Shown: in pieces, positions 1 to 64,000 of the stretch | Layout: every line of letters begins with the position of its first letter | Numbering within the stretch: the stretch's first letter is position 1 | Program-made: the position numbers and the translations under genes | Origin: Halorubrum amylolyticum | Lineage (GTDB): Archaea > Halobacteriota > Halobacteria > Halobacteriales > Haloferacaceae | Assembly (NCBI RefSeq): GCF_004114995.1 | Contig: NZ_SDJP01000002.1 | Coordinates: 136,457 to 200,456 of the forward strand | DNA length: 64,000 bases | Reading direction: 5' to 3' | The notes under the pieces: generated by a model | Told to the model about the DNA's origin: nothing | Seen by the model: the letters and a program-made list of their open reading frames with translations, nothing else | Databases searched by the model: none

Positions 1-512
1 CCGGGTTTCGTGTCGGGCTCCCCGTCGTCGGTCGGATCGGACTCCGCGTCGTCGTCCGCGTCGGGCTTCGTGTCTTCAGTCGGGTCTGATTCCGCTTCGT
101 CCTCCTCTTCCACCACGGCCACGTCGCGGCCGTCGTCCTTCTTCGGGATCTCGACCTGAAGGGTGCCGTTCCGCGTCAGCGTCGCGTTCGCGCCCTGTGG
201 CGTCACGTTCGCGTCGCGGGGGAGCTCGGCGCTCCCCGAGAGCGAGACGCCGCGGCCGGGGAACAGCATCTCGTAGCCGTCGTAGAAGTCGCGGAACCGG
301 TCGAGCTCGACCTCGACCGTGTGGTCGAGGAACGTCACGGTCAGGTCCTCGCCGCGGACGCCGGGGGCGTCGAAGACGACGAGGTAGGCGTCGTCGCTCT
401 CGAGGAGGTCGTACGAGAGCGGCCGCCGCTCCTGCATCTTGCTCCACCCGCGGCCGAGGCGTTCGAGGGCGCGGCGGACGACCGACCGCCCGGTCTCGAC
501 GAGTCCGCTCAC
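1..512 (-). CDS. Hsp20/alpha-crystallin small heat-shock protein (C-terminus cut by window edge)
   Basis: About 170 residues are visible, read from a GTG start (MSGLVETGRSVV). An alpha-crystallin domain covers roughly residues 30-125. It has the late beta-strand signature NGTLQVEIPK, near the family pattern NGVLxVxxPK. Family role: ATP-independent holdase chaperone in the cytoplasm. After the domain comes an acidic, repetitive tail rich in Asp, Glu, Ser, Pro and Thr that runs off the window, so the real C-terminus is unknown. The low-complexity tail is longer than is usual for Hsp20. The start is only a few bases from the stop of the upstream small zinc-protein gene, so the two are probably cotranscribed. 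Confidence 0.85.
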   Translation of the reverse strand, partial: MSGLVETGRSVVRRALERLGRGWSKMQERRPLSYDLLESDDAYLVVFDAPGVRGEDLTVTFLDHTVEVELDRFRDFYDGYEMLFPGRGVSLSGSAELPRDANVTPQGANATLTRNGTLQVEIPKKDDGRDVAVVEEEDEAESDPTEDTKPDADDDAESDPTDDGEPDTKP

Positions 513-515
513 GGG

Positions 516-671
516 CTACACCTCGATCTCGGCGAGATCGCTCCCGCCGCAGTACGGGCACGACAGGTCCTCGACCGCGTGGTCGTCGGGCACGTCGTAG
601 GTGTAGTGGTTCTCGAACATGTCGAGTTCGCAGTCGTCGCTCTCGCATTTGACCTCCGTCGTCGATGGCAT
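516..671 (-). CDS. Small zinc-ribbon-like protein, 51 aa
   Basis: A 51-residue ORF starts at ATG and lies directly upstream of the Hsp20 gene on the same strand. Two cysteine pairs are visible, CESDDC near residues 9-14 and CPYC at 38-41. This is the layout of a small four-Cys zinc ribbon. The protein is acidic, as expected for a haloarchaeal cytoplasmic protein. Such mini zinc proteins are common and conserved in haloarchaea but mostly of unknown function. The tight spacing to hsp20 suggests shared transcription, possibly under stress. No enzymatic role can be read from the sequence. Confidence 0.75.
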   Translation of the reverse strand: MPSTTEVKCESDDCELDMFENHYTYDVPDDHAVEDLSCPYCGGSDLAEIEV

Positions 672-770
672 ATACCGACGTGTTGTGTCGGCGAGGGCTT
701 AAACGGCGTGGCGGCGGCGGTCGAGGCGTGCGGAGCGCGCGCCGCCGTGGCGGTGTGATCGCCGCGGCGA

Positions 771-1193
771 TCAGATTCCCGCTCCGCGCATGCGGTCCGG
801 AACGACCGTCCGCTCCGCGAGCAACGCGACGAGGACCCCGAGCGTGACTCCCGCCATGAAGCCCGGCCCGTACGGGAAAAGCGCCGGGGCGAACGCGAGC
901 GAGACGCCGAGCCAGACGGACGCGAGGAGAATCCCGGCGCCCGCGGCGACGTACGTCAACGTCTCGCGGCGGTCGCTCGGAATCCGGTCCCGCGCCAGCC
1001 ACGCGATCGGTCCGAAGACGAGGGCCGTGCCGACCGCCCACGCGGCCGCGATGCCCCACGGACGCGGCTCGGCGGCGTAGAACTGTCCCGCGGCGAAGAG
1101 GCAGAATCCGGCGAGTACGATGTACCGCACGACGCGGAGCCGGGTTGAAATCGTCTCGGAGGGCATAGATCTCGTTTCTGAGCCGTCTGACAT
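771..1193 (-). CDS. Uncharacterised four-helix membrane protein, 140 aa
   Basis: Read from the ATG giving MSDGSETRSM; another ATG 15 codons upstream would add an unconvincing Arg/Gly-rich leader. Four hydrophobic segments are visible, roughly at residues 25-45, 50-72, 80-104 and 108-126. They are separated by short charged loops, so this is a small integral membrane protein. No catalytic motif is recognised. It is divergent from the radical SAM gene that begins 80 bp away, so both promoters lie in that gap. Confidence 0.75.
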   Translation of the reverse strand: MSDGSETRSMPSETISTRLRVVRYIVLAGFCLFAAGQFYAAEPRPWGIAAAWAVGTALVFGPIAWLARDRIPSDRRETLTYVAAGAGILLASVWLGVSLAFAPALFPYGPGFMAGVTLGVLVALLAERTVVPDRMRGAGI

Positions 1194-1273
1194 AAACGAT
1201 TCCCCGCCGCGTTCCGCGCCGCCCCCGACGTTCCGCACGCTTTTCCCGTCTCGGCCGACTACGATGGGGCAAC

Positions 1274-3151
1274 ATGACCGATTCGCCCGCGTCGGGCCGG
1301 GGCTCGCTCCCGGCCGACCCGAACGACCTCTCCGTCACCATCGTCGACGGCTACGTCGACGAGCCGGCCCACTTCGGCGTGCCGCCGTACATCTCGACGT
1401 ACCCGCGGTACACCGCCGGCGCGCTCGTCGACGCGGGCGTCCCCGAGTCGCGGATCACCTACCACACCATCGACGAACTCCGCGAGGACCGTGGCAAGCA
1501 CGCCGACGTGGCCGACGCGGACCTCATGGTGTACGTCGGCGGGATGACGGTTCCCGGAAAGTACGTCGGCGGGACCCCCGCGGAGCCGGACGAGGTCCGG
1601 GAGCTGGGGTGGACCGCGGACGGCGTCACCCTGCTCGGCGGTCCCGTGCGGTTCGGCGTCGGCGACGAGAACGCGGGCGCGCAGGAGACCGAGCGCGACG
1701 ACCTCGACTACGACTTCGTCGCCATGGGCGACGTGGAGGCGGCCGCGTACGACCTCGTCCGCGAGGGGTTAGAGGGGTTCGGCAACCGGATGCGCGACAA
1801 CGCGGAGATCGACCGGTGGGCCGAGAAGGGGGCGTTCGTCGTCGAGCAACACCCCAACCACCCCGACTACCTCATCTGCGAGATGGAGACCTCCCGCGGG
1901 TGCGCCTACCGGTGTTCGTTCTGCACGGAGCCGCTGTACGGGAGCCCGGCGTTCCGCGAGGCGCAGTCGGTCGTCGGCGAGGTCGACGCGCTCTCCGACC
2001 GCGGGGTCAAACACTTCCGGCTCGGTCGACAGGCCGACATCCTCGCGTTCGGCGGCGACGGTGAGGCGCCGAACCCGGACGCCCTCCGGGAGCTGTACGG
2101 CGGGATTCGCGAGGTCGCGCCCGACCTGCAGACGCTCCACCTCGACAACATGAACCCGGTGACGATCACCGATTACCCCGAGGCCTCCCGCGAGGCGATC
2201 CGCGTGATCGCCGAGCACAACACGCCCGGCGACACCGCGGCGTTCGGGCTGGAGTCCGCGGACCCGGTGGTCCAGGAGGAGAACAACCTGCTCGTCACCG
2301 CCGAGGAGTGTCTGGAGGCCGTCCGCGTCGTCAACGAGGAGGGCGGCTGGCGGCCGGGCGACACGCCGGAGTCGACGCCCGGCGCCGACGACCGGGTGAC
2401 CGGTCCCTCGACCGGGCCGGACGCCTCGCCGCGGCTGCCGAAGCTCCTCCCCGGAATCAACCTCGTCCACGGGCTCGCGGGCGAGCGGCCGGAGACGTAC
2501 GAGCACAACAAGGCGTTCCTCCAGACCGTCTACGACGAGGGGCTCATGCTCCGCCGGATCAACATCCGGCAGGTGATGGCGTTCGCCGGCACGGAGATGG
2601 CCGAGACGGGCGCCGACATCGCACAGGAGCACAAAGAGCAGTTCCAAGCGTACAAGAAGGAAGTCCGCGAGACCGTCGACAACCCGATGCTCGACCGGGT
2701 CGTCCCGCCTGGGACCGTCCTCCCCGACGTTCACTTGGAGTACCATCAGGACGGCAAGACGTTCGGGCGCCAGCTCGGCACGTACGCGCTCCTCGTCGCC
2801 GTCCCCGGCGAACGGGAACTCGGCACCGCCATCGACGTAGCGATCACGGACCACGGCTACCGCTCCGTCACTGGCGTCCCGTACCCCCTCGACGTGAACG
2901 CGGCGTCGATGGACGAGCTGACCGCGATCCCCGGCATCAACCGGAGCAAGGCGGGCGACATCGTCGTCGGCCGCCCCTACGGCTCGGTCGACGAGGTCGA
3001 CGCCGGCGTCGCCGATCTCTCGCGGTTCGCCGTCGCCGACGACACGAACGTGCCGATTCCGGGCCGCGAGCGCGCCGGATCTGGTCCCGGTCCCGCCGCG
3101 CGCTCCCTGCTCGATCGGCGCGACGGCTCCTCGGTGGGCCGCGGGGACTGA
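1274..3151 (+). CDS. Radical SAM protein with C-terminal helix-hairpin-helix (COG1031-like)
   Basis: A 625-residue protein. The radical SAM [4Fe-4S] ligands are visible as CAYRCSFC (C210, C214, C217), just after ETSRG. The N-terminal 200 residues hold a VYVGGMTVPGKYVGGTPA-like segment typical of this family. At about residues 540-575 there is a helix-hairpin-helix with the core ELTAIPGINRSKA. This layout fits COG1031, radical SAM enzymes with a C-terminal HhH, for which I know no established reaction. It probably acts on RNA, DNA or a cofactor in the cytoplasm (inference from the HhH). The next gene, a metallo-beta-lactamase-fold hydrolase, starts 5 bp after its stop, so the pair is an operon. 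Confidence 0.9.
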   Translation: MTDSPASGRGSLPADPNDLSVTIVDGYVDEPAHFGVPPYISTYPRYTAGALVDAGVPESRITYHTIDELREDRGKHADVADADLMVYVGGMTVPGKYVGGTPAEPDEVRELGWTADGVTLLGGPVRFGVGDENAGAQETERDDLDYDFVAMGDVEAAAYDLVREGLEGFGNRMRDNAEIDRWAEKGAFVVEQHPNHPDYLICEMETSRGCAYRCSFCTEPLYGSPAFREAQSVVGEVDALSDRGVKHFRLGRQADILAFGGDGEAPNPDALRELYGGIREVAPDLQTLHLDNMNPVTITDYPEASREAIRVIAEHNTPGDTAAFGLESADPVVQEENNLLVTAEECLEAVRVVNEEGGWRPGDTPESTPGADDRVTGPSTGPDASPRLPKLLPGINLVHGLAGERPETYEHNKAFLQTVYDEGLMLRRINIRQVMAFAGTEMAETGADIAQEHKEQFQAYKKEVRETVDNPMLDRVVPPGTVLPDVHLEYHQDGKTFGRQLGTYALLVAVPGERELGTAIDVAITDHGYRSVTGVPYPLDVNAASMDELTAIPGINRSKAGDIVVGRPYGSVDEVDAGVADLSRFAVADDTNVPIPGRERAGSGPGPAARSLLDRRDGSSVGRGD

Positions 3152-3155
3152 GTCG

Positions 3156-4025
3156 ATGGCGGCGCCGGACCCGGAGTCGCCGGTCACTCGCGTCGAGGTC
3201 GCGGTCGACACCCGCGCGCCCGGCGGGACGACGAACGCCTACCTCGCGGCCGGACTCCTCGTCGACCCCGCGGCCCGCACCGACGCGCTCGACGCGGCGA
3301 TCGGCATCGACGGAGCGGGCGGAAACGGAACGGAGAACGTCGCAGTCGACGCGATCGCGGTCACGCACACGCACCCCGATCACGTCGGCGCGGTCGCCGC
3401 GTACGCCGACCTGACCGGCGCGCCCGTGTTCGCGCACGCGGACCACGTCGACCGGTTCGCGGGGGAGACCGGCGTCGAGCCGGACGGGACGTTCCGCGAC
3501 GGCGACCGCGTCGGCGACGCTCCCGTCCGCGCGATCGAGAGGCCCGGGCACGCCCCGGATCACGTCGCGTTCGCGGTCGAGTCGGAGAGTGAGTGCGGTA
3601 GAGGTGCCGGGGAGGGCACGGTCCGCGAACTCCTCTGTGGCGACCTCGCGGTCGCCGAGGGGAGCGTCGTCGTCGGCGCCCCCGAGGGCGACCTTCGAGA
3701 CTACTTGGACAGCCTCGAACGGGTCCGAGACGCCGACTACGCGCGGCTGTACCCGGGACACGGACCCGCCGTCGACGACCCGGTCCCCGTCTGCGGGCGC
3801 CTGATCGATCACCGCTTGGACCGCGAGCGCGCGGTCCTCGGTGCGGTCGAGGCCGGCGCTGACGACGTTGACGCCGTGGTCGACGCCGCCTACGAGAAGG
3901 ACCTGACCGGCGTCGCGGACCTCGCGCGGGCGACGGTCGTCGCGGACCTCGAAAAGCTGCTCGCGGAGGGACGGATCGGTCGGGAGTGGGCGGATCGGAT
4001 CGACGGCGAGGCGCCCGACGAGTAA
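3156..4025 (+). CDS. Metallo-beta-lactamase-fold hydrolase
   Basis: 289 residues starting at ATG, 5 bp after the radical SAM gene. The zinc-binding signature THTHPDHVG is at about residues 69-77, with a second His in ERPGHAPDH and a late YPGHGP at about 199-204. These match the HxHxDH and downstream His ligands of the glyoxalase II/MBL superfamily. A C-terminal helical region of about 60 residues (around 220-285) looks like the winged-helix-type tail found in LACTB2-like members. Family role: hydrolysis of a thioester, lactam or phosphodiester. The substrate is unknown. Coupling to the radical SAM gene suggests a shared pathway. Confidence 0.88.
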   Translation: MAAPDPESPVTRVEVAVDTRAPGGTTNAYLAAGLLVDPAARTDALDAAIGIDGAGGNGTENVAVDAIAVTHTHPDHVGAVAAYADLTGAPVFAHADHVDRFAGETGVEPDGTFRDGDRVGDAPVRAIERPGHAPDHVAFAVESESECGRGAGEGTVRELLCGDLAVAEGSVVVGAPEGDLRDYLDSLERVRDADYARLYPGHGPAVDDPVPVCGRLIDHRLDRERAVLGAVEAGADDVDAVVDAAYEKDLTGVADLARATVVADLEKLLAEGRIGREWADRIDGEAPDE

Positions 4026-4032
4026 GCGCTTC

Positions 4033-4112
4033 CGTCGGCGTCAGGGTTCGTCGGCGTCAGGGTTCGTCGGCGTCAGGGTTCGTCGGCGTCAGGGTTCGCC
4101 GGCGTCAGGGTT
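4033..4112. repeat. Five tandem copies of a 16-bp repeat
   Basis: The unit CGTCGGCGTCAGGGTT repeats head to tail five times. Four copies are perfect and the fifth differs at one base. The array lies between two convergent genes, and the stop codon of the HAD hydrolase falls inside the last copy. Because 16 is not a multiple of three, copy-number change would not lengthen either protein in register. Confidence 0.95.
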
Positions 4113-4725
4113 CGGCTTCGAGATTGGCCGCCAGCTCGTCGAGCGGCGTCTCGGTCACGTCCACGAACCGGCTGCCGACATCCTTGACGCCGCCGTCGGT
4201 CTCGGGGTCGTCGCCGACGTGAACCAGCGATGCGGGCGCGACGCCGAGGGCCTCGGCCGCCGCCTCGAACGCCTTCGGGTGGGGCTTCCGCCAGCCGCAG
4301 CCGATGCTGGTCGTGACCGCGTCGAACTCGCCGCGGAGGCCGGCGCGGATCAGCGTCTTGGGGACTAACTCGGGCACCGCGCAGTTCGAGAGGAGGCCGA
4401 CGGGGCCGCGGTCGCTCACGTCGCGGACGGCCTCTCTGGCGCCGTCGCGCCGGGTCACGTCCGGGTCGAACGCCGCGACGACCGCGTGCCGGACGACGTT
4501 GTCCGCGGCCTCGACGCCGCGGGAGTCGAGCGCGTGCGCGACGTGCGCGGGGAGGGGGACCTCGGCGCCCGCCGGGGCGTCCACGTGTCGCTCGCCGTAC
4601 GCGACGTGCCAGTCGTCCGGCACCGCGACGCCGCGCGACTCCAGCTCGCGCGCGACGATCTCCGCGGGGTCGGACGGGTACTCGACGTCGACGAGGGTCC
4701 CGAACAGATCGAAAGTGACTGCCAC
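4105..4725 (-). CDS. HAD superfamily hydrolase
   Basis: 206 residues from a GTG start. HAD motif I is FDLFGTLVD at residues 4-12 (nucleophile Asp and the DLFGT variant of DxDGT). Motif II is LLSNC, motif III lies around GWRKPHPKAF (Lys), and motif IV is VGDDPETD. The cap is small and helical (residues 15-90), as in type C1 phosphoglycolate-phosphatase or haloacid-dehalogenase relatives. Family role: hydrolysis of a phosphate ester; the substrate cannot be read. The gene converges on the MBL-fold gene, and its stop sits in the 16-bp tandem repeat array. Confidence 0.88.
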   Translation of the reverse strand: MAVTFDLFGTLVDVEYPSDPAEIVARELESRGVAVPDDWHVAYGERHVDAPAGAEVPLPAHVAHALDSRGVEAADNVVRHAVVAAFDPDVTRRDGAREAVRDVSDRGPVGLLSNCAVPELVPKTLIRAGLRGEFDAVTTSIGCGWRKPHPKAFEAAAEALGVAPASLVHVGDDPETDGGVKDVGSRFVDVTETPLDELAANLEAEP

Positions 4726-4830
4726 AGTATCGGAACTACGGCGAAAGCGGGATTGAACCTGTCGGTCGGCGCGGTCGATACCGGGTTCCGGGATCGTCCG
4801 GACGCTCGGACCCCCGTCGGGGCGCGCTCG

Positions 4831-5313
4831 TCAGAACATCGGCGCGACGTGGAGCGCGTAGAACCGGTAGAGCCCGGTCACCCACGCGCAGAGCCAGAGG
4901 AGCATGAACCCGGCCACGCCGGCTCGGAGCCGGGCGCGCCAGTGGCCCATGTCCTCGTGGATCTCGTCGATGTCGACGTCCGGGTCCTCGTAGGCGTCGG
5001 CGTTGCGCTTCGCCTGCAGAATTCGGGCGATGCCGGTGAGCGCGAACGCCAACAGCGCGTACGCCTGCACCCCGAGGAACGCGTGGATCACGGCGAGCCC
5101 GGACAGGTGCATGAAGAGCCGCGGGATCATCCACCCGACGATCGGAACGGTCGTGAGCACCAGCCCGGCAGCGATGTACCGCAGGTGGCGCATGAGGACG
5201 GTCCACGTCACGGTCTCGGTGTCGATCATGATCCACGCCCCGTACAGCAGGAACGGGAGGCTCGCCGTCACCGACAGCCCGGCCGCCGCCGCGATAACCG
5301 ACTCGTCGACCAT
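4831..5313 (-). CDS. Haloarchaeal membrane protein of the cytochrome bc locus (DUF7321-like)
   Basis: 160 residues when started at the ATG giving MVDESVIAAA; an ATG 19 codons upstream is possible but adds a non-hydrophobic leader. Four hydrophobic helices are visible (about residues 7-28, 45-65, 75-95 and 135-155), with an acidic loop DPDVDIDEIHED between helices 3 and 4. It sits next to, and divergent from, the cytochrome bc operon, a position I believe is conserved in haloarchaea (DUF7321). The role is probably accessory to the respiratory complex; this is inferred from context only. Confidence 0.75.
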   Translation of the reverse strand: MVDESVIAAAAGLSVTASLPFLLYGAWIMIDTETVTWTVLMRHLRYIAAGLVLTTVPIVGWMIPRLFMHLSGLAVIHAFLGVQAYALLAFALTGIARILQAKRNADAYEDPDVDIDEIHEDMGHWRARLRAGVAGFMLLWLCAWVTGLYRFYALHVAPMF

Positions 5314-5468
5314 TGTCCGCGGTTGCGTCTCCGGCGCGTAAAGCCTCGCGATCCGCGGCTCCGCGGTCATGGCATCCTCAGGGACCGCGCCGCCACGGAT
5401 CGCCCCGCCACGGATCGCCCCGCCCGTAGACGAAAACAGTTAGCGTCCGGAGCGCGTACCACCGGGCG

Positions 5469-6332
5469 ATGGAGGACACCTCGACGGGACCGGAGCCGGC
5501 GTCGCAGTCGGACCGGGCACCGGACGAGCCCGACGGCGACGGGTCTCCCGAAGGCGGCGCGTCCCACGGGAACGGAGACGCATCCGACGCCGCGTCCGAT
5601 GCTCCCGACGCCGCGGACGACCTCGCCGCGCTCCGCGAGCGGGTCGACGAGGAGTACGACTTCGACGACTTCGGCCCCGCCGATATGGCCCGGATGAGCG
5701 CCGAGGAGTGGGACGCCGCGTTCGATCCGGACTCGTGGATCACCGGCGACCGGCTGCTTGACCGCGCCGAGGCGGAGCTGAAATCCCGGATCGCACGCCG
5801 GGAGGTGTTCGGCGTGTTGGAGCACGTCCACGAGGACGGCGACGATCGACTCCTCGTGTACTCCGACGAGGGGTACGTGATCGTCCGGCCGACGGGCGAG
5901 GTGACCGGTCAAGGGACCGTGCTCCGCGATGTCGAGCCGATCGTCGCGCTGGCGGCGATGGAGTCGTACGACGTGCCCGAACCCCCGGACGACTGGTCGC
6001 TCCCGCATCCCGACACCGTTCCGGAGGGCTCCGGCGAGTTCGGCAACCTGATGATCCAAGTGATCGCGGTCGTGCAGGTGCTCGCCGGGGCGGCGCTGCT
6101 CGTCGCCTCGCTTGTCGCCGACCTGAACACGATCGTCGCGCCGGTGATGGGGATCGTGTTCCTGCTCATCGGACTGTTGCTTTTCGTCATGGTCGCGAAC
6201 GCGCGGCTCTCCGATCGGTTCCGTTCGGAGGAGTACCGCGAGCGGCTGCGGGCCCTCCGACAGGCCAAGGAGCGCCCCGACTTCGTCCCGGTCGAAGGCG
6301 GGGTCGTGAACGAGGAGGAGCAAGACGAGTGA
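5469..6332 (+). CDS. Haloarchaeal protein with acidic N-terminus and two C-terminal TM helices (DUF7319-like)
   Basis: 287 residues. The first 60 are low-complexity and acidic. A soluble alpha/beta region (about 75-180) follows, then two hydrophobic helices (about 195-222 and 224-245) and a charged cytoplasmic tail. It is the first gene in the direction of the cytochrome bc operon, 95 bp before the copper-protein gene, and I believe it is conserved there in haloarchaea (DUF7319). No cofactor motif is visible. An assembly or structural role for the bc complex is inferred from position. Confidence 0.75.
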   Translation: MEDTSTGPEPASQSDRAPDEPDGDGSPEGGASHGNGDASDAASDAPDAADDLAALRERVDEEYDFDDFGPADMARMSAEEWDAAFDPDSWITGDRLLDRAEAELKSRIARREVFGVLEHVHEDGDDRLLVYSDEGYVIVRPTGEVTGQGTVLRDVEPIVALAAMESYDVPEPPDDWSLPHPDTVPEGSGEFGNLMIQVIAVVQVLAGAALLVASLVADLNTIVAPVMGIVFLLIGLLLFVMVANARLSDRFRSEEYRERLRALRQAKERPDFVPVEGGVVNEEEQDE

Positions 6333-6427
6333 ACCGCCGATATCGCGGGACACAGGCCTTGTAAAGGCCTCCGAGTCGACGGGTTCAGTCGGTGGGTTTA
6401 AGCGCACCCCGTCCCGAGTGAACCTGT

Positions 6428-7075
6428 ATGAAAAGGCGGGAATTCGTGCGCACGGCCGGCGGTGCGACCGCCGTGGCCGCGGCCGGTGCCGGGGGGACCG
6501 GGACGGCCGCCGCACAGGAGCAACAACCGGTCTGGCCGAGCGGGGTCACGAGCGGGAACCTCGGGACGTACCAAGACGCCCGCGGCGAGAGCGAGGTGAC
6601 CATTCATGTCGGCGCGGGCGACAGCGGGCTCGCGTTCGATCCGACCATGCTGTGGGTCGATACCGGCACGACGATCACGTTCGAGTGGACTGGGAACGGC
6701 GGCGACCACAACGTCCAAACCGTTGAGGGCGGCGGGCCGGCCAGCCTCGACAGCGGCGACCCGGTCGGCGAGGAGGGATACACCTACGAGTACGAGGTGA
6801 CCGAGGAGGATGTCGGCATCACCCACTACCAGTGCGTCCCCCACGCTGCTGTCGACATGCACGGCGGCCTCGCCGTCGGTGAGGACATCGAGACCGAGTC
6901 GACCGGCGGCGGAAACACCGGGTGGCCGGAGAACATCGCCCACGTCGGCGTCCCGCTGCACGCCCACTGGGTCGGCATCGCGGCGATTCTCGGCATCGCG
7001 CTGACCTTCGTGTTCACCTTCTACCTGCTGAAGTACGGTGAGTCCACCCACACCGGCCACGGGGGGGCCCAATGA
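6428..7075 (+). CDS. Membrane-anchored halocyanin/plastocyanin-type copper protein
   Basis: 215 residues. The N-terminus is a Tat-like signal (MKRREFVRTAGG) followed by an Ala/Gly-rich core. The cupredoxin domain has the type 1 copper ligands in order: His in GDHNVQTV (about residue 94), then C136, H139 and M144 in HYQCVPHAAVDM. A C-terminal hydrophobic helix (about 185-208) anchors the domain on the outer face of the membrane. The gene overlaps the next one by ATGA and precedes the two cytochrome b genes. It therefore occupies the place a Rieske subunit would normally take and probably carries electrons in the complex (inference). Confidence 0.9.
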   Translation: MKRREFVRTAGGATAVAAAGAGGTGTAAAQEQQPVWPSGVTSGNLGTYQDARGESEVTIHVGAGDSGLAFDPTMLWVDTGTTITFEWTGNGGDHNVQTVEGGGPASLDSGDPVGEEGYTYEYEVTEEDVGITHYQCVPHAAVDMHGGLAVGEDIETESTGGGNTGWPENIAHVGVPLHAHWVGIAAILGIALTFVFTFYLLKYGESTHTGHGGAQ

Positions 7076-7461
7076 GCTCCGGCGGCTCCTCGTACGGCGA
7101 CATCCACCGGTACGAGCCGGCCCGCGAGAGCACCGCAGCCGCGATCGCGATCGTGCTTCTCACCGTCGTCGAGGTCGTGTTCGTCTCCCTGTTCGTCTTC
7201 GGCCTCATGTCCGCCTGGGCCTCGACGGAGTTCGGGAACATGTTCGCCGGCGCCTTGCTGGCGATGATCTTCATCGACCTCGCCTTCATCCTCCTCCTGT
7301 ACCGCAAGGAGTTCTTGCCGGACGTGATGATCGTAAAGAAGCGCCGCCGCAAGTGGGAGGACCTCTACGTCCGCGAGGAGGAGAAAGACGGCGTCGGAGT
7401 CGACACCGGAGACCTGTCCGAGACGCTCAAGCGGGCCGTCTACCCGTACTACAAGAAGTAA
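7072..7461 (+). CDS. Two-helix membrane protein of the bc operon (DUF7318-like)
   Basis: 129 residues, starting at an ATG that overlaps the copper-protein stop (ATGA). Two long hydrophobic helices are visible (about residues 22-48 and 58-78). A basic region KKRRRKWEDLYVREEE follows, then a soluble C-terminal tail ending in aromatic residues. The gene is followed 7 bp later by cytochrome b. No heme or metal motif is visible. I believe it is a conserved haloarchaeal partner of the cytochrome bc complex; the role is probably structural. Confidence 0.8.
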   Translation: MSSGGSSYGDIHRYEPARESTAAAIAIVLLTVVEVVFVSLFVFGLMSAWASTEFGNMFAGALLAMIFIDLAFILLLYRKEFLPDVMIVKKRRRKWEDLYVREEEKDGVGVDTGDLSETLKRAVYPYYKK

Positions 7462-7468
7462 CCTGACA

Positions 7469-8278
7469 ATGAGCCTCAAAAAACAAGACGAGATGGACCA
7501 CACCGCGTGGCTCAAAAAGCAGGATCTGACGGTCATCGAGACCGCGTTCCTCACCACGCTCATCTGGCTCGACAAGCGGCTCCGCATCGTCGACTACCTC
7601 GAACTGCTGGAGACGATGTACTACCGCGCGAACCTCCAGATGCCGAAGAGCCACACCGAACAGTACGACCTCGACAACAAGTTCTGGTACTGGTACCCCC
7701 TGTACTCGCTCGGCTCCCTGTCGATCATCGCGTACCTGCTCGCCGCGGTCTCCGGCGCGCTGCTCGGGTTCTACTACGCCCCGTCGACCGCCGGCGCCGC
7801 CGCGCAAGGCGACCCCACGGCCGCGTACGACTCGCTCGTGATGATCATGAAGGACGTGCAGTTCGGGTACATGCTCCGCTCGATCCACCGCTGGGCCGCC
7901 CAGTTCATGGTGGCGGCGGTGTTCCTCCACATGCTTCGCGTGTACTTCACCGGCTCCTACAAGGAGCCCCGCGAGGTCAACTGGGTACTCGGGATCGTTC
8001 TCATCGGTCTGACGCTGCTGTTCGGCTTCTCCGGGTACGTGCTCCCGTGGAAGCAGCTCTCGTACTGGGCCGCACAGATCGGCGTCGAGATGGCGCTCGC
8101 GACGCCCCTCGTGGGCGAGTGGGCGGCACAGCTCCTGTTCGGCGGCTTCACGCTCGGACAGGCGACGCTCGTGAGAATGTACATCCTGCACGTCTTCGTG
8201 TTGCCGTTCGTGGTGACGGGGCTCATCGCCCTCCACGTCGGCATCGTCTGGGTGCAGGGCATCGCGGAGCCGCACTAA
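7469..8278 (+). CDS. petB: Cytochrome b, N-terminal (b6-type) subunit
   Basis: 269 residues. The four heme b ligands of the cytochrome b/b6 family are visible as two pairs: His in SIHRWAAQFMV and in FLHMLRVYFTG, then His in YILHVFVLP and in ALHVGIVWVQG. SGYVLPWKQLSYW matches the quinol-site loop after helix C. Four transmembrane helices fit a split b6-type protein. The N-terminal 70 residues are a hydrophilic extension before the first helix. It transfers electrons from quinol across the membrane in a complex III-like enzyme. The C-terminal half is encoded by the next gene. Confidence 0.95.
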   Translation: MSLKKQDEMDHTAWLKKQDLTVIETAFLTTLIWLDKRLRIVDYLELLETMYYRANLQMPKSHTEQYDLDNKFWYWYPLYSLGSLSIIAYLLAAVSGALLGFYYAPSTAGAAAQGDPTAAYDSLVMIMKDVQFGYMLRSIHRWAAQFMVAAVFLHMLRVYFTGSYKEPREVNWVLGIVLIGLTLLFGFSGYVLPWKQLSYWAAQIGVEMALATPLVGEWAAQLLFGGFTLGQATLVRMYILHVFVLPFVVTGLIALHVGIVWVQGIAEPH

Positions 8279-8282
8279 ACCA

Positions 8283-9071
8283 ATGACCGACGACGACACT
8301 CCCATGACGGACGGAGGCACCGACGCGGAAGCGCGCACGGACGGCGGTCCGCCGGCCACCGTGCCGCCGGACGACGAGACGCCCACCTGGTCGGAGCGCA
8401 AGGAGCGCTCGCAGGGGCTCGCCCAGCTCACCTACCAGTACTTCGAGCGCTCCCGCCGCGAGGACGAGGACCTCCGCGCCGAGTCGACGTACGTCGAGCG
8501 CGACGTGCTCGGCTTCCCGACGTGGCCCCACGAGACGCTCCGGAACCTCGCGATCACGAGCTTCTTCGTCGGGGTAATGATCCTCGTCGCGGCGCTGATG
8601 CCGGCGCACTTCGGCGAGCCCGCCAACGCCGGTTCGACGCCGGCGATCATCCTCCCCGACTGGTACCTCTACTGGTCGTTCGGCCTGCTGAAGCTCAACC
8701 CGCTCAACCCCGAGCTGGCCGTGCTCGGCGGTAACATCGTGATGTCGAACGAGCTGCTCGGCATCGTCGCCCACGGGATCATCTTCGGCGTCATCGGGCT
8801 CGTGCCGTTCCTCAACAAGGGGAGCGCACGCCGTCCCGTCGAGCAGCCGTTCTGGGCCGCCGTCGGCGTGACGGGCGTTATCCTGGCGTTCACGCTCGCG
8901 GCGCTCGCGATCCAGAACTTCTTCCCGATCTCGCTCGACCTGCTCCTCTCCCTCACGTTCGTGTTGCCCGTACTCGGCGGCATCATCACCTACGCGGTGT
9001 TGAAGACGATGCGCGAAGGGTACATGTACGACCTGAACCGCCGGTACTACATGCTGCGGCCCCCGAAGTAA
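8283..9071 (+). CDS. petD: Cytochrome b, C-terminal (subunit IV/PetD-type) subunit
   Basis: 262 residues, starting 4 bp after the N-terminal cytochrome b gene. An acidic, haloarchaeal-style extension covers about 60 residues. The conserved quinol-site motif appears as PDWYLYWSFGLL, the PEWY-type motif in its PDWY form. Three to four transmembrane helices follow (about residues 93-115, 150-175, 190-215 and 220-240). Together with the previous gene it makes up the full cytochrome b of a bc/b6f-type quinol oxidoreductase. No Rieske gene was found near it in this window. Confidence 0.93.
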   Translation: MTDDDTPMTDGGTDAEARTDGGPPATVPPDDETPTWSERKERSQGLAQLTYQYFERSRREDEDLRAESTYVERDVLGFPTWPHETLRNLAITSFFVGVMILVAALMPAHFGEPANAGSTPAIILPDWYLYWSFGLLKLNPLNPELAVLGGNIVMSNELLGIVAHGIIFGVIGLVPFLNKGSARRPVEQPFWAAVGVTGVILAFTLAALAIQNFFPISLDLLLSLTFVLPVLGGIITYAVLKTMREGYMYDLNRRYYMLRPPK

Positions 9072-9108
9072 CGGGCCGAACTGCCCCGATTTTGCGGTCT
9101 CCGTCACG

Positions 9109-9558
9109 ATGTCACCACCACCAGACACCGACGCCGACGCCGACGCCGACGACACCCAGTCGTACGACGAGACGGGCGATCCCGTCGCGACGGACGCCGA
9201 CGAGGACCCGCGAAACGAACCGACCGGGCCGCGCGTCGGTCCCGAGGGTCGGGAGATCGTCGTCCCGTTCCGGCTGTACAAGGCCGTCACCGTCTTCTCC
9301 ACGCTCGCCGCCGTGATCGCGTACCTGATCGGCTTCACGCTGATCGACGCGGCGACGCTGCAGATCAGCTTCGTCCGGACGACGATCGTCTACCTGCTCA
9401 ACAGCGCCGGGCTCTCCCCGTCCGACGACCTGCTGGTGGCGGTCCTCGCGATCACCGGAATCGGGTTCCTCGTCGCCGGAACGGCGGTGTACGTTCTCGG
9501 CACGCGGTTCCGCGGGCAAGGGATGGGAAAGCCTCAAGGCGATTCCAGCGAAACCTGA
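9109..9558 (+). CDS. Two-helix membrane protein of the bc operon (DUF7315-like)
   Basis: 149 residues. The first 55 are acidic and Asp/Ala-rich, then two hydrophobic helices are visible (about residues 62-85 and 110-130) with a short tail. It follows petD at 37 bp and precedes another small membrane protein by 4 bp, so it belongs to the same operon. No functional motif is seen. I believe it is conserved beside haloarchaeal cytochrome bc genes (DUF7315). A structural role is inferred. Confidence 0.78.
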   Translation: MSPPPDTDADADADDTQSYDETGDPVATDADEDPRNEPTGPRVGPEGREIVVPFRLYKAVTVFSTLAAVIAYLIGFTLIDAATLQISFVRTTIVYLLNSAGLSPSDDLLVAVLAITGIGFLVAGTAVYVLGTRFRGQGMGKPQGDSSET

Positions 9559-9562
9559 GATA

Positions 9563-9841
9563 ATGGCAGACGAGTTCATCAAGGGGTTCACCCTCTTCAC
9601 GCTCGGCGGTCTCGGTTGGCTCACCTTCGGCGGGTGGTACCGGACGCCCTCGTACTACGACATCGTCCAGCTCGTCAACCCGGCCGAAGGGGTCAACACG
9701 GCGTACGGCGAGATCGGGTTGGTCGTCGGCGACGCGTCGTTCTGGCTGATGATCCTCGGGGCGCTCACGTTCTGGGTGTTCATCCCGGCAAGCCGCCAGC
9801 TCCGCGACGTGCTCGGTAACGAAGGCGAGGCTGCGAACTGA
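9563..9841 (+). CDS. Small membrane protein ending the bc operon (DUF7314-like)
   Basis: 92 residues with two hydrophobic stretches (about residues 8-25 and 55-75). The N-terminus MADEFIKGFTLFTLGG leads straight into the first helix. It starts 4 bp after the previous gene and is the last gene of the cytochrome bc operon. It is followed by nearly 700 bp of non-coding, repeat-containing DNA. No catalytic motif is visible. It is probably a small subunit or assembly factor of the respiratory complex (context only). Confidence 0.75.
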   Translation: MADEFIKGFTLFTLGGLGWLTFGGWYRTPSYYDIVQLVNPAEGVNTAYGEIGLVVGDASFWLMILGALTFWVFIPASRQLRDVLGNEGEAAN

Positions 9842-9981
9842 CCGCGACCGCTCCGGCTTCGATCTTTCACCCTCTGCCTCGTTTCTGTCGTCGTGTCGGC
9901 TCCGCGTTTTGATCGCTCGGCTCGCTGTCGACCGCACGATGGGTTCGGTTCTGAGTCACAAGCGAATGAGTGGTGTTGCTG

Positions 9982-10040
9982 GCGGCCGTTTATCCGTGAT
10001 CGACGATTCTGCGGCGAACACCTCCAAAGCCCCACCCGCC
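9982..10040 (+). repeat. Dispersed intergenic repeat, copy 1
   Basis: A 59-bp element with core GAACACCTCCAAAGCCCCA at 10016-10034. It aligns base for base, with a few substitutions, to the copy at 59087-59145, and to the two tandem copies near 62.0 kb. The left end has TTTATCC where other copies have TTATAAG or TTAATAC. It lies in non-coding DNA. Confidence 0.85.
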
Positions 10041-10474
10041 CAGCACCGCAACCGCACCTCACGCCTCCCCAGCCTCGTCAGTCGCCCTCCGCTTCGCTCC
10101 GGGACGACTGACTCCCTCGCACGCGCTCCTCGCGCCCTGCGGGCGCTCGGAGGCGCGCGCCACCGCACAGCGTTTATTTGTATAATTGTCGCCGCCGCTC
10201 ACGGTTGTTCAAATGTCGTCGCTGCTGTCGAGCAGATTCACTCACTCCCGATATCGATCACGGCCGCTCCCGTACTCACCACGAACATGTCAGAGAACTC
10301 TTCTCGTACCATTCGAAGTGATCAAAGTGATAGATACAGAGCGTACGGCTATCTATCAGTTTATCCGCCGAGGGACAGGGTGAAAATAATTTTGCGGGGA
10401 CGATTCTATGACACGCTCACCACAGCAAGTCAGAATCTGTCCTCTGTTGAGAATATCCACGGAACTCCTGCGTT

Positions 10475-10493
10475 CCCGATCGAGGCGATCGGG
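10475..10493. terminator. Hairpin downstream of the 153-aa membrane-protein gene
   Basis: A perfect 8-bp stem (CCCGATCG and CGATCGGG) with a 3-nt loop AGG lies 30 bp beyond the stop of the minus-strand gene at 10523. No T-tract follows it, so a termination role is only a possibility. It could equally be a protein-binding palindrome. Confidence 0.3.
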
Positions 10494-10522
10494 GACAGAA
10501 CGGTTCGTCGGGTCGCGCTCGC

Positions 10523-10966
10523 CTAGGCGACGACGAACTGGTTCCAGATCCCCGAGACGAGGAAGAACAGCGAGTAGTAGCCGGCGAACACCAACACGAT
10601 CAGCGAGGCGGCGATCGAGCTCTTCGGGGCCTCGATCGGCATGTCATTGCGGGCCTCGACGTTGCGCGCCTCCAGTTCGAACAGGTCGGCGATCAGCATC
10701 GTGATCACGATCACCGCGAGGATCGTCCCGCTGACGGGCGAGTCGAGGACGAACAGGAACGTCAGGAGCATCAGTCCGATGTTCGTGAACGCGTGGGGCG
10801 TGTACGGCTCGACGCTGTCGCCGTCGCTCCCCCGTTCGACGTGGTGCCGGTGCGCGATGTGCCGGGTCGCGAGGTTCGCGACCGCCATCACCAGTATCGC
10901 GTACGGCAGCATCGGTCCGACTTCGGACAGCCAGCCGAGCGGAACGAGGAACTGCAGTGGGTCCAT
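10523..10966 (-). CDS. Haloarchaeal membrane protein (DUF7313-like)
   Basis: 147 residues when started at ATG giving MDPLQFLVPLGW, preferred because it leads directly into the first hydrophobic segment. Four hydrophobic helices are visible (about 5-35, 60-80, 83-100 and 118-142). A His-rich cytoplasmic loop TRHIAHRHHVERG lies between helices 1 and 2. I believe this family is found near the haloarchaeal cytochrome bc genes, but here it is convergent with them across a repeat-containing gap. Its function is unknown. The His cluster might bind metal (speculative). Confidence 0.75.
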   Translation of the reverse strand: MDPLQFLVPLGWLSEVGPMLPYAILVMAVANLATRHIAHRHHVERGSDGDSVEPYTPHAFTNIGLMLLTFLFVLDSPVSGTILAVIVITMLIADLFELEARNVEARNDMPIEAPKSSIAASLIVLVFAGYYSLFFLVSGIWNQFVVA

Positions 10967-10980
10967 ACCGACACTTCCGG

Positions 10981-11787
10981 TCACGAGTTATTAGAGTGTT
11001 TCCGATCGGCGCGCTCGCGACGCCCCCTCGGCGCCGCGAACGCCACCCGATCGACCGCCTCGATCTCGATCGGCCGGTGCGGCTCGACGGCCCCGCGTCG
11101 CTCCCCGTCGACCACGAGCGCGATCGGCTCGCCCTCCCGTTCGACGGTGAGTCGGACCCGATCCGCTGTGACCCACGCGTCCGTCCGAGTGCTGAACGGG
11201 GCGATCGGCGCGACGGGGAGCCCGCCGCCGGGCTCCACGAGGGGGCCGCCGGCGGCGTTCGCGTACCCGTCGCTCCCCAGCGGCGTCGCGGCGACGACGC
11301 CGTCGGCGCGGACCGACTCGTCCCGACCGCGGGGGAACCCGACCGCGAACTCCGAGATCCGCGCCGGTTCGTCGGTGACGAGGGCCACGTCGAACGCGGC
11401 TCTGGTCGACGTGACCCCTCCGTCGTCGACGGCGAGCACCGGGTGCGTGACGTGCCTGACGGGCTCTCCGGTCTCCTCCCCGTCGAGCAGCCGACGGAGG
11501 GCGTCGACGGCGCCGTCGCGGTCGAACGCCAGCCGTCGATCGGCGACCGGGATCACCGTCCCGTCCGGCGCCGCGACGACCGCGTTCCGGATCGCCTCGT
11601 CGCCGACCGCCACGAGGAGGGCCGCGTCGCCGTCACCGATCGCCTCCGCCCCCGTGGTCGCCTCCGTCTCGGTGCTCGCTCTCGCGAGGTCCGCGAGCCG
11701 CCCCCCGGCGTCTCGGACCGCGTCCCGGAGATCCGACGCGCGCTCACTGCCGCCGACGACGGCGACGCGGCGTTCCGACGCTTCCAT
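10981..11787 (-). CDS. NAD kinase-like protein with degenerate GGDG motif
   Basis: 268 residues. The C-terminal half keeps the NAD/sphingosine-kinase fold signature: ADGVVAATPLGSDGYANAAG (about 165-184) matches the family's DGxxxxTPTGSTAYxxSAGG. The N-terminal half, where NAD kinases have GGDGT, reads LLVAVGDEAIRNAV (about 57-70), so the catalytic GGDG is not intact. I also see no canonical NE/D motif. It may be a divergent kinase, a NAD-binding regulator, or a paralogue that lost activity. It lies upstream of the membrane-protein gene on the same strand, separated by 14 bp, so they are likely cotranscribed. Confidence 0.75.
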   Translation of the reverse strand: MEASERRVAVVGGSERASDLRDAVRDAGGRLADLARASTETEATTGAEAIGDGDAALLVAVGDEAIRNAVVAAPDGTVIPVADRRLAFDRDGAVDALRRLLDGEETGEPVRHVTHPVLAVDDGGVTSTRAAFDVALVTDEPARISEFAVGFPRGRDESVRADGVVAATPLGSDGYANAAGGPLVEPGGGLPVAPIAPFSTRTDAWVTADRVRLTVEREGEPIALVVDGERRGAVEPHRPIEIEAVDRVAFAAPRGRRERADRKHSNNS

Positions 11788-11845
11788 GCCCGGTGGTCCG
11801 GCCGGCGCGTGTGAAAACCTCCCGGTTCGCGTCGAACGGGGGGGG

Positions 11846-13162
11846 CTAGAACGGCCAGTCGCCGGTGATCTTCATCCCCGTCGCCTTCCCCTCCCGTTCG
11901 AGCGCGGCCGCGATATCGTCGGTCGGCCGCCGCGCGGTCGAGACGTCGTCGCCGGCGAGGTCGACGACGAGCGCCGTCAGGAGGATCGCCTGCTCCCGGA
12001 GGTTCCGCGGCTCCAGCTTGTCGAGCGTGTCCGCGCCGGTGTGCCCCCAGCCGCGGCCGCGCCCCTCAGTCTCTCCGGAGACCATGTATCCCGGGATTCC
12101 CCGCTCGACGAACGGCCAGTGGTCGCTGTGCGGGACCAGCTTCTCGCCGAGCGCGATCGGGTGATCGAACCGGTCGCGCACGCGCTCGCCGGCCGCCGCC
12201 AGCGCGTCGAACCCGTGGTGGTCGAGCCGCAGCGTGCGGCCGAACACGTTGCTGTCGACGTTGACGACGGCCTTGACGCGGTCGGGATCGACGCCCGCGG
12301 CGAACCGTGAGGAGCCGACGAGCCCCACCTCCTCGGCGCCGAAGCCGACGAGCCGCACTCTCGTGTCGAGTTCGTCCTCCCGAGCCGCGAGGGCGGTGGC
12401 GACCTCGACGAGCGTCGCGGTGCCCGCGCCGTTGTCCATCGCCCCCTCCGCGAGGTCGTGCGCGTCGACGTGACAGGAGACGACGAGGTACTCGTCGGTG
12501 TCGGGGCCCAGCTCGGCGACCGCATTCCCGCTCGTCGCGTCGGGCGTCTCGCAGTCGACGGCGACGGTGAGCTCTTCGCCCTCGCGACGGCGCGCGAGGC
12601 GCGCGCCGGTCTCCTTCGAGACGCCGACCGCCGGGATCTCGCCGATCGGCGCGTCCGCGGTGCCGACGCTCCCGGTCGGGGGGAGGGTCCCCTCGACGTG
12701 GTTCGCGAAGACGAACGCCGCGGCGCCGGCCTCGACGGCGTGGTAGTACTTCTCGCGGCGGTGGACGAACCGGTCGACTGAGTCGGGGGTGTCCGACGAG
12801 ACCATCACGACCGTCCCGGTTAGGTCCTCGTCGAAGTCCTCGGGGACGCCGTACTCGAGATCGACGAACTCGCCGGTCGCCTCGCCGCTCGGGCTCCGCG
12901 GGAGCGCGATGCAGGCGTTTCGGCCGCTCGCGACGACCTCGTCGCCGCGTCGGATCTCGCTGTCGCCCCGCTCCCAACCCTGAATCTCGAACTCCTCGAT
13001 CCGCGCGTCCCGGGCGCCGGCGTCGGCCAGCGCGTCGCGGGTCAGTTCCAGTCCGGCGCGCTCGCCGTCCGAGCCGGCCATGCGGTCGTCGACGTCGACG
13101 AGTGATACGAGGTGGTCCCAGCCGGCGTCGCTCGTGAAGGTGTCGCCGATCCAGTCGGTCAT
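11846..13162 (-). CDS. M28-family zinc metallopeptidase
   Basis: 438 residues. The co-catalytic zinc ligands of family M28 are readable in order: His/Asp in SCHVDAHD, the bridging Asp in AMDNGAG, the Glu pair in GAEEVGL, Asp in VVNVDSNVF, and the final His in GWGHTGADT. A PA-type insert (about 95-190) lies between the N-terminal segment and the catalytic half, as in many aminopeptidases of this family. No signal peptide is seen, so it probably acts in the cytoplasm on peptides. Length and motif order are normal for M28, so it is likely active. The gene stands alone between the NAD-kinase-like gene and the DUF420 gene. Confidence 0.9.
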   Translation of the reverse strand: MTDWIGDTFTSDAGWDHLVSLVDVDDRMAGSDGERAGLELTRDALADAGARDARIEEFEIQGWERGDSEIRRGDEVVASGRNACIALPRSPSGEATGEFVDLEYGVPEDFDEDLTGTVVMVSSDTPDSVDRFVHRREKYYHAVEAGAAAFVFANHVEGTLPPTGSVGTADAPIGEIPAVGVSKETGARLARRREGEELTVAVDCETPDATSGNAVAELGPDTDEYLVVSCHVDAHDLAEGAMDNGAGTATLVEVATALAAREDELDTRVRLVGFGAEEVGLVGSSRFAAGVDPDRVKAVVNVDSNVFGRTLRLDHHGFDALAAAGERVRDRFDHPIALGEKLVPHSDHWPFVERGIPGYMVSGETEGRGRGWGHTGADTLDKLEPRNLREQAILLTALVVDLAGDDVSTARRPTDDIAAALEREGKATGMKITGDWPF

Positions 13163-13264
13163 GCGTGTGAGTGTCCGGGATGCGAGTCAAACATTTCGGT
13201 GGCGGCGGACGGGGCCGGATTCGGTGGGGTGTCGCGGCGCTCGGAGGCGACCCGACGCGGGACG

Positions 13265-13927
13265 TTACGCGGCGGGAATCGCCGGGAGAAGCGCCGTCGC
13301 GGCCTCGGCGGCCGCGAACGTCGAGTCGTACGCGTGGTTCAACATGAGGTAGGTGACGACCCCGAGCACGAGCGAAAGGAGCCACGCGCTCGCGGCGATC
13401 CGACCGACCCGGCGGTGCGGGGTCTCGTTCCGGAGCTCCGCCTCCGAGTGGGTGAGCCCGAGGACGACGGCGTAGAGGACGACGGGCACGGCGACGACGG
13501 AGAGGACGATGTGGATCGCGAGCATGAGGAGGTACGCGTAGTAGATCCAATTCCACAGTGGGACCCACGCGTACGCCGACTCCAAGACGAACTCCCGCGT
13601 CCCGCCGCCGGCGACCTTCGGGAGGTAGAGCCCGAGGAACACGAGGATGAGGGCGAACGAGGTCGTCATCGCCGCGGCGTGTCTCTTCACCTCGCCGTTG
13701 CGAATCCAGTACCAGCCGAGCGAGAGCGTGATGATCGTGACGGTGTTGACGGCGGCGATGGCGTGCGCGAGAAGGTCGACGGTCCCCCGCGTCAGCTCGG
13801 GGAACAGCGCCTGAAACTGCGGGACGAGGAACACGCCCCCGACCGCGCCGTAGCCGACGACGGTGAGTAGCACGGTGACCGCGCCGGCCCGCTCTTTGAC
13901 CCGATCGCGAACGCTGGCGGTGGACAT
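13265..13927 (-). CDS. DUF420-type membrane protein
   Basis: 220 residues, mostly hydrophobic, with about six predicted helices starting at residue 17. Single His residues lie in LLAHAIAAVN, EVKRHAAAM and LAIHIVLSV, and the latter two fit the intramembrane His residues of the DUF420 family. That family is related to cytochrome-oxidase assembly proteins (CtaM-type) and is found next to respiratory genes in many prokaryotes. Here it lies 3 kb beyond the bc locus, not in an obvious operon. A role in oxidase or heme-protein assembly follows from the family and is not proven by this sequence. Confidence 0.8.
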   Translation of the reverse strand: MSTASVRDRVKERAGAVTVLLTVVGYGAVGGVFLVPQFQALFPELTRGTVDLLAHAIAAVNTVTIITLSLGWYWIRNGEVKRHAAAMTTSFALILVFLGLYLPKVAGGGTREFVLESAYAWVPLWNWIYYAYLLMLAIHIVLSVVAVPVVLYAVVLGLTHSEAELRNETPHRRVGRIAASAWLLSLVLGVVTYLMLNHAYDSTFAAAEAATALLPAIPAA

Positions 13928-13999
13928 ACGCGCCGTTGTCGCGGGACCGTTAATTCGCTTTCGAGCGCGGAACGCGTCGCCGGCTGTCAGGGGGGCAGC

Positions 14000-15052
14000 T
14001 CACCCGTCGATGACGCCAGTTGCGGTCGCGACCTCGATCGCGGCCGCCTCGTTGATCCCGCCCTGCAGGATCGTGTACCGGTCGCGGATCTCGTGGGCGC
14101 TGGTGAGGGCGGCGATCAGCTCCGCGTCGTCGATCCCGAGTTCGGCGGCGGTCGTCGGGGCGTCCAGCTCGGCGAGCGCGTCCCGGATCGCGGTCCACTC
14201 GCCGTTCTCGCCGCTGTGGAGGTACTCCGTCATGATCGAGGCGACGCCGACCTGGTGGCCGTGGAGCGCCCTCCCCGGCGCGGTCCGGTCGAGCTGATGG
14301 GAGATGAGGTGTTCCGCGCCGGAGGCGGGCCGCGAGGAGCCCGCGATCGACATCGCGACGCCGGAGGAGACGAGCGCCTTCACGACGACCCACGCCGACT
14401 CCTCTAACCCGGGCCGGATCATGTCGGCGTTCTCGACGAGCAGCTCCGCGGTCATCTCCGAGAGCGCGCCCGCGTACTCGCTGTACTCGACGTTGCGGAG
14501 CCGCCGGGCGAGCCGCCAGTCCTTCACCGCGGTGTAGTTCGAGATGATGTCCGCACAGCCCGCGGTGGTGAGCCGCCACGGGGCCTCCGCGATCAGCGTC
14601 GTGTCCGCGACGACCGCCAGCGGCGGGTCGGCCGCGACCGAGTGGCGCGTGTCGCCCTCGGGGATCGAGGAGCGTCCCGAGACGATCCCGTCGTGGGAGG
14701 CGACCGTGGGGACGGAGACGAAGCCGACGCCGAGGTGGTCGGCCGCCATCTTCGCGATGTCGATCGGCTTCCCGCCGCCGAGGGCGATCAGGTAGCCGGG
14801 GTCGACCGCCTCCGCGGTCTCGGTGAGCTCCTCGACCGCCTCGAAGGAGGCCTCCTCGACGACTGCGGTCGCGGGGTCGTCGAACTGCGCGCGCACCCGG
14901 TCGCCGGCGATCTCGTTGGGCGTCGGGCTCGTCACGATCAGCGGCCGCCCCGTGAGGTACAGCTCGCCGACCGCCGCCCCGAGGTCGTCGAGGACGCCGT
15001 GACCCACGAGCACGTTTCGCGGGAGCTTGATCCACGTGGTCTTCTCGAACAT
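14000..15052 (-). CDS. egsA: sn-Glycerol-1-phosphate dehydrogenase
   Basis: 350 residues from the ATG giving MFEKTTWIKLPRNV; an ATG 13 codons upstream is less likely because this start matches the family. It reduces dihydroxyacetone phosphate to sn-glycerol-1-phosphate, the first step of archaeal membrane lipid backbones. The NAD(P)-binding loop is ALGGGKPIDIAKMAA (about 97-111). The metal ligands fit Asp in AGCADIISNYTA, His in SGAEHLISHQLD and His in LHGHQVGVAS, as in the iron-containing dehydrogenase fold. Length is normal. The gene is single and essential in known archaea. Confidence 0.95.
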   Translation of the reverse strand: MFEKTTWIKLPRNVLVGHGVLDDLGAAVGELYLTGRPLIVTSPTPNEIAGDRVRAQFDDPATAVVEEASFEAVEELTETAEAVDPGYLIALGGGKPIDIAKMAADHLGVGFVSVPTVASHDGIVSGRSSIPEGDTRHSVAADPPLAVVADTTLIAEAPWRLTTAGCADIISNYTAVKDWRLARRLRNVEYSEYAGALSEMTAELLVENADMIRPGLEESAWVVVKALVSSGVAMSIAGSSRPASGAEHLISHQLDRTAPGRALHGHQVGVASIMTEYLHSGENGEWTAIRDALAELDAPTTAAELGIDDAELIAALTSAHEIRDRYTILQGGINEAAAIEVATATGVIDG

Positions 15053-15143
15053 ACCGGGCGGTCGCGCCCGCGGGTGAAAGCCGTTGTCCATGCGGATCGT
15101 CGGCGTCGGCCCGGCTCTTCGAGCGGTTTCGGCCGCCGGAGAC

Positions 15144-15851
15144 TCAGACCCCGACCGCCGCCAGCGTCGTTAGCGTCGTCGCCGCGTCGTAGAGGAAGTA
15201 GACGCCGAACCCGGCGAGCACGACCGCGGAGCCGACCGCGACGAGCGGCGCGAACGTCTCGATCCGGCGCTCGGCGGCGACGAGCCCGGTCGGGAACCCC
15301 ACGACCCACGTCAACACGCCGAGAAAGAACCCGCCGATGAGCGCCGGCGAGCCGGTGGCGACCACGAGCGTCCCGGCGAGGTCCTCGCCGACGACGGGGA
15401 GCTGAGCGAGCACGTCGAGCTCGCCCGGACGGAGGAGCCCGACGCCGATCGTCAGCCAGAACAGCACCTGGTACGGGTTCGTCAGGGCGAGCACCAGCGC
15501 CTTGCGGAACCCCTTCCCCTCCGCGACGGCGGGCTCGTCGCCCGCGGTGGGTCGGAACGACGCGCGCGCGCCGCGGGCCGCGTCGACGGCGAAGTACAGC
15601 ATCAGGACGCCGCCGACCGCGACCATGGCGCCCTGTAACAGCGGGAACGACTCCACGATCGCGACGACGCCGAGGTACGCGAGCACGAAGAAGATCGCGT
15701 CGGCGGTCGCGGCGCCGAGGCCGGCGCGGAAGCCGGCGAGGCGACCGCGCAGCACCGCCTCCTCGGCGATCACGGCGTTCATCGGTCCGGGCGGGGCCGC
15801 GAGCGCCAGTCCGAAGACGACGCCGGCGCCGAGCGTTACGAGGAGACTCAC
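15144..15851 (-). CDS. LysE-family amino-acid exporter
   Basis: 235 residues from a GTG start. The N-terminus holds the LysE/RhtB signature: a first helix followed by AAPPGPMNAVIAEEAVLRG (about 18-36) and a Gly-rich second helix (GLGAATADAIFFVLAY). Six hydrophobic helices fit the family. Mid-protein LTNPYQVLFWLTIG (about 129-142) is also typical. Family role: export of amino acids or small metabolites across the cytoplasmic membrane. The substrate is not predictable. The gene precedes egsA on the same strand by about 90 bp. Confidence 0.88.
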   Translation of the reverse strand: MSLLVTLGAGVVFGLALAAPPGPMNAVIAEEAVLRGRLAGFRAGLGAATADAIFFVLAYLGVVAIVESFPLLQGAMVAVGGVLMLYFAVDAARGARASFRPTAGDEPAVAEGKGFRKALVLALTNPYQVLFWLTIGVGLLRPGELDVLAQLPVVGEDLAGTLVVATGSPALIGGFFLGVLTWVVGFPTGLVAAERRIETFAPLVAVGSAVVLAGFGVYFLYDAATTLTTLAAVGV

Positions 15852-16019
15852 ACCGTTCGAGAGGGTCGTTTTCGTGAAAAACCTCGCGAACGAATGGTGG
15901 TCGTCACGGCCGAGGAATCCGCATCGATGTACGAGTATGGGCGGTTGCTGTCGGGTGTTGCGGTCGGGGAGCGAGATCGGGTGTTGCGGTCGGCGGGAGC
16001 GAGTCGCCCTCGGCCGCGG

Positions 16020-16679
16020 TCACCTCGCGTCCTCGACCCGGATCGAGCGGGCGATCTCCGCCGGGAGGCTCTGCTCGCCGGTCGGCGTCGTCACGGTCAC
16101 CATCCCGAACGGGGCGACGTCGACGACTTCCATCTCGGTGCCGGGCGTGATTCCGGCGTCGGCGAGGTACTCCAGCTCGTCCTCGTCGCGGTCGGAGACG
16201 CGGGCGACGACCACGCGGTCGCCCTCCTCGCGGTCCGCGAGCCGCGCGCCGCTGCCCTCGTCGACCGGTTCGAGGTCCGCGCTCGGGATCGGGTCGCCGT
16301 GGGGGTCGACGGCGGGATCGCCGAGCGCCTCCGCCACGCGGCGCTCGAACGCCTCGGAGATGTGGTGTTCCAAGGCGTCGGCCTCCTCGTGGACCTCGCT
16401 CCAGTCGTAGTCGAGCCGCTCCGCGAGAAACGCTTCCAGCAGTCGGTGGTGGCGGACGATCTCCAGGGCGACCACCTCGCCCTCCGCCGTCAGCTCCGCG
16501 CCGCGGTACGGCTCGCGCTCGACGAGCCCGCGCTCCTCCAGCTTGCCCAGCATGTCGGTGACCGACGGGGAGGTCTTGTCGAGGTACTCCGCGATCGCGG
16601 ATGTCGAGACGGGAGGCTCCCGCTCGGACTGGAGGACGTAGATCGCCTTCAGGTAGTCCTCCATCACGTCGCTCAGCAT
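16020..16679 (-). CDS. DtxR/MntR-family metal-dependent transcriptional regulator (full length with SH3-like domain)
   Basis: 219 residues in three domains: winged helix (1-65, MEDYLKAIYVLQ start region, STSAIAEYLDKTSPSVTDML), dimerisation/metal domain (66-140, with RHHRLLEAFL and EADALEHHIS containing candidate metal ligands), and a C-terminal FeoA/SH3-like domain (150-217). Family role: Fe or Mn sensor repressing metal uptake. Met1 and Met6 are both possible starts. A TTATAA sequence lies directly before Met1, which would favour the later start if it is the TATA box. No TTAGG-N4-CCTAA operator is near it, unlike the short DtxR at 34.6 kb, so the two may read different sites. Confidence 0.9.
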   Translation of the reverse strand: MLSDVMEDYLKAIYVLQSEREPPVSTSAIAEYLDKTSPSVTDMLGKLEERGLVEREPYRGAELTAEGEVVALEIVRHHRLLEAFLAERLDYDWSEVHEEADALEHHISEAFERRVAEALGDPAVDPHGDPIPSADLEPVDEGSGARLADREEGDRVVVARVSDRDEDELEYLADAGITPGTEMEVVDVAPFGMVTVTTPTGEQSLPAEIARSIRVEDAR

Positions 16680-16749
16680 TTATAAGCGATCGCGGGCGCC
16701 GGCGGAAATACCTACCGGGAAGCGGTACGGGTGCCGGCTCACCCCGACC

Positions 16750-17523
16750 TCACTCGTCCTGTAGCTCCGCGTCCCGCAGCGCCTCGTTGAGGTCCTCGCG
16801 GACGCGCTCGCCGGTCTCGCGGTCCATCGCGGTGGTGACGATCCGGTTCTCCTGCACGCTGGAGCCGTCCCGCAGGAGGAGCCGGACGTTCCCGTTCGTG
16901 CCCGCGCGCGTCGCCTTCGCGCGCAGTCCCGTCCGAGAGCCGGTGCCCCCGGCGTCGATGGGGCCGGGGACGATCTTCTTGACGTGGGGGTGTTGCGCGA
17001 CCGTGCTGACCGCCTTCCGGCCCTTTCGGTCGCCGATGAGCGTCGAGTGCGACCCGCCGATCTTCTCGCGCGGCGGCGTCTCGACGACCTGTAAGGCGCG
17101 GTCGCCGCGGCGGTCGAGCACCCACGAGACGACGGGGCTCTCGCCTTCGCGTTCCGGATCGTCACCGGTGTCCTCGTCGACGCCGGCGTCGGGGACGCGG
17201 TAGAACTCGTGGTGGACCTGCGCCCGCGTCTCGCGGAGGGGCTCTCGGGCGCCGGCGGCGTGGACGGTGTCGGGCCGCTTCCGGCGGATCTCGTCGGCGA
17301 CGCGCCCGGCGAAGTTGCGGAGCTGGATCTCCGTCAGCTGCTCGTCGCTCTCGGGGCGCGTGGTCACGGTCGTCTCGCCGACGACCTCGTCCTCGTCGAG
17401 CATCGTGAGCCGGGCGCGGTCTTCCTCGAACACGACGACGACGGCGTCGGCGTTGGCGGTGTTGCAGGTGAGACAGTAGTCCCCGGGCTTGCGGAGGGGG
17501 GTTCCACACCGCCGGCAGTTCAT
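16750..17523 (-). CDS. DUF2103 predicted metal-binding protein
   Basis: 257 residues. The N-terminus is a four-Cys zinc ribbon, NCRRCGTPL at 2-10 and DYCLTCN at 15-21. A middle domain includes IGGSHSTLIGDRKGRKAV and HPHVKKIVPGPI (about 160-195), which fit the DUF2103 family (COG4031). The C-terminal basic segment, rich in Arg, ends in VREDLNEAL. The Lys/Arg/Gly-rich DUF2103 core suggests nucleic-acid binding. It stands between the DtxR regulator and a divergent membrane-protein pair. The role is unknown. Confidence 0.82.
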   Translation of the reverse strand: MNCRRCGTPLRKPGDYCLTCNTANADAVVVVFEEDRARLTMLDEDEVVGETTVTTRPESDEQLTEIQLRNFAGRVADEIRRKRPDTVHAAGAREPLRETRAQVHHEFYRVPDAGVDEDTGDDPEREGESPVVSWVLDRRGDRALQVVETPPREKIGGSHSTLIGDRKGRKAVSTVAQHPHVKKIVPGPIDAGGTGSRTGLRAKATRAGTNGNVRLLLRDGSSVQENRIVTTAMDRETGERVREDLNEALRDAELQDE

Positions 17524-17597
17524 AGCGAAGACAGGGCCGTGGCGGATAAAAGCGCGTCCGTTCGGCGAAGCAACCCATATTAGTGGTCGCCGTCCCG

Positions 17598-18365
17598 ATG
17601 AGCGGTATGGACACCGACCGCGGCGAGCCGGGGGATCCGAACGGCGCCGACGGGACGGTCGAACCGACCGATCCGAACGGCGCCGACGGGGCGGTCGAAC
17701 CGACCGACACCGGCGACGGGTCGACGCTCCCGGGGCCGGACCCGCCCGCGGACCTCGTCGAGGAGACCGTCGACGAGGGGTGGGCGTTACAGCTGTTCCG
17801 AAACGGGCGGACGAACGCGGCGATCGCGTGGGCGATGGTGGCGGTGCTCGCGGGGGTGTTCGTCGAGAGCCTGCTCGACTTCGACTTGCTCTCGATGGCT
17901 CTCGTCGGGGCCATCGCCGCCGTCGTGGTCGCGCCGGCGGTCGCGGCGCGCACGCCGCGCGCGATGCTCCCGTGGGAGCTGCTCGGACTCGCGCTGCTGC
18001 CCATCCTCGTGCGCGCGCTGCTCGGCGGGGAGCTCGGCGTCTTCGCGACGTACCTCGCGATCGCCGCGCTGGCGCTCGCCATCACCGTCGATCTCCACAT
18101 GTTCACCGCGCTGCGGGTGACCCACTGGTTCGCGGTCGTCCTCGTCGTGATGACGACGATGGCGACCGCGGCGGTGTGGACGGTCCTCCGGTGGAACGCC
18201 GACCGACTGTACGACACCGCCTACCTGACGACGAACGAGGTGCTGATGGTCGAGTGGATCTACGTCACGCTGGCCGGGCTCGTCGCCGGCGCCCTCTTCG
18301 ACGCCTACTTCCGGCGCCGCGGGCTGCGGCTCCGACGCGCCCTCCGGCGGGTGGTGCGCCGATGA
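17598..18365 (+). CDS. Uncharacterised multi-helix membrane protein, acidic N-terminus
   Basis: 255 residues from ATG (MSGMDTDRGEPGD); an in-frame ATG 5 codons upstream is possible. The first 70 residues hold an imperfect repeat of DPNGADG-VEPTD (27-bp units in the DNA). Six hydrophobic helices then fill residues 75-230, and the tail is Arg-rich (RRRGLRLRRALRRVVRR). The stop overlaps the next gene's start by ATGA, so the two membrane proteins are made together. No transporter or enzyme motif is recognised. Confidence 0.75.
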   Translation: MSGMDTDRGEPGDPNGADGTVEPTDPNGADGAVEPTDTGDGSTLPGPDPPADLVEETVDEGWALQLFRNGRTNAAIAWAMVAVLAGVFVESLLDFDLLSMALVGAIAAVVVAPAVAARTPRAMLPWELLGLALLPILVRALLGGELGVFATYLAIAALALAITVDLHMFTALRVTHWFAVVLVVMTTMATAAVWTVLRWNADRLYDTAYLTTNEVLMVEWIYVTLAGLVAGALFDAYFRRRGLRLRRALRRVVRR

Positions 18366-19009
18366 CCGTCGCTCGCCTGTCGCTCCCGCGTCCGTCCGTC
18401 GCCAACCAGCGCCGCCTCACCCGCGGGATGCAGGTCCTCCTCGCCGCGATCATCGTCTACGGCGCGGTCGCCGGCGAGCCGAAGGCGATCACCAACGGGG
18501 GGCTCGGGCTGTTCGTCACGTTCGTGCCGGCGCTGGTCGACCGTAACTACGACATCCCGCTCGACCCGTGGCTCGGCGTGTGGATCACGTCGGCGGTGTT
18601 CTTCCACACGCTGGGGTCCGCGTGGTTCTACGTGCAGATCGGGTGGTGGGACCACCTCACGCACGCGCTCTCGGCGTCGCTCGTCGCGGGCGCGGGGTAC
18701 ACGACGCTGCGCGCTGTCGACCTCCACAGCGACGAGATCCGGATTCCGCCGCGCTTCGCGTTCGTCTTCATCTTCGTCGTCGTCCTCGCGTTCGGCGTCG
18801 TCTGGGAGCTGTTCGAGTTCGCCCTCGACATCGCCGCGGACGCGACGGGGGTCTCCATGCCGCTGGCCCAGCACGGGCTCGACGACACGGTGCTCGACCT
18901 GCTGTACAACTCGATCGGCGCCCTGCTCGTGGCGACCTTCGGACAGGCGCACCTCACGGGCGTGGCCGAGCTGGTCAGGGAGGGGCTGTTCCCGGGGCGC
19001 GACGAGTAG
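18362..19009 (+). CDS. DUF2238/YjdF-like membrane protein
   Basis: 215 residues from the ATG overlapping the previous stop. Six hydrophobic segments are visible. The sequence GWWDHLTHALSASLVAGAG (about 97-115) and VVWELFEFALDIAAD (about 151-165) carry the conserved polar His, Glu and Asp residues within helices typical of the DUF2238/YjdF group. LDDTVLDLLYNSIGAL follows in the family's conserved place. Function is unknown; the intramembrane HxxxH-type motif suggests metal or proton handling (inference). Confidence 0.8.
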   Translation: MTVARLSLPRPSVANQRRLTRGMQVLLAAIIVYGAVAGEPKAITNGGLGLFVTFVPALVDRNYDIPLDPWLGVWITSAVFFHTLGSAWFYVQIGWWDHLTHALSASLVAGAGYTTLRAVDLHSDEIRIPPRFAFVFIFVVVLAFGVVWELFEFALDIAADATGVSMPLAQHGLDDTVLDLLYNSIGALLVATFGQAHLTGVAELVREGLFPGRDE

Positions 19010-19027
19010 GGTCCGGACGGGGAAGGC

Positions 19028-20245
19028 TCAGCGCAGACACGCGGCCACGACCCGCAGCGCGGCCTCCCCGCGGACCTCCTTCGCGAGCAGCGGGACCCGC
19101 TTCACGTCGCGCCCGCGGAACAGGTCCGCCGCCCGGCGCAGCGCGTCCTGCTGGACCGCCCACCGCCGCGCGCAGAACTCGCAGGTGTCCGGGTTCGGCT
19201 CGACGATCCAGTCGGGATCGATCGCGGCCCCGCTCCCGTCGGTCACGTCGCCGACGCCCTCCATCACCCGGTTAACGACGAGGGTGTTCACCGGAATGCC
19301 GAACTCGTCGAGGCGTGCGACGAGCCGTTCGGACTCGGCGACGCTCATTTCCTCCGGAATCGTCACCACGCGGAAGTCGGTCTTCGCGGGGTCCCGAAGC
19401 ACGCTCCGGAGGCGCTCGATCCGCTCGCGGAGCTCGTCGAGGTCGGCGGAGGGGTCGGGGTCGTCGTCCCCGCCGCCGAACATCCCCTTGATCCCGTCCA
19501 TCATCCCGGAGAAGCGGTTGCGGAGCTTCATCACCCGGCCGATCATCGAGTCCATGATCTCGGGCAGCTGGAGCAGCCGGAGGGTGTGCCCGGTCGGCGC
19601 GGTGTCGACGACGACCCGGTCGAAGCGCGGGTCGTCGAGGTACTCCAGCAGCTGGCGCATCGCGGCCGCCTCGTCGGCGCCGGGCATCGTCCCGCCGAGC
19701 AGGGAGCCGAGGCCGCCCTCCGCTTCCTCGTCGCCCGCGCCGTCGGCGGGGCCACCCGCACCGCCCGCGCCGTCCATCATCCCGCCCATCGCGTCCCCCA
19801 TCTCCCCCATCCCGCCGAGGGGGTCGCCGTCGGCGCCGAACATTCCCTCCTCCATCGCGTCGTCGGGGTCGATCTCGGCGGCGTACAGCGGGATCTCCTC
19901 GCGGATGCGCGACGGCTCCGCGGGGATATCCGTCTCGTAGGTGTCCGACAGCGAGTGGGCCGGGTCGGTGGAGACCACCAGGGTGTTGACCCCGCCCGCC
20001 GCCGAGGCGAGCCCGGTCGCGGCCGCCATCGTCGTCTTCCCGACGCCGCCCTTCCCGCCGTAGAGGACGTACTCCGGGGCGTCGACGCCGGCCGGGAGGT
20101 CGGTGGCGGCGTCGGTTTCGGTCGGGAGGTCGGACCCGTCGGCCGAGGCGTCGGGAGCGTCCCCGTGGTCGCTCGGGGCGTCGCCGTCCCCTCCGCGCTC
20201 CGACTCCTCGACGCGATCCACCGGCTCGACGTCGATGTCGTCCAT
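19028..20245 (-). CDS. Get3/ArsA-family ATPase (TRC40-like)
   Basis: 405 residues from ATG (MDDIDVEPVD). After a 57-residue acidic leader comes the deviant Walker A motif YGGKGGVGKTT (62-72), switch I STDPAHSLSD and switch II VDTAPTGHTLRLLQLP. A zinc-type CxxC is in DTCEFCARR near the C-terminus. Two Met/Gly-rich stretches (MGEMGDAMGGMMDG and GMMDGIKGMFGGG) lie where Get3 has its hydrophobic client groove. Family roles are tail-anchored protein targeting or arsenite/antimonite extrusion. No arsenic genes are nearby, so the first is favoured (inference). The reading frame stays open upstream, but the short ATG start fits the family. Confidence 0.9.
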   Translation of the reverse strand: MDDIDVEPVDRVEESERGGDGDAPSDHGDAPDASADGSDLPTETDAATDLPAGVDAPEYVLYGGKGGVGKTTMAAATGLASAAGGVNTLVVSTDPAHSLSDTYETDIPAEPSRIREEIPLYAAEIDPDDAMEEGMFGADGDPLGGMGEMGDAMGGMMDGAGGAGGPADGAGDEEAEGGLGSLLGGTMPGADEAAAMRQLLEYLDDPRFDRVVVDTAPTGHTLRLLQLPEIMDSMIGRVMKLRNRFSGMMDGIKGMFGGGDDDPDPSADLDELRERIERLRSVLRDPAKTDFRVVTIPEEMSVAESERLVARLDEFGIPVNTLVVNRVMEGVGDVTDGSGAAIDPDWIVEPNPDTCEFCARRWAVQQDALRRAADLFRGRDVKRVPLLAKEVRGEAALRVVAACLR

Positions 20246-20337
20246 ACCGACTCGTGGGGGCGGCCCGCTTGTGTACCCGTCGGTCCCGAGAGACGAGCGT
20301 TCGGTGAGGCGGTCCGGTCGCCCGACCGCGCGGGCGG

Positions 20338-22503
20338 TCAGTCGGCGGCCGCGACCCGGTCCGCCGGGCGGAACCGCGCGTCGTCGAGCAGCGCCACGGT
20401 CGCCAGCCGGATCGCGTGGGGCCACCCGAGCGGCGTCGCGCTGTCGGGCGTCCCGTCGTCGAAGAACTGCTCGGGGAGGTAGCCGGTCGACTCGCAGAGC
20501 GCTCCGCCGGGCGAGACGCGCGCGAGCAGCTCCCGAGCCCGCTCGGCCATGCCGGTCGCGCGCGGATCGTCGCGGTCGGCGAGCAGGATCGCCAGCTCGG
20601 CGCAGGCGTTCGCGCCCCACGCGGTCGAGACGGTCCACACCTTCTCGGAGCGCTGACCCGCCCGCCGCCAGCCGTCGCCCTCGTACCGGATCAGTCCCGC
20701 GATCTCGTCGGTCTCGTGGGCGAGGCCGTCGACGACCGTCTCGACGTGCGAGACCAGCCGGTCGAGGCGCTCGGCGTCGACTGCGCCGCCCTCGTCGGAG
20801 TCGTCGCCGTCGCCTCCGTTCCCGTCCCCGCCGTCGCTCCCGAGCGCGTCGAACGAGCGGTGCGCGCTCGCCAGCGCCAGCGTCGAGGAGTCGAGCCGAT
20901 CGTCGATCGCCCCCTGAGGCGTCTCGCGGAGCGCGTAACAGCCGCGCTCGGGGACCCAGAGATCGTCGAGGGCGCCGTACACCCGCGTCGCCTGATCGCG
21001 GGCGTGGCCGACGAGGTCGTCGGGGAGGGCGGGGTCGAGATCGGCGTTCGGATCGAGCGCGCCCGCGTCGAGCGCGCCCGCGTCCAGCCCCTCGCCGTGG
21101 AGGGCGAACTCGCTGTACGCCTCCAGGAACGTCGCGGTCGTGTGCGCGAACCGCCCGGCGCTGTCCTCCCACGCGTTCTGGCAGACGACCGGGCGACCGT
21201 CGGACGCGAGGGTCTCGTCGAGCCCGGCGAGCGCGGCGACGAGGGTTTCGTCGAGCCCCTCGACGCCGACGCTCGCGGCGCGCGCCTGCGCGAGGTAGGC
21301 GATGACGCTGCCGGTCTGGTCGGCCTGGTAGTCCACGTCGGGGCCGTCCTCGATGCGCGCGTTCGCCCAGCCGGGCGCGAGCGCGCCGTTCCGCGGCCAC
21401 ACGCGGTGTGGCCACGAGCCGTCGGGGCGCTGGGTGGCGACGTACATCTCGGCGGAGCGCGCGTGCCAGTCGTCGAGCCCGAGCCCGAGCCGGTCGTCGG
21501 CGTCGAGCGCGAACGCCGAGATCTCGGCGTCGTCGCGGAACCACGTGTAGCCGTAGCCGCCGGAGGTCGCGTAGAAGGGGTCGAAGTCGGGGCCGGCGAT
21601 CCGGAGCCCGGACGCCGCGGAGAGCAGCGAGAGCACCCGGAGGTCGGCGACCGCCGACTCTCGGGACGGGACTGACTCGGGGACCGAGGGGGTCGTCTCG
21701 CCCGCGGCCGCGGCGAGCGCGTCGACGTCGTCGCTCTCGGCGAACAGCTCCGCGAGCCGGTCGCGGGCGGCCTCGCGCGTCGTCTCCTCGCGGTCGGTCA
21801 GCAGGGTGCCGACGGTCGCGACGCCCTCCTCGAACGGGGCGTCGACGATGACCTCGCCGGAGAGCCGCTCCTCCTCGTAGCGGTCGCCGTCGCGGTCGCG
21901 GGGGAGGTCGGTGGGCGCGTCGTCGAGCAGTTCCGGGAACGTCGCCGGGAGCTGGCCGCGCAGGTCGGAAAAGCCGGTGTCGCTCGCGAGGAAGTCGTGC
22001 TCGTCGTCGTGGTACACCTCGATGGCGTTGTCGTACCGGAGCTGCCCCACCCGGTCGTCGCGCCCGTCGGGCGCGAACCGGGCGTACACGACGAGCGAGA
22101 GGTTGGCGGGGTCGACGTTCGCGTGCCCGTCGTCGCCCACGTCGATCGCCGCGCGCGTGAGGTGGGCGTCGCCGATCGTCGCGTCGTGGCGGATCACCGT
22201 CCCGCGGTCGGTCTCGTGAACGGTTTCGATCAGGGTCGTGTCGCCGACGTAGCGCTGCTCGGTCGCGACCTCGTCGAGCCACGTGACCTCGTCGCCGACT
22301 GCGAGGCCGACGCGCGAGCGGACGAGTCCCGTCCGACCGGTCAGCGGGTAGCCGAAGTCCCGGATCTCGCCGTCGGCGTCGACGTGGACGAGCCGCCCCT
22401 CGCCGCCCGAAAACCGACCGGTGACGGTCCGGCGTTCGCCGGGAAACCGGGTGGCGTGCCCGGTGTTTCGCTTGTAGTCGTCGAGCGCGTCGCGGAGTTG
22501 CAT
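20338..22503 (-). CDS. Glycoside hydrolase family 15 glucoamylase-like enzyme
   Basis: 721 residues from ATG giving MQLRDALDDYKRNTG; an upstream ATG would add 18 poor residues. An N-terminal beta-sandwich domain (about 20-270) precedes the (alpha/alpha)6 catalytic domain. GGYGYTWFRDDAEI, YQADQTGSVI, CQNAWEDSAG (carrying the general acid Glu) and EKVWTVSTAWGANA mark GH15. The likely reaction is hydrolysis of alpha-1,4 (or 1,6) glucosidic bonds releasing glucose. No signal peptide is seen, so it probably acts on intracellular glycogen or maltodextrin. A divergent TrmB regulator 267 bp away is its likely regulator. An Asp/Gly linker (around 575-590) is a haloarchaeal insertion. Confidence 0.9.
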   Translation of the reverse strand: MQLRDALDDYKRNTGHATRFPGERRTVTGRFSGGEGRLVHVDADGEIRDFGYPLTGRTGLVRSRVGLAVGDEVTWLDEVATEQRYVGDTTLIETVHETDRGTVIRHDATIGDAHLTRAAIDVGDDGHANVDPANLSLVVYARFAPDGRDDRVGQLRYDNAIEVYHDDEHDFLASDTGFSDLRGQLPATFPELLDDAPTDLPRDRDGDRYEEERLSGEVIVDAPFEEGVATVGTLLTDREETTREAARDRLAELFAESDDVDALAAAAGETTPSVPESVPSRESAVADLRVLSLLSAASGLRIAGPDFDPFYATSGGYGYTWFRDDAEISAFALDADDRLGLGLDDWHARSAEMYVATQRPDGSWPHRVWPRNGALAPGWANARIEDGPDVDYQADQTGSVIAYLAQARAASVGVEGLDETLVAALAGLDETLASDGRPVVCQNAWEDSAGRFAHTTATFLEAYSEFALHGEGLDAGALDAGALDPNADLDPALPDDLVGHARDQATRVYGALDDLWVPERGCYALRETPQGAIDDRLDSSTLALASAHRSFDALGSDGGDGNGGDGDDSDEGGAVDAERLDRLVSHVETVVDGLAHETDEIAGLIRYEGDGWRRAGQRSEKVWTVSTAWGANACAELAILLADRDDPRATGMAERARELLARVSPGGALCESTGYLPEQFFDDGTPDSATPLGWPHAIRLATVALLDDARFRPADRVAAAD

Positions 22504-22770
22504 TACGCTGGTAAACGACCCCTCCGCGTATGAAGTTTTGGTGTAATTATTATTCATTCATTTGAAAGACGGGGATCTCAACCCGGGGTGCCGCCGGTAG
22601 CCCGCATGCACGAACCCGGTTCGCCGCGCACGACGAGAGTCGGCGAATCCGTCGAGATGGCCCCGCGGAGCCCCGATTCCGGCGGAACCTACGAGCGGGC
22701 CATCCGCGACGCGCCCGCCGCCGCGCCGGTCCTCCGACTCTTATAAGTGGTCCCCTCGCGCATCTCCGCC
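22504..22770. promoter_or_regulatory. Divergent promoter region between GH15 and TrmB genes
   Basis: 267 bp. Upstream of the GH15 start the DNA is AT-rich (TTATTATTCATTCATTTG around 22545-22562). Upstream of the TrmB gene a clear TATA box CTTATAAG lies at 22740-22747, about 27 bp before the ATG at 22771. That spacing fits a leaderless transcript and supports the start. No exact TACT-N-GAGTA TrmB site was seen. Confidence 0.6.
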
Positions 22771-23892
22771 ATGGACGACCGGACGCTGACCGATCTCCTC
22801 CGCCGGTTCGGGCTCTCGGACAAGGAGGTCGACACGTACCTCAGCCTCTTGGCGCACGGCGAGGCGAAGGCGAGCACCGTCGCCGACGCCGCGGGCGTGT
22901 CGAAACGCTACGTCTACAGCGTGAGCGAGTCGCTCGCGGAGCGCGGCTTCGTCGAGGTGAACGACCACGTCGTGCCGACGACGATCCGCGCGAACCCGCC
23001 GGACGAGGTGGTAAACCGGCTCCGCTCGGACGTGGACGCGATCCGCCCCGGGTTGGAGGAGCGCTTCTCGCGGGTGGAGCGACAGACCGAGCAGTTCGAG
23101 GTGATCAAGTCCCGGGCGACGGTGATAAAGCGGGTCCGGTCGCTGCTCGCGGACGCCGACGACGAGGTGACGCTGTCGATCACCGCCGGTCACCTCCCCG
23201 AGGTCCGCGACTCCCTCGTCGAGGCGGTCGACCGCGGCGTCCTGGTGCTGCTCATCGTCTCCGACGCCGGCGGGGAGCCGGCGGACGTCGAAGGCGGCCT
23301 CGACGGCGTCGCCAGCGTCGTCCGGACGTGGAGCGAGGCGATGCCGACGCTGCTCACCGTCGACTCGGCGGCCGGCGTCGTCGTCCCCCCCGAGCTGTTG
23401 CGCCGGTCCGACACCGACCGACAGGCGATCCATTTCTCGCAGGAGCAGCTCGCGCCGGTGATCGTCGGCTCGTTCCTCGGGAACTACTGGCCGGCCGCGA
23501 ACGAGGTCGCGACCGCGGCGCCCGCGCCGCTTCCGATCGAGTACGCGAACTTCAGGCACACCGTCCTCCAGGCGACGCTCCGTCTCCGGGCCGAGGAACC
23601 CCCCCGCGTCACCGTGGGCGGTCGGTGGACCGACGACGACGAGTCGGTCGAGATCAGCGGCCGCGTCGTCGAGGCGAAACAGGGGATGGTGGAGCCGACG
23701 ACCAACGAGTTCCCCGTCGAGCACTCGCTCGTCGTCGAGACCGACGACGGCGAGACCGTCACGGTCGGGGGGCAGGGCGCCTTCGTGGAGGACGTTGAGG
23801 CCGACCTCGTGCGGATCGAGGCGGACGAGGAAGGGGCCGCGGAGACGGACGAAGAAAGCTCCGACGAGGCGGACGTGGCGGACGACGAGTAA
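22771..23892 (+). CDS. TrmB-family transcriptional regulator
   Basis: 373 residues from ATG (MDDRTLTDLLRRFG). The N-terminal TrmB winged helix (5-75) includes LSDKEVDTYLSLLAHG and the recognition helix region SKRYVYSVSESLAERG. A TrmB sugar-sensing domain follows to about 335, with a conserved EYANFRHTV segment, then an acidic C-terminal tail. Family role: sugar-responsive repressor or activator of sugar uptake and metabolism. The start is chosen from the TATA box about 27 bp upstream. The divergent glucoamylase-like gene is the likely target (inference from position). Confidence 0.9.
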   Translation: MDDRTLTDLLRRFGLSDKEVDTYLSLLAHGEAKASTVADAAGVSKRYVYSVSESLAERGFVEVNDHVVPTTIRANPPDEVVNRLRSDVDAIRPGLEERFSRVERQTEQFEVIKSRATVIKRVRSLLADADDEVTLSITAGHLPEVRDSLVEAVDRGVLVLLIVSDAGGEPADVEGGLDGVASVVRTWSEAMPTLLTVDSAAGVVVPPELLRRSDTDRQAIHFSQEQLAPVIVGSFLGNYWPAANEVATAAPAPLPIEYANFRHTVLQATLRLRAEEPPRVTVGGRWTDDDESVEISGRVVEAKQGMVEPTTNEFPVEHSLVVETDDGETVTVGGQGAFVEDVEADLVRIEADEEGAAETDEESSDEADVADDE

Positions 23893-23921
23893 CGGCGAGA
23901 CGGCAGCGGGCTCGCAGCCGG

Positions 23922-24953
23922 TTACGACCGGATCGCCGCGCTGGCGAGCCCGACCGGGCCGTCGCCGGAGCCGGCGGCGAGGCTGATCCGCCATCCCTCC
24001 TCGGCGGAAGCGATCCGGACCGCGTCGTGTCGGCGACTCGGCTCCGTTCTGCGGTACAGTTCGAGGACGAGCGGCAGCGTCGGGAACCGGCCGTCTCGGG
24101 GCGTGAGCGCGCAGTCGGACACCAGCACGGTGGCGCGTTCGGCCGCGCTCCCGGACGCCGAGTCGGACTCGCGGACGTAGCCGTCGACGACGCCGGCCCC
24201 CGAGAGGCGGTCGAACGCGCCGGAGACCGGATCGCCCCCCGAGACGGGCGGGAGCCCCGCCGCCGCGGCCGACAGCACCGACGCCTGTTCGTCCGGCGTG
24301 AGCCGCCGGTGGAGGGCCTCGGCCATCGCTTCGAGGAGGCACAGACAGAGGTCGTCCGGGTCGCTCACCCGCTCCGCGAGTTCGAAGTACGCGTCCATCA
24401 CCGCCGACTCGGCGTCGTCGTGACCGCCCGCCGACAGCGCCTCGAACACCGCGGCCGCCGCCTCGTGGCAGAACTCGACGCGGTCGCGGCGCCGGTCGTC
24501 GCCCCCGCCCTCCACGACGGGGTCGGAGAGGCTCCACTCGGCCGCCTCCGTCGCGGAAAACCGACGCACGTCGTGGGGATCGTCCGGATCGCGGGGGTCG
24601 TCCGGATCGGGAGAGCCGTCCGAATTGCGGGAGCCGGCGTCGGTTTCGGCCGCCGGACCGCCTCGCCTTCCGGAGGTCAGCGCCGACGGCGTCGCTCCCG
24701 GTTCGTCGCCCACGAACTCCTGTCGGACGATCACGTCGTAGTACGGCAGCCGCGGGTCGTACCGGCGGAGCGCGTCGCGGTACTGCTCGGTGGCCCGCGC
24801 CGCGGCGCGCGCGACGGCGCGGCTCTCGAACCGGAGCCCGGCCGCCGGGACCGGTCGGTCGCCGTACCGCGCGCAGACGAGCGAGTACTCGCCCGTCTCG
24901 CTCGCGAGCGATTCGATGTGGTCGCTGATCTCGAGTAGCGTCGTTCCGATCAC
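23922..24953 (-). CDS. Uncharacterised haloarchaeal protein, 343 aa (DUF7551-like)
   Basis: A soluble protein from a GTG start (MIGTTLLEISDHIESLA). An N-terminal domain (1-85) includes PYYDVIVRQEFVG. A low-complexity Asp/Pro linker (about 105-130, DPDDPRDPDDPHD) and a helical middle domain (150-250, with EFCHEAAAAVFEAL and CLCLLEAMAEAL) follow, then a C-terminal beta-rich region. I do not recognise an activity; I believe it belongs to a haloarchaeal-only family. It lies 23 bp downstream of the flavoprotein that ends the first iron operon, so it may be transcribed with it. Confidence 0.65.
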   Translation of the reverse strand: MIGTTLLEISDHIESLASETGEYSLVCARYGDRPVPAAGLRFESRAVARAAARATEQYRDALRRYDPRLPYYDVIVRQEFVGDEPGATPSALTSGRRGGPAAETDAGSRNSDGSPDPDDPRDPDDPHDVRRFSATEAAEWSLSDPVVEGGGDDRRRDRVEFCHEAAAAVFEALSAGGHDDAESAVMDAYFELAERVSDPDDLCLCLLEAMAEALHRRLTPDEQASVLSAAAAGLPPVSGGDPVSGAFDRLSGAGVVDGYVRESDSASGSAAERATVLVSDCALTPRDGRFPTLPLVLELYRRTEPSRRHDAVRIASAEEGWRISLAAGSGDGPVGLASAAIRS

Positions 24954-24976
24954 GTGGTGTCACCTCTTCTCGCGGC

Positions 24977-25834
24977 TCACTCCTCTAGGCTCGGGTGCGT
25001 CTCCTGCGGGTCCGGGTGCGGCGCCGCGAACCGCTCCCGGATCGCCTCGCGGGACTCCTCCTCGCGCTCGCGGCGCTCGCCGTCGCCGATCTCCTCGCAG
25101 CCCGGCGGCACCTGCCGGCCGCGGTCGGTGAAGTACCCCTCGGGCGCGACCCAGTCGTGGTAGAACCCGCGGTCGTCCGCCTCCAGTATCGTCACGCCGA
25201 CCTCGGCCCCGTGGCCCGCGCACACCGCCGCCTGATGCGGCTTCTCCGCGAGCCGGCCGGCCGCGTACAGCCCGTCGACGCCGGTCCGCCCGCGCTCGTC
25301 GGTGTCGACGTACGACTTCCCCCGGTCGAGGATGCCGATCCCGTCGACGTCCGCGAGGTAGCCGACCTCGTTCTTCGTCGCCGCGACGACGTACCGAGTC
25401 CGGATCGCGTCGCCGCGGCTGTTCGCGTCGCCGTGGTCGTTCGCGTCGCCGCGGTCGACTTCGACGACGAACCGGATGTCGTCTCCCGGATCGGGGCCGT
25501 CCGCGTCACCGGAGCCGACGGCCGAGACGCGCGTCGCTCGGGCGTCGAGCCGGTCGGCCCCCGCGTCCCCGGCCTGTTCGCCGAGGAGATCGAGTAACTG
25601 CCGGGCGTTGACGCCCAGCGGGAAGCCGGGGAAGTTCTCCAAGTGCGCGTTCCGTCGGAGGAGCGACTCGCCCGGGTCGATGACGAGCGTGTCGAGCCCC
25701 TGCCGGGCCGTGAACACGGCCGCCGAGAGGCCGCCGACGACGACCACGTCACGGGGGCCGTTCGGGTCGCTGTCCGCGTGCGGGTCGCGGTCCGCACCCG
25801 CTTCGCCCCTCGCGGGCGCCTCGTCCCCGCTCAT
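24977..25834 (-). CDS. Thioredoxin-reductase-like flavoprotein with shortened FAD-binding loop
   Basis: 285 residues. The fold resembles thioredoxin-reductase-type FAD/NAD(P) oxidoreductases: AHLENFPGFPLGV (about 62-74) is the FAD-contact motif, and TGVDGLYAAGRLAEKPHQA (about 187-205) is the C-terminal ATG/FAD motif. The N-terminal Rossmann loop reads DVVVVGGLSAAVFTA (29-43). The usual GGGPAGLSAA lacks four residues (GPAG), as if 12 bp were deleted. No redox CxxC is present. It is the last member of an iron-regulated operon (start overlaps the preceding ORF by ATGA). Its homologue in the other iron operon keeps the full loop. It may reduce or release iron from siderophore, if FAD still binds. 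Confidence 0.8.
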   Translation of the reverse strand: MSGDEAPARGEAGADRDPHADSDPNGPRDVVVVGGLSAAVFTARQGLDTLVIDPGESLLRRNAHLENFPGFPLGVNARQLLDLLGEQAGDAGADRLDARATRVSAVGSGDADGPDPGDDIRFVVEVDRGDANDHGDANSRGDAIRTRYVVAATKNEVGYLADVDGIGILDRGKSYVDTDERGRTGVDGLYAAGRLAEKPHQAAVCAGHGAEVGVTILEADDRGFYHDWVAPEGYFTDRGRQVPPGCEEIGDGERREREEESREAIRERFAAPHPDPQETHPSLEE

Positions 25835-25983
25835 CGGTCGATCCCCCGTGCAAGTCGCGAGTCGTCGTTTCCGTTCGCCATACCCGTCGGCGCGCGCGAG
25901 CCGTCGTAGTCGCTTCGGTCCGAGACCGGTTCGGCTCCGGCCCGACCCGCGGCCTCGTCGGGACGGGGGCGCTGCGCGATCAT
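25831..25983 (-). CDS. Possible 50-aa protein between overlapping genes
   Basis: A 50-codon ORF that starts inside the stop of the 58-aa gene (ATGA) and stops inside the start of the flavoprotein gene (ATGA). It is acidic and Ser/Asp-rich with no motif (MIAQRPRPDEAAG start). The double overlap supports translation coupling, but the sequence looks like a linker rather than a folded domain. It could instead be non-coding spacer. Confidence 0.4.
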   Translation of the reverse strand: MIAQRPRPDEAAGRAGAEPVSDRSDYDGSRAPTGMANGNDDSRLARGIDR

Positions 25984-26156
25984 CGCCGCACGCGAACCGG
26001 TCGCTCCGCCGCGATGAACGGCTCGTCGCGGCCGGCCGCCGCGAACGCGAGGTCGCCGTCGTCGCCGCGCTCGACCCGCCACGCCGGCAGGGCCGGCACG
26101 TCGTACTCCGTCGGGTCGCCGAAGGCGGCCGCGACCGTCCACTCGCGGGCGCGCAT
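25980..26156 (-). CDS. Small haloarchaeal protein, 58 aa, in the iron operon
   Basis: Begins directly after the stop of the substrate-binding protein gene, with no gap. Sequence features: MRAREWTVAAAFGDPTEYD at the N-terminus and a PFIAAERPVRVRR end. I recall short haloarchaeal proteins ending in a similar AExPVxVRR but know no function. It has no Cys or signal peptide and so is cytoplasmic. Operon position ties it to siderophore uptake or to the adjoining flavoprotein (inference). Confidence 0.65.
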   Translation of the reverse strand: MRAREWTVAAAFGDPTEYDVPALPAWRVERGDDGDLAFAAAGRDEPFIAAERPVRVRR

Positions 26157-27533
26157 CTACGGCTCCCCGTTGATCGCGTCCGCGACGCGCTGGCGGTCGA
26201 ACAGCCGCTCGGGCTCGGGGATCTCCGGGTACGGCCCCTCGTCGTACGTCGGCCACTCGCCGAAGGCGTCGGGGTACAGCTGCTTGGCGGTCATCTCCAG
26301 CTGGAAGAGGTTCAAGATCGGCCCCTGATACCGGGCGCCCTGCGGGTGGACCCGCTCGTTCCGGACCGCCGTGATCTCCGAGGCGACCGGATCGCCCTCC
26401 AGCGTCGACCGGACCTCGGCCATGCTCGTGCCGGGCTGCATCCCGCCGAGGAAGAGGATCACGTCGGGGTCGGCCTCGAGCAGCCGCTCGAAGTCGACCG
26501 TCGCGCCGGACTCGACGGACCCGTCGAAGGCGGGGTTCGGCGCGAGCGGGCGCGCGTGCGAGGTGAGGAACCCCGGGTTGTCAAGCGCGTAGGCGTACAC
26601 CGTCTCCATGTCGCCGGAGGCGATCAACGCCGCGTTCGGCCGCTCCGACTCGGGCGGGAGCCGCTCGTCGATCGCCGCGAGCAGCTCCTCGCGGACCGCC
26701 GCGAGCGCCTCGTACCGCGCCCGCTCGCCGAACGCGTCGGCGACGCGCCCGAACTGCTCCCACAGCTCGTAGTACTCGTAGCCGTCGGCCCACTCCGCGG
26801 CGGGCTCCTGATGGCGATCGCTGAGAGAGTTGCCGAACCACGGCGAGACGTTCTCGGCGATCTCGTCGACGTCGGACCGGTCCCACCCCTCGACCTGCGT
26901 CACCCACGCCGGGTCCGCGAGGTGAATGTCGCTGTCGAGCTCGTACAGCGTCTCCTTGTCCGGCCCCCACGAGGAGTAGAGCCCCGACCAGTCGAGCGAC
27001 ACGCCCGGCAGGCGCGCGACGAACTGGTTCCAGAGCGCGTCGTAGTAGTCCGGCGCGTGCATCGCCGTGACCCCGTCGCCGCGGCCGAGCGCGAGCGCCA
27101 TGTCCGCGTGGTGCGTGAGCCGCGTGAATACCGTCTCCGGCGGCGCCTCGAAGGTCACCTCGCCGACCGGCGAGATCGACGCCGTGTAACTCCCCGTTCC
27201 GTCGCCGCTTCCGTCGCTCCCCTCTTCATCGGCGGCCTCCCGGCCGCTCTCCTCCGAGGCGGGGGACTCGGCCGAACCGCCGGACTCGGTGCCGTCCTCC
27301 GGTGATTCCGCGGAGGAAGCGCCGCCGAGACAGCCGGCGAGTGCCCCGCCGCCGATCGCGGCGCCCGCGCACGCCAGGTAGCCGCGACGGGTCGGTCCCG
27401 ACGTCGCGTCGGTCGCGTCGGCTGCGTCGATCGCATCGGTCGCGTCGGCCGTGTCGGCTGCGTCGATCGCATCGGTCGCGTCGGCCGTGTCGGCTGCGTC
27501 GATCGCATCGGTCGCGTCGGCCGCGTCGCTCAC
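26157..27533 (-). CDS. Iron-siderophore ABC transporter substrate-binding lipoprotein (with repeated N-terminus)
   Basis: 458 residues from a GTG start that overlaps the upstream stop by 4 bp. The first 43 residues are three 12-residue repeats of the type DAADTADATDAI. The Tat/lipobox signal follows: RRGYLACAGAA and LAGCLGG, so it is exported folded and lipid-anchored. An acidic Ser/Glu linker and a helical-backbone binding domain of the FecB/FhuD type come next. The C-terminus has EMTAKQLYPDAFGEW and PERLFDRQRVADAING, shared with the other two binding proteins here. It has no permease of its own in this operon and probably delivers to the permease at 29.8 kb (inference). Confidence 0.88.
   Translation of the reverse strand: MSDAADATDAIDAADTADATDAIDAADTADATDAIDAADATDATSGPTRRGYLACAGAAIGGGALAGCLGGASSAESPEDGTESGGSAESPASEESGREAADEEGSDGSGDGTGSYTASISPVGEVTFEAPPETVFTRLTHHADMALALGRGDGVTAMHAPDYYDALWNQFVARLPGVSLDWSGLYSSWGPDKETLYELDSDIHLADPAWVTQVEGWDRSDVDEIAENVSPWFGNSLSDRHQEPAAEWADGYEYYELWEQFGRVADAFGERARYEALAAVREELLAAIDERLPPESERPNAALIASGDMETVYAYALDNPGFLTSHARPLAPNPAFDGSVESGATVDFERLLEADPDVILFLGGMQPGTSMAEVRSTLEGDPVASEITAVRNERVHPQGARYQGPILNLFQLEMTAKQLYPDAFGEWPTYDEGPYPEIPEPERLFDRQRVADAINGEP
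27421..27528. repeat. Three tandem 36-bp repeats inside the binding-protein gene
   Basis: Three head-to-tail copies of a 36-bp unit (27421-27456, 27457-27492, 27493-27528). The first two are identical and the last differs by one base. Each codes in frame for 12 residues of Asp/Ala/Thr, ahead of the Tat signal. Copy-number change would alter only the length of the pre-signal segment. Confidence 0.95.
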
Positions 27534-28792
27534 GCTTCGAACTCCCCGTTGACGATGTCCGCGACGGCCTGTCGGTCGAACAGCCGTTCGTCGCTCGTTA
27601 CGGCGCCGAACTCCTCGGGATACAGCTGTTGTGCCGCCCGTTCGGTCAGGAAGAGGTTGTGGATCGGCCCTTGGTGGAGGTAGCCGCCGCGGTACACGCG
27701 GCCGTTCCGGACGGCCGTGAGTTCGCCGCCGACGGAGTGGTCCTCCATGTACGCGAGGACGGTGTCTCGGAACTCCGCCGGCGACTTGCGCTCGTGGCCT
27801 CGGACGAGGATCACGTCCGGGTCGATCGACAGCAGGTTCTCGTAGTCGAGCTCGCCGCGGTTGGTGCTGCTCAGGTTCTCGATGTCCGTTCCGGCGAGCG
27901 CGTCGACCGCGCCCAGATCGAGCCACTGCTTCTTGCTCGTCCCCTTGTCGACCAGCCGGTACGGCGAGAAGGTCTCCGGTTCGTCGGTCCCTTCGAAGGT
28001 GAGGAACACGTTCGGCCGCTCGTCCGCCGGGGGGAGGCGCGCCTGCACGTCCGCGACGAACTCGTCGTGAAGCTCGGCGAACGCCTCGTACCGCTCGCGC
28101 TCTTGGAAGACCTCGGCGACCTTCTCGAAGGCCTCGTACAGCGTGTAGTAACGGTAGTCGTGCCACCCGTCGGAGCGCCGGAAGATCAGGTTCCCGAGGA
28201 ACGGTGCCACGTTGTCCCGTATCTCTGCGACGTCGTCGTCCCCCCAGTCGAACCAGTTGACGAGCATCTGGGGATCGTACAGGTGGAGGTCGGCGTCGAG
28301 TTCGTAGAACTCCTCTTTCGTCCTGACCTCCGGGTGCGACTCGATCGCGTCGCGGTCGACGTCGACGCCCGGGAGCTCGTCGTACACCTCCCGGTAGTAC
28401 CGGCTGGCGTTGCCGACGCCGGCCAGCCCGCCGCCGCGTCCGAGCGCGACCGCCATGTCCGCGAAGCCGCCGTCGGACGCGACCCAGCGCTCCGGGACCG
28501 TCTCGAAGCGAACCTCCCCGGCGGGCGCCATCGTGACGGCGTACGGACTCCCGTCGGGCCCGTCGGATGCGTCCCCGCCGCTGGAGGCGTCCCCCCCGTC
28601 GCTCCCCTCGCCCGTCGTCGACGCGGCCTGCGAGCCGTTCCCGGCTCCGTCGGTTCCCCCGCCGTTTCCGGTGCAGCCGGCGAGCAGTCCCCCGCCGACG
28701 ACCGCGCCCGCGTGTGCCACGTACTCCCGTCGCGTCCGCCGAGGTGCGGTCTCGCCGTTCCACCGCCGGGATGCGGTCTCGTCCTTCGACAT
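27530..28792 (-). CDS. Iron-siderophore ABC transporter substrate-binding lipoprotein
   Basis: 420 residues from ATG giving MSKDETASRRW, 4 bp from operator A; an ATG 5 codons upstream would lie inside the operator and is rejected. The Tat signal is RRTRREYVAHAG and the lipobox is LLAGCTG (Cys about 43). An acidic Ser/Gly/Asp linker precedes a FecB/FhuD-type domain. The end DERLFDRQAVADIVNGEF matches the other two binding proteins. The stop overlaps the next gene start by GTGA. It is first in an operon with another binding protein, a 58-aa protein and a flavoprotein, controlled by two operators 36 bp apart. Confidence 0.9.
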   Translation of the reverse strand: MSKDETASRRWNGETAPRRTRREYVAHAGAVVGGGLLAGCTGNGGGTDGAGNGSQAASTTGEGSDGGDASSGGDASDGPDGSPYAVTMAPAGEVRFETVPERWVASDGGFADMAVALGRGGGLAGVGNASRYYREVYDELPGVDVDRDAIESHPEVRTKEEFYELDADLHLYDPQMLVNWFDWGDDDVAEIRDNVAPFLGNLIFRRSDGWHDYRYYTLYEAFEKVAEVFQERERYEAFAELHDEFVADVQARLPPADERPNVFLTFEGTDEPETFSPYRLVDKGTSKKQWLDLGAVDALAGTDIENLSSTNRGELDYENLLSIDPDVILVRGHERKSPAEFRDTVLAYMEDHSVGGELTAVRNGRVYRGGYLHQGPIHNLFLTERAAQQLYPEEFGAVTSDERLFDRQAVADIVNGEFEA

Positions 28793-28796
28793 ATAT

Positions 28797-28812
28797 TTTA
28801 GGCTCACCTAAA
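28797..28812. promoter_or_regulatory. DtxR/IdeR-type operator A
   Basis: TTTAGGCTCACCTAAA, a 6-bp inverted repeat around 4 bp. It lies 4 bp upstream of the ATG of the binding-protein gene, where RNA polymerase starts on a leaderless transcript. A bound repressor would block it. Confidence 0.85.
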
Positions 28813-28832
28813 AGAACATAACCGTTCCGATC

Positions 28833-28848
28833 TTTAGGCCAACCTAAA
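28833..28848. promoter_or_regulatory. DtxR/IdeR-type operator B
   Basis: TTTAGGCCAACCTAAA, spaced exactly 36 bp from operator A. The interval holds the putative core promoter (TTATG on the minus strand), so the pair brackets it. Confidence 0.85.
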
Positions 28849-28894
28849 ACACTCGGTGATCCGGCGGTACCGTACGCGCCGGAGCGTCCGGTGG

Positions 28895-29806
28895 CTACTC
28901 GGCGCCCTCGTGTCGCGCGCGGAGGGGGGTGACGCGCGGTCCGTTCTCGGTCTGCACCACGTCGGCGTCGACGCGGAACACGTCCGCGAGCAGGTCCTCG
29001 GTGACGACCTCCTCGGGCGCGCCGCGGGCGCGGATCTCCCCGTCCTTGAGCGCGACCATCCGATCGGCGAGCCGGGCGGCCTGCTCGATGTCGTGGAGCA
29101 CGACGACGACGGTCACGTCGCTCTCGTCGCGCAGGGTCTCGATGATCTCCATCACCTCCATCTGGTGGTGCATGTCGAGGAACGTCGTCGGCTCGTCCAA
29201 CAGGAGCACGTCGGTGTCCTGCGCTAACACCAGTGCGATCCACGCCAGCTGTTTCTGCCCGCCGCTGAGGCTCCCGACCTCGCGGTCGCGCAGGTGGCCG
29301 CAGCCGGCCAGCTCGAGCGCGTCCTCGACCGCGATAGCGTCCTCGTCGGTCGTCCGCTCGAAGAACCCGCGGTGGGGGTACCGACCGTGGTACACCAGAT
29401 CCTCGACCGTGATGCTGTTCGGCGAGGTGCTCTCCTGCGAGAGCAGCCCGATCTTCCGGGCGAGCGCCTTCGTGTCCATCGCGTGCACGTCGCCGCCGTC
29501 GACCAGCACGGAGCCGTCCTCCGGCGCGAGCTGCGTCGCCAACCCCTTCAGCAGGGTGCTCTTCCCCGAGCCGTTCGGGCCGACGAGGGCCGTGACCGCG
29601 CCGGGCTCGGCCGCGATCGACTCGCCGTCGATGACGGGCTCCGGGGCGTCCGGATACCCCAGTACGAGCTCCTCGCCGTCGAGGTTGCTCGCGTCCGTCG
29701 CGGCCGACTCGTCCGGAGTTTCCACCGCCGAGGCGTCCGCGCCGTTCGATCCGTCCGGTCCGTCCGTCGCGTCGATCTGTGTCGTGTCCGCGTTTTCCGT
29801 TGACAT
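28895..29806 (-). CDS. Iron-siderophore ABC transporter ATP-binding protein (FecE/FhuC type)
   Basis: 303 residues. After an acidic 45-residue leader come Walker A GPNGSGKSTL (about 75-84), the Q-loop IGLLSQES, the signature LSGGQKQLAWIALVLAQD, Walker B VLLLDEPTTFLD and the H-loop VLHDIEQAARLA. LARKIGLL and HGRYPHRGFF are characteristic of the FecE/FhuC group for iron-siderophore, heme or B12 import. It acts at the cytoplasmic face and energises the permease encoded just upstream, whose stop is adjacent to its start. It is the last gene of the second iron operon and the only such ATPase in the window. Confidence 0.93.
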   Translation of the reverse strand: MSTENADTTQIDATDGPDGSNGADASAVETPDESAATDASNLDGEELVLGYPDAPEPVIDGESIAAEPGAVTALVGPNGSGKSTLLKGLATQLAPEDGSVLVDGGDVHAMDTKALARKIGLLSQESTSPNSITVEDLVYHGRYPHRGFFERTTDEDAIAVEDALELAGCGHLRDREVGSLSGGQKQLAWIALVLAQDTDVLLLDEPTTFLDMHHQMEVMEIIETLRDESDVTVVVVLHDIEQAARLADRMVALKDGEIRARGAPEEVVTEDLLADVFRVDADVVQTENGPRVTPLRARHEGAE

Positions 29807-30979
29807 TCAGAGTTCACCCATGTTCTGCTGCCGCCGCATCAGGTACAGGAAGTACGGGCCGCCGATCAGCCCGGTGACGATACCGACCGGGATCTGCGCG
29901 TCGGCGCCCGTGATCACGCCCATCCCGAGGCGCGCGCCCACGTCGGCCGCGACCATCAGCGCCGGCCCGACGAACAGGCAGCCGACGATCACCCGCTTGT
30001 AGTCGCTGCCGACGAGGTTCCGCACCATGTGGGGGACGATGAGTCCCACGAAGCTGACGATGCCCGCGACCGCAATGCTGGCGGCGGCCGCCAGCACGGC
30101 GACGCCGGAGAGCGCGAACCGAACCCTCTCGATCGACATCCCCAGCGACTTCGCCGTCTGCTCGCCGAGGAGGAGGAGATTCAGCTGGCGCGACCCCGCG
30201 AGCGACAGCACCACTGCCACGACCGTCCACGGCAGCGCCATCCGCACCTGCTCCCAGTCGGTGCTGGTCAGCGACCCCGTCGTCCACTGGATCGCCGACT
30301 GGACGACGCCGATGTCGTCCGCGAAGAAGAACAGCCCCGTCTGGAGGCTGTTGAAGACGGTCCCGACGATCACGCCCGCGAGCACGAGTCGGACCGGGCT
30401 CGTCCCGTTCTTCCACGCGATCGCGTAGACGATCAGGAACGCGACCGCGCCGCCGAGCGCCGCGATCAGCGGGAGGAACGCCGAGAGTCCCCCGAACACC
30501 ACGAGCGTCAGCAGGATCATCAGCCCCGCGCCGGAGGAGACGCCGAGGATGAACGGGCTCGCCAGCTCGTTTCTGGTGACCGCCTGGAAGATGGCCCCCG
30601 AGATGCCGAGGTTCATCCCGACGATGGCGGCGACGAACACCCGCGGGAGCCGGATGTTCCAGACGATGAGCGTCCCGTGCGCCAGCTCGGGCAGCTCCCC
30701 CTGAAAGCCCGTGATCGAGCGCATCAGTCCCTCGCCGACGAGGAAGTTCAGCAGCCAGCGCGGGTCGAGGAGGACCGCGGGGTCGAGGACGGCGCGCCAC
30801 GCCTCCCCGACCGTCATCGAGTACGCGCCGAAGCTCACCTGCACGAGCCCGCCGGCGACGACGACCGCGACGCTCGCGAACGCGACCGTGATCAGCTTGG
30901 GATCGAACAGCCAGCCGATCCGCCCCTCCGTCGGCCGGCGCGCCGCGTCTCCCCCGGCGACCGACCCCCCGCCGCTCAT
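29807..30979 (-). CDS. Iron-siderophore ABC transporter permease (FecCD family)
   Basis: 390 residues from ATG overlapping the upstream flavoprotein stop (ATGA). About nine or ten transmembrane helices are visible. FecCD/BtuC markers are NIRLPRVFVAAIVGMNLGISGAIFQ (contacts and helices around 110-135), ASPFILGVSSGAGL and SFVGLIVPHMVRNLVGSDYKR, the last containing the loop that meets the ATPase. It forms the channel (normally a homodimer) for ferric-siderophore uptake. It shares an operon with one binding protein and probably serves the other two binding proteins as well (inference). Confidence 0.93.
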   Translation of the reverse strand: MSGGGSVAGGDAARRPTEGRIGWLFDPKLITVAFASVAVVVAGGLVQVSFGAYSMTVGEAWRAVLDPAVLLDPRWLLNFLVGEGLMRSITGFQGELPELAHGTLIVWNIRLPRVFVAAIVGMNLGISGAIFQAVTRNELASPFILGVSSGAGLMILLTLVVFGGLSAFLPLIAALGGAVAFLIVYAIAWKNGTSPVRLVLAGVIVGTVFNSLQTGLFFFADDIGVVQSAIQWTTGSLTSTDWEQVRMALPWTVVAVVLSLAGSRQLNLLLLGEQTAKSLGMSIERVRFALSGVAVLAAAASIAVAGIVSFVGLIVPHMVRNLVGSDYKRVIVGCLFVGPALMVAADVGARLGMGVITGADAQIPVGIVTGLIGGPYFLYLMRRQQNMGEL

Positions 30980-31989
30980 CGTGCCTCCTCCGCGTACGCG
31001 GCGACGTCCTCGTCGTCCATCGCGTCGAGCAGCGCCTCGGCGCCGTGAGCGTCGACAAGGGCGTCGGGGTCGAGGTGGTCGGCGAGCGCGCGCCGCCCCT
31101 CGGACGCCCGCGCCTCGGCCTCGTCGGCGTCGACGTACGCCGACAGCGCGGCGTCGATCGCCGCCTCGCGGACCCGGGCGAACCGCTCCGCGTCCGGATC
31201 GACGGGGGCGTCGGCGTGGCGCTCGTCGAACCACTCGACCCACCGATCGCGGTCCGCCCACTCCTCCTCGCGCTCGGCCTCGCGGCGCACCCAGTCGACG
31301 CCCTCGGCCGCCGCGGGCCACCAGCCGTCCGCGATCCGGGCGTCCGTCACGACTCGCCGGGCCACGCGGGCGCCGCGCCCGGCCGCCGTGATCGCCTGCT
31401 GGGCGGCCTCGGAGGGCGAGGCGACGTAGAGCCCGTCGACCGGCGTCGTCCCGTCGGGGTCGGCGTACTCCCGGTCGAAATGCTCGTGCGTCTCGCCGCC
31501 GTGGTCGTGGGCCTCGAACATCGCCGCGTCGTCGTCGAGCCCGCGGAGGTACTCGCCGTCGTACCGGGTCGCCGCGACCACGCGGCGGGCGGTGACCGGC
31601 TCGCCCTCCTGCGGGGTGACGCGGAAGCGCGTCTCCGCCGCGTCGTCACCGCGCTGCTCGCCGGACTCGATCGGGTCGACCGACTCGATCAGGTCGTCGA
31701 CGAGTTCGCCGCCCGCGCGCTCGACGTGATCGTGGATGAGGCCGTAGACGGTCTCGACGTCGAGCCCGGCCGGAAATCCGAGGTAGTTGCCGAGGTGCGC
31801 GCATCGCGCGATCGACGACCGACCCCGGTCGAACACGGCCACCTCGACCCCCTCGCGGGCGAGGAAGACGGCGGCCGAGCAGCCGGCGGGGCCGCCGCCG
31901 ACCACGACCGCGTCGTAGTCGACGTCGGCGGCCTCGTCGCGGTCGATCTCGTTGCGGTCGGTGTCGTCCCGGTCTCTCCCGTCGCTCAT
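30976..31989 (-). CDS. NAD(P)/FAD-dependent oxidoreductase, thioredoxin-reductase-like
   Basis: 337 residues. The FAD loop is complete, AVVVGGGPAGCSAAVFLA (about 27-44). LGNYLGFPAGLD (about 68-79) is the NYxGFP-type FAD contact, and TPVDGLYVASPSEAAQQA is the late flavin motif. There is no CxxC, so it is not a classic thioredoxin reductase. The C-terminal 110 residues, acidic and helical, extend beyond the usual family length. It overlaps both neighbours (ATGA) in the operon of binding protein, permease and ATPase. A role in reducing imported ferric siderophore is inferred from context. It is a paralogue of the gene at 24977. Confidence 0.85.
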   Translation of the reverse strand: MSDGRDRDDTDRNEIDRDEAADVDYDAVVVGGGPAGCSAAVFLAREGVEVAVFDRGRSSIARCAHLGNYLGFPAGLDVETVYGLIHDHVERAGGELVDDLIESVDPIESGEQRGDDAAETRFRVTPQEGEPVTARRVVAATRYDGEYLRGLDDDAAMFEAHDHGGETHEHFDREYADPDGTTPVDGLYVASPSEAAQQAITAAGRGARVARRVVTDARIADGWWPAAAEGVDWVRREAEREEEWADRDRWVEWFDERHADAPVDPDAERFARVREAAIDAALSAYVDADEAEARASEGRRALADHLDPDALVDAHGAEALLDAMDDEDVAAYAEEAR

Positions 31990-33269
31990 TCCGAATCACC
32001 GGCGACGATCGCCGCGACCCGGTCGCGATCGAAGAGCCGCTCGGACTCCGGGATCTCGGGGTAGCCGTCGCCGAGTTCGTAGGCCGGCCACTCGCCGAAC
32101 CGCTCGGGGAACAGCTGTTTGGCGGTCATTTCGATCTGGAAGAGGTTCATGATCGGCCCCTGTACCGGGTCCCCCGAGGGGTAGAACCGGTCGTTCTCGA
32201 TCGCGGAGAGCTCGCCGGCGACGGGGTGATCGGCGAGCTCCTCGCGGATGCCGGCCACGTCGTAGTAGGACTCGATCCCGTACTGGTGGTGGATGACGTC
32301 GGGGTCGATCTCCAGCAGCTGTTCGTGATCGTAGGCGGTCTCGTAGCTCACGCCGTCGGCGCCGAACGCGTCGGGCACCCCGAAGGGGCGCACGTGGGCG
32401 TTTGCGAACCCCGGGTCGTCGATCCGCGAGGGGTAGTGGGTCCCGTCCATGTAGAGGAGCGTGCCGACCGTCGGGCGCTCCTCCGCCGGCGGGAGGTCCG
32501 CCTGCACCGTCTCGATCAGGTCGTCGTGGACCGTCGAGAGCGCCTCGAAGCGCTCTTCTTCCCGGAACACGCCGGCGACGCGCTCGGTGATCTCCCAGAG
32601 GGTGTGGTACTCGTAGCCGTCGCGACACGACTCCGGCGGCTCGGAGTTCCGGCGGCTGAGCACGTTGCCGAACCACGGACCGACGTTGTCGCGGATCTCC
32701 GCCACGTCGCCCTCGTCCCACCCCTCGAAGGAGACGAACAGACAGGGGTCGGCGAGGTGGAGGTCGGAGTCGAGCTCGTAGAGCAGCTCCCGGTCGACCG
32801 TGATCCCGTCGCCGGAGCCCGTGTTGAGCTGCCGGACTCCCTCTCTGTCGAAGGCGACGCCGTCGAGTTCGGCGTAGTAAGCGTCGAGCGTGTTCCCGCC
32901 GGCGTCCGCGTCGAAGCCGAGCGAGTTCACCGCGTCGCCGTGGCCGAACGCGACCGCCATGTCCGCGTACAGCAGGCTGTAGACCATCACGTCCTCGGGG
33001 ACCGAGTCGAAGGTCACCTCGCCGACCGGCGCCATCTCGACGGAGTAGGAGTCCGTGGACCCGTCGCCTCCGTCCGACCCCTCATCGGAGCCGTCCGACC
33101 CGCCGGCGTCACCACCGTCAGATCCGTCGGCGCCGTCGGAGCCAGCAGAGCCGGATTCGCCCGAACCGCCTCCGAGACAGCCCGCGAGCAGTCCCGCCCC
33201 CGCGACCGCGCCGCCGTACCTGATCACGTTCCGGCGCGTCGGAGGGGTTCGGTCCGCGTCCTTTTCCAT
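31986..33269 (-). CDS. Iron-siderophore ABC transporter substrate-binding lipoprotein (first gene of second operon)
   Basis: 427 residues. The Tat signal is RRNVIRYGG and the lipobox is LLAGCLGG. A long Ser/Gly/Asp linker (about 35-70) precedes the binding domain. The end PESERLFDRDRVAAIVAGD and EMTAKQLFPERFGEW match the other two binding proteins. The stop overlaps the flavoprotein start by ATGA. The start is the ATG 5 bp from operator C. It probably captures ferric siderophore outside the membrane and delivers it to the permease encoded in the same operon. Confidence 0.92.
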   Translation of the reverse strand: MEKDADRTPPTRRNVIRYGGAVAGAGLLAGCLGGGSGESGSAGSDGADGSDGGDAGGSDGSDEGSDGGDGSTDSYSVEMAPVGEVTFDSVPEDVMVYSLLYADMAVAFGHGDAVNSLGFDADAGGNTLDAYYAELDGVAFDREGVRQLNTGSGDGITVDRELLYELDSDLHLADPCLFVSFEGWDEGDVAEIRDNVGPWFGNVLSRRNSEPPESCRDGYEYHTLWEITERVAGVFREEERFEALSTVHDDLIETVQADLPPAEERPTVGTLLYMDGTHYPSRIDDPGFANAHVRPFGVPDAFGADGVSYETAYDHEQLLEIDPDVIHHQYGIESYYDVAGIREELADHPVAGELSAIENDRFYPSGDPVQGPIMNLFQIEMTAKQLFPERFGEWPAYELGDGYPEIPESERLFDRDRVAAIVAGDSE

Positions 33270-33274
33270 ATTGA

Positions 33275-33288
33275 TTAGGCCTCCCTAA
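33275..33288. promoter_or_regulatory. DtxR/IdeR-type operator C
   Basis: TTAGGCCTCCCTAA lies 5 bp upstream of the ATG of the binding protein gene at 33269. A weak TATA-like TTTAATTC lies just behind it on the minus strand. Confidence 0.8.
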
Positions 33289-33310
33289 AGAATTAAATCG
33301 CTTTCGAATC

Positions 33311-33324
33311 TTAGGTGGGCCTAA
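33311..33324. promoter_or_regulatory. DtxR/IdeR-type operator D
   Basis: TTAGGTGGGCCTAA begins exactly 36 bp from the start of operator C, the same spacing as operators A and B. Confidence 0.8.
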
Positions 33325-33416
33325 ATCGAGAGGTTGCGCCCATCTCGCGCGTTCCTCCCCCGAGTGTCGACCGACCGACGAAATATAATATACTCTATAT
33401 AAATAGAAGATTCAAC

Positions 33417-33428
33417 GCCCACGTGGGC
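33417..33428. promoter_or_regulatory. Perfect 12-bp palindrome upstream of dpsA
   Basis: GCCCACGTGGGC, a perfect inverted repeat in otherwise AT-rich DNA, 94 bp upstream of the dpsA start. It is a possible operator for dpsA or for the divergent iron operon. Near it, TTTTAGG at 33451-33457 is a half-site of the iron operator. Confidence 0.4.
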
Positions 33429-33486
33429 TCTGTTACCGGTGTGGTAGAGTTTTAGGTCGTACGAAAAAATGTTTTTACATTGATAA

Positions 33487-33494
33487 CTTATAAG
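33487..33494 (+). promoter_or_regulatory. TATA box of dpsA
   Basis: CTTATAAG centred about 31 bp upstream of the dpsA ATG, giving a predicted transcript start only a few bases before the start codon. Confidence 0.55.
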
Positions 33495-33521
33495 TAGGTA
33501 GAGGGCGTACGAGTTAGTGTT

Positions 33522-34067
33522 ATGAGCACGCAAAAGGAGACTCGGCAGCGCGCCGACACCGTCGAAGAGAACGCTCTCAGGCTCGAACCCGAGAAGGCGG
33601 AACAGATCATCGAGGCGCTGAACGTCGACCTCGCGGACGCGTACGTCCTCTACCACCAGCTCCACAAACACCACTGGAACGTCGAGGGCGCGGAGTTCCT
33701 GGACATCCACGTGTTCCTCCAAGAGGTGTACGAGGACGTCGAGGCGGCCGCCGACGAGCTCGCCGAACGGCTGCAGGCGCTCGGCGGCGTGCCGCACGCC
33801 AGCATGACGACGCTCGCGGAGAACGCCACCGTCGAGCCGGAAGACGAGGACGTCTACGATATCCGCACGTCGCTCGCGAACGATCTGGAGATGATGGGCG
33901 ACATCATCGAGAGCTATCGGCAACACATCGAACTCGCGGAGGGGCTCGGCGACTACGCGACCGCGGAGATGCTCCGCGAGCAGCTGGAGGACATCGAAGA
34001 GCACGCGCACCACATCGAACACTACCTCGAGGACGACACGCTCGTGACCGAGTCCGCGACGAACTGA
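33522..34067 (+). CDS. dpsA: DpsA, ferritin-like iron-storage and DNA-protection protein
   Basis: 181 residues. The Dps/ferritin fold is evident: helix with YVLYHQLHKHHWNVEG (about 41-57), then FLDIHVFLQEVYEDVEAAAD (about 59-78), which carry the His and Asp/Glu ligands of the inter-subunit ferroxidase site (HKHHWNV and D-x-x-x-E patterns). The closing helices (110-165) are rich in Glu and His. It stores iron as ferric mineral and protects DNA from oxidative damage. It is divergent from the siderophore operon, so the intergenic operators C and D and the 12-bp palindrome may also affect it. Length is typical of haloarchaeal DpsA. Confidence 0.95.
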   Translation: MSTQKETRQRADTVEENALRLEPEKAEQIIEALNVDLADAYVLYHQLHKHHWNVEGAEFLDIHVFLQEVYEDVEAAADELAERLQALGGVPHASMTTLAENATVEPEDEDVYDIRTSLANDLEMMGDIIESYRQHIELAEGLGDYATAEMLREQLEDIEEHAHHIEHYLEDDTLVTESATN

Positions 34068-34080
34068 CGGAGAAACGGCT

Positions 34081-34085
34081 GCTTT
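34081..34085 (+). terminator. T-tract after dpsA
   Basis: TTTTT between the convergent ends of dpsA and the amphi-Trp gene, 14 bp after the dpsA stop. It fits an archaeal U-rich terminator for dpsA. No stem-loop is obvious. Confidence 0.35.
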
Positions 34086-34400
34086 TTACCGAACGTCCGG
34101 CGCTGTTTGATCGGTCCGCCCCGGCAGTTCGAGCTCTATCTCGAGTTCCGGCTCCCCGACTCCTTCGAAGTCGATCTCGAGCTCCACGGGCTCGCCGAAC
34201 GCGAACGGTAGCTCCCACTCGTCGGCCTCGATCCGAAGCTCGTCGCCGTCGCGCAGCTGTTCGCCGAGCGCGATCAGGAACTCGCCGGCCTCGCTCGCGT
34301 CGAGTCGGTACTCCTGTTCGAAGTTCCGACCCGCGATCACCGTCCGGCCGTCGTCAGCGGCGGACGACGGTGCCTCGTCCGAAGCTGATTCGTCCGTCAT
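34086..34400 (-). CDS. Amphi-Trp domain protein, 104 aa
   Basis: 104 residues. The N-terminal 22 are acidic. The remaining part fits the amphi-Trp domain: FEQEYRLDASEAGEFLIALG (about 28-47), then alternating beta-strands with paired hydrophobic/charged residues (EWELPFAFGEPVELEIDF). Function is not established for this domain. Its start is 1 bp past the stop of a 55-aa CxxC protein gene, and the pair is preceded by operator E, so it is probably iron-repressed. That link between an amphi-Trp protein and iron is an inference from the operator. Confidence 0.78.
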   Translation of the reverse strand: MTDESASDEAPSSAADDGRTVIAGRNFEQEYRLDASEAGEFLIALGEQLRDGDELRIEADEWELPFAFGEPVELEIDFEGVGEPELEIELELPGRTDQTAPDVR

Positions 34401-34401
34401 C

Positions 34402-34569
34402 TCACCGAGTCACGTCGACGACGTGGTCGCTCGCGATCCACCCGTCCGTATTCTCGGATTCCATGAACACCGATCGGCCGGGACATCCCTCACAGACGGT
34501 GACAGCCGGGATCTGTTCGGATTCCGATTCGCGACGAGAGTCGGTGCGAGACCGAGCGCCTGCGGACAT
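34402..34569 (-). CDS. Small CxxC protein, 55 aa, iron-regulated
   Basis: 55 residues from ATG giving MSAGARSRTDSR. A CEGCPGRSVF element (Cys near residues 27 and 30) is followed by NTDGWIASDHVVD. One CxxC pair could make a zinc site if it dimerises, or contact iron-sulfur (not shown). Operator E ends its upstream region, 8 bp from the ATG. The gene is too short for routine gene callers but has a good operon context with the amphi-Trp gene. Confidence 0.68.
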   Translation of the reverse strand: MSAGARSRTDSRRESESEQIPAVTVCEGCPGRSVFMESENTDGWIASDHVVDVTR

Positions 34570-34577
34570 TACGTGTC

Positions 34578-34593
34578 TTTAGGTGGACCTAAA
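34578..34593. promoter_or_regulatory. DtxR/IdeR-type operator E
   Basis: TTTAGGTGGACCTAAA, perfect 6-bp arms, 8 bp upstream of the 55-aa gene's ATG. Confidence 0.82.
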
Positions 34594-34621
34594 ACAAAAA
34601 GGATGCGATCGACGGCGACGG

Positions 34622-35062
34622 TCATTCCGTGCGTGTCGGTGAGACGCCGAGGTCGTCGGGACGGGTCTCGGTATCGACGTCGATGTCTTCGAACAGCAGG
34701 TGGGCGAGCCGTTCGGCGACCGCGGGACTGACCAGCCCGGCCATCTCCATCGCCTCGCGCTCGTGCGCGTCGAGGTCGAGCACGTCGCGGAAGAACCACG
34801 ACAGCGCGACGTACGTCTCGTGGAGCTCGTCCGCGCGCGCTCGGCCGGCGTCGGTGAGCGTCGCCCCCTCGTACGGTTCCCGAGCGACGAGCCCGTCGGC
34901 CGCAAGCCGCTGGAGCATCTCCGTCGTCGCCGCCGGAGAGCGGTCGAGCATCTCGGCGATCCGTCCGGGCGAGATCGGCGGCGACGCTCGGTGTTCCGCG
35001 ATGTACAGCGCGAGAAGGTACCGGGCCGTCCGCGTGGACCCCGGTTCGCCGACGTGCGCCAT
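34622..35062 (-). CDS. Short DtxR-family metal-dependent repressor, no SH3 domain
   Basis: 146 residues from ATG giving MAHVGEPGSTRTARY, 3 bp from operator F. The winged helix (about 12-70) includes ISPGRIAEMLDRSPAATTEM. The dimerisation domain (about 75-135) has FRDVLDLDAHEREAMEMAG with candidate metal ligands. It lacks the C-terminal FeoA/SH3 domain seen in the 219-aa homologue at 16.0 kb. An operator at its own start implies self-repression. The five other operators within 7 kb make it the likely regulator of both siderophore operons and the amphi-Trp operon. Family knowledge: Fe(II)-loaded DtxR/IdeR binds TTAGG-type palindromes. Confidence 0.88.
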   Translation of the reverse strand: MAHVGEPGSTRTARYLLALYIAEHRASPPISPGRIAEMLDRSPAATTEMLQRLAADGLVAREPYEGATLTDAGRARADELHETYVALSWFFRDVLDLDAHEREAMEMAGLVSPAVAERLAHLLFEDIDVDTETRPDDLGVSPTRTE

Positions 35063-35065
35063 GGT

Positions 35066-35081
35066 TTTAGGCCACCCTAAA
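35066..35081. promoter_or_regulatory. DtxR/IdeR-type operator F
   Basis: TTTAGGCCACCCTAAA, extendable to 7-bp arms, 3 bp upstream of the repressor's ATG. A TATA-like sequence (TTATATTTT on the minus strand) lies just upstream. It is in position to occlude a leaderless start. Confidence 0.85.
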
Positions 35082-35201
35082 AATATAAATCGGTTACGGA
35101 TCGGGAACAGAAGCGCCGCGGGGGCGCGGAGATCGGGAACAAAACTGGAACCCCGACGGGCGCGCGAGGTCGCTAATCGATTCGATATAGCGGAGCGTGA
35201 T

Positions 35202-36116
35202 TTATTCTTCGCCGAACGTCCGGATCGTGGTAAACGAGCCGTCGACGATCGCGTCGGCGATCCCGTCGATGTCCTCGTTTCGCGACACCTCGTGGGGGTA
35301 CTTTCGTCCGAAAAACCGCAGGAGGTTCTCCACGTCGCGTTCGAGGAACTCGCGGGCGTTCTCGTGATCAACGGGGACCGCCTGCGGCCAGTCGAAGATC
35401 GTGATCCCGCTCTCCGCGACCGCGACGTTGTGCTCGGACATGTCCGCGTGGACCCATCCGAGGTCGTGGGCGGTGACGAGTTCCCGGAGGACGAGATCGA
35501 GGACGCCGATCGCCTGTTCGGGATCGAGTTTCGCGCGAGCGAGTTCGACGCCGTCGAACTTGTCCATCACGATGGCGTGGCGGTTGTGATCGACCGGCCG
35601 CGGCACCGACACGTCGGGGTACAGCGCCTCCATCGCCTCGTACTCGCGTTCGGCCGCCTTGCGCGCGGTGTACAGCCACGAGACGTGGTCGCGGTCGGCG
35701 GTGTACTCGCGCTCGCGGTTCACCTCGCGGAAGTTGGTGTACCCCTCGCGGTGGTACTTTAAGGCGAGCGGCTTGAACGACTGCGCCTCGTACACGTCTC
35801 CCTCCTTGCCGAACCCCAGGGGTGAGCCCACGCCGTCGATGGTCTCGCGCTCGGCGAAGGTGCGGAGGGCTAAGGCGTCGTACCCCTCGAAGGTGAGCTG
35901 GTACCCCTCGTACTGGATCGTCTTGCGTTCGATCAGCTCGCGGTCGAGACACCGGTCGATCCGGTAGTCGACCTCCTCGTGCGTCAGGTCGGCGTAGTCG
36001 GGGATCTTGTCCCGGCGGACCCATTCGGAGAAGCGCATCCCCTGCTCGACGCCCGAGAGGAGATAGAAGTCCTCGGGGTCGAGCTCGGCCATGTCGCCGG
36101 CGACGTTTCGAACCAT
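35202..36116 (-). CDS. rio2: RIO2-family atypical serine kinase
   Basis: 304 residues from ATG giving MVRNVAGDMAELDPED, chosen because the RIO2 winged helix begins here (upstream ATG codons are in poor leader). The N-terminal winged helix (1-85), then the RIO kinase fold. LGFGKEGDVYEA (about 96-107) is the ATP loop, WLYTARKAAEREYEAM lies in the flexible loop region, and HADMSEHNV (about 218-226) is the catalytic loop with IFDWPQAV as the metal-binding Asp motif. Family role: late maturation of the small ribosomal subunit. Length and motifs are normal. Confidence 0.93.
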   Translation of the reverse strand: MVRNVAGDMAELDPEDFYLLSGVEQGMRFSEWVRRDKIPDYADLTHEEVDYRIDRCLDRELIERKTIQYEGYQLTFEGYDALALRTFAERETIDGVGSPLGFGKEGDVYEAQSFKPLALKYHREGYTNFREVNREREYTADRDHVSWLYTARKAAEREYEAMEALYPDVSVPRPVDHNRHAIVMDKFDGVELARAKLDPEQAIGVLDLVLRELVTAHDLGWVHADMSEHNVAVAESGITIFDWPQAVPVDHENAREFLERDVENLLRFFGRKYPHEVSRNEDIDGIADAIVDGSFTTIRTFGEE

Positions 36117-36764
36117 ACGCGCCCCTACTCCGGCGATTCCTAAAAGGGACGCGCGTTGGGTGGGCGGCGGGATAAATCGCATCACGCGATATCAAATGAT
36201 TTTGGGTCGGCGCGCCACGTCGGAGCGAGTAGTCACGATCGCTTCCGATACTGTCGATCTGATATACAGATACATCAGCTGATGGGTTGGGGACTCGAGC
36301 AAAATCGGATCGCAGCTCGAAATCGAGACCGAAATGCGGTTTTCTCTCGAATGACGGCTTGTGATTCGTCAGATCGGTAGCTAATTCCGATCGAACGGCA
36401 GACCGAGGCAACTGAGCGTCGCGGTTGCTCCGACACCGGTAAATGTCGTTTCATCGGGCGCATTTGGCCCCGATCGTGTCGGTGACTCTCACCGAACCGA
36501 CCGAGAATTGCGATTCTTCATTCAAGCACATTATTTTTGATTGTTGATGGAAAGAACACCTTTTGTGATATGAATGGGCGCTCACCGATCGACGACGGAG
36601 AAACGCGGACGGACACACACCGTCGTTGGATAGCACACGGGGAGAACCGGTACTCTCCGGTGCGTCAAGTCGACGATCGAGTTTGCACCGTCAGAAGCGC
36701 CAGAAGTACTCGTGGTCGGTGGCGACCCGGTATCATTAGGTCGCTGTACGTGCCATGATCCGAC
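36117..36764. other. Intergenic region, no gene recognised
   Basis: 650 bp between divergent rio2 and the peroxiredoxin gene. Mixed composition with lower G+C in the middle (36180-36560). Short ORFs here lack haloarchaeal codon bias, and no tRNA or clear repeat was found. A weak inverted repeat (GATCGG/CCGATC) occurs at about 36373-36393. Confidence 0.5.
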
Positions 36765-37259
36765 ATGGTCTTCGAAGGCGACCGCGCACCCGATTTCACC
36801 GTTCCGCTGGCCGGAGGAGGACGCTACGACGATGTCTCCGAGTTTACGCTGTCGGAGGCAGTGGGCGACGGACCGATCGTGCTCGCGTTCGTGCCGGGAG
36901 CGTTCACCGGGGGGTGTACCGAGGAGATGCGTACCTTCGGGAGCGAACTCGACTCCTTCGAGGCGCTCGATGCGTCGGTGTACGGCGTTAGCGTCGACCT
37001 CCCGTTCGCCCAGAACGTCTGGATACAGCGGGAGGGGTTCGACGTGCCGATGCTTTCGGACTGGGATCACGAGGTCATCCGCGCGTACGACGTCGTCTAC
37101 CCGGACATGTACGGCTCTATCGAGTCGGCTCAGCGAAGCGTGTTCGTGATCGATTCGGACGGGATCGTCACGTACCGGTGGGTTCGCGAGGGCGGAAACC
37201 CCGAGTTCGGGTCGTTCGTCGCCGACGTGCGAGAGCGGGTGGACGCGGCGCACCGGTAG
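36765..37259 (+). CDS. Peroxiredoxin (AhpC/TSA redoxin)
   Basis: 164 residues. The peroxidatic Cys lies in PGAFTGGCTEEM (Cys about 51), in the PxxxTxxC motif. No clear resolving Cys is seen, so it is likely a 1-Cys (AhpE/BCP-like) enzyme. A thioredoxin fold is expected, with APDFTVPL at the start and SVFVIDSDGIVTYRW near the end. It reduces hydrogen peroxide and organic peroxides in the cytoplasm. The gene stands alone at the left edge of the catabolic island. Confidence 0.9.
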   Translation: MVFEGDRAPDFTVPLAGGGRYDDVSEFTLSEAVGDGPIVLAFVPGAFTGGCTEEMRTFGSELDSFEALDASVYGVSVDLPFAQNVWIQREGFDVPMLSDWDHEVIRAYDVVYPDMYGSIESAQRSVFVIDSDGIVTYRWVREGGNPEFGSFVADVRERVDAAHR

Positions 37260-37394
37260 CGGCCCACCGGTGGGCTTGACCGGCACCGTCGACGGCGGGA
37301 ACGCCGACCGACACGCGTGAGTGGTCGGTCGTGCGCCTGCCTCGCGTCCTACCGCGAACAGAAATGTTACCTAGCCTCAAAGAGACAACAACCC

Positions 37395-38192
37395 ATGGAG
37401 TTAGGACTCAGCGAAGCGTCCGTGTTCGTCGCCGCGGCAAGCAAAGGACTCGGACTCGGTGCGGCGACGCAGTTCGCCGCGGAGGGAGCGAACGTCGCGA
37501 TCGCCTCTCGGAGCGCGGACAACCTCGCCGCGGCCCGCGAGACGATACTCGACGAGACCGGCTGTGACGACGACGCGATCTTCACCGTCGAGATGGATCT
37601 CACGGACGCCGACGCGATCGAGTCGGGAATCGCGGCCGCCGTCGAGGAGTTCGGCGGACTGGACGTGTTGGTGACCAACCACGGCGGTCCGAACAACGCC
37701 TCCTTCGAGGACACCTCGTTGGAGGCGTTCGACGCCGGGTACAACGACGTGCTCCGGAGCACGGTCGTTCAGTGCAAGGCCGCCTTGCCCGGGCTCCGCG
37801 ACGGCGGCGGCGCGATCACGCACCTCGTCGCCGCCTCTGCGGCGGAGCCGACTCCACACGGAACCCTCGGAAACGTGTTCCGACCGGGCATCTACGGGCT
37901 CTCGAAGACGATCGCCAACGAGGAAGGAGAAAACGGGGTCCGATCGAACTGCGTCGCCCCCCGAGGAGTGCTCTCCGACCGGATCGAGTCGAAGATCTCG
38001 GCGCGGGCGGAACGCGAGGGGCTGACGGAGGCGGAAGTGCGCGATCTCCGGGTCGCGGAACTCCCGCTGCCGGAGATGGGAACGACCGAGGAGTTCGGGA
38101 AGGCGGTTGCGTTCGTCTCCTCCCCGGCCGCGTCGTACGTCACCGGGTCGGTGTTGCCCGTCGACGGCGGGTGGAGTTCGCGTCTACTGTGA
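37395..38192 (+). CDS. Short-chain dehydrogenase/reductase
   Basis: 265 residues from ATG (MELGLSEASVFVAAAS); an upstream in-frame start at 37317 would add a basic leader not seen in the family. The cofactor loop reads AAASKGLGLGAAT (TGxxxGxG variant starting with Ala). The NNHG-type motif is TNHGG, and the catalytic pair is in YGLSKTIANE (YxxxK), with Ser in AASAAEP. C-terminal VTGSVLPVDGGW is standard. It is an NAD(P)-dependent alcohol/ketone oxidoreductase. The substrate is unknown; it could belong to the catabolic island. Confidence 0.88.
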   Translation: MELGLSEASVFVAAASKGLGLGAATQFAAEGANVAIASRSADNLAAARETILDETGCDDDAIFTVEMDLTDADAIESGIAAAVEEFGGLDVLVTNHGGPNNASFEDTSLEAFDAGYNDVLRSTVVQCKAALPGLRDGGGAITHLVAASAAEPTPHGTLGNVFRPGIYGLSKTIANEEGENGVRSNCVAPRGVLSDRIESKISARAEREGLTEAEVRDLRVAELPLPEMGTTEEFGKAVAFVSSPAASYVTGSVLPVDGGWSSRLL

Positions 38193-38374
38193 GCGTGGCC
38201 GTGTTCACCGAGATACACCATCGCCCCGATCAGGTTCACGATCGACCCGCCGTCCCGATCGATCGTGTCCGGGACGACCGCTTGCGTCGTCTGGAACCTC
38301 TTCTGAAGTTGACGGCGAGCACGCGGTCGAGTTCCCGGGTCACCTCGCGACCCTCGCTCGGCCGGTCGCTGGGG

Positions 38375-38764
38375 TTAGATATCGAACTCCGCCTGGTAAT
38401 CGGTCGCGTCGAGTCGGTCCTCCCGCAGGGGCCAGAAGGCGAGCAAGCGCGCCGGCTCCGACGCGACGGCGCGAGACGCGTGCGGGACATCCGGCGGGAT
38501 CTCCACCGCGTCGTGTACGCCGAGCGAGACCCGCTCACCGTCGACGAGGAAGTCGACTTCCCCTTCGATGACGATCGTCGTCTGTTCCCACGGATGGGTG
38601 TGCTGCGGCTTGTCCTCCCTGTCCGGTCCGATCGTCGTCATGCCGACCATCTGGTCGACGCCTCGGAAGACGACCTGTTCGAACCCGGGCCCCTCCTTCG
38701 CGACGGGGGCGTCAGAGAGGTTGTACACCGACGGGATGCTTTCCGGGTCGTACTTGCGTACCAT
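38375..38764 (-). CDS. Cupin-domain protein
   Basis: 129 residues. Single cupin barrel: motif 1 is QHTHPWEQTTIVIEGEVDF (about 54-72) with His, His and Glu metal ligands, and motif 2 is PPDVPHASRAV (about 90-100) with His. Such small metal-binding cupins serve as isomerases, dioxygenases or sugar/acid binders. It converges on the SDR gene and lies in the island of tricarboxylate-related genes, so an isomerase or accessory role is possible (inference). Confidence 0.85.
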   Translation of the reverse strand: MVRKYDPESIPSVYNLSDAPVAKEGPGFEQVVFRGVDQMVGMTTIGPDREDKPQHTHPWEQTTIVIEGEVDFLVDGERVSLGVHDAVEIPPDVPHASRAVASEPARLLAFWPLREDRLDATDYQAEFDI

Positions 38765-38910
38765 ACCCTACCGAGCGGGGAAGAGAAGTTAAAAGCGGAG
38801 GGTCAAACGGGCCTCACATCCCCGTCGCAGACGGCGATCGTCGCCGCCGACGGCTGACGGTCCGCGAAGAATGGGTATCCGCGGTCTCCCGAAGGGGAAC
38901 GAACCGATCG

Positions 38911-39145
38911 CTTACGCGAGCTTCTCGCCGCCCTCGATCTGTCGGTGGAGGTCGTAGGTGACCTTCCCGGACGTGATCGTCTCTTCGACCGCGTCGCGCA
39001 CGAGGTCCGCGGCGTCTGACCAGCCGAGGTAGTCGAGCATCTCGCGACCGGAGAGGATCATCGCCGTGGGGTTTACCTTGTCTTCGCCCGCGTACTTGGG
39101 CGCGGAGCCGTGGACCGGCTCTGCGAGACACCTCCCGTCGCCCCG
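38911..39145 (-). pseudogene. C-terminal remnant of isocitrate (or isopropylmalate) dehydrogenase
   Basis: About 77 codons in one frame ending in TAA. AEPVHGSAPKYAGE, NPTAMILSGREML and GKVTYDLHRQIEGG match the C-terminal part of isocitrate dehydrogenase, most like haloarchaeal icd. There is no start, no N-terminal domain and the last residues (after EGGEKLA) are missing. It abuts the stop of the TcuA-like gene. It is a gene relic, so enzyme activity is not expected. Confidence 0.8.
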
Positions 39146-39146
39146 G

Positions 39147-40577
39147 TCAGTCGTCGATCGATCGTCTAGGAGCCGTCTCCGAGACGTACTCGGCCGCGGT
39201 GTCGGCGGATATGCGACCGTAGACCGCCGCGTTCGTCAGACCGGAGCCGCCGGGGTAGTTGTCGTAGAACAGCCCGCCCGTGACGTTGCCGGCCGCGAAC
39301 AGGCCGGGGATGACGGTGTCGGTAGTGTCCAGCACCTCGCCGTCCGGCGTGATCGCGACGCCGCCGAAGGCGAACGTCATGCCGCCGGTGACGGGATAGC
39401 CGGTGAACGGCGGCTCGTCGAGGGGAAGCGCCCAGTTCGACTTGGGCGGATCGACATCGGTCGCCGCGTTCCCGTCCAGCGCGTCCGGGTCGTACGCCGC
39501 CGCGGCGTCGGCGGCGCAGGCCTCGTTGTACGCGTCGACGGTCTCGACCGCCCGTTCGGGGTTCTCGATGTCGAGCCGCCGCACCAGCGCCTCGATCGAG
39601 TCCGCGGTGATCGCCCGGGAGGGCCCCATGTGCGCCACGTCGTCGACCACCTTCGAGTCGACGACGATGAACGCCTCGTGGTACGGCTGTTCGAAGATCC
39701 GCCGACCGAACTTCGCGTACGTGTGCGCTCGCGAGTCCTCGCCCTCGTCGACGAACCGCTCGCCGTCGTGGTTCAGGATGAGCCCGTACTGGTACCCGTC
39801 GATCCGGGTGATCCCGCCCTCGACGTCGGGCGATCCCGCGTCGATGATCGCCATGTGGGCGTCGCCCCACTCGCCGTCGGACTTCGCGCCGGCGTCCATC
39901 GCGGAATCGATAACCTCGCCGGTGTTGTATCGGCTCCCGCGGACCTTCATGTTCCCGTACCCCGGCCCGAAGTACCGCGTCCGCTTCTCCTTGCTGGAGC
40001 CGTAATCGCCGGCGGCGAGGACGATGGCGTCCGCCTCGAACCGAACGCGGCGCCCGTCGACGAATCCGGACACACCGGAAGCGGAGCCGTCGTCGGCCCT
40101 GAGCACGTCCCGTACCGTGGCGTCGTACCGCACCTCCCCGCCGAGCGACTCGTAGTGCTCGACCAAGTCGTCGATCATCGTTTCGCCGTCGAGCCAGACG
40201 CGGCCCGCGGTGTACCCGGGATGGGGTGCCTGATACTCCCAGTCGAGTCCCATCTCGGTGAGCCACTCGAAGGTGTCCGCGGCCCCCTCGGTGACCGTGC
40301 GAGCCAACTCGTTGTCGGCCCGGTAGTTCGTCGTCTTCATCAGGTCCGAGTAGAAGTCCGCGGCGGTGTAGTCTTCGACGTTGAACTCGACGTCGAGGTC
40401 GATGTCCGCCGTGGGGATCCGGAACGATTCGGTGAAGCGAGTGTGACCGCCTCGGTGCGCTTTCGGGGATTTCTCGAGAACGACCACGGAGCAGTCGCGT
40501 TCCGCGAGACGGATCCCTGCGGCGAGCCCGGCGAGCCCGCAGCCGACGACGACCGCATCGTACTGTTCGTTGGACAT
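39147..40577 (-). CDS. TcuA-like FAD-dependent dehydrogenase (tricarballylate dehydrogenase family), copy 1
   Basis: 476 residues from ATG (MSNEQYDAVVVGCG). The FAD loop is VVGCGLAGLAAGIRLAE (about 10-26). RGGHTRFTESFR (about 43-54) is the TcuA/FrdA-type segment near the isoalloxazine. The catalytic domain has [10 protein letters not shown] and DGYQYGLILNHDGERFVDE. C-terminal PGLFAAGNVTGG and GGSGLTNAAVYG close the flavin site. Family reaction: oxidation of tricarballylate to cis-aconitate, or related fumarate-reductase-type chemistry. The next gene downstream on the strand is the icd relic. A paralogue lies at 51.0 kb. Confidence 0.85.
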   Translation of the reverse strand: MSNEQYDAVVVGCGLAGLAAGIRLAERDCSVVVLEKSPKAHRGGHTRFTESFRIPTADIDLDVEFNVEDYTAADFYSDLMKTTNYRADNELARTVTEGAADTFEWLTEMGLDWEYQAPHPGYTAGRVWLDGETMIDDLVEHYESLGGEVRYDATVRDVLRADDGSASGVSGFVDGRRVRFEADAIVLAAGDYGSSKEKRTRYFGPGYGNMKVRGSRYNTGEVIDSAMDAGAKSDGEWGDAHMAIIDAGSPDVEGGITRIDGYQYGLILNHDGERFVDEGEDSRAHTYAKFGRRIFEQPYHEAFIVVDSKVVDDVAHMGPSRAITADSIEALVRRLDIENPERAVETVDAYNEACAADAAAAYDPDALDGNAATDVDPPKSNWALPLDEPPFTGYPVTGGMTFAFGGVAITPDGEVLDTTDTVIPGLFAAGNVTGGLFYDNYPGGSGLTNAAVYGRISADTAAEYVSETAPRRSIDD

Positions 40578-40788
40578 ATATCTCGATAACCACCTGCGAC
40601 TGGAGGGCGGACTGCCGAAACAGTTCTCCCGAACATGTGAAGCGATATATACCGAGAGCTGCGGCGAGCCCACGATTCATCGGGTGACGGGAAGTTCGGC
40701 GACGGATAGATCGAGGAATTGGCGACCGAACGGCAACGGATCCCGCGAGCCGAAAACGGCGGGATCGACGGAGGCGTCCGCCGTGTGA

Positions 40789-41799
40789 CTAGCTCCCGCC
40801 GGAGTCGGCGGGGGCGACGCGCGTTCCCGCCGCCGGATCGACCGCGACGAACCGCTCCGGAAGGGCCTCCCCGTCGAGGAACGTGAACACGCACTCCACG
40901 AGCGTCTCGATGATCGCCGAGCGCGCTCGAACCGACGACGCCGCGATATGGGGCGTCGTCACGACGTTCTCGAAGTCGTGAAGCGGCGAATCGGACGGGA
41001 GCGGCTCGGTTTCGAACACGTCGAGGCCGGCGCCCCCGAGCGTGCCGGCCCTGAGCGCGTCGACGAGCGCCTCGGTGTCGACGATGGGCCCGCGGGCCGT
41101 GTTCACGAGCACGGCGTCGTCGTCCATCGTCGCGAGGGCGCGCTCGGAGATCATCCCCCGCGTCTCGGACGTGTGCTCGGCGGTGACGACCACGGCTTCG
41201 GGTTCCGAGAGCACGGTCTCGAAATCGGTCAGCGTCGCGCCCGTGATCTGCGTGTCGATGTCATGGACGTACGGATCGTAGGCGTACACGTCGACGTTGA
41301 AGCCGTCGAGCAGGCCCGCGAGCCGCGATCCGACGTTGCCGAAGCCGACGATCCCGACCGACGTGCCCGCGACCGCCTGCGCGTTCGGTACCTCGTCGCG
41401 CCACTTCCCCGCCTCCAGCGCGCGTTGGCCCGTCAAGACGTTCCGCTTGACCGCCAGAAGCAGCGTCAGGGCGTGCTCGGCGACCGAGAGCGCGTTCATT
41501 CCCGGAGTGTACACGACGGCCACGCCGGTGTCCGCGGCGGCGTCGAGGTCGATCGTGTCGATCCCCGTCCCGATCTTCGCGACGAGCCGCAGCGAGTCGG
41601 CCCGTTCGAGCACCCGTCGAGTGACCGGAAGCCGGGACGTGGTAAAGAGGATCTCGACGCCGTCGAGCGCCTCGATAAGCGCCTCTTCGGTCGGCTCGAC
41701 GCCGATTTCGAGCGCGAGGGCGTCGCCGACTTCGCGTTCGAGCGCGTCGCGCGGCTTCACGTCTTGATCGACGAGCGCGCGCGGCGCTCCGCCCGTCAT
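40789..41799 (-). CDS. D-isomer-specific 2-hydroxyacid dehydrogenase (SerA/GyaR-like)
   Basis: 336 residues from ATG that overlaps the universal stress gene stop (ATGA). NAD-binding motif VGIVGFGNVGSRLAGLL (about 148-164) follows the GxGxxG pattern. LVNTARGPIVDTEAL (about 231-245), GAGLDVFETEPLP and TPHIAASS carry the catalytic Arg, Glu and His of the family. It probably oxidises a 2-hydroxyacid or reduces a 2-oxoacid with NAD(H). It is in the catabolic island; the specific substrate is unknown (phosphoglycerate, glycerate and malate-like acids are candidates). Confidence 0.88.
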   Translation of the reverse strand: MTGGAPRALVDQDVKPRDALEREVGDALALEIGVEPTEEALIEALDGVEILFTTSRLPVTRRVLERADSLRLVAKIGTGIDTIDLDAAADTGVAVVYTPGMNALSVAEHALTLLLAVKRNVLTGQRALEAGKWRDEVPNAQAVAGTSVGIVGFGNVGSRLAGLLDGFNVDVYAYDPYVHDIDTQITGATLTDFETVLSEPEAVVVTAEHTSETRGMISERALATMDDDAVLVNTARGPIVDTEALVDALRAGTLGGAGLDVFETEPLPSDSPLHDFENVVTTPHIAASSVRARSAIIETLVECVFTFLDGEALPERFVAVDPAAGTRVAPADSGGS

Positions 41800-42245
41800 T
41801 CCTCTCGATCCGGTCGTACGTGGGTGACGACGGGACACTCCGCGTTCAACAGCACGTCCTGGGTGACACTGCCGAACAGCGCTTTGCCGACCGCAGAGCG
41901 GCGGCGACTGCCGACGCAGATGTAGCTCGCGTCCTGTTCGTTCGCGTACCGAACGATCTCTTCGCCGGCGTCGCCGACGAGGCCGACGGCCTCGTAGTCG
42001 TCGGTCGTTCGACTCGCGACGCTTTCGGCCGTCTCTTTGGCGTACGCCCGAACGTCGTCGACGGGGACGGTCTTCCCCGTGTCGCTGAGGCTGTCCTGTT
42101 CGAGGTCGCGGAACGCGGACTGACTCAACACATGGACGACGTGGAGGTCCTCCCCGAACGCTTCGGCGTGGTTTCGCCCCTCGATCACGGCGTTGCTCTC
42201 CCGATCGATCCGTTCGACCCCAGCGACGATAGTCATGGTTGCCAT
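41796..42245 (-). CDS. Universal stress protein UspA family
   Basis: 149 residues from ATG giving MATMTIVAGVE; a later ATG three codons on (42236) is also possible. The Usp fold is visible: a first strand TIVAGVE, then LVGDAGEEIVRYANEQ, and the ATP-binding GSRRRSAVGKALFGSV (about 113-128) with the G-2x-G-9x-GS pattern, then CPVVTHVRP. A TATA box (GTTATAAG on the minus strand, 42265-42272) lies about 23 bp before this ATG, supporting a near leaderless start. It is cotranscribed with the hydroxyacid dehydrogenase. Confidence 0.85.
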   Translation of the reverse strand: MATMTIVAGVERIDRESNAVIEGRNHAEAFGEDLHVVHVLSQSAFRDLEQDSLSDTGKTVPVDDVRAYAKETAESVASRTTDDYEAVGLVGDAGEEIVRYANEQDASYICVGSRRRSAVGKALFGSVTQDVLLNAECPVVTHVRPDREE

Positions 42246-42272
42246 CTTCTCCGTGGCGAGCACCCTTATAAC

Positions 42273-42304
42273 TTTCAGTGGATCGCGATTTCAGTGGATC
42301 GCGA
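42273..42304. repeat. Perfect 16-bp tandem duplication in a divergent promoter
   Basis: Two adjacent copies of TTTCAGTGGATCGCGA between the UspA gene and the SLC13 carrier gene. It abuts the TATA box assigned to uspA. It may be a pair of regulator-binding sites or a simple duplication. Confidence 0.85.
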
Positions 42305-42362
42305 CCGTCGCGCTTGCTGGGTCCGTGGTGTTTTTGAGGTGTACCCGCGTTGGTAGGGCAAC

Positions 42363-43868
42363 ATGCCACCCTCCCAGGGCGGATTGCGCGCTTCCGTCAA
42401 TCGCATATCGCTCCCGAGCTTCGGCGTCGCGGGGATCTGGATATCGATCGCCGTGCTGGTGGGTGGGATTTTCGCGCCGCCGCTCGGCGGCCTCGAGCGC
42501 GAGATGCAGCTCGTGCTCGCGGTCTTTCTCTTCGCGCTCGTGTTGTGGCTGACGGAAGCCGTCCCGTACGTCGTTTCGAGCACGGCCGCGTCGGTCCTGC
42601 TGTTCGCTCTCGAACTCGTCCCGACGTTCGAGGACGCGGTCAGCGGATTCGCCTCGACGCTCGTGTTCTTTCTGTTGCTTCTGTTGCTCCTCGGCGGGGC
42701 GATCTCCGAGGTCGGTCTGGGGCGGATCGTCGCGGGGCGGATGCTCTCGACGCGGAGCACGCCGCGAACGACCGTTCGATCGCTTGCGACGCATCTGTTC
42801 GGACTGTCGCTCCTGATGCCGTCGGCGGTCGCCCGGACGGTGACGTTCATTCCCGTCGTCAACCGGATGACGGACGCGTACGGGCTTTCGGACGACGGGA
42901 CGTTTCGCAGGGCCTGCTTCATCGTTCTCGGCCACATTAACCCGATCGGGTCGATGATGCTGATGACGGGCGGGGGGATGGCGATCATCACGTCACAGCT
43001 GATCAACGAATCAGTTCGGACGATCACGTGGGTCCAGTGGGCCGTGTACATGATCCCCCCGATGATCCTCCTGTTCTGGCTGTCGACGGTCAGCGTCCTC
43101 GTCGTGTACGGCGTCGACGACGACCTGACGCTCGAATCGGGCGAGCGGGACGGCGACGCCTCGTCGAACGGGGGGCAGCCGGAAGACGAGACGGGTGACG
43201 CGTTCGACGCGGACGGGATCGGCGATTCGAGCGACGGCGGGGTCACGCTGACGCGAGATCAGCGAATCGTCAGCGTCGTCATGCTCGGCGCGGTGGTGGC
43301 GTGGATCGCCGGCTCCTTCGTCGGCGTCCCGACGATCGTTCCGGCGGCCGCGGCGGTCGCAGTGCTCTCGGTTCCGGGCGTGGGCATCGTCGATCGCGAC
43401 CTGATCGCCGATGTCAGTTGGGGCATTCTCTTTCTCATCGGAGCGATGTTCTCCATCCTCGACGCGATGGAGACGACGGGGACGCTCGATTACGTCGTCG
43501 AGACGCTCATCGAGGTCGTCCCGTTCGCGGCGATGGCGCCGTGGCTGGTGATCGGGACGCTCCTCGCGCTCGCCGTCGTCATCCGCTCGTGGTTCTCGAC
43601 CGCATCGGCCGCGATCGTAGTTGCCCTGCCGATCATCATGGAGTTCGCGAACGTCCTCGAACTCAACCGCCTCTACCTCGCGTTGTCCGTGCTGATCGCC
43701 GTCGGCTCGACGACGTTCTTCCCGTTCAACACCACCTCGGTGCTGCTCTCGTACGACAAGGGACCGCTGGGGCTCCGAGAGGTGCTCGTCTTCGGCCTCG
43801 TGACGATGGTCCACGGGGTCGTCGTGATCGCGCTGTCGTGGCTCGTTTACTGGCCGCTCGTCGTGTGA
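42363..43868 (+). CDS. SLC13/DASS-family anion transporter
   Basis: 501 residues, multi-spanning. LWLTEAVPYVVSSTAAS (about 61-77) matches the first conserved hairpin. GHINPIGSMMLM (about 196-207) lies in the first half and STTFFPFNTTSVLL (about 446-459) in the second half, as in the two inverted repeats of the family. A long acidic loop (about 255-295, DGDASSNGGQPEDETGD) interrupts the two halves. Family role: uptake of di- or tricarboxylates or sulfate, often with sodium. It belongs to the catabolic island and may import the same acids as the TctCBA system. Confidence 0.88.
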   Translation: MPPSQGGLRASVNRISLPSFGVAGIWISIAVLVGGIFAPPLGGLEREMQLVLAVFLFALVLWLTEAVPYVVSSTAASVLLFALELVPTFEDAVSGFASTLVFFLLLLLLLGGAISEVGLGRIVAGRMLSTRSTPRTTVRSLATHLFGLSLLMPSAVARTVTFIPVVNRMTDAYGLSDDGTFRRACFIVLGHINPIGSMMLMTGGGMAIITSQLINESVRTITWVQWAVYMIPPMILLFWLSTVSVLVVYGVDDDLTLESGERDGDASSNGGQPEDETGDAFDADGIGDSSDGGVTLTRDQRIVSVVMLGAVVAWIAGSFVGVPTIVPAAAAVAVLSVPGVGIVDRDLIADVSWGILFLIGAMFSILDAMETTGTLDYVVETLIEVVPFAAMAPWLVIGTLLALAVVIRSWFSTASAAIVVALPIIMEFANVLELNRLYLALSVLIAVGSTTFFPFNTTSVLLSYDKGPLGLREVLVFGLVTMVHGVVVIALSWLVYWPLVV

Positions 43869-44060
43869 CGGGCTCTCCGGCGTGGTGCCGAGGACGAAGT
43901 CGACGCACCGGGTATCCCGTCCGGACGGCGCGGGCGGACCGTCGGAAGCGGCGGCGGCGCGCTCCGTCGCAAGCGGTCGAGAAGGGAGCCACCGGCGGAC
44001 GGTACGGTCGCGACGGCCGATCAGAAGGGATGACGAACCGGACCCGCGCCCGGAACGGGG

Positions 44061-45551
44061 CTATCCGAGCCGCCGTTCGAGCGCGGGTTTGACGTACGGT
44101 CCGAGGAGGATCACGAGAATCCCCGCCGTGATGAGCAGCGACAGCGGCTTGGTGACGAAGATGTCGTAGGAGCCGCCGGAGATCTGAAGCGATCGCATGA
44201 GGTTCTCCTCGGCGATCGGTCCCAAGACGACCCCGAGCACGAACGCGATGATCGAGTAGTTCTTCCGAACCATGATGTACCCGAGGAATCCGAGGACGAG
44301 AACGGTGATCACGTCGACCCAGTTGGATCGGAGCGTGTAGCCGCCGACCATCGACAACACGAGGATCAGCGGGATGATGACGTGGGTGTCGACCTGGGTG
44401 AGTTTCGCCAGGCGCGTCACGACGAGCACGCCGATCAGGACGATGAAGATGTTACCGAACAGCAGCGCGATCAGGAACGCGTAGGTGATGTGAAGGTCGG
44501 CCTCGAACAGCTGCGGGCCGGGGCGCAGTCCGTGCATCAGCAGTCCGCCGAGCAGCACGGCGGTCGAGCCGCTGCCGGGGATCCCGAACGAGATGGTCGG
44601 GATCAGCGATCCGCCGATGGTGCCGTTGTTCGACGCCTCACTGGAGATGACGCCGAGGGGCTCCCCGTTGCCGAACCGACCGGGGTCGTCGGAGCTCCGC
44701 ATCGCCTCGCCGTACGCGAGGAAGTTTGAGACGGTGGCGCCGGCGCCCGGAATCGCACCGATAAACATGCCGACGTAGCCGGATTTGATGATCTGCCACG
44801 GGTGCGAAAGCGTCTCCCGAACGCCCGAGAACGTGTTTCCGGACAGATCGATCTCGGCGTCGGCGATCCCGCCCTCTTGGCCGGCGAGCTTCAACATCTC
44901 GGCGACCGCGAACATCCCGATGAGCGCCGCGATGAAGTCGATCCCGTCGTAGAGCCCGAGGCTCCCGAAGGTGTACCGGAGTTCCGGTGAGTTCGGGGCG
45001 ATACCGACCGTCGTGATCAGCAGGCCGGCCGCGCCGGCGACGAGCCCTTTGACCATGGACCCGTCGGCGACGATGGTGATCATCGAGAGCCCGAGGATCG
45101 CCATCAGGAAGTACTCGGGCGAACCGAACAGCAGCACGACCTCGATCAGAATCGGCGAGATGAGCAGCAGCGTGAGCACCGAGAGGAACCCGGCGGTCGC
45201 GGACGCGGTCGCCGACATCGAGAGCGCGTCGACGGCTCGCCCCTGTTTCGCCATCGGATACCCGTCGAACGTCGTCGCGGCCGCTCCGCCGGTCCCGGGG
45301 ACGTTCACGAGGATGGCGGAGATACTGCCGCCGTACATCGCCCCGCTGTACATGCTGACGAGAAGGATGATTGCGTTGATCGGACCCAACGGAAGCGTCA
45401 AGGGCAAGACGATCGCCATCCCGAGAGAGGACCCGATCCCGGGAAGCGCTCCGCCGATCATGCCGAGCGTTAGCCCGATGACGATCCAGATCGGCGTCGG
45501 CCAGCTGAAGACGATCGAGAGCGCCTCCGTGAAGGCAGCGAGCGCCGTCAT
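44061..45551 (-). CDS. tctA: Tripartite tricarboxylate transporter permease TctA
   Basis: 496 residues, 10-12 hydrophobic helices. GGALPGIGSSLGMAI (about 32-46) and IGAIPGAGATVSNFLAYGEA (about 262-281) are the paired PGxG-type motifs of TctA. Between them GAMYGGSISAILVNVPGTG (about 70-88) is the large TctA signature. It is the big membrane subunit of the TTT family, moving a tricarboxylate (citrate-like) acid by sodium or proton gradient. It starts next to the tctB stop, and the tctC binding protein is one gene further, in the order C-B-A. Confidence 0.93.
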   Translation of the reverse strand: MTALAAFTEALSIVFSWPTPIWIVIGLTLGMIGGALPGIGSSLGMAIVLPLTLPLGPINAIILLVSMYSGAMYGGSISAILVNVPGTGGAAATTFDGYPMAKQGRAVDALSMSATASATAGFLSVLTLLLISPILIEVVLLFGSPEYFLMAILGLSMITIVADGSMVKGLVAGAAGLLITTVGIAPNSPELRYTFGSLGLYDGIDFIAALIGMFAVAEMLKLAGQEGGIADAEIDLSGNTFSGVRETLSHPWQIIKSGYVGMFIGAIPGAGATVSNFLAYGEAMRSSDDPGRFGNGEPLGVISSEASNNGTIGGSLIPTISFGIPGSGSTAVLLGGLLMHGLRPGPQLFEADLHITYAFLIALLFGNIFIVLIGVLVVTRLAKLTQVDTHVIIPLILVLSMVGGYTLRSNWVDVITVLVLGFLGYIMVRKNYSIIAFVLGVVLGPIAEENLMRSLQISGGSYDIFVTKPLSLLITAGILVILLGPYVKPALERRLG

Positions 45552-46163
45552 TCAGAACACCCCGCTCGTGACGAGCAGTTGACCGCGATCGAGCGGGACG
45601 CCGAGCACCGACATGAATCCGTACGCGATCGCGAATCCGATGACGGCGAGCACCGCCGTGAGGTACCGGGGCAGTTTAAACCAGTAGCCGTACACGACGA
45701 CGAAGATCGGGGTCGCCCAGAGGATGCCGATCGCGAAGCCGAGCGCGGCGTATCCGGTCGCGATGAGACCGGTAAAGACGGAGTCGTGGATCGGGCGCCC
45801 GACGGTGGACAGCTCGTTTCGGTCCGTCTCGGCCGCGTCGGGTTCGGTCGTGCCCCGTCCCTCCTGTTGCTGGTCCGTGGTCTTCTGTTGACGCTTCTCG
45901 AACTCCTCGTCGGCCTCGAAGACGCTGCTCGACTCCTCCACGGCGGCTCGGATCGGCCCCGGAAGGTACTTCGAGAAGAACAGCAGAAGCGCACCGACGA
46001 ACACGACCGATCCCGTCAGTCGCGGGAAGCGTGCGGCTGAGCTGATGTCGAAGCGGAAGGTCTCGGCGAGTGCGATACCAGATCCGAGGATGAACACGAT
46101 CAGGAGAAATCGCTCCTGATCGAACCGTTCGGACAGCCGTCGATACAGCGAGTTACGTGACAT
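45552..46163 (-). CDS. tctB: Tripartite tricarboxylate transporter small subunit TctB
   Basis: 203 residues with four hydrophobic helices (about 18-35, 45-65, 138-158 and 162-185). A highly charged loop with QQKTTDQQQEG lies in the middle. It is the weakly conserved small membrane subunit of the TTT transporter. Its identity rests on size, topology and position between tctC and tctA. Start ATG 46161-46163. Confidence 0.85.
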   Translation of the reverse strand: MSRNSLYRRLSERFDQERFLLIVFILGSGIALAETFRFDISSAARFPRLTGSVVFVGALLLFFSKYLPGPIRAAVEESSSVFEADEEFEKRQQKTTDQQQEGRGTTEPDAAETDRNELSTVGRPIHDSVFTGLIATGYAALGFAIGILWATPIFVVVYGYWFKLPRYLTAVLAVIGFAIAYGFMSVLGVPLDRGQLLVTSGVF

Positions 46164-46257
46164 GCCTGTGTGATGCTGGAGGTTGACTGATATTAATACA
46201 CATGGTCTCGACTGGTGGTGCGGCGGATGATAAACCCGGGGCGGGAAAGCGGTGCGC

Positions 46258-47289
46258 CTACTCGTCCGCGGCCTCGCGGACCGATTCGAGGTCGACCTGT
46301 TCGGGGATCTGTTCGAACGCGTCGGTGACCGCGTTGGACGCGCTCTCGGGACCGCCGTACTCGACGACGTTACCGGTCTCCTCGGACCAGTTCTGGACTT
46401 CGTCCGTCTGGAGGGCGGCTTCGAGGGCCTCCGTCAGCACCTGGATTTGATCCTCGGAGGTCCCTTCCGGAGCGAAGATACCGCGAACGAGTTGCCCGAG
46501 GAAGTCGATGTTTTCGTATCCGAGATCGGTGGTGCTCGGAATGTCGGGGAACACCTCGGATCCCTGACTCGATAGACACGCGATCACGTCGAGACGGTCG
46601 TCCTCGACCGCGCCGGCGGCGCCGGTGTCGGTAGCGATCGCCGCGGGTACCTCGTCGGAGATCGTCGCCTGAACCGCCGGACCGGTTCCGTCGTAGCCGA
46701 CGTACCGGTCCCACTGGAAGTCGTAGCTGTCGTTCCCCTGCATCAGTAAGGCGAGCACGTGGTCGACGCCCCCGCGTTCCTTGCCCGAGAAGATCTCGAG
46801 CTCGCCGTCGGCGTAGCGGGACAGCAGGTCGTCAAAGTCCTCGATCCCGTAGCTGGGGTTGGCGACGACGACGAACGGCGTCCGGGCGTACGTCCCGACT
46901 CCCTCGAGTTTGGTCATGTCGAACTCCGGCGGGTTGACCATGGCCGAGACCGGCGTCGACGGCGGGTTGAAGCCGCCGATGGTGTAGCCGTCGGCGTCGG
47001 AGTTGTACAGCTGTCCGGTACCCCGAAGCGACGCCGCGCCGGGGACGTTCTCGATCGCGATGTTGACGCCGAGCTCGTCACCCATGTGGCTGATGAACTG
47101 ACGGGCGTACGTGTCGGTTCCGCCGCCCTCCGAGAAGGGGATGATGTACGTGATGTCTTCGTTGGGGTACTCGCCGTCGCCACCGTCCGAACAGCCCGCG
47201 AGGCCGGTCATTGCCGCAGCCGATGCGGCACCGGCGTACTTGATGTAGTCCCGACGGGTAGCAGACGATCGATCGTTATTGTCTCCCAT
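46258..47289 (-). CDS. tctC: Tripartite tricarboxylate transporter substrate-binding lipoprotein TctC (Bug family)
   Basis: 343 residues from ATG giving MGDNNDRSSATRRDYI; an upstream ATG adds an odd leader. The Tat signal is TRRDYIKYAG and the lipobox is LAGCSDGG, so it is a lipid-anchored extracytoplasmic binder. Bug-family features: ITYIIPFSEGGGTDTYAR (about 46-63) contacts the ligand carboxylates, and GIFAPEGTSEDQIQVLTEAL is near the end. It captures tricarboxylates or other acids for TctAB. It is the first gene of the tctCBA operon, with AT-rich DNA upstream (about 47290-47456). Confidence 0.9.
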   Translation of the reverse strand: MGDNNDRSSATRRDYIKYAGAASAAAMTGLAGCSDGGDGEYPNEDITYIIPFSEGGGTDTYARQFISHMGDELGVNIAIENVPGAASLRGTGQLYNSDADGYTIGGFNPPSTPVSAMVNPPEFDMTKLEGVGTYARTPFVVVANPSYGIEDFDDLLSRYADGELEIFSGKERGGVDHVLALLMQGNDSYDFQWDRYVGYDGTGPAVQATISDEVPAAIATDTGAAGAVEDDRLDVIACLSSQGSEVFPDIPSTTDLGYENIDFLGQLVRGIFAPEGTSEDQIQVLTEALEAALQTDEVQNWSEETGNVVEYGGPESASNAVTDAFEQIPEQVDLESVREAADE

Positions 47290-47456
47290 ACATCGCAGCA
47301 AATGGAAGATACCTATTTGAACCTTTTGGTACAAGACTCTGTTACTAAATTGAGTTTATTAACAAATTTACTGTGGAGAGCTAATAAGTTCTGTATCTCA
47401 AGTTATTCGCGTTCATCCGGCAGTGAAAGTTGTGCTATAAAGAAATAGCGAACAGA

Positions 47457-48434
47457 TCAGAAGAACGCGAACTCCCCGCCGTCGACGACGACCTCGCCGT
47501 CGAGTTCGAGCGTCGGCTCGGCCATCATCGCATCGAAGTGGACGGGCGCGCGAGTGGTGCCGCCGAGGTTGCTGCTGGTACCGATCCCGAAGTGGACGTT
47601 ACCGTAGCGGCCGTGGTCGTTCGAGAACCAGCCGTTGAACTCGGGACACTCGGGGTTCATGCCGACCGCGAGCTGGGCGATGTTGTAGACCGCCGGATCG
47701 TCGTGTTCCGCCCAAACGCGCTCGATCGTCTTCGCCTCCTTGCCGCCCTCGACCGAGGTGACCGCGCCGTCTTCGATCTCCATCCGAACCGGCTCCTCGA
47801 GAACGCCGATGTCGAGGTTCGGGATCGCGCCGTCGAAGACGACGGTGCCGTCGGTGCCCCCCTCGACCGGCGCGATGTTCGCCTCGATATGCACCAGCGC
47901 GGTGAACTCTCCCGGCTCGTCCGCGATTCCCGGGTGCGCGTTGCCGTCTCGCCCCTCCAGATCGACGGTGACATCAGTCCCCTGCGGAGAGGTGACGCGC
48001 GCCTCGCTCGCCTCGGAGAACTTCCGCGCCATCTCCTCGCAGTGGGGGCGCATGCCCTCGTAGTCGGCGTACAGCCCGCCGCGGACGAGCTGTTCGTCGG
48101 TGAACTTCACCATGCTGATGACGCGCGCGCCGTTCGCTTTCGCCTCGGCGGTCGCGCTCGAGTGCGTGATCGACCGGTGGACCGGCGTGATGATCACGTC
48201 CGCCTCCATCATCGCGGCCGCGACCGTGTCCTCGGGCTCGTTCCCGTCGTACTCGCGGGGGTCCATCATCGTCATCGTCACGTTGGCGTCGCGCTCGTTG
48301 GCCGCCGCGGCGACGCGCTCGGCGACATCCGCGACCTGCCAATCGGTCACCACCAGCACGTCCTCACCGGCCTCGATCGCGGCACAGGTGTCGACGACGA
48401 TACTCGCTCCCTTCATCTCCTGAACGGAGTCCAT
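47457..48434 (-). CDS. M29-fold metalloprotein (aminopeptidase T/NicX-like), copy 1
   Basis: 325 residues. Conserved metal-site residues are in NVHFGIGTSS (about 282-291) and PVHFDAMMAEPTL (about 300-312); the HxD pair fits M29 aminopeptidases and the related 2,5-dihydroxypyridine dioxygenase NicX. The N-terminal domain includes EDVLVVTDWQVADVAERV. The family contains both peptidases and ring-cleaving dioxygenases, and this sequence alone does not decide between them. It is divergent from its paralogue (48738) and next to the tctC operon, which suggests a role in acid catabolism rather than in protein turnover (inference). Confidence 0.8.
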   Translation of the reverse strand: MDSVQEMKGASIVVDTCAAIEAGEDVLVVTDWQVADVAERVAAAANERDANVTMTMMDPREYDGNEPEDTVAAAMMEADVIITPVHRSITHSSATAEAKANGARVISMVKFTDEQLVRGGLYADYEGMRPHCEEMARKFSEASEARVTSPQGTDVTVDLEGRDGNAHPGIADEPGEFTALVHIEANIAPVEGGTDGTVVFDGAIPNLDIGVLEEPVRMEIEDGAVTSVEGGKEAKTIERVWAEHDDPAVYNIAQLAVGMNPECPEFNGWFSNDHGRYGNVHFGIGTSSNLGGTTRAPVHFDAMMAEPTLELDGEVVVDGGEFAFF

Positions 48435-48737
48435 ACACAGAGAACGGGCAGCGGGTTACAAATACGTTCCTGATACGATCGGGTTCGATCGTGTACATCG
48501 TCTTCCCCTGCCGCGTCGCTACTCGTGTAAGACCGACCGAGCGCCGCCGACCGAGCGCCGCCGACCGAGCGCCGCCGCCTAATCGACGCGGGCGCGGTGC
48601 GGACGGTTCGGCGAAACGTATAGCAACGACCAATTGAAATAAAATACGGTTGAACATTCTCGAGTATGAGGTGAGAAACGAGAAGAGAGCCTCCACCGGT
48701 GTGTTTATTATATCCGAGCGAATCTGGTGAATCGTTC
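48435..48737. promoter_or_regulatory. Divergent promoter region between the two M29-fold genes
   Basis: 303 bp. It contains three tandem copies of the 14-mer CGACCGAGCGCCGC (48534-48575), then AT-rich DNA (TATAGCAACGAC and GAAATAAAATACGG near 48620-48650) and GTGTTTATTATATCC at 48699-48713, a plausible TATA region about 30 bp before the plus-strand ATG. No TCCCGC palindrome is present. Confidence 0.5.
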
Positions 48738-49712
48738 ATGTTAGATGTCGAGATGGCGGCGGCAGCACGGGGTATCGTCGAGGACTGTCTCGACGTGCAA
48801 CCCGGCGAGGAGGTCCTCGTTATCGCGGACGCGAGAAAAGAACGGGTCGCCCGGAGCGTCGCTCGGGCCGCGTCGGGAGCGGGCGCCGAGGCGATCACGA
48901 CGACGATGCCCCTCCTCGAAAGCCACGGCAACGAGCCGCCGGAGACGGTCGCGGAGGCGATGGCCGCCGCGGACGTCGCGTTCACCTGCACGAGCCACGC
49001 GATCACGCACACGCGATCGCGGCTGGCGGCCGCGGAGGCCGGTACTCGGTTCGGCATCCTGCGGAGCGTCACCGAGGACATGATGGTCGAGGGCGCGATG
49101 AGCGTCGACTTCGAGGAGCTCCGCCGACGGACCGAGGCGGTCCGCGACGTGCTCGATGCGGCCACGGAGGCCCACATCACGAGCGACAAAGGGACGGACA
49201 TCTCCTTCAGCCTGGAGGGGTGTTCGGCGTTCTCGCTGGACGGCTACTACCACGAGAACTACGGCTTCGCGACGCTCCCGCCGGGAGAATCACCCACTCA
49301 CCCGGCGGAGGGAACCGCGAACGGCGAGATCGTCATCGACGTCTCGATGGACAACCTCGGGCAGGTCGACGAACCGATCACCCTCGAGGTGGAAGACGGC
49401 TTCGTCACGGGCGTCACCGGGGGCGACGACGCCGACGAACTCCGGCGCATCATCGACGAGAACGACGAGAACGCCGGCAACATCGCGGAGTTCGCGATCG
49501 GGACCAACCCCGAGGCGAAGCTCATCGGGAACCTCGCGGAGGACAAGAAGAAGGCGGGGACCGTCCACTTCGCGGTCGGCGACAACGAGTCGCTCGGCGG
49601 CACGCTCAAAAGCGACATCCACCTCGACGGCGTCGTCCGGACGCCGACCGTCCGACTCGACGGCGAGGTCGTCGTCGACGACGGCGCGCTCGTCGAATCG
49701 CTCTTCGACTGA
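48738..49712 (+). CDS. M29-fold metalloprotein (aminopeptidase T/NicX-like), copy 2
   Basis: 324 residues from ATG (MLDVEMAAAARGIV). The metal-site region is GTVHFAVGDNESLGG (about 277-291) and DIHLDGVVRTPTVRL (about 297-311), with the same H...HxD pattern as its paralogue. N-terminal EEVLVIADARKERVARSVA aligns as well. Whether it is a peptidase or a dioxygenase is undecided. It is transcribed divergently from copy 1 and toward the alcohol dehydrogenase gene (convergent). The pair probably arose by duplication. Confidence 0.8.
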   Translation: MLDVEMAAAARGIVEDCLDVQPGEEVLVIADARKERVARSVARAASGAGAEAITTTMPLLESHGNEPPETVAEAMAAADVAFTCTSHAITHTRSRLAAAEAGTRFGILRSVTEDMMVEGAMSVDFEELRRRTEAVRDVLDAATEAHITSDKGTDISFSLEGCSAFSLDGYYHENYGFATLPPGESPTHPAEGTANGEIVIDVSMDNLGQVDEPITLEVEDGFVTGVTGGDDADELRRIIDENDENAGNIAEFAIGTNPEAKLIGNLAEDKKKAGTVHFAVGDNESLGGTLKSDIHLDGVVRTPTVRLDGEVVVDDGALVESLFD

Positions 49713-49802
49713 ACGGCACGGTCGTTCTCGAAAACGTCGGGACCGGTGACTGCCACCGCCGCCGTCGGCACCGATTCGGGCGGCGATCGTCAGTCGAAAT
49801 CG

Positions 49803-50909
49803 TCAGTCGAGGACGATCTGTGCGGGGCCGAGCGCGTCGTGTGCGCCCTTGTCGAGCGTGACATCGACGGCGGTCCCGAACGAATCGAGGCCGGGGAACT
49901 CGTGGGTGACGTACTCGCCGATCGGGACCGCGCCGCTCGCGATGAGGTCGCCCGCGAGCGTCCCCGTGTCGGTCCCCGGGCCGAGGTCGGCGACGCCCTT
50001 CCGCGGGTTCTCCCAGCGGACCGCCTTCGACCGGGCCGATCGCGGAGTCATCTCGACGTCGCCGGAGAGGTGACCGACCTGCAGGACAGTCCCGCCGCGG
50101 CGAGCCGCGCGGAACGCCTGTGCCAGGGGGTCGTCTCCGTCGGTCGCGTGCGACTGACCGCCGCCGACCGCCTCGATGGCCACGTCGGCTCCGAGGCCGC
50201 CGGTGGCCTCGCGGACCGCCGCGACGGGGTCTGTCTCGGTCGCGTCGATCGGGATCGCGCCGTTGGCCGCCGCGATCTCCAGCGGGCGGTCGCGAACGTC
50301 CGCGGCGTACACCGTCCCGGCCCCGAATCGCTTCGCGAGCAGGGCGCACTGGAACCCCATGACGCCCGCGCCGACGACGAGCACGTCGTCGCCGGGATCG
50401 ATCTCGGCATCCGCGACGCACAGCACGGAACTCGCGAGCGGCTGGAGCGCAGCTCCCTCGGCGTCCGATACGTCCTCCGGGACCGGCCGGAGCGGTTCGG
50501 TGGGGAGCCGGACGTACTCCGCGAGTGCTCCCGGCCGATCGTAGCCGATCGCCTCGGTGTCCGGGCAGTAGTTCTCGTACCCGGACCGACAGTACGGACA
50601 CGCTCCGCAGTGGATCTTGCCGGGGGCGTACACGCGGTCACCGACCTCGTAGCCGCCGACGTCCGGACCGCACTCGGCGACGACCCCGCAGAACTCGTGA
50701 CCGAACAGCCGCGCACCGGGCTTCTCGTCCCTGATTCGCCGTCGCACCGCGTCGTAGTGCGCGACCGACTCGCCGCGGTAGAGCAGGCACTCGGTCACGC
50801 TCAACTGGACCCGCGACACGTCTATCAGGACCTCTCCCGATCCGGGCTCCGGACGGGGGGTGTCGATCACGTCGAACGACTCGAACTCGTCTATCACGAC
50901 TGCGTCCAT
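49803..50909 (-). CDS. Zinc-dependent medium-chain alcohol dehydrogenase
   Basis: 368 residues from ATG giving MDAVVIDEFESFD; an ATG three codons upstream is possible. Catalytic zinc ligands: a Cys/Ser-replaced first site in VTECLLYRG, then GHEFCGVV (His-Glu). The structural zinc is CGACPYCRSGYENYC (four Cys). NAD-binding VLVVGAGVMGFQCALLAK (about 178-195). It oxidises an alcohol or sugar-alcohol with NAD(P). It ends against the M29 gene and is divergent from the second TcuA-like gene. Confidence 0.88.
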   Translation of the reverse strand: MDAVVIDEFESFDVIDTPRPEPGSGEVLIDVSRVQLSVTECLLYRGESVAHYDAVRRRIRDEKPGARLFGHEFCGVVAECGPDVGGYEVGDRVYAPGKIHCGACPYCRSGYENYCPDTEAIGYDRPGALAEYVRLPTEPLRPVPEDVSDAEGAALQPLASSVLCVADAEIDPGDDVLVVGAGVMGFQCALLAKRFGAGTVYAADVRDRPLEIAAANGAIPIDATETDPVAAVREATGGLGADVAIEAVGGGQSHATDGDDPLAQAFRAARRGGTVLQVGHLSGDVEMTPRSARSKAVRWENPRKGVADLGPGTDTGTLAGDLIASGAVPIGEYVTHEFPGLDSFGTAVDVTLDKGAHDALGPAQIVLD

Positions 50910-51004
50910 ACCGCTCACCTCGACGGCCGCACGAATATATCCTCTGACGGCGACGGTAAAGGGACGAAACGTCTATGTCCGTTCATCATAGATGGTCAGC
51001 GGAG

Positions 51005-52414
51005 ATGCAAATCGTCACCGACCAGGATGTCGTCGTTGTAGGCTGTGGGATCGCCGGACTGAGCGCGGCCAACCGCGCGGTCGAGCAGGGGTTAGACGTC
51101 ACCGTCCTGGAGAAGTCGCCGAAAGACAAGCGAGGCGGACACACGCGGTACAGCGAGTCCTTCCGGGTCGCGTCGTCGGACTCGGACCTCGAAGAGCACG
51201 GGTACGAGTACAACATCGACGACTACACGCCCGACGACTTCTACGCGGACATCATGAAACAGACGAACGGGCGGGCCGACGAGGACCTGGCCCGGACCAT
51301 CGTCGACAACATCGGCCCCACCGTCGACTGGCTCACCGGGCGCGGCGTCAAGTGGGACATGGAGCCGCTCAACGTCGGATACACGGTCGCTCGGACCTTC
51401 TTCGACGGCGAGGAACTCGTCGCGGACCTCGTCGAGGCCGCCGAGGCGGAGGGCGCGACGTTCGAGTATCGAACCGAAGCCCGCGAAATCCTGTTCGACG
51501 ACGGCGTGGTGTCCGGCCTCCGCGCGCGAAACGACGACGGTGATGTCGAGTATCGCGCCGACGCCGTGGTCGTCGCCGCCGGCGGCTACGAGTCGAGCGA
51601 GGAGAAGCGGACCCGGTACTACGGCTCCGACTACGACGCGATGACGGTCCGCGGGAGCCGGTACAACACCGGCGAGGGGATCGAGATGGTCCTCGACGCG
51701 GGCGCCCGGGCAGACGGCCAGTGGGGCGGAGCCCACATGGCGCTCATCGACAGCGAGTCGCCCGAGTACGAGGGCGGCGCGAACCGGGTCGACGGCTACC
51801 AGTACGGGGTGCTGTTGAACAACGACGGGGAACGGTTCTTCGACGAGGGCGAGGACGCCCGGGCGCACACCTACGCCAAGCTCGGTCGGATCATCTTCGA
51901 GGAGCCGGGACACGAGGCGTTCATCGTCATCGACGACCCTCTCAAACAGCACATGCGTGCGACCGGTCCGGGCGACTGGGTCACCGGCGACACCGTCGAG
52001 GAAGTGCTCGAAGCGCTCGAATGCGACGCCCCCGACGCGGGCGCCTCGACCGTCGAGGAGTTCAACGCGGCGACGGATCCCGGGGAGTTCGACCCCGATT
52101 CGCTCGACGGGAACCGAACCGCGGGGCTCGACCTCGAAAAGTCCAACTGGGCGCTTCCGCTCGACGAGCCGCCGTATCACGGCTACCGGGTCACGGGCGG
52201 AATCACCTTCAGTTTCGGCGGTGCTGCGACCGACGACCGCGCCCGGGCGCTCGACACGATCGGCCGACCGATTCCGGGCCTGTACGTCGCCGGGAACACG
52301 ACCGGCGGGCTGTTCTTCGACAATTACCCGGGCGGGACCGGCCTCGCTAACGGAGCGGTGTTCGGGAAGATCGCAGCCGAAGAGACCGTCGACTACGTCG
52401 GGTCGGGCGAATGA
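51005..52414 (+). CDS. TcuA-like FAD-dependent dehydrogenase, copy 2
   Basis: 469 residues from ATG ([13 protein letters not shown]); an ATG 10 codons earlier adds a poor leader. FAD loop [17 protein letters not shown] (about 11-27), [12 protein letters not shown] (about 44-55), and [19 protein letters not shown] with [12 protein letters not shown] near the end. It is clearly a paralogue of the 39.1 kb gene, with the same motifs. Family reaction: tricarballylate to cis-aconitate. The stop overlaps the PrpF-family isomerase start (ATGA), so the two enzymes are made together and probably act in sequence. Confidence 0.86.
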
Positions 52415-53556
52415 ACGATACACTGGTCGGCGATCAGCGCGCGATCGACTGCGCCATCGTTCGCGGCGGCACGAGCAAGGGCGTGTTCATCCCCCGGTCG
52501 AACCTGCCGGAAGAGAACCGAGACGAAGCGATCCTCTCGCTGTTCGGCAGCCCCGACGACAGACAGATCGACGGACTCGGCGGCGCAACGTCGACGACCT
52601 CGAAGCTGATGGTCGTCTCTCCGAGCGATCGGGAGGGGATCGATATCGATTACACGTTCGGGCAGGTGGCCGTCGAGGAGGCGGTCGTCGACTACGGCGG
52701 CAACTGCGGGAACCTCACCTGCGCGATCGGATCTTTCGCCGTCGACGAGGGGATGGTTCCGGTCGACCCCGACGACGGGGAGGTCACGGTTGAGCTGTAC
52801 AACACGAACACCGGCGCGGATATCACTCAGACGGTGCCGCTTGCCGACGGCCGCGCGGCGAGCGTCGGCGACTTCAAGATCCACGGCGTCCCCGGTACCG
52901 GTGCGAAGATCGACACGACGTTCCACGATCCGGCCGGCGCGATGACGAACGGGCTGTTCCCGCTCGGCGGCCCGACGATCGATATCGACGTCGACGGGGA
53001 GACGATCGAGACGACCGTGCTCGACGTCACGACGCCGATCGCCTTCGTCCGCGCGAAGGACATCGGACTCACCGCTACCGAGGGTCGGGCGGAGATCGAC
53101 GGCGACGCGGAACTCCTCGAACGGCTCGAACGGATTCGGGGGACGGTCGCGGTCGAACTCGGCTTCGTCGACGATCCCGACGAGGCCTCGATCGAGACGC
53201 CCGGCTACCCGAAGTTGGTCTTCGTGGCTCCGCCGACGGACTACACGACGCCGGAGGGAGGCGACGTCGCGGCCGAGGAGACCGACCTGACGGCGAGGTA
53301 CATGAGCATGGGGAAGCTCCATCCGGTGTACGCGGTCACCGGCGTTTCCTGTACCGCGGCCGCGGCGCAGATCCCCGGGACGATCCCCAACGAAGTCGCC
53401 GCGGACCCCGAGTCGACGGTGACGCTCGGGCACCCGAAGGGCACGATGACCGCGACCGCCGAGGTCGATCGGTCGATCCCCGATGTCGAGTCGGTCACCG
53501 TCTACCGGACGCAGCGTCGCCTGATGGACGGAACGGGATACTACCGCCCGGAGTGA
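52411..53556 (+). CDS. PrpF-family isomerase (aconitate/methylitaconate/oxalomesaconate type)
   Basis: 381 residues. The PrpF active-site motifs are [11 protein letters not shown] (about 18-28) and [13 protein letters not shown] (about 95-107), and the late [13 protein letters not shown] and [12 protein letters not shown] segments also fit. Known members shift double bonds in methylaconitate (PrpF), methylitaconate (Mii) or oxalomesaconate (GalD). Two diaminopimelate-epimerase-like domains are expected, with the catalytic residue supplied by Cys/Lys in these motifs. The 4-bp overlap with the TcuA-like gene suggests it isomerises that enzyme's product. Confidence 0.88.
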
Positions 53557-53669
53557 ACTCGTTCGTGCCACCGTCCGCCTGACGGCACGGATTCAGGAGG
53601 CGGACCGGTCGCGGACCGATCGCGGACCGACTTCGTGCGAGTCGATCGCACGGAAATGACCACAGCTCA

Positions 53670-53684
53670 TCCCGCGGTGCGGGA
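53670..53684. promoter_or_regulatory. IclR-associated palindrome 1
   Basis: TCCCGCGGTGCGGGA, 6-bp arms with 3-bp centre, 32 bp upstream of the iclR ATG. Autoregulation is plausible. Confidence 0.7.
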
Positions 53685-53716
53685 CAATTATCACACTCGG
53701 TCTCGTTGGAAGCGGC

Positions 53717-54469
53717 ATGGAACACACGCCGGATCGCGGGCGGGTCAAAGCGGTCGACACGACGCTCGACATCGTCGAGTACCTCCACCGGGCGGGGTCG
53801 GCGAACATCGAGGAGGTTGCGGAGGGCGTCGGGGTCGGAACGAGCACCGCCCACCGCCACCTCACCACGCTGCACGAGCGCGGATACATCGTACGCGAGG
53901 GGAACGAGTACGAGTTGAGCCTCCGGTTCCTGACCCACGGCGGACGGCGACGGAAGACGCTCCCCGCGAACGAGCTGATACACAAGAAAGTCAGACAGCT
54001 GGGCGAAGATACGTCGGAACGCGTCCAGTTCATCACCGAGGAGCACGGCGAGCGGGTGTACATGTACACCCACGCGGGTCCGGACGCGGTCAAGACTGAC
54101 GCGACGATCGGGAAGCGCGGCCCGCTTCATGTGAGCGCGGCGGGAAAGGCGATCTTGGCGAACCTACCGGCCGATCGCCGGAGGCGGATTCTCGACGGGG
54201 TCGCCGCGCCCGAAACGACCGAACGGGAAGCGCTCGACGAGGAGCTCGAAACCGTCAGAGAGCGGGGGTACGCGTTCAACGACGAGGAGTCGACGTCCGG
54301 ACTTCGGGCGGTCGGCGTTCCGGTCCAGTACGAGACCGACACGGTGCTCGGGGCGATCAGCGTGTCGGGACCGGCGAACCGGCTGACGGGCGACTACTTC
54401 CGCGAGGGACTGCCGAACCTCCTCTTAGGCACCGTCAACGAGATCGAGTTGAACATCGAGTACCTGTGA
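53717..54469 (+). CDS. IclR-family transcriptional regulator
   Basis: 250 residues from ATG giving MEHTPDRGRVKAVDT. The winged helix (8-75) includes DIVEYLHRAGSANIEEVAEG and the recognition region GTSTAHRHLTTLHERGY. An effector-binding GAF-like domain (85-245) has GPLHVSAAGKAIL and NDEESTSGLRAVGVPV, conserved in IclR. Family role: effector-controlled repressor or activator of catabolic genes, usually for aromatic or organic acids. Three TCCCGC palindromes flank it. It lies at the end of the island and most likely controls it (inference). Confidence 0.92.
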   Translation: MEHTPDRGRVKAVDTTLDIVEYLHRAGSANIEEVAEGVGVGTSTAHRHLTTLHERGYIVREGNEYELSLRFLTHGGRRRKTLPANELIHKKVRQLGEDTSERVQFITEEHGERVYMYTHAGPDAVKTDATIGKRGPLHVSAAGKAILANLPADRRRRILDGVAAPETTEREALDEELETVRERGYAFNDEESTSGLRAVGVPVQYETDTVLGAISVSGPANRLTGDYFREGLPNLLLGTVNEIELNIEYL

Positions 54470-54570
54470 CCGCCCCGGGCGCCCACCGAGGCGACCGACT
54501 GTCCACCCTGCACGCGCCCGATCCGTAAACGACCGACCGGCGGACGGCGTCACGAGTCGGTCAGCGTGTT

Positions 54571-54585
54571 TCCCGCGATGCGGGA
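54571..54585. promoter_or_regulatory. IclR-associated palindrome 2
   Basis: TCCCGCGATGCGGGA, same arms as palindrome 1, about 100 bp downstream of the iclR stop. Confidence 0.6.
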
Positions 54586-54709
54586 TGAGGATAAACGGAA
54601 CCGACCGACAGGTGTGGCGACTGGCGGAGCCATCTCCTCGTTTCGTCCGACATCCGGGGGATTCATCGAGGAAACTGACGCGGATCGAACTGCCTGGACG
54701 CGAACTCTG

Positions 54710-54724
54710 TCCCGCATGGCGGGT
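54710..54724. promoter_or_regulatory. IclR-associated palindrome 3
   Basis: TCCCGCATGGCGGGT, one mismatch from a perfect inverted repeat, 139 bp to the right of palindrome 2. Confidence 0.55.
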
Positions 54725-55161
54725 CGTAATATAGATGATCGTTAGTGATCGTGAATGCGTGCGAGAGAACAGCACACGTCGCGTGAGTCGCGTGGAGCGC
54801 CCGGCTGCTCGGAAGGCTTCGACGCGTTCTACTGCGATGTCGACCGTGCGCGTCAGGGAAGGGGCCACCGCGAGACGGCGCTCACGGTGGCGAGCCAGCG
54901 ACGCATCGAATGGAAATCAATTACATCAGTAGTATTGTAATGCAGTAGTCGAACGCTCGGGGTTCGGATTCGGCGTGATTCGGTGTGCCGAACGAGCCGT
55001 CGAGTCGTATCCGACGACAACAGAAATAACTGTAATCATATATCTCCAAATATGTATCAAAATATAGAATTATTCTACCCCACCGCATTTATTATTTTAA
55101 AATTTATGCGATGTTTTTCACTATATCTCATATAATGATAGTATAGACGGGATATTCCGAT

Positions 55162-55187
55162 ATATTCCAAATATACTGTTGGAATAT
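55162..55187. repeat. AT-rich hairpin 1
   Basis: ATATTCCAA and TTGGAATAT form a perfect 9-bp stem around an 8-nt loop. A further ATATTCC lies 10 bp to its left. Confidence 0.75.
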
Positions 55188-55219
55188 TTTAGTAGTGCCG
55201 GCGTCGACCCCGTTTCGAT

Positions 55220-55244
55220 CGGAATATTCCCGATCGATATTCCG
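55220..55244. repeat. AT-rich hairpin 2
   Basis: CGGAATAT and ATATTCCG pair over 8 bp around a 9-nt loop. It shares the core GGAATAT with hairpin 1 and contains the palindrome GGAATATTCC at 55221-55230. Confidence 0.75.
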
Positions 55245-55622
55245 GCTTGAAATACCTAAACCCGGGTTTTTTCTCACACTCAAGCAGGTCTCAAGTCGAC
55301 GAAATCTAAATATCAATTATAACTAATACATTCAATAACTATATTTCTGGGTATCAGACCGATCACTCCGTCGAACTGATTCGTCTCGCACGTGGGGGAT
55401 GATGGTTCGCCGCGGCGGCCCCGCTTCACACCGAGGTGGCGATGAGCGCGGCCGGAGCGCTACGACCGAGACGCGTCCGGCGGTTCCGCTTGCGACGGTG
55501 CCGCGCCGTCGCAGCTCCCCGAACGCAACCGCTTTCGGATAGGGCGCCGACGGAGGACGTATGCACGCCGACGAAGCGCAGGGCGGAGGCGATAGCCGAT
55601 CGCGGAGCGCGGGTGGTGGACG

Positions 55623-56570
55623 GTGAGCGCGCCGGCGGGCGACTGGCGGCTGATCCGCGAGGAGTCGCGGCCGGGACCGATGCAGATGGCGCTCGACGAG
55701 GTCGCCGCCGAGACGGTGGCTGCCGGCGGCCCGGCCACGGTGCGAACGTACCGGTGGGACCCGAGCTGTCTCACGCTCGGCTACCGACAGGACCCGGCAA
55801 CGGTCGACTGGGCGTTCTGCGAGCGCGAGGGGATCGACGTGACCCGGCGCCAGACCGGCGGCGGCGGGATCTACCACGACACGCGCGGCGACGTGGCCTA
55901 CTCGATCGTCGTCCCGGCCGCCGACGTGCCGGGCGAACTGCTCGACTGCTACCACCTGCTCTGTGAACCCGTCCTCGACGCGTTCGACCGGCTCGGGCTC
56001 GACGCAGGCTACGTCGAGGAGGGGGTGCCGGAGCTGTACCACCCGGCCTGCTACCTGCGGGAACTGCATCCGGCACACGACGTGGTCGCCGGCCGATCCG
56101 GTGACGGCGGTGAGAGCGGCGATCGTCGGCGGAAGATCGCCGGCAACGCCCAGTACCGAAAGCGGGACGCCGTCATCCAGCACGGCTCGCTGACGTTCTC
56201 GGTCGAGGCGGAGCGGCACCTCGGAACGTTCGCGGACCCACCCGTGACGGCGGACGGGTTCCGCGATCGGGTCGTCGGGATGGACGAACTCGCCGACCTC
56301 GATCGGGCGGACGCGGTGACCGCGGTGGAAGAGGCGCTCGTCGCGTGGGTGGTCGGAGAGGGCGGCGACCGCGAGAACGACGACCGCGAGGGCGGCGACG
56401 GAAGCGGGAGAGTTGCTCTCGGTCGCGACGGATCGTGGACCGACGCGGAGCTGCGACGGGCCGAGGAACTCGTCGAGACGAAGTATCGGGATGAAGAGTG
56501 GGTGCGGTCGCGTCCCGGGAAGGGGAAGGAGAACGAGAACGGGAACGGAGACGGAGCCGAAACCGGGTAA
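55623..56570 (+). CDS. lplA: Lipoate-protein ligase A family protein
   Basis: 315 residues from a GTG start ([15 protein letters not shown]). LplA fold: [14 protein letters not shown] at 15-28, [16 protein letters not shown] (about 77-92), the lipoyl-AMP binding motif, and [21 protein letters not shown] (about 170-190) with the catalytic Lys. A low-complexity acidic/Arg-rich insert (about 245-275) and an Asn/Gly-rich tail are haloarchaeal additions. It attaches lipoate to acyltransferase or glycine-cleavage subunits. It stands alone; the upstream 21-codon ORF overlaps its start. Confidence 0.88.
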
Positions 56571-56628
56571 GCGCCGGGGGTTTAGAGAGCGCCGTGGGGG
56601 TTCAGAGAGCGCCGCGGGGGTTCAGAGG
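56571..56628. repeat. Imperfect 20-bp repeat, three units
   Basis: Three units of the type GCGCCG-GGGGGTTCAGAGA lie directly downstream of the lipoate ligase stop and ahead of the endonuclease IV promoter. They are short, GC-rich and of unknown role. Confidence 0.7.
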
Positions 56629-56698
56629 GGCGACGACGTCGCAGACGAGAGTCGACCGGTTCCGAAGGGGCTTTTTCCGGCGCCCACCTGGAGACGGT

Positions 56699-57535
56699 AT
56701 GACTCACAAGGTCGGCGCACACGTCTCGATCGCGGGCGGCGTGGATAACGCGGTCGATAACCAAGTGGAGGTCGGCGGCAACTGCGGACAGATATTCACC
56801 CACTCTCCGCAGGTGTGGCAGGACCCGAACATCGGCGACGAGGAGGCCGAGCGGTTCCGCGAGGGCACCGAACGCGAGCTGGAGGGACCGTGGGTGATTC
56901 ACACGTCGTACCTCGTCAACCTCTGTACGCCCAAGGAGGGGCTCCGCGAGAAGTCGCTCGACTCGATGCAGAAGGAGGTCGACGCGGCCGACACGCTCGG
57001 AATCCCGTACGTCAACGTCCATCTCGGCGCGCACACGGGCGCGGGCGTCGAGGGCGGGCTCGACAACGCTGCGTCGGTGATCGACGAGCTCGACGTGCCC
57101 GACGGCGTCACGATCCTGATCGAGAGCGACGCGGGCGCGGGCACGAAGCTCGGCGGCGAGTTCGAGCACCTAGCGGAGGTCATCGACCGCACGGAGACCG
57201 ACATCGCCGTCTGCGTCGACACCGCCCACGCGTTCGCCGCGGGGTACGACCTCTCGACTCCCGAAGCCGTCGACGAGACGATCGCGGAGTTCGACGACGT
57301 GGTCGGGTTAGAACACCTCAAGTACGTCCACCTCAACGACTCGAAACACGCCTGCGGCACCAACAAGGACGAGCACGCCCACGTCGGCGAGGGGCTCATC
57401 GGCGAAGCCGGGATGGAGCGGTTCCTCAACCACCCGGATCTGGCGGACGTGCCGCTGGCACTGGAGACGCCGACCGAGGACGGCAAGAGCTTCGCGTGGA
57501 ACATTGACCGCGTCCGCGAGCTGCGCGCGGAGTGA
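56699..57535 (+). CDS. nfo: Endonuclease IV (apurinic/apyrimidinic site nuclease)
   Basis: 278 residues from ATG giving [14 protein letters not shown]. The TIM-barrel of AP endonuclease family 2 is clear: GAHVSIAGG (6-14), [10 protein letters not shown] (about 101-110), [26 protein letters not shown] and [22 protein letters not shown] contain the zinc-binding His, Glu and Asp residues. It cuts DNA 5' to abasic sites in base excision repair. The reading frame is open upstream, but this start fits the family. Confidence 0.95.
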
Positions 57536-57655
57536 GGTCGGGGGAAACGACCCATCGCCGAGTGGGCCGTCACGGGGGCGAACCCGCGGAAATTCGTCGA
57601 ATCGCTTAAAAGTGTCCGACGCGCCTTTATGTAGTCGGAGCCGTGATCCACGGAT

Positions 57656-58144
57656 ATGACCACCACGGAGGCGCTGCTCATCGGGCGTCGGCGCCGGTTG
57701 GCCCTCACGATGGTCGGGGGGTTCGCCGGCGTCGTGGCGCTGGCGCTGGCGGTCGCGGTCGTCGCCGAGCTCGCGGACATCCAGACCGCGGCGGCGCTGA
57801 CCGATCGGCTCGTCCCGCTACTGGTGTTTTACGCTCCGGCACCGATCGCGGCCGCCGGTGCGTACGCGCGCTGCGGGGGCCCGGCGTGTCTGACGGTGGG
57901 CGTCGTGCCCGCGCTCGTGTTCGCCGCGCTCGTGGTCGTCGGCACCGTGTTCGGCGTTCCCGGAGTGGGCGGCGGCGACGCGGCGCTCGGCGGGGTGACG
58001 CTGTCGTTCGCGCTCGTCGGGCTGAGCGGGGCGTTCGTCGGCTACTGCGCCGGGGTCACCGCCGCGCTCCTCGCGGACCTAGCGGGGGTCGGCGGCGGAG
58101 ACGGCGGAGACGGCGAGTCGGACGAGGCAGGCGGCGAGAAGTGA
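57656..58144 (+). CDS. Uncharacterised membrane protein, 162 aa
   Basis: 162 residues. Four hydrophobic stretches (about 15-38, 48-66, 77-100 and 112-142) with Gly/Ala/Val-rich helices, then an acidic Gly/Asp tail. The stop is about 70 bp before a methyltransferase gene on the same strand. No motif is recognised. Confidence 0.7.
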   Translation: MTTTEALLIGRRRRLALTMVGGFAGVVALALAVAVVAELADIQTAAALTDRLVPLLVFYAPAPIAAAGAYARCGGPACLTVGVVPALVFAALVVVGTVFGVPGVGGGDAALGGVTLSFALVGLSGAFVGYCAGVTAALLADLAGVGGGDGGDGESDEAGGEK

Positions 58145-58211
58145 GTCGACGACGCCGCCGCCGCCGACTGAGTTCCGTGCGTTTATTCTCCCCTACGCCG
58201 AACGCGGGGGC

Positions 58212-59018
58212 GTGCGACGCTTCTCCGCGGACTACCTCGAACACACCCGCCGCGGGATGTGGACCGACGGCCGGGAGGCGCTGACGGACCTCGACCTCTC
58301 GAACCGCCGCCGCGTCCTCGACGCCGGCTGCGGCACCGGAGAGCTCACTCGCGTCCTCGACGCGGAGACGCCGCCCGACGCGACCGTGATCGGCGCCGAC
58401 GCGGACCCGGCGCTACTGCGGGTCGCCCGCGAGGAGACCGGGCTCCCGTACGTCGTCGGCGACGCGACGCGGCTTCCGCTCTCGGACGACGCCGTCGACC
58501 TCGCGGCCTGTCAGGCGCTCCTCATCAACCTCCCCGACCCGGCCGCCGCGGTCCGGGAGTCCGCACGGGTCTCCTCGGGGCTGGTCGCCGCGATCGAGCC
58601 CGGCAACGCGGACGTGACGGTCTCGTCGAGCGTCGCGAGCGAGGAGCGCTTAGAGCGGGAGGCGCGGGAGGCGTACCTAGAGGGCGTCGACACCGACGTG
58701 GCGCTCGGCGACCGCGTGCGGGAGGCGTTCTCGGCGGCGGGGCTGGAGGGGATTCGAACCCGGCGCTACGTCCACGAGAAGCGGATCGCGGCGCCGTACG
58801 CGGAGCCCGCGCTGACCGCCGCGGCGCGGAAGGCCTCGGGCGCGGGGCTGGCCGACCACCGCGATGAGCTGATCGCGGCGACCTCCGAGGCCGCGTACGA
58901 CGACCTGCGGCGGCGCTGGCGGGAGATGGGCCGGGAGGTGGTCGGCGAGATCGAGGCGGGCGAGTACGAGCGCGTCGAGCGCGTCCCCTTCGACGTGACC
59001 GTGGGACGGGTGGCGTGA
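58212..59018 (+). CDS. Class I SAM-dependent methyltransferase
   Basis: 268 residues from a GTG start (MRRFSADYLEHTRRG). Motif I is VLDAGCGTGELTRVL (about 35-49). The acidic residue after beta-2 lies in VIGADADPALLRVAR, and GDATRLPLSDDAVDLAACQ (about 80-98) covers motifs II and III. The UbiE/Methyltransf_11 type is most likely. The target, small molecule or tRNA, cannot be read from the sequence. It is followed by a dispersed-repeat copy in the gap. Confidence 0.88.
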   Translation: MRRFSADYLEHTRRGMWTDGREALTDLDLSNRRRVLDAGCGTGELTRVLDAETPPDATVIGADADPALLRVAREETGLPYVVGDATRLPLSDDAVDLAACQALLINLPDPAAAVRESARVSSGLVAAIEPGNADVTVSSSVASEERLEREAREAYLEGVDTDVALGDRVREAFSAAGLEGIRTRRYVHEKRIAAPYAEPALTAAARKASGAGLADHRDELIAATSEAAYDDLRRRWREMGREVVGEIEAGEYERVERVPFDVTVGRVA

Positions 59019-59086
59019 TTAGGGACGGGAGTACGTGAAGCGGACTGTCTGGGTGGTTGTTTATAAATCGGGTCGTGGCGTCGCTG

Positions 59087-59145
59087 TCGGCCGTTAATAC
59101 GTGATTGGTGACTCTGCGGTGAACACCTTCAAAGCCCCAGCCGCG
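59087..59145 (+). repeat. Dispersed intergenic repeat, copy 2
   Basis: A 59-bp element with core GAACACCTTCAAAGCCCCA at 59121-59139. It matches the copy at 9982-10040 over its full length, with substitutions. It is preceded by TTTATAAA and followed by a GC-rich stretch (CTCGCTACGCTCGCTCC) similar in type to that after copy 1. Confidence 0.85.
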
Positions 59146-59266
59146 ACGACTCGCGCGACTCGTTGCGCCCTTCAGTCGCTCGCTACGCTCGCTCCCTCCA
59201 GTGCTTGCGTCGTCGAGCTTCGTCCTCGCAGCTGCCCCTTTGAGTCCCACCCGCCCTCGCTTCGAC

Positions 59267-59956
59267 TCACACCATGTCGCCGCGTACCGACGCCCCCTCC
59301 TGCTCGGCGCGCTGGCGCTTGAGCACGTCTGCGGCCTCGTTCGCCACGCCCTCGTCGGCGCCGAGCATGCCGAGGGCGGCGGGGAGTGTCGGCATCGCGA
59401 GCGAGGCCTCGCGCAGCCGGGTGAACGCCTCTTCGTCGCGGGTGCCGTCGACCCACAGGCAGACGCCGCGGGGGTCGAGCACCTCCTCGTAGGCGTCGCG
59501 GGCGAGCGCTCCCTTCAGGCGCTGGCGCACGTTGTCCTCGAAGCTCGCGTTGCACACTTCGAGGTGGATCGGCTCGTCGTCGCCGGGCTGCGTCCGGCTG
59601 CCAGAGGGACTACGTCCCTCGCTGTCGTCGACGAGCTCGGCCGCGAGGCATTTCTCGGGCGCGGCGTACCCGTTGTCGCTCACGCGCACGCGGTCCGGGT
59701 TGGCCTCGGCCCACTCGGCGCGGACGGAGGTGCCGACGCCCTTGACGCCGTACTCGGCCGCGAACTCGGCGGCCGCCTCGCGATCGCCGCCCATGATCAC
59801 GTCTTTGGTGACGTACACGTCGAGGCGCTCGACCGGGTCGAGCCCGAGCGCCACGTCGCCGAACGCCCACACCTCGCGGACCGGGACCGGCATAGTCTCG
59901 CGTTCGACGTGGTCGACGAAGGTCTCCAGCCGGGCGACGGCCTGCTCGCGGTCCAT
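59267..59956 (-). CDS. Uncharacterised haloarchaeal protein, 229 aa (DUF7095-like)
   Basis: 229 residues from ATG giving MDREQAVARLETFVDHV. An N-terminal alpha/beta region has PVREVWAFGDVALG and ERLDVYVTKDVIMGG (about 26-57). A middle segment, GSRTQPGDDEPIHLEVCNASFEDN, precedes a helical C-terminal part with LMPTL-like turns (ASLAMPTLPAALGML). I believe it is a conserved haloarchaeal family, but I know no function. It is in the same direction as polX, with a small ORF between them. Confidence 0.7.
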   Translation of the reverse strand: MDREQAVARLETFVDHVERETMPVPVREVWAFGDVALGLDPVERLDVYVTKDVIMGGDREAAAEFAAEYGVKGVGTSVRAEWAEANPDRVRVSDNGYAAPEKCLAAELVDDSEGRSPSGSRTQPGDDEPIHLEVCNASFEDNVRQRLKGALARDAYEEVLDPRGVCLWVDGTRDEEAFTRLREASLAMPTLPAALGMLGADEGVANEAADVLKRQRAEQEGASVRGDMV

Positions 59957-60009
59957 TGCGAGTCCGTAGGCGAGTCGCGGGCAAACCGGTTTCGCTCGGC
60001 CGGCGGGGG

Positions 60010-60096
60010 TCAGAGCGCGTCGAGGATGACGCGAGGGAGTTCGCCGTCGCCGGCGGGCGTGTCGTCGCCGGCGGGCGTGTCGTCGTCGGCCGGCAT
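60010..60096 (-). CDS. Possible 28-aa ORF between polX and the 229-aa gene
   Basis: An ORF of 28 residues (start overlapping the polX stop region, CTGATG) made mostly of an Asp-Thr-Pro-Ala-Gly repeat. It ends LPRVILDAL, which looks like the C-terminus of a longer protein. It may be a remnant or noise. Confidence 0.25.
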   Translation of the reverse strand: MPADDDTPAGDDTPAGDGELPRVILDAL

Positions 60097-61856
60097 CAGG
60101 CGTCGAGGAACGCCCGAATCTCCTCGTGCGAGCGCGCGTTGAGCACGTCTGCGGTTTCGGCCCAGCCGCGCCGGGCGGTGTGAACCCCGTACCGGGCGTT
60201 GTCGAGTTCTCGCGGGGCGTGCGCGTCGGTGTCAACGGCGATCGTCGCGCCCGCGTCGATCGCGGCCCGCACCGCGTCGCCGTCGGCGTCGAGCCGGGCC
60301 GGGTTCGCGTTCACCTCGATGGCGGTGTCGGCGGCCGCGGCCGCCTCGACCACGGCGTCCACGTCGGGCGCGATCCCGGGTCGGCTGTTGATGATCCGGC
60401 CGGTTGGGTGTCCGAGAACGTCGACGTGCGGGTGTTCGACCGCCCGGATAAGCCGCTCCGTGGCGGCGTCGGAGTCCTGCCCCAGCGCCGAGTGCGGCGA
60501 GGCGACGACGATGTCGAGGTCGGCGAGCGTCTCGTCGTCGGTGGTGATCGCCCCCTCGGCGTCGATGTTGGCCTCGATGCCGTGGAGGACCTCGATGTCG
60601 GCGTCGACCACGTCAACGGCTTCGTCAACGGCCTCCGCCTGCTCCGCGATCTCGGTCTCGTCGAGCCCGGTGTTGCCGAAGATCCCCGGGCCGGCGGCGT
60701 GGTCGGTGACCGCGTGTACGTCGTAGCCGCGCTCCGCGGCCGCCTCGATCATCTCGGCGATCGAGAACCCGCCGTCCGACCAGTCGGTGTGAGTGTGGAG
60801 GTCGCCGCGGAGGTCGGCGGTCTCGACGAGGCCGGGGAGGTTGCTTTCCGCGGCGGCCGCCGAGACTTCACCGTTGTTCTCGCGGAGTTCGGGCGGGACT
60901 GACTCCATGTCGAGCGCCTCGTAGACGCCGTCCTCGGTCGCGCCGGCGACGCGCTCGCCGACCCGCTGTCCCGCGTCCGGGTCGTCGACGTCGCTCACGT
61001 CGAACAGGCCGTACTCGTTGAGCTTCAGGTCCCGGTCGATCGCGCGGTTGCGCACCGCCACGTTGTGCGCTCGCGAGCCGGTGAAGTACTGGAGCGCCGA
61101 CCCGAACTCGTCGCCGTCGACGATCCGGAGGTCCACCCGGGTGCCGCTCGCGCGGACGCTCGCCTTCCCGGTGCCGGCCTCGATCGTCGCGTCCGCCTCG
61201 GGCCAGTCGGTGAACGCCTCGACGACGGGCTCGCGCGCGTCGCTGGCGACGAGCAGGTCCACGTCGCCGATCGTGTCCTTCCAGCGCCGGATCGAGCCGC
61301 ACACCTCGGCCTCAGCGACCGCGTCGAGGTCGGCGAGGTACGACAGCGCGGCATCGGCGACCGGGCGGGCGTCGCCGAGGCGGGTTCGCTTTCGGGCCTC
61401 GCGCGCGAACGGGATGTTGTCGAGGATGTTCTCCTCGGTCTTCGCGCCGAAGCCGGAGACCTCGCGGATCTTCTCTGTCTCGGCCGCTTCCTCCAACTCG
61501 TCGAGGGTGGTGATCTCCAGCGCCTCGTAGAGGCTCCCGACCGTCTTCGGGCCGACCCCCTCGACCGCGGTCAGCGCCTCGATGTCGGCGGGCAGCTCCG
61601 AGCGCAGCTCCTCTAACTCCTCGATCGAGCCGGTCTCGAAGTACTCGACGATCTTCGACGCGATCGCGTCGCCGACGCGGTCGATCTCGGCGACGGCGTC
61701 CTCGCCCTCCCCCGCGAGGTTCTCGATCGGCGCGGTGTGCTCGCGGACGTTCTCCGCGGCGCGCCGGTAGGCGGTCGGCTTGTACTCGACGCCGGTCGCT
61801 TCGAGCCGATCGGCGAACTCCTCCAAGAGGGCGGCGACCTCGTCATTGCGGCTCAT
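60096..61856 (-). CDS. polX: DNA polymerase/3'-5' exonuclease PolX
   Basis: 586 residues. The family X polymerase core is N-terminal: helix-hairpin-helix motifs AVEGVGPKTVGSLYEAL (about 93-109) and VSGFGAKTEENIL, then the nucleotidyltransferase GSIRRWKDTIGDVDLLV (about 185-201) with the catalytic Asp pair, and later RVDLRIV. The C-terminal PHP domain (about 345-580) has DLHTHTDWSDGGFSI, HAVTDHAAGPG and SPHSALGQ with His/Asp metal ligands for 3'-5' exonuclease. Family role: gap-filling in base excision repair. Confidence 0.95.
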   Translation of the reverse strand: MSRNDEVAALLEEFADRLEATGVEYKPTAYRRAAENVREHTAPIENLAGEGEDAVAEIDRVGDAIASKIVEYFETGSIEELEELRSELPADIEALTAVEGVGPKTVGSLYEALEITTLDELEEAAETEKIREVSGFGAKTEENILDNIPFAREARKRTRLGDARPVADAALSYLADLDAVAEAEVCGSIRRWKDTIGDVDLLVASDAREPVVEAFTDWPEADATIEAGTGKASVRASGTRVDLRIVDGDEFGSALQYFTGSRAHNVAVRNRAIDRDLKLNEYGLFDVSDVDDPDAGQRVGERVAGATEDGVYEALDMESVPPELRENNGEVSAAAAESNLPGLVETADLRGDLHTHTDWSDGGFSIAEMIEAAAERGYDVHAVTDHAAGPGIFGNTGLDETEIAEQAEAVDEAVDVVDADIEVLHGIEANIDAEGAITTDDETLADLDIVVASPHSALGQDSDAATERLIRAVEHPHVDVLGHPTGRIINSRPGIAPDVDAVVEAAAAADTAIEVNANPARLDADGDAVRAAIDAGATIAVDTDAHAPRELDNARYGVHTARRGWAETADVLNARSHEEIRAFLDA

Positions 61857-62209
61857 TGGGTGGGGGTTCGGCCGGACGGTACTAATAAGTGAGAGCGATC
61901 GGGGCGGGTGACGATCAGGATGAGGTCGTTGATCCCTTTTAGGTGGTTGCCGAGAGAGCGTTGTCGACCACCGCTGAATACCCAGCCGCTTGCTTATAAG
62001 TGGTTGTCGGTGACGCTACGGCGAACAGCCCCAAAGCCCCAGCCGCTCGCTTATAAGCGGGTAACTGTCGATCGACGGTGAACACCGCCAAAGCCCCAGT
62101 CGCGAGGAGGCGCGCGCCACCGCAGATCGGTTTATAAAGAGCCGTAGTTACCCAGTCTTGAACCGATCGATGGACAAGACACTTGTCGGATCTCGCGAAT
62201 CTTCCGCGT
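61857..62209. other. Intergenic region with tandem copies of the dispersed repeat
   Basis: 353 bp between polX and a membrane-protein gene. It holds about three 57-bp units (see repeat entry), then GCGAGGAGGCGCGCGCCACC and a TATA-like TTTATAAAG at 62131-62139. No ORF of note. Confidence 0.7.
61935..62105 (+). repeat. Tandem array of the dispersed repeat (57-bp period)
   Basis: Two clear units (61992-62048 and 62049-62105), cores GAACAGCCCCAAAGCCCCA at 62023-62041 and GAACACCGCCAAAGCCCCA at 62080-62098, plus a degenerate unit to the left (61935-61991). Each clear unit begins GCTTATAAG. The unit is the same element as at 10.0 and 59.1 kb. Confidence 0.85.
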
Positions 62210-62962
62210 ATGCCCTCCCCGCTCGCTCCGCTCTCCAGACTCGTCGGTAGCCTCCTCGATCGCTCGCGCGCCGCATTCCGCCGACTCAAGCCGGGCGGCG
62301 GGGGTATCGCGGTCGGCGTCGTCGTGGTCGTCACCTTCGCGACGGCCCTGGGAATTTTCGGACTCGGAGCCGCCTTCGACGCGACGATCGACCGCGAGGT
62401 GACGGTCGACAACCCCGACCGCCCGCCGGAGTCGACCTGCGAGGCGTTCGGGGATGACGACGACAACTCGGTCTTCGCCGAGCAGTGCGACCGACCCGAG
62501 CGGATCGACGTGGACGTGGGCGAGGAGCTACGGAGCGCGACGGGCGACTACGTCGGCTACGCGCTGATCGGGGTGCCGATCTGGTGGGTCGTGTTCGCGC
62601 TCGCACTCCACGGCGGGGCGCGCCTCGCGGGCGGCGCCGGCTCCCTCGGAGACTCGTTCGCGGTCGCGGCGTGGGCGCTCGCCGCGGAGCTGGCTCGGCT
62701 GGCCGCCGGGCTCGCGGCGATCTGGTACGCGCTCGCGTCGACGGAGGTTGGGGGGACCACGATGGAGGCGGTCTCGAGGGAGATCGTCGCCGCGATATCG
62801 GCGATGCAAGGACCGCTTCTGGCCGCCTCCGCGGTCGTGATCGCGGTCCAGTGGGTCGTGGTCGTCGGCGGACTGGAGGCGTATCACGACCTCGATCGAG
62901 GGGTCGCCGGCGCGGTCGCCGGCGGCTTCGCGGCGCTCGGGCTCCTGATCGCGGCGGTGTGA
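62210..62962 (+). CDS. Yip1-like haloarchaeal membrane protein
   Basis: 250 residues from ATG giving MPSPLAPLSRLVG; an upstream ATG nine codons earlier is also possible. Five hydrophobic helices are visible (about 35-58, 115-140, 148-175, 200-218 and 222-245). The loop before helix 2 is acidic with three Cys (STCEAFGDDDDNSVFAEQCD has two). The layout resembles haloarchaeal YIP1-domain proteins. Function is unknown. Confidence 0.7.
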   Translation: MPSPLAPLSRLVGSLLDRSRAAFRRLKPGGGGIAVGVVVVVTFATALGIFGLGAAFDATIDREVTVDNPDRPPESTCEAFGDDDDNSVFAEQCDRPERIDVDVGEELRSATGDYVGYALIGVPIWWVVFALALHGGARLAGGAGSLGDSFAVAAWALAAELARLAAGLAAIWYALASTEVGGTTMEAVSREIVAAISAMQGPLLAASAVVIAVQWVVVVGGLEAYHDLDRGVAGAVAGGFAALGLLIAAV

Positions 62963-63050
62963 TGCGCGCTCCGGTAACCGGCGGCGACCCGGCTCCGCGG
63001 GCGTCCGCGGATTCGGGAGTTTTTAACCCGGTCGGAGCCCCTCTCCCGAC

Positions 63051-63683
63051 ATGATCCTGTCGGACGCGGACATCCTCGACCGCCTCGCGGACGGGGACTT
63101 GGTGGTCGAGCCGCTCGACGACGTCGACCAGCAGGTCCAGCCCGCGAGCGTCGACCTGCGGCTCGGCGAGCGCTTCCTGGAGTTCCAGCGCACGAACATC
63201 CCCTGTATCCACCCGACCGAGGCCGACGAAGTCGGCGAGTACGTCACGGAGACGCGGGTGCCAGAGGGCGAGGAGTTCATCCTCCACCCGGGCGACTTCG
63301 TGCTCGGGACGACGACGGAGCGCGTCGAGATCCCGCCGGACCTGCTCGCGACCGTGCAGGGGCGGTCGTCGCTCGGGCGACTCGCGATCGTCATCCACGC
63401 CACCGCGGGGATCGTCGATCCGGGGTACAAGGGCCAGATCACCCTCGAACTGTCGAACCTCGGCACTGCTCCCGTCGCGCTCACGCCCGGCATGCGCGTC
63501 TCGCAGCTCATCTTCACGGAGCTCAAGTCGCCCGCGAACCGCCCGTACGGCGTCGAGCGCGGGTCGAAGTATCAGGACCAAGACGGCCCGCAGGCCTCCC
63601 GGATCGGCGCCGATCCGGAGTTCGATAGCGACGAGAGCGAAGAGGAGAGCGACGAAGCTGAGGCGAGGGGGGACCACAGATGA
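63051..63683 (+). CDS. dcd: dCTP deaminase
   Basis: 210 residues. The dUTPase/dCTP-deaminase barrel is clear: [17 protein letters not shown] (about 29-45), [18 protein letters not shown] (about 104-121) and [15 protein letters not shown] (about 123-137) with the catalytic Glu. Reaction: dCTP to dUTP plus ammonia for dTMP synthesis. The acidic tail (about 185-210) is a halophilic extension. The stop overlaps the next gene's ATG (ATGA). Confidence 0.95.
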
Positions 63684-64000
63684 AGTTCATCGAGGAGGTC
63701 GTCGTCGACGAGTTCCTCCCGACGGTGCGCTCGATGCTGGCGGAGGACCTCCGCGAGCGCGGCTTCACCCAGCGCGAGGTGGCCGACGCGCTCGGCATCT
63801 CGCAGTCGGCCGTCTCGAAGTACGCCCACGGCGACGTGGCCCGCCACGACCGGATCGTCGCCGACGAGCGCGTCCGCGAACTTGTGGAGCGCGTGGGCGA
63901 GGGGCTCGCGGCGGGCGAGATGACTCCGGTCGCGGCGCTCGTCGAGATCGAGGTGCTGATCCGCCGGTTAGAGGAGGGTGACCTCCTCGCGGACCTCCAC
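63680..64000 (+). CDS. HTH regulator, ThiN/ThiR-type, N-terminal part (cut by window edge)
   Basis: 107 residues visible. The helix-turn-helix is [20 protein letters not shown] (about 28-47). [14 protein letters not shown] at the start and the spacing of helices match COG1992-type regulators that carry a C-terminal thiamine-phosphate-synthase (ThiN) domain. That domain would lie beyond the window, so the assignment rests on the N-terminus only. It overlaps dcd by ATGA. Confidence 0.75.

Follow-up and report, generated by a model that had tools for sequence, protein, structure and literature searches.

Gene organization at the locus

The minus strand of the window (the whole 64,000-nucleotide stretch analyzed here) carries a flavoprotein gene at 24977 to 25834, an ORF that encodes 285 amino acids and has orthologues in most members of the genus. 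Directly upstream lies a conserved 58-amino-acid ORF (25980 to 26156), which is found in the same place in other Halorubrum genomes with 72 to 94% identity. There follow, all on the same strand, the genes for PBP3, an ABC transporter substrate-binding protein with a lipoprotein-type N terminus that is syntenic in relatives (26157 to 27508, start approximate); PBP2, also a substrate-binding protein (27530 to 28807; PF01497, E=7.6e-13); an ABC transporter ATPase (28895 to 29806; PF00005, E=9.9e-31); an ABC transporter permease (29807 to 30983, start approximate), with syntenic genes 85 to 96% identical in other Halorubrum; a paralogous flavoprotein (30976 to 31989; PF07992, E=2.1e-8) that matches PDB 2CVJ in a phmmer search and is 35% identical to the flavoprotein at 24977 to 25834; and PBP1, a substrate-binding-type lipoprotein with no Pfam match but with syntenic counterparts in relatives (31986 to 33269). 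This arrangement is largely kept across Halorubrum.

Six exact TTAGGNNNNCCTAA boxes, of the DtxR type, occur in the window, two each at 28798 to 28847 and 33275 to 33324 and one each at 34579 to 34592 and 35067 to 35080. Both pairs (starting at 28798 and 28834, and at 33275 and 33311) have a start-to-start spacing of 36 bp and stand before iron-transport genes, the pair at 28798 to 28847 preceding the transcription unit to which the flavoprotein gene belongs. When up to two mismatches were allowed, the window contained 9 matches to TTAGGNNNNCCTAA, against 3.15 expected by chance. A ferR signal lies before all fhu genes of Haloferax volcanii (PMC11349517), and the boxes described here are in keeping with it. 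With substrate-binding and ATPase genes (PF01497 and PF00005) and a permease gene (by ORF and synteny) under an iron-regulator box, the cluster is predicted to encode an iron-siderophore (fhu-type) ABC transporter controlled through DtxR boxes. The original prediction had placed the flavoprotein gene in an iron-regulated operon, and the exact boxes paired before that operon bear this out. Our guess, from context, is that either flavoprotein may take part in ferric-siderophore reduction or a linked thiol step; such a flavoprotein is not mentioned in the Haloferax iron literature that we examined, including PMC11349517. The downstream gene (23922 to 24953, minus strand), which encodes DUF7552 and DUF7551 domains, also comes after the flavoprotein gene at many loci in Halorubrum and in some other haloarchaea.

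Protein family and predicted fold

A profile built from the orthologues found as its first PDB match 2CVJ (TTHA0370, a thioredoxin reductase-related protein of 180 amino acids; E=1.2e-26 over 180 positions), full thioredoxin reductases ranking after it and aligning over the half that forms their FAD domain. Foldseek likewise matched the model of the window protein to 2cvj (E=8.9e-13), and VIA-align, run with the model of an intact orthologue, had 2CVJ as its best structural match (Z 25.7, rmsd 1.7, 176 aligned positions). The Foldseek match and the 180-position profile alignment both describe an FAD-domain fold without the inserted NADPH domain, which is the architecture that the window protein shares with TTHA0370 of Thermus thermophilus (PDB 2CVJ, 2YWL); it differs from TTHA0370 in having an extra C-terminal region and in lacking four loop residues, the loop of TTHA0370 itself being full (VVGGGPSGLSAA). 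Thioredoxin reductase (TIGR01292; e.g., PDB 2Q7V) has the same FAD-domain fold (Z 25.5 for the intact orthologue model), and TIGR01292 matches 86 of 86 relatives at E<=0.001, but an intact orthologue scores 73 bits against a family cut-off of 343.45, and the NADPH domain is absent from the 285-amino-acid window protein and the thioredoxin reductase-type CxxC is therefore absent with it. We accordingly class the protein, by profile and predicted fold, as a thioredoxin reductase-related, FAD-domain-only flavoprotein. Haloarchaeal orthologues, which are up to 86% identical and occupy the same neighborhood in Halorubrum, differ from it in that all have the full GxGxxG loop; those in plasmid records are annotated as FAD-dependent oxidoreductase or FAD-binding protein. 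The ancestral protein very probably bound FAD through this standard loop.

The shortened FAD-binding loop

Residues 29 to 41 of the window protein read DVVVVGGLSAAVF where aligned orthologues have DVVVVGGGVAGLSAAVF, a difference of four residues, or 12 bp, in frame. The loop stretch itself, PRDVVVVGGLSAAVFTARQG, aligns as DVVVVGG-LSAAVF; the corresponding region of relatives, wherever present in genus orthologues and in a GTDB species set, is VVGGGVAGLSAAVF or a near variant (contig L024/L046 ends inside the loop). The six-residue GxGxxG loop was kept in all 86 aligned haloarchaeal relatives, as GGGVAG in almost all of them, and its glycines G6, G8, and G11 were invariant across the 86 rows. 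In the comparison with orthologues that the original prediction had named as a check, the full loop is the rule. The orthologue family has GxGxxG after strand 1, as a TTHA0370-like FAD-only flavoprotein should, and the window protein (VVGGLSAAVF) does not. The deletion junction (GGC GGC / CTC, minus strand, 25729 to 25734) separates window positions 25730 and 25729; its placement is ambiguous by 4 bp, towards 25734. Taking 12 bp out of the sister-species sequence (L005), at any of five equivalent offsets, reproduced the window sequence exactly; the breakpoints therefore lie within a shared CGGC.

These comparisons agree with the original prediction that exactly four residues, or 12 bp, are missing and that the frame is kept. 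That prediction had also given GGGPAG as the loop of both the paralogue at 30976 and the family, which holds for the paralogue but not for the orthologues, almost all of which have GGGVAG; because proline is the exception among orthologues, the missing residues are better written GVAG (or an equivalent register) than GPAG.

AlphaFold2 placed a strand at residues 2 to 5 and a helix at 9 to 20 in an intact orthologue and a strand at 28 to 33 and a helix at 37 to 44, one turn shorter, in the window protein; it folded the shortened protein with high confidence, although model confidence says nothing about FAD binding. The window protein scored 22.7 bits with Pfam Pyr_redox_2, below the 26.1 cut-off and with its best stretch in the C-terminal part only, and an intact orthologue scored 42.2 bits. 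In this fold, the FAD pyrophosphate is held by the loop glycines and the first helix turn, and a protein without them is expected to lose FAD binding or to retain it in severely weakened form.

Distribution among relatives

Of 170 family genomes, only 1, that of the window itself, was matched by a degenerate DNA pattern representing the shortened loop. The intact-loop pattern, our positive control, found 32 of the 52 genomes of the genus but not the window's own, which has a single copy of the flavoprotein gene. No second copy was found in viral contigs, and a plasmid search for a further copy or strain returned other genera only, among the matches listed. Since the loop glycines are invariant in 86 relatives, the shortened pattern matched 1 of 170 genomes, and the control behaved as it did, we regard the shortening, as a feature of the sequence, as not due to chance. 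A literature search on GXGXXG deletions yielded nothing that was put to use here.

The flavoprotein itself was matched in 49 of the 52 Halorubrum genomes at E<=1e-10, including G028 and G032, in which the match is a weaker, paralogue-like one only, and G042, in which it is a fragment. The copy in G042 is truncated at its N terminus, and a second copy in G045 is truncated and contains an in-frame TAG; among the 52 genomes, no orthologue match was found in G028, G029, G032, G043, or G051, some of which are incomplete. Since other members of the genus have lost the gene or carry decaying copies, its loss appears tolerable.

Constraint on the remainder of the gene

Across 130 columns that are at least 90% identical among 64 relatives (in a 65-sequence alignment), the window protein has, apart from the four missing residues, a single difference, a V-to-I change, in line with the original prediction that the other motifs are intact. 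Pairwise dN/dS values against the 14 nearest relatives were 0.19 to 0.35, and the median among those relatives was 0.224. At codons conserved in 13 close relatives, we counted seven synonymous private changes and one amino-acid change, approximate figures obtained by the Nei-Gojobori method and direct counting without ancestral reconstruction. A wholly neutral branch would be expected to give 32.9 amino-acid changes, and the 95% upper bound of the observed number is 4.74, so unconstrained evolution would account for at most about 14% of the gene's own branch. With the remainder of the gene under ordinary constraint, either the lesion is very recent, or it is not real, or the protein still works; the same residual constraint would be expected equally if the shortened protein were still functional.

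Origin and consequence of the deletion

The reading that we favor, and consider probable, is that the deletion is real, very recent, and private to the strain and that it disables FAD binding. An ancestral protein within the Halorubrum iron-siderophore cluster would have bound FAD through its GxGxxG loop until, at the species level or below it, that loop and the initial turn of the helix after it were lost through a microdeletion of 12 bp between short repeats of CGGC. The product would be expected to fold and yet to bind FAD poorly or not at all, making this a loss-of-function or strongly weakened allele. Dispensability of the gene, together with the paralogue elsewhere in the cluster, may make such an allele tolerable. 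Of the explanations offered with the original prediction, recent loss is the best fit, since constraint elsewhere in the gene held until very recently.

Folding of the site into a stem-loop was considered as a cause of the deletion and rejected, because it was no better than that of shuffled sequence (z = 0.5); no special mutation mechanism is therefore supported, and the direct-repeat ambiguity alone remains.

The deletion could instead be an artefact, the strain having a full loop and 12 bp having been lost from a GC-rich, short-repeat stretch during library preparation or consensus calling. We think this unlikely, although several features would suit it: the deletion occurs in no relative and the gene shows no decay, as would be the case if the true gene were intact; the site is GC rich, and its breakpoints fall in a direct repeat of 4 bp; and the assembly consists of 75 contigs with an estimated contamination of 5.14%. 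Against it, the loss is exactly in frame, and ordinary assemblers do not collapse repeats as short as 4 bp. Local sequence quality also speaks against it. We compared 22 window genes with three to five relatives each, over 5,658 columns invariant in the relatives (tblastn matches were extended, and the small ORF was taken as 25976 to 26158, its ends not being exact), and found four contiguous residues missing in the flavoprotein gene, a single residue missing in each of three other genes, and no other multi-residue gap at these columns. Judged in this way, the window gives no sign of being a generally error-prone stretch. An alignment of the whole window at the nucleotide level with five relatives was discarded in favor of the protein-level comparison, because it misplaced the gap, the adjoining N-terminal linker being poorly conserved.

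A third explanation is that the shortened protein still works, through a remodeled loop, through retention of FAD by the remainder of the pocket, or in an FAD-free role with another ligand or as a scaffold. It would account for the retention of every other conserved position bar the one V-to-I change, for the confident AlphaFold2 fold with its shortened helix, and for the intact frame, upstream genes, and iron boxes. However, the short loop was seen in no relative among the 170 family genomes, 86 relatives keep the lost glycines without exception, and the single V-to-I change gives no sign of compensation. We therefore hold retained function to be possible but less likely than a recent disabling deletion, and doubtful in its own right. 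As no relative shares the short loop, the suggestions in the original prediction of another cofactor or a scaffold have no positive support. Most improbable of all would be a thioredoxin reductase-like protein that still functions after a recent loss of the canonical FAD pyrophosphate loop, whether it does so flavin free or as a partner that regulates or scaffolds the paralogue, whose loop is full and whose gene lies in the same iron operon.

A recent disabling deletion would make the feature an ordinary one, and it does not look like a new kind of enzyme. A copy without its motif in one genome, in a gene that is otherwise pristine, should be read with caution as very recent loss or error and not as new biochemistry. 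A real allele would be a small natural experiment on the dispensability of a widely conserved flavoprotein of haloarchaeal iron clusters.

The decaying copies of the gene in two other members of the genus lie at 1494 to 1862 of L114 and 1519 to 1971 of L115; one consists of the C-terminal half only, and the other is truncated and has an in-frame TAG.

Follow-up and report, generated by a model that had tools for sequence, protein, structure and literature searches.

A predicted haloarchaeal iron regulon with paired DtxR-type operators and more than one candidate reader

The 64-kb stretch of the Halorubrum amylolyticum genome analyzed here (the window) contains six exact copies of the palindrome TTAGG-N4-CCTAA (Table 1), a motif that was absent from 100 dinucleotide shuffles of the window and to which a search at up to one mismatch added no further site there. 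The original prediction had already recognized these six sites and no others, although four of its six coordinates were 1 too low; it had also placed four operators just upstream of ATG starts, which is correct, at distances of 3 to 8 bp, which we measure as 5, 5, 9, and 4 bp. Profile searches (Pfam/NCBIfam) agree with its description of the genes as two uptake operons, an operon for a 55-aa protein and an amphi-Trp protein, and a short DtxR-like protein whose gene is itself preceded by an operator. DtxR-type operators preceding iron-uptake-like genes are a genuine property of this locus. Four of the sites form two pairs, both with a spacing of exactly 36 bp. No exact operator of its own was seen for the Dps/ferritin-like gene in the motif scan of the window.

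Table 1. Operators, core promoters, and genes of the window, numbered from its first nucleotide
Feature	Position	Strand	Basis or remark
SirR-type DtxR protein, 219 aa	16020..16679	-	Ligand residues at all seven columns checked; rival candidate reader
PF01497 periplasmic-binding-protein-like, substrate-binding lipoprotein-like gene	27530..28792	-	Pfam
Proximal operator, pair 1	28798..28811	.	Exact motif; ends 5 bp before ATG 28792 (-)
Core promoter inside pair 1	28812..28833	-	CGGAAC (BRE-like) and TTATGT (TATA-like) in gene direction; sequence, 30-pair consensus
Distal operator, pair 1	28834..28847	.	Exact motif
ABC transporter ATPase	28895..29806	-	Pfam
FecCD permease	29807..30979	-	Pfam
FAD-binding oxidoreductase	30976..31989	-	Pfam
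Second substrate-binding-like protein	31986..33269	-	No Pfam match; relatives of the PF01497 gene align at the same loci, 39-41% (SBP420 query)
Proximal operator, pair 2	33275..33288	.	Exact motif; ends 5 bp before ATG 33269 (-)
Core promoter inside pair 2	33289..33310	-	CGAAAG and TTTAAT in gene direction; sequence
Distal operator, pair 2	33311..33324	.	Exact motif
Dps/ferritin-like protein	33522..34067	+	Pfam Ferritin
Amphi-Trp domain protein	34086..34400	-	TIGR04354 above cut-off
DUF7331-like protein, 55 aa	34402..34569	-	Pfam 25.9 bits, just under cut-off of 27
Single operator	34579..34592	.	Exact motif; ends 9 bp before ATG 34569 (-)
DtxR-fold protein, Idr-type, 146 aa	34622..35062	-	PF01325 43.2 bits; model and fold match; ligand columns
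Single operator	35067..35080	.	Exact motif; ends 4 bp before ATG 35062 (-)

The sites had been taken to make up a compact six-site regulon, a reading that the genome-wide search proposed along with it overturns: the 3.63-Mb genome holds 18 exact sites, 12 of them outside the window, and the reversed pattern used as control occurs once. At up to one mismatch the count is 23 against 27 in the control, and three of the five additional sites are members of 36-bp pairs. The 16 operator promoters of the genome include seven at ABC-importer genes and three at regulators, and it is from this gene content that the predicted regulon is assigned to iron. Glycosyl or lipid genes also lie behind some of these promoters. 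Across the class, as counted from complete per-genome rows, the motif is present in all 292 genomes searched (3502 sites against 322 in the control), with five genomes showing a count no higher than the control. The exact tandem pair pattern occurs in 189 of the 292 (103 are without an exact pair) and in none of the controls. The operator can be searched for in any haloarchaeal genome and leads straight to the iron regulon; this takes in unknown small proteins, for instance those of the DUF7331 and amphi-Trp families.

Among 57 distinct operator pairs from the class genomes, 45 are spaced exactly 36 bp and 54 fall at 34-37 bp; in 29 of the 38 pairs that could be oriented, the start codon lies 4-5 bp past the proximal operator. 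BRE-like and TATA-like elements, defined by patterns picked after inspection of the pair sequences, stand between the operators in gene direction in 19 of 30 pairs and in the reversed direction in 2. Paired operators flank a BRE/TATA core at many promoters. In this arrangement the distal operator abuts the BRE and the proximal operator sits between the TATA element and the start codon, usually 4-5 bp from the latter, a closeness that suggests a leaderless transcript. A repressor bound at plentiful iron would then block TBP/TFB and RNA polymerase, and its release would turn the uptake genes on. Strict helical phasing of the two sites was also considered; we prefer core-promoter geometry because the 34-37 bp spread and the BRE/TATA elements lying between the operators appear to fit it better. 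Most operators here stand 4-9 bp upstream of the start, unlike the Haloferax motif, which an abstract by Martinez-Pastor and coworkers from 2024 is said to place ~100 nt upstream of start codons. As a model for how archaea repress leaderless promoters, the bracketed geometry is simple and open to test. In the part of the literature covered by our search we recognized no account of the pair geometry, or of the TroR cysteines described below, and we claim neither as unpublished.

The TTAGG/CCTAA half-sites are common to these operators and to the actinobacterial DtxR/IdeR box, which has 19 bp according to PMC10317159, and the 14-bp site is identical to the opening 14 bp of that box if its S is read as C. 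However, none of the 18 sites in the genome is then followed by CCTAA when inspected by eye; the overlapping second half is absent, and the box for two overlapping dimers is found at 0 of 18 sites. The 14-bp palindrome is probably a DtxR-family operator that binds one dimer, as its identity with the first part of the longer box suggests.

The regulator encoded next to the single operators belongs to the DtxR family, as had been proposed: its winged helix matches PF01325 at 43.2 bits (cut-off 26), and the fold matches of its predicted model to DtxR (VIA-align Z 14.9, 118 residues at 2.1 A) and MntR (Z 14.7, 123 residues at 2.5 A) cover model residues 5-131. Membership by predicted fold does not imply a metal sensor. 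The metal-binding and dimerization domain PF02742 scores 20.7 bits, below its cut-off of 27, and the best NCBIfam models are those of MntR, far under cut-off. The protein shares the fold of actinobacterial DtxR but lacks the SH3-like domain and the metal ligands; in size and fold it resembles the two-domain MntR, yet its ligand columns are neither MntR-like nor DtxR-like. Three of the seven columns checked correspond to Glu83, His98, and His106, which we take to be the remaining metal ligands of DtxR. The other four, Met10, His79, Cys102, and Glu105, are given as ligands in PMC10317159. In an alignment of 44 members of the local protein's clade, the seven columns are occupied in the great majority by Q/R/E, Y, S, E, M, A, and G, and a second alignment and the HMMER alignment concur for Cys102, Glu105, and His106. 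The 44-member alignment comprises the window protein and 43 of 57 loci; one locus with an in-frame stop and seven unchecked loci were left out, and six were never entered. Since the seven DtxR ligand residues are absent from the clade, direct sensing of Fe(II) by this protein, as originally predicted, is doubtful.

The three regulators of the Idr/SirR/TroR network of Halobacterium salinarum and Haloferax volcanii match proteins encoded here both in sequence and in the spacing of their genes, the latter judged in genomes assigned to Haloferax. TroR is reportedly the primary regulator, repressing idr, in the 2024 work of Martinez-Pastor and coworkers. This genome differs from that network in encoding at least two more DtxR-like proteins; it has ten PF01325 matches, five of which we took as DtxR-like from reading the sequences. 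PMC11349517 names the three as a DtxR-family iron network and HVO_0863 as TroR. The published forward primer beside HVO_0863 is present in eight genomes, and in all eight it is 547-550 bp away from the match to the orthologue of a protein on contig C17; the reverse primer was not found, so the naming follows from one primer, by which the C17 protein appears to be the same gene as HVO_0863, that is, the TroR orthologue. In four genomes taken as Haloferax from the primer match, a gene of the local regulator's clade lies 329-361 kb from the TroR orthologue, a distance that fits the locus tags HVO_0538 and HVO_0863, and DUF7331-like and Dps genes adjoin it. Judged by sequence and neighborhood, the 146-aa protein is the Idr orthologue. 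The DUF7331-like gene adjoins the regulator in 26 of 57 Idr-clade loci.

The original prediction cast this local protein as the one candidate regulator, an iron-sensing and autoregulating repressor of its six sites. In keeping with that role, an operator precedes its own ATG, and the motif is found near the clade gene in 30 of 30 loci of one sample and 51 of 57 of another, with the Halobacterium salinarum locus showing no exact motif within 4 kb. Moreover, genomes with the clade hold a median of 16 sites versus 9 in those without it, under a Mann-Whitney comparison that ignores shared ancestry, which suggests that Idr may itself read sites. Against this, the clade is found in only 106 of the 292 genomes (listed matches at E 1.7e-23 or better, omitting one partial match at 3.5e-22 and keeping two genomes with one in-frame stop each), whereas the motif is in all of them and both TroR-type and SirR-type proteins are class-wide. 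In ten pair loci sampled from genomes lacking the clade (the first ten after L037 among 30 pair loci), the paired operators precede a PF01497 gene six times, a class-III aminotransferase gene three times, and a DUF5059 gene once. Because such genomes keep both the motif and the pairs before uptake-type genes, the Idr-type protein is not the sole candidate; taken with the 18 genomic sites and the lost ligand columns, the single-regulator reading is highly improbable. The local regulator gene probably belongs itself to the genes under control, and its protein is probably not the sole reader of the operator; the operator at its start may reflect cross-regulation by TroR, not autoregulation.

The TroR-type protein is found in 290 of 292 class genomes, although orthology is less sure in seven of these because their matches are much weaker (E 1e-32 to 1e-46). 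One genome, G252, has the Idr clade and 10 sites but yielded no TroR match at the threshold applied. Distribution alone does not choose between TroR and SirR, since a SirR-type protein is equally widespread (79 of 79 sampled genomes). That the three-domain SirR protein at 16.0 kb is the main reader would accord with its filled ligand columns (D, H, E, H, D, E, H). Yet its Met10 and Cys102 columns hold aspartate, which resembles the pattern that PMC10317159 describes for MntR, its best NCBIfam model is MntR, under cut-off, and no exact operator lies within 12 kb of its gene, so that we give this alternative little credence. We consider the TroR orthologue on contig C17, present class-wide, the most likely main reader of the operators, with the reader of each site assigned by inference. 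Idr, behind one operator itself, would be an accessory layer tied to the uptake, DUF7331, and Dps genes. Taken jointly, we think it fairly probable that the window sites are the local share of a haloarchaeal iron regulon of a known kind that spans the genome and the class, with TroR as reader, operators bracketing the core promoter, and Idr as accessory. TroR autoregulation through the exact motif was considered as well; the motif was seen near the TroR gene in 0 of 30 and 0 of 21 loci (two of the 30 were unparsed, leaving 28, here and in the helix alignment below).

A sub-case of this explanation has the operators bound by both TroR and Idr, the latter tuning or relieving the former at the island promoters. 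The recognition-helix residues S-P-A-x-x-x-E are common to both in the alignment, and the Idr clade is linked to the motif and to higher site counts; on the other hand, other paralogues partly share the helix pattern and nothing sorts the sites by reader, which leaves joint binding plausible though short of probable. The TroR clade keeps two of the seven DtxR ligand residues and has four invariant cysteines, one in a YC in the dimerization helix and the others in a short tail that carries CPxC and DxC. More tentatively still, TroR might sense iron or an Fe-S cluster through these cysteines, with Idr as a metal-blind modulator of DtxR fold and both acting on one-dimer operators placed around the BRE/TATA of leaderless promoters, a combination we regard as rather unlikely. 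If true, haloarchaeal iron control has departed from the DtxR metal site. With the ligands lost, point mutations could tell which of the haloarchaeal DtxR proteins are iron sensors and by what means.

An exact scan of the window recovers the six copies of TTAGG-N4-CCTAA of the original prediction, with no match in shuffled window sequence and no additional site when one mismatch is tolerated. These operators do end close to four ATGs, but with gaps of 5, 5, 9, and 4 bp rather than 3 to 8 bp. The notion of a compact six-site regulon does not hold, since the Halorubrum amylolyticum genome (3.63 Mb, 75 contigs) contains 18 exact sites, as against 1 for the reversed control pattern; the observation is real and extends further than first described. 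Near-miss sites are rare, because a one-mismatch search of the genome gives 23 sites versus 27 for the control. Three of the five one-mismatch sites belong to 36-bp pairs, the spacing seen in all four pairs of the genome (two in the window, one each on contigs C6 and C23).

Once pairs are collapsed, the 18 genomic sites represent 16 promoters, with ABC-importer genes behind seven (two in the window), regulator genes behind three, including the local DtxR, and glycosyl or lipid enzymes behind three. At nine of the 16, the operator ends 4-9 bp upstream of a start codon. Near the operators at 2283 of locus L016 and at 3868 and 5154 of locus L023 are a glycosyltransferase, an RGP-family protein, and an LPG_synthase_TM protein, possibly an iron-linked envelope gene set. 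DUF5059 proteins lie behind the motif both here and in an unrelated genome lacking the local regulator, which suggests that their function is related to iron. The region of one contig C15 operator encodes multicopper-oxidase-like and cupin proteins and, about 5 kb away, a DtxR-like protein (D5) with cysteines close to its C-terminus. Two further genes lie downstream of pair 1, so its operon may be longer.

Operator sites and associated features (C, contig and L, locus; positions without a handle refer to the window)
Feature	Location	Strand	Remark
Pair 1, exact sites	28798, 28834
Pair 2, exact sites	33275, 33311
Other exact window sites	34579, 35067
Near-match pair	C6:4508 (one mismatch), C6:4472 (exact)		spacing 36 bp
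Near-match pair	C23:87371, C23:87407		spacing 36 bp; PF01497 protein gene downstream
ABC-importer promoter	C12:56966		PF01497 protein
ABC-importer promoter	C12:209835		PF01497 protein
ABC-importer promoter	C12:46740		ABC ATPase, 52 bp off
ABC-importer promoter	C37:2640		solute-binding protein
ABC-importer promoter	C3:4504		permease 119 bp off; gluconate-2-dehydrogenase-subunit-like gene nearer
Regulator promoter	C12:210862		HVO_A0261/FilR1-type protein
Regulator promoter	C15:27197		HTH_10 protein
Promoter	C6:4472		DUF5059-plastocyanin protein
Promoter	one in window		DUF7331/amphi-Trp operon
Promoters	C3:2283, C37:3868, C37:5154		glycosyl or lipid enzymes
Remaining promoter	C15:45612
DUF5059 protein, this genome	L017 3965-1494	-
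DUF5059 protein, unrelated genome	L041 1555-3048	+
Operator, multicopper-oxidase/cupin region	L022 4113
D5	G000:C15:40443
Second substrate-binding-like protein	26157 to ~27443	-	weak NCBIfam matches; start codon uncertain
ORF resembling second FAD oxidoreductase	24977-25834	-
Local regulator (Idr-type)	34622-35062	-
TroR-type protein	L136 (contig C17) 1980-2420	-	orthologues L195-L214

Of 57 distinct pairs, 45 are spaced by exactly 36 bp and 54 by 34-37 bp, the rest by 26, 55, and 56 bp. In the gene direction, the 22-bp interior of 36-bp pairs displays a CGAAA-like and then a TTTA-like element; both occur in 19 of 30 oriented pairs, versus 2 when reversed and 0.12 when shuffled, for patterns picked after viewing the sequences. 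Among the 38 pairs that could be oriented, 29 have the end of the proximal operator 4-5 bp upstream of the start codon. Given these BRE/TATA-like elements and the proximal operator at the start codon, the operators appear to bracket the core promoter, which most simply would set the spacing. A minor group of pairs is more closely spaced (27-29 bp) and lacks an obvious intervening TATA; among the matches listed, it is represented in genomes G229 and G131 (41-bp matches) and G288 (43-bp match). PMC10317159 describes an actinobacterial DtxR/IdeR box, TTAGGTTAGSCTAACCTAA, bound by two dimers and overlapping the start or -10 region of repressed genes. If S is C, its first 14 bp are identical to the haloarchaeal site; the 19-bp continuation, sought by eye, was found at none of the 18 exact sites. 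Thus, the predicted haloarchaeal operator would be a one-dimer version of the box. The system as a whole is of an ordinary kind.

The local regulator clade is linked to the motif, which is nearby in all 30 loci from the class-genome search; of the 28 loci that were parsed, 12 have it 156-222 bp ahead of the codon marking the recognition helix. Within 4 kb it occurs at 51 of 57 named-record loci (114 motifs in 468 kb; control 0), being not found at L175, L176, L184, L187 (Halobacterium salinarum), and L193 and L194 (weak bacterial matches). Neighbors at these 57 loci include DUF7331-like (26), amphi-Trp (23), and Dps (28) proteins. One record, titled as a Salinivenus MAG (L170), encodes a clade member with these same three neighbors and two motifs, and would be either mis-binned haloarchaeal DNA or a transfer. 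Genomes with the clade have a median of 16 sites versus 9 without (Mann-Whitney 6e-22, relatedness ignored), an excess persisting within genus, family, and order strata; G207, of the same genus, has several clade copies and 28 sites.

Nevertheless, the motif is present in 292/292 class genomes (3502 sites versus 322 for the reversed control; control equal or higher in 5), whereas the clade is present in 106 (matches at E 1.7e-23 or better). Tandem patterns occur in 189 genomes (control 0), 89 of the 106 with the clade and 100 of the 186 without. Ten pair loci from clade-less genomes precede six PF01497, one DUF5059, and three class-III aminotransferase genes, the last presumably for siderophore synthesis. 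Retention of motif and pairs at such genes indicates an operator system that can do without the local regulator. Hence, its assignment as the one candidate needs correction; the TroR-type protein of contig C17, matched in 290/292 genomes (seven weakly), is the likelier candidate. The genome has ten PF01325 matches, five recognized by reading as DtxR-like; the SirR-type protein at 16.0 kb is matched in 79/79 sampled genomes.

A primer flanking HVO_0863, published in PMC6801745, is present in 8 of 15 genomes searched (at most two mismatches; genus taken to be Haloferax), in all eight lying 547-550 bp from the C17-orthologue match; the reverse primer was looked for and not found. PMC11349517 gives HVO_0863 as TroR, HVO_0819 as SirR, and HVO_0538 as Idr. 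Among the matches listed, TroR is 40-42 kb from the 16.0-kb orthologue (three presumed Haloferax genomes) and 329-361 kb from the local-regulator orthologue (four), as these locus tags predict. Locus L134 also encodes a 55-aa DUF7331-like protein and Dps, and it contains three exact motifs, of which two form a 36-bp pair. Work by Martinez-Pastor in 2024 reportedly found that iron regulation in Hfx. volcanii depends primarily on TroR, which represses idr; such repression is a better match for the operator at the local gene's start than autoregulation.

Modeled with AlphaFold from 44 sequences (pLDDT 84.4, pTM 0.74), the local protein matches DtxR (Z 14.9, 118 residues, 2.1 A) and MntR (Z 14.7), with 1ddn the best Foldseek hit (E 2.5e-5). 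The residues at the seven DtxR ligand columns are D, H, E, H, D, E, H in SirR; mostly Q/R/E, Y, S, E, M, A, G in the local clade; and Q, Y, E, R, R, E, S/A/P in the TroR clade (21 sequences), which keeps two acidic ligands. With these ligands lost, Idr is unlikely to sense Fe(II) directly through the known metal sites, and TroR may sense at another site; this possible departure from the known sites is the most interesting lead. Four cysteines (YC, CPxC, DxC) are invariant in 21/21 TroR sequences from different genomes, although these lack most DtxR ligands.
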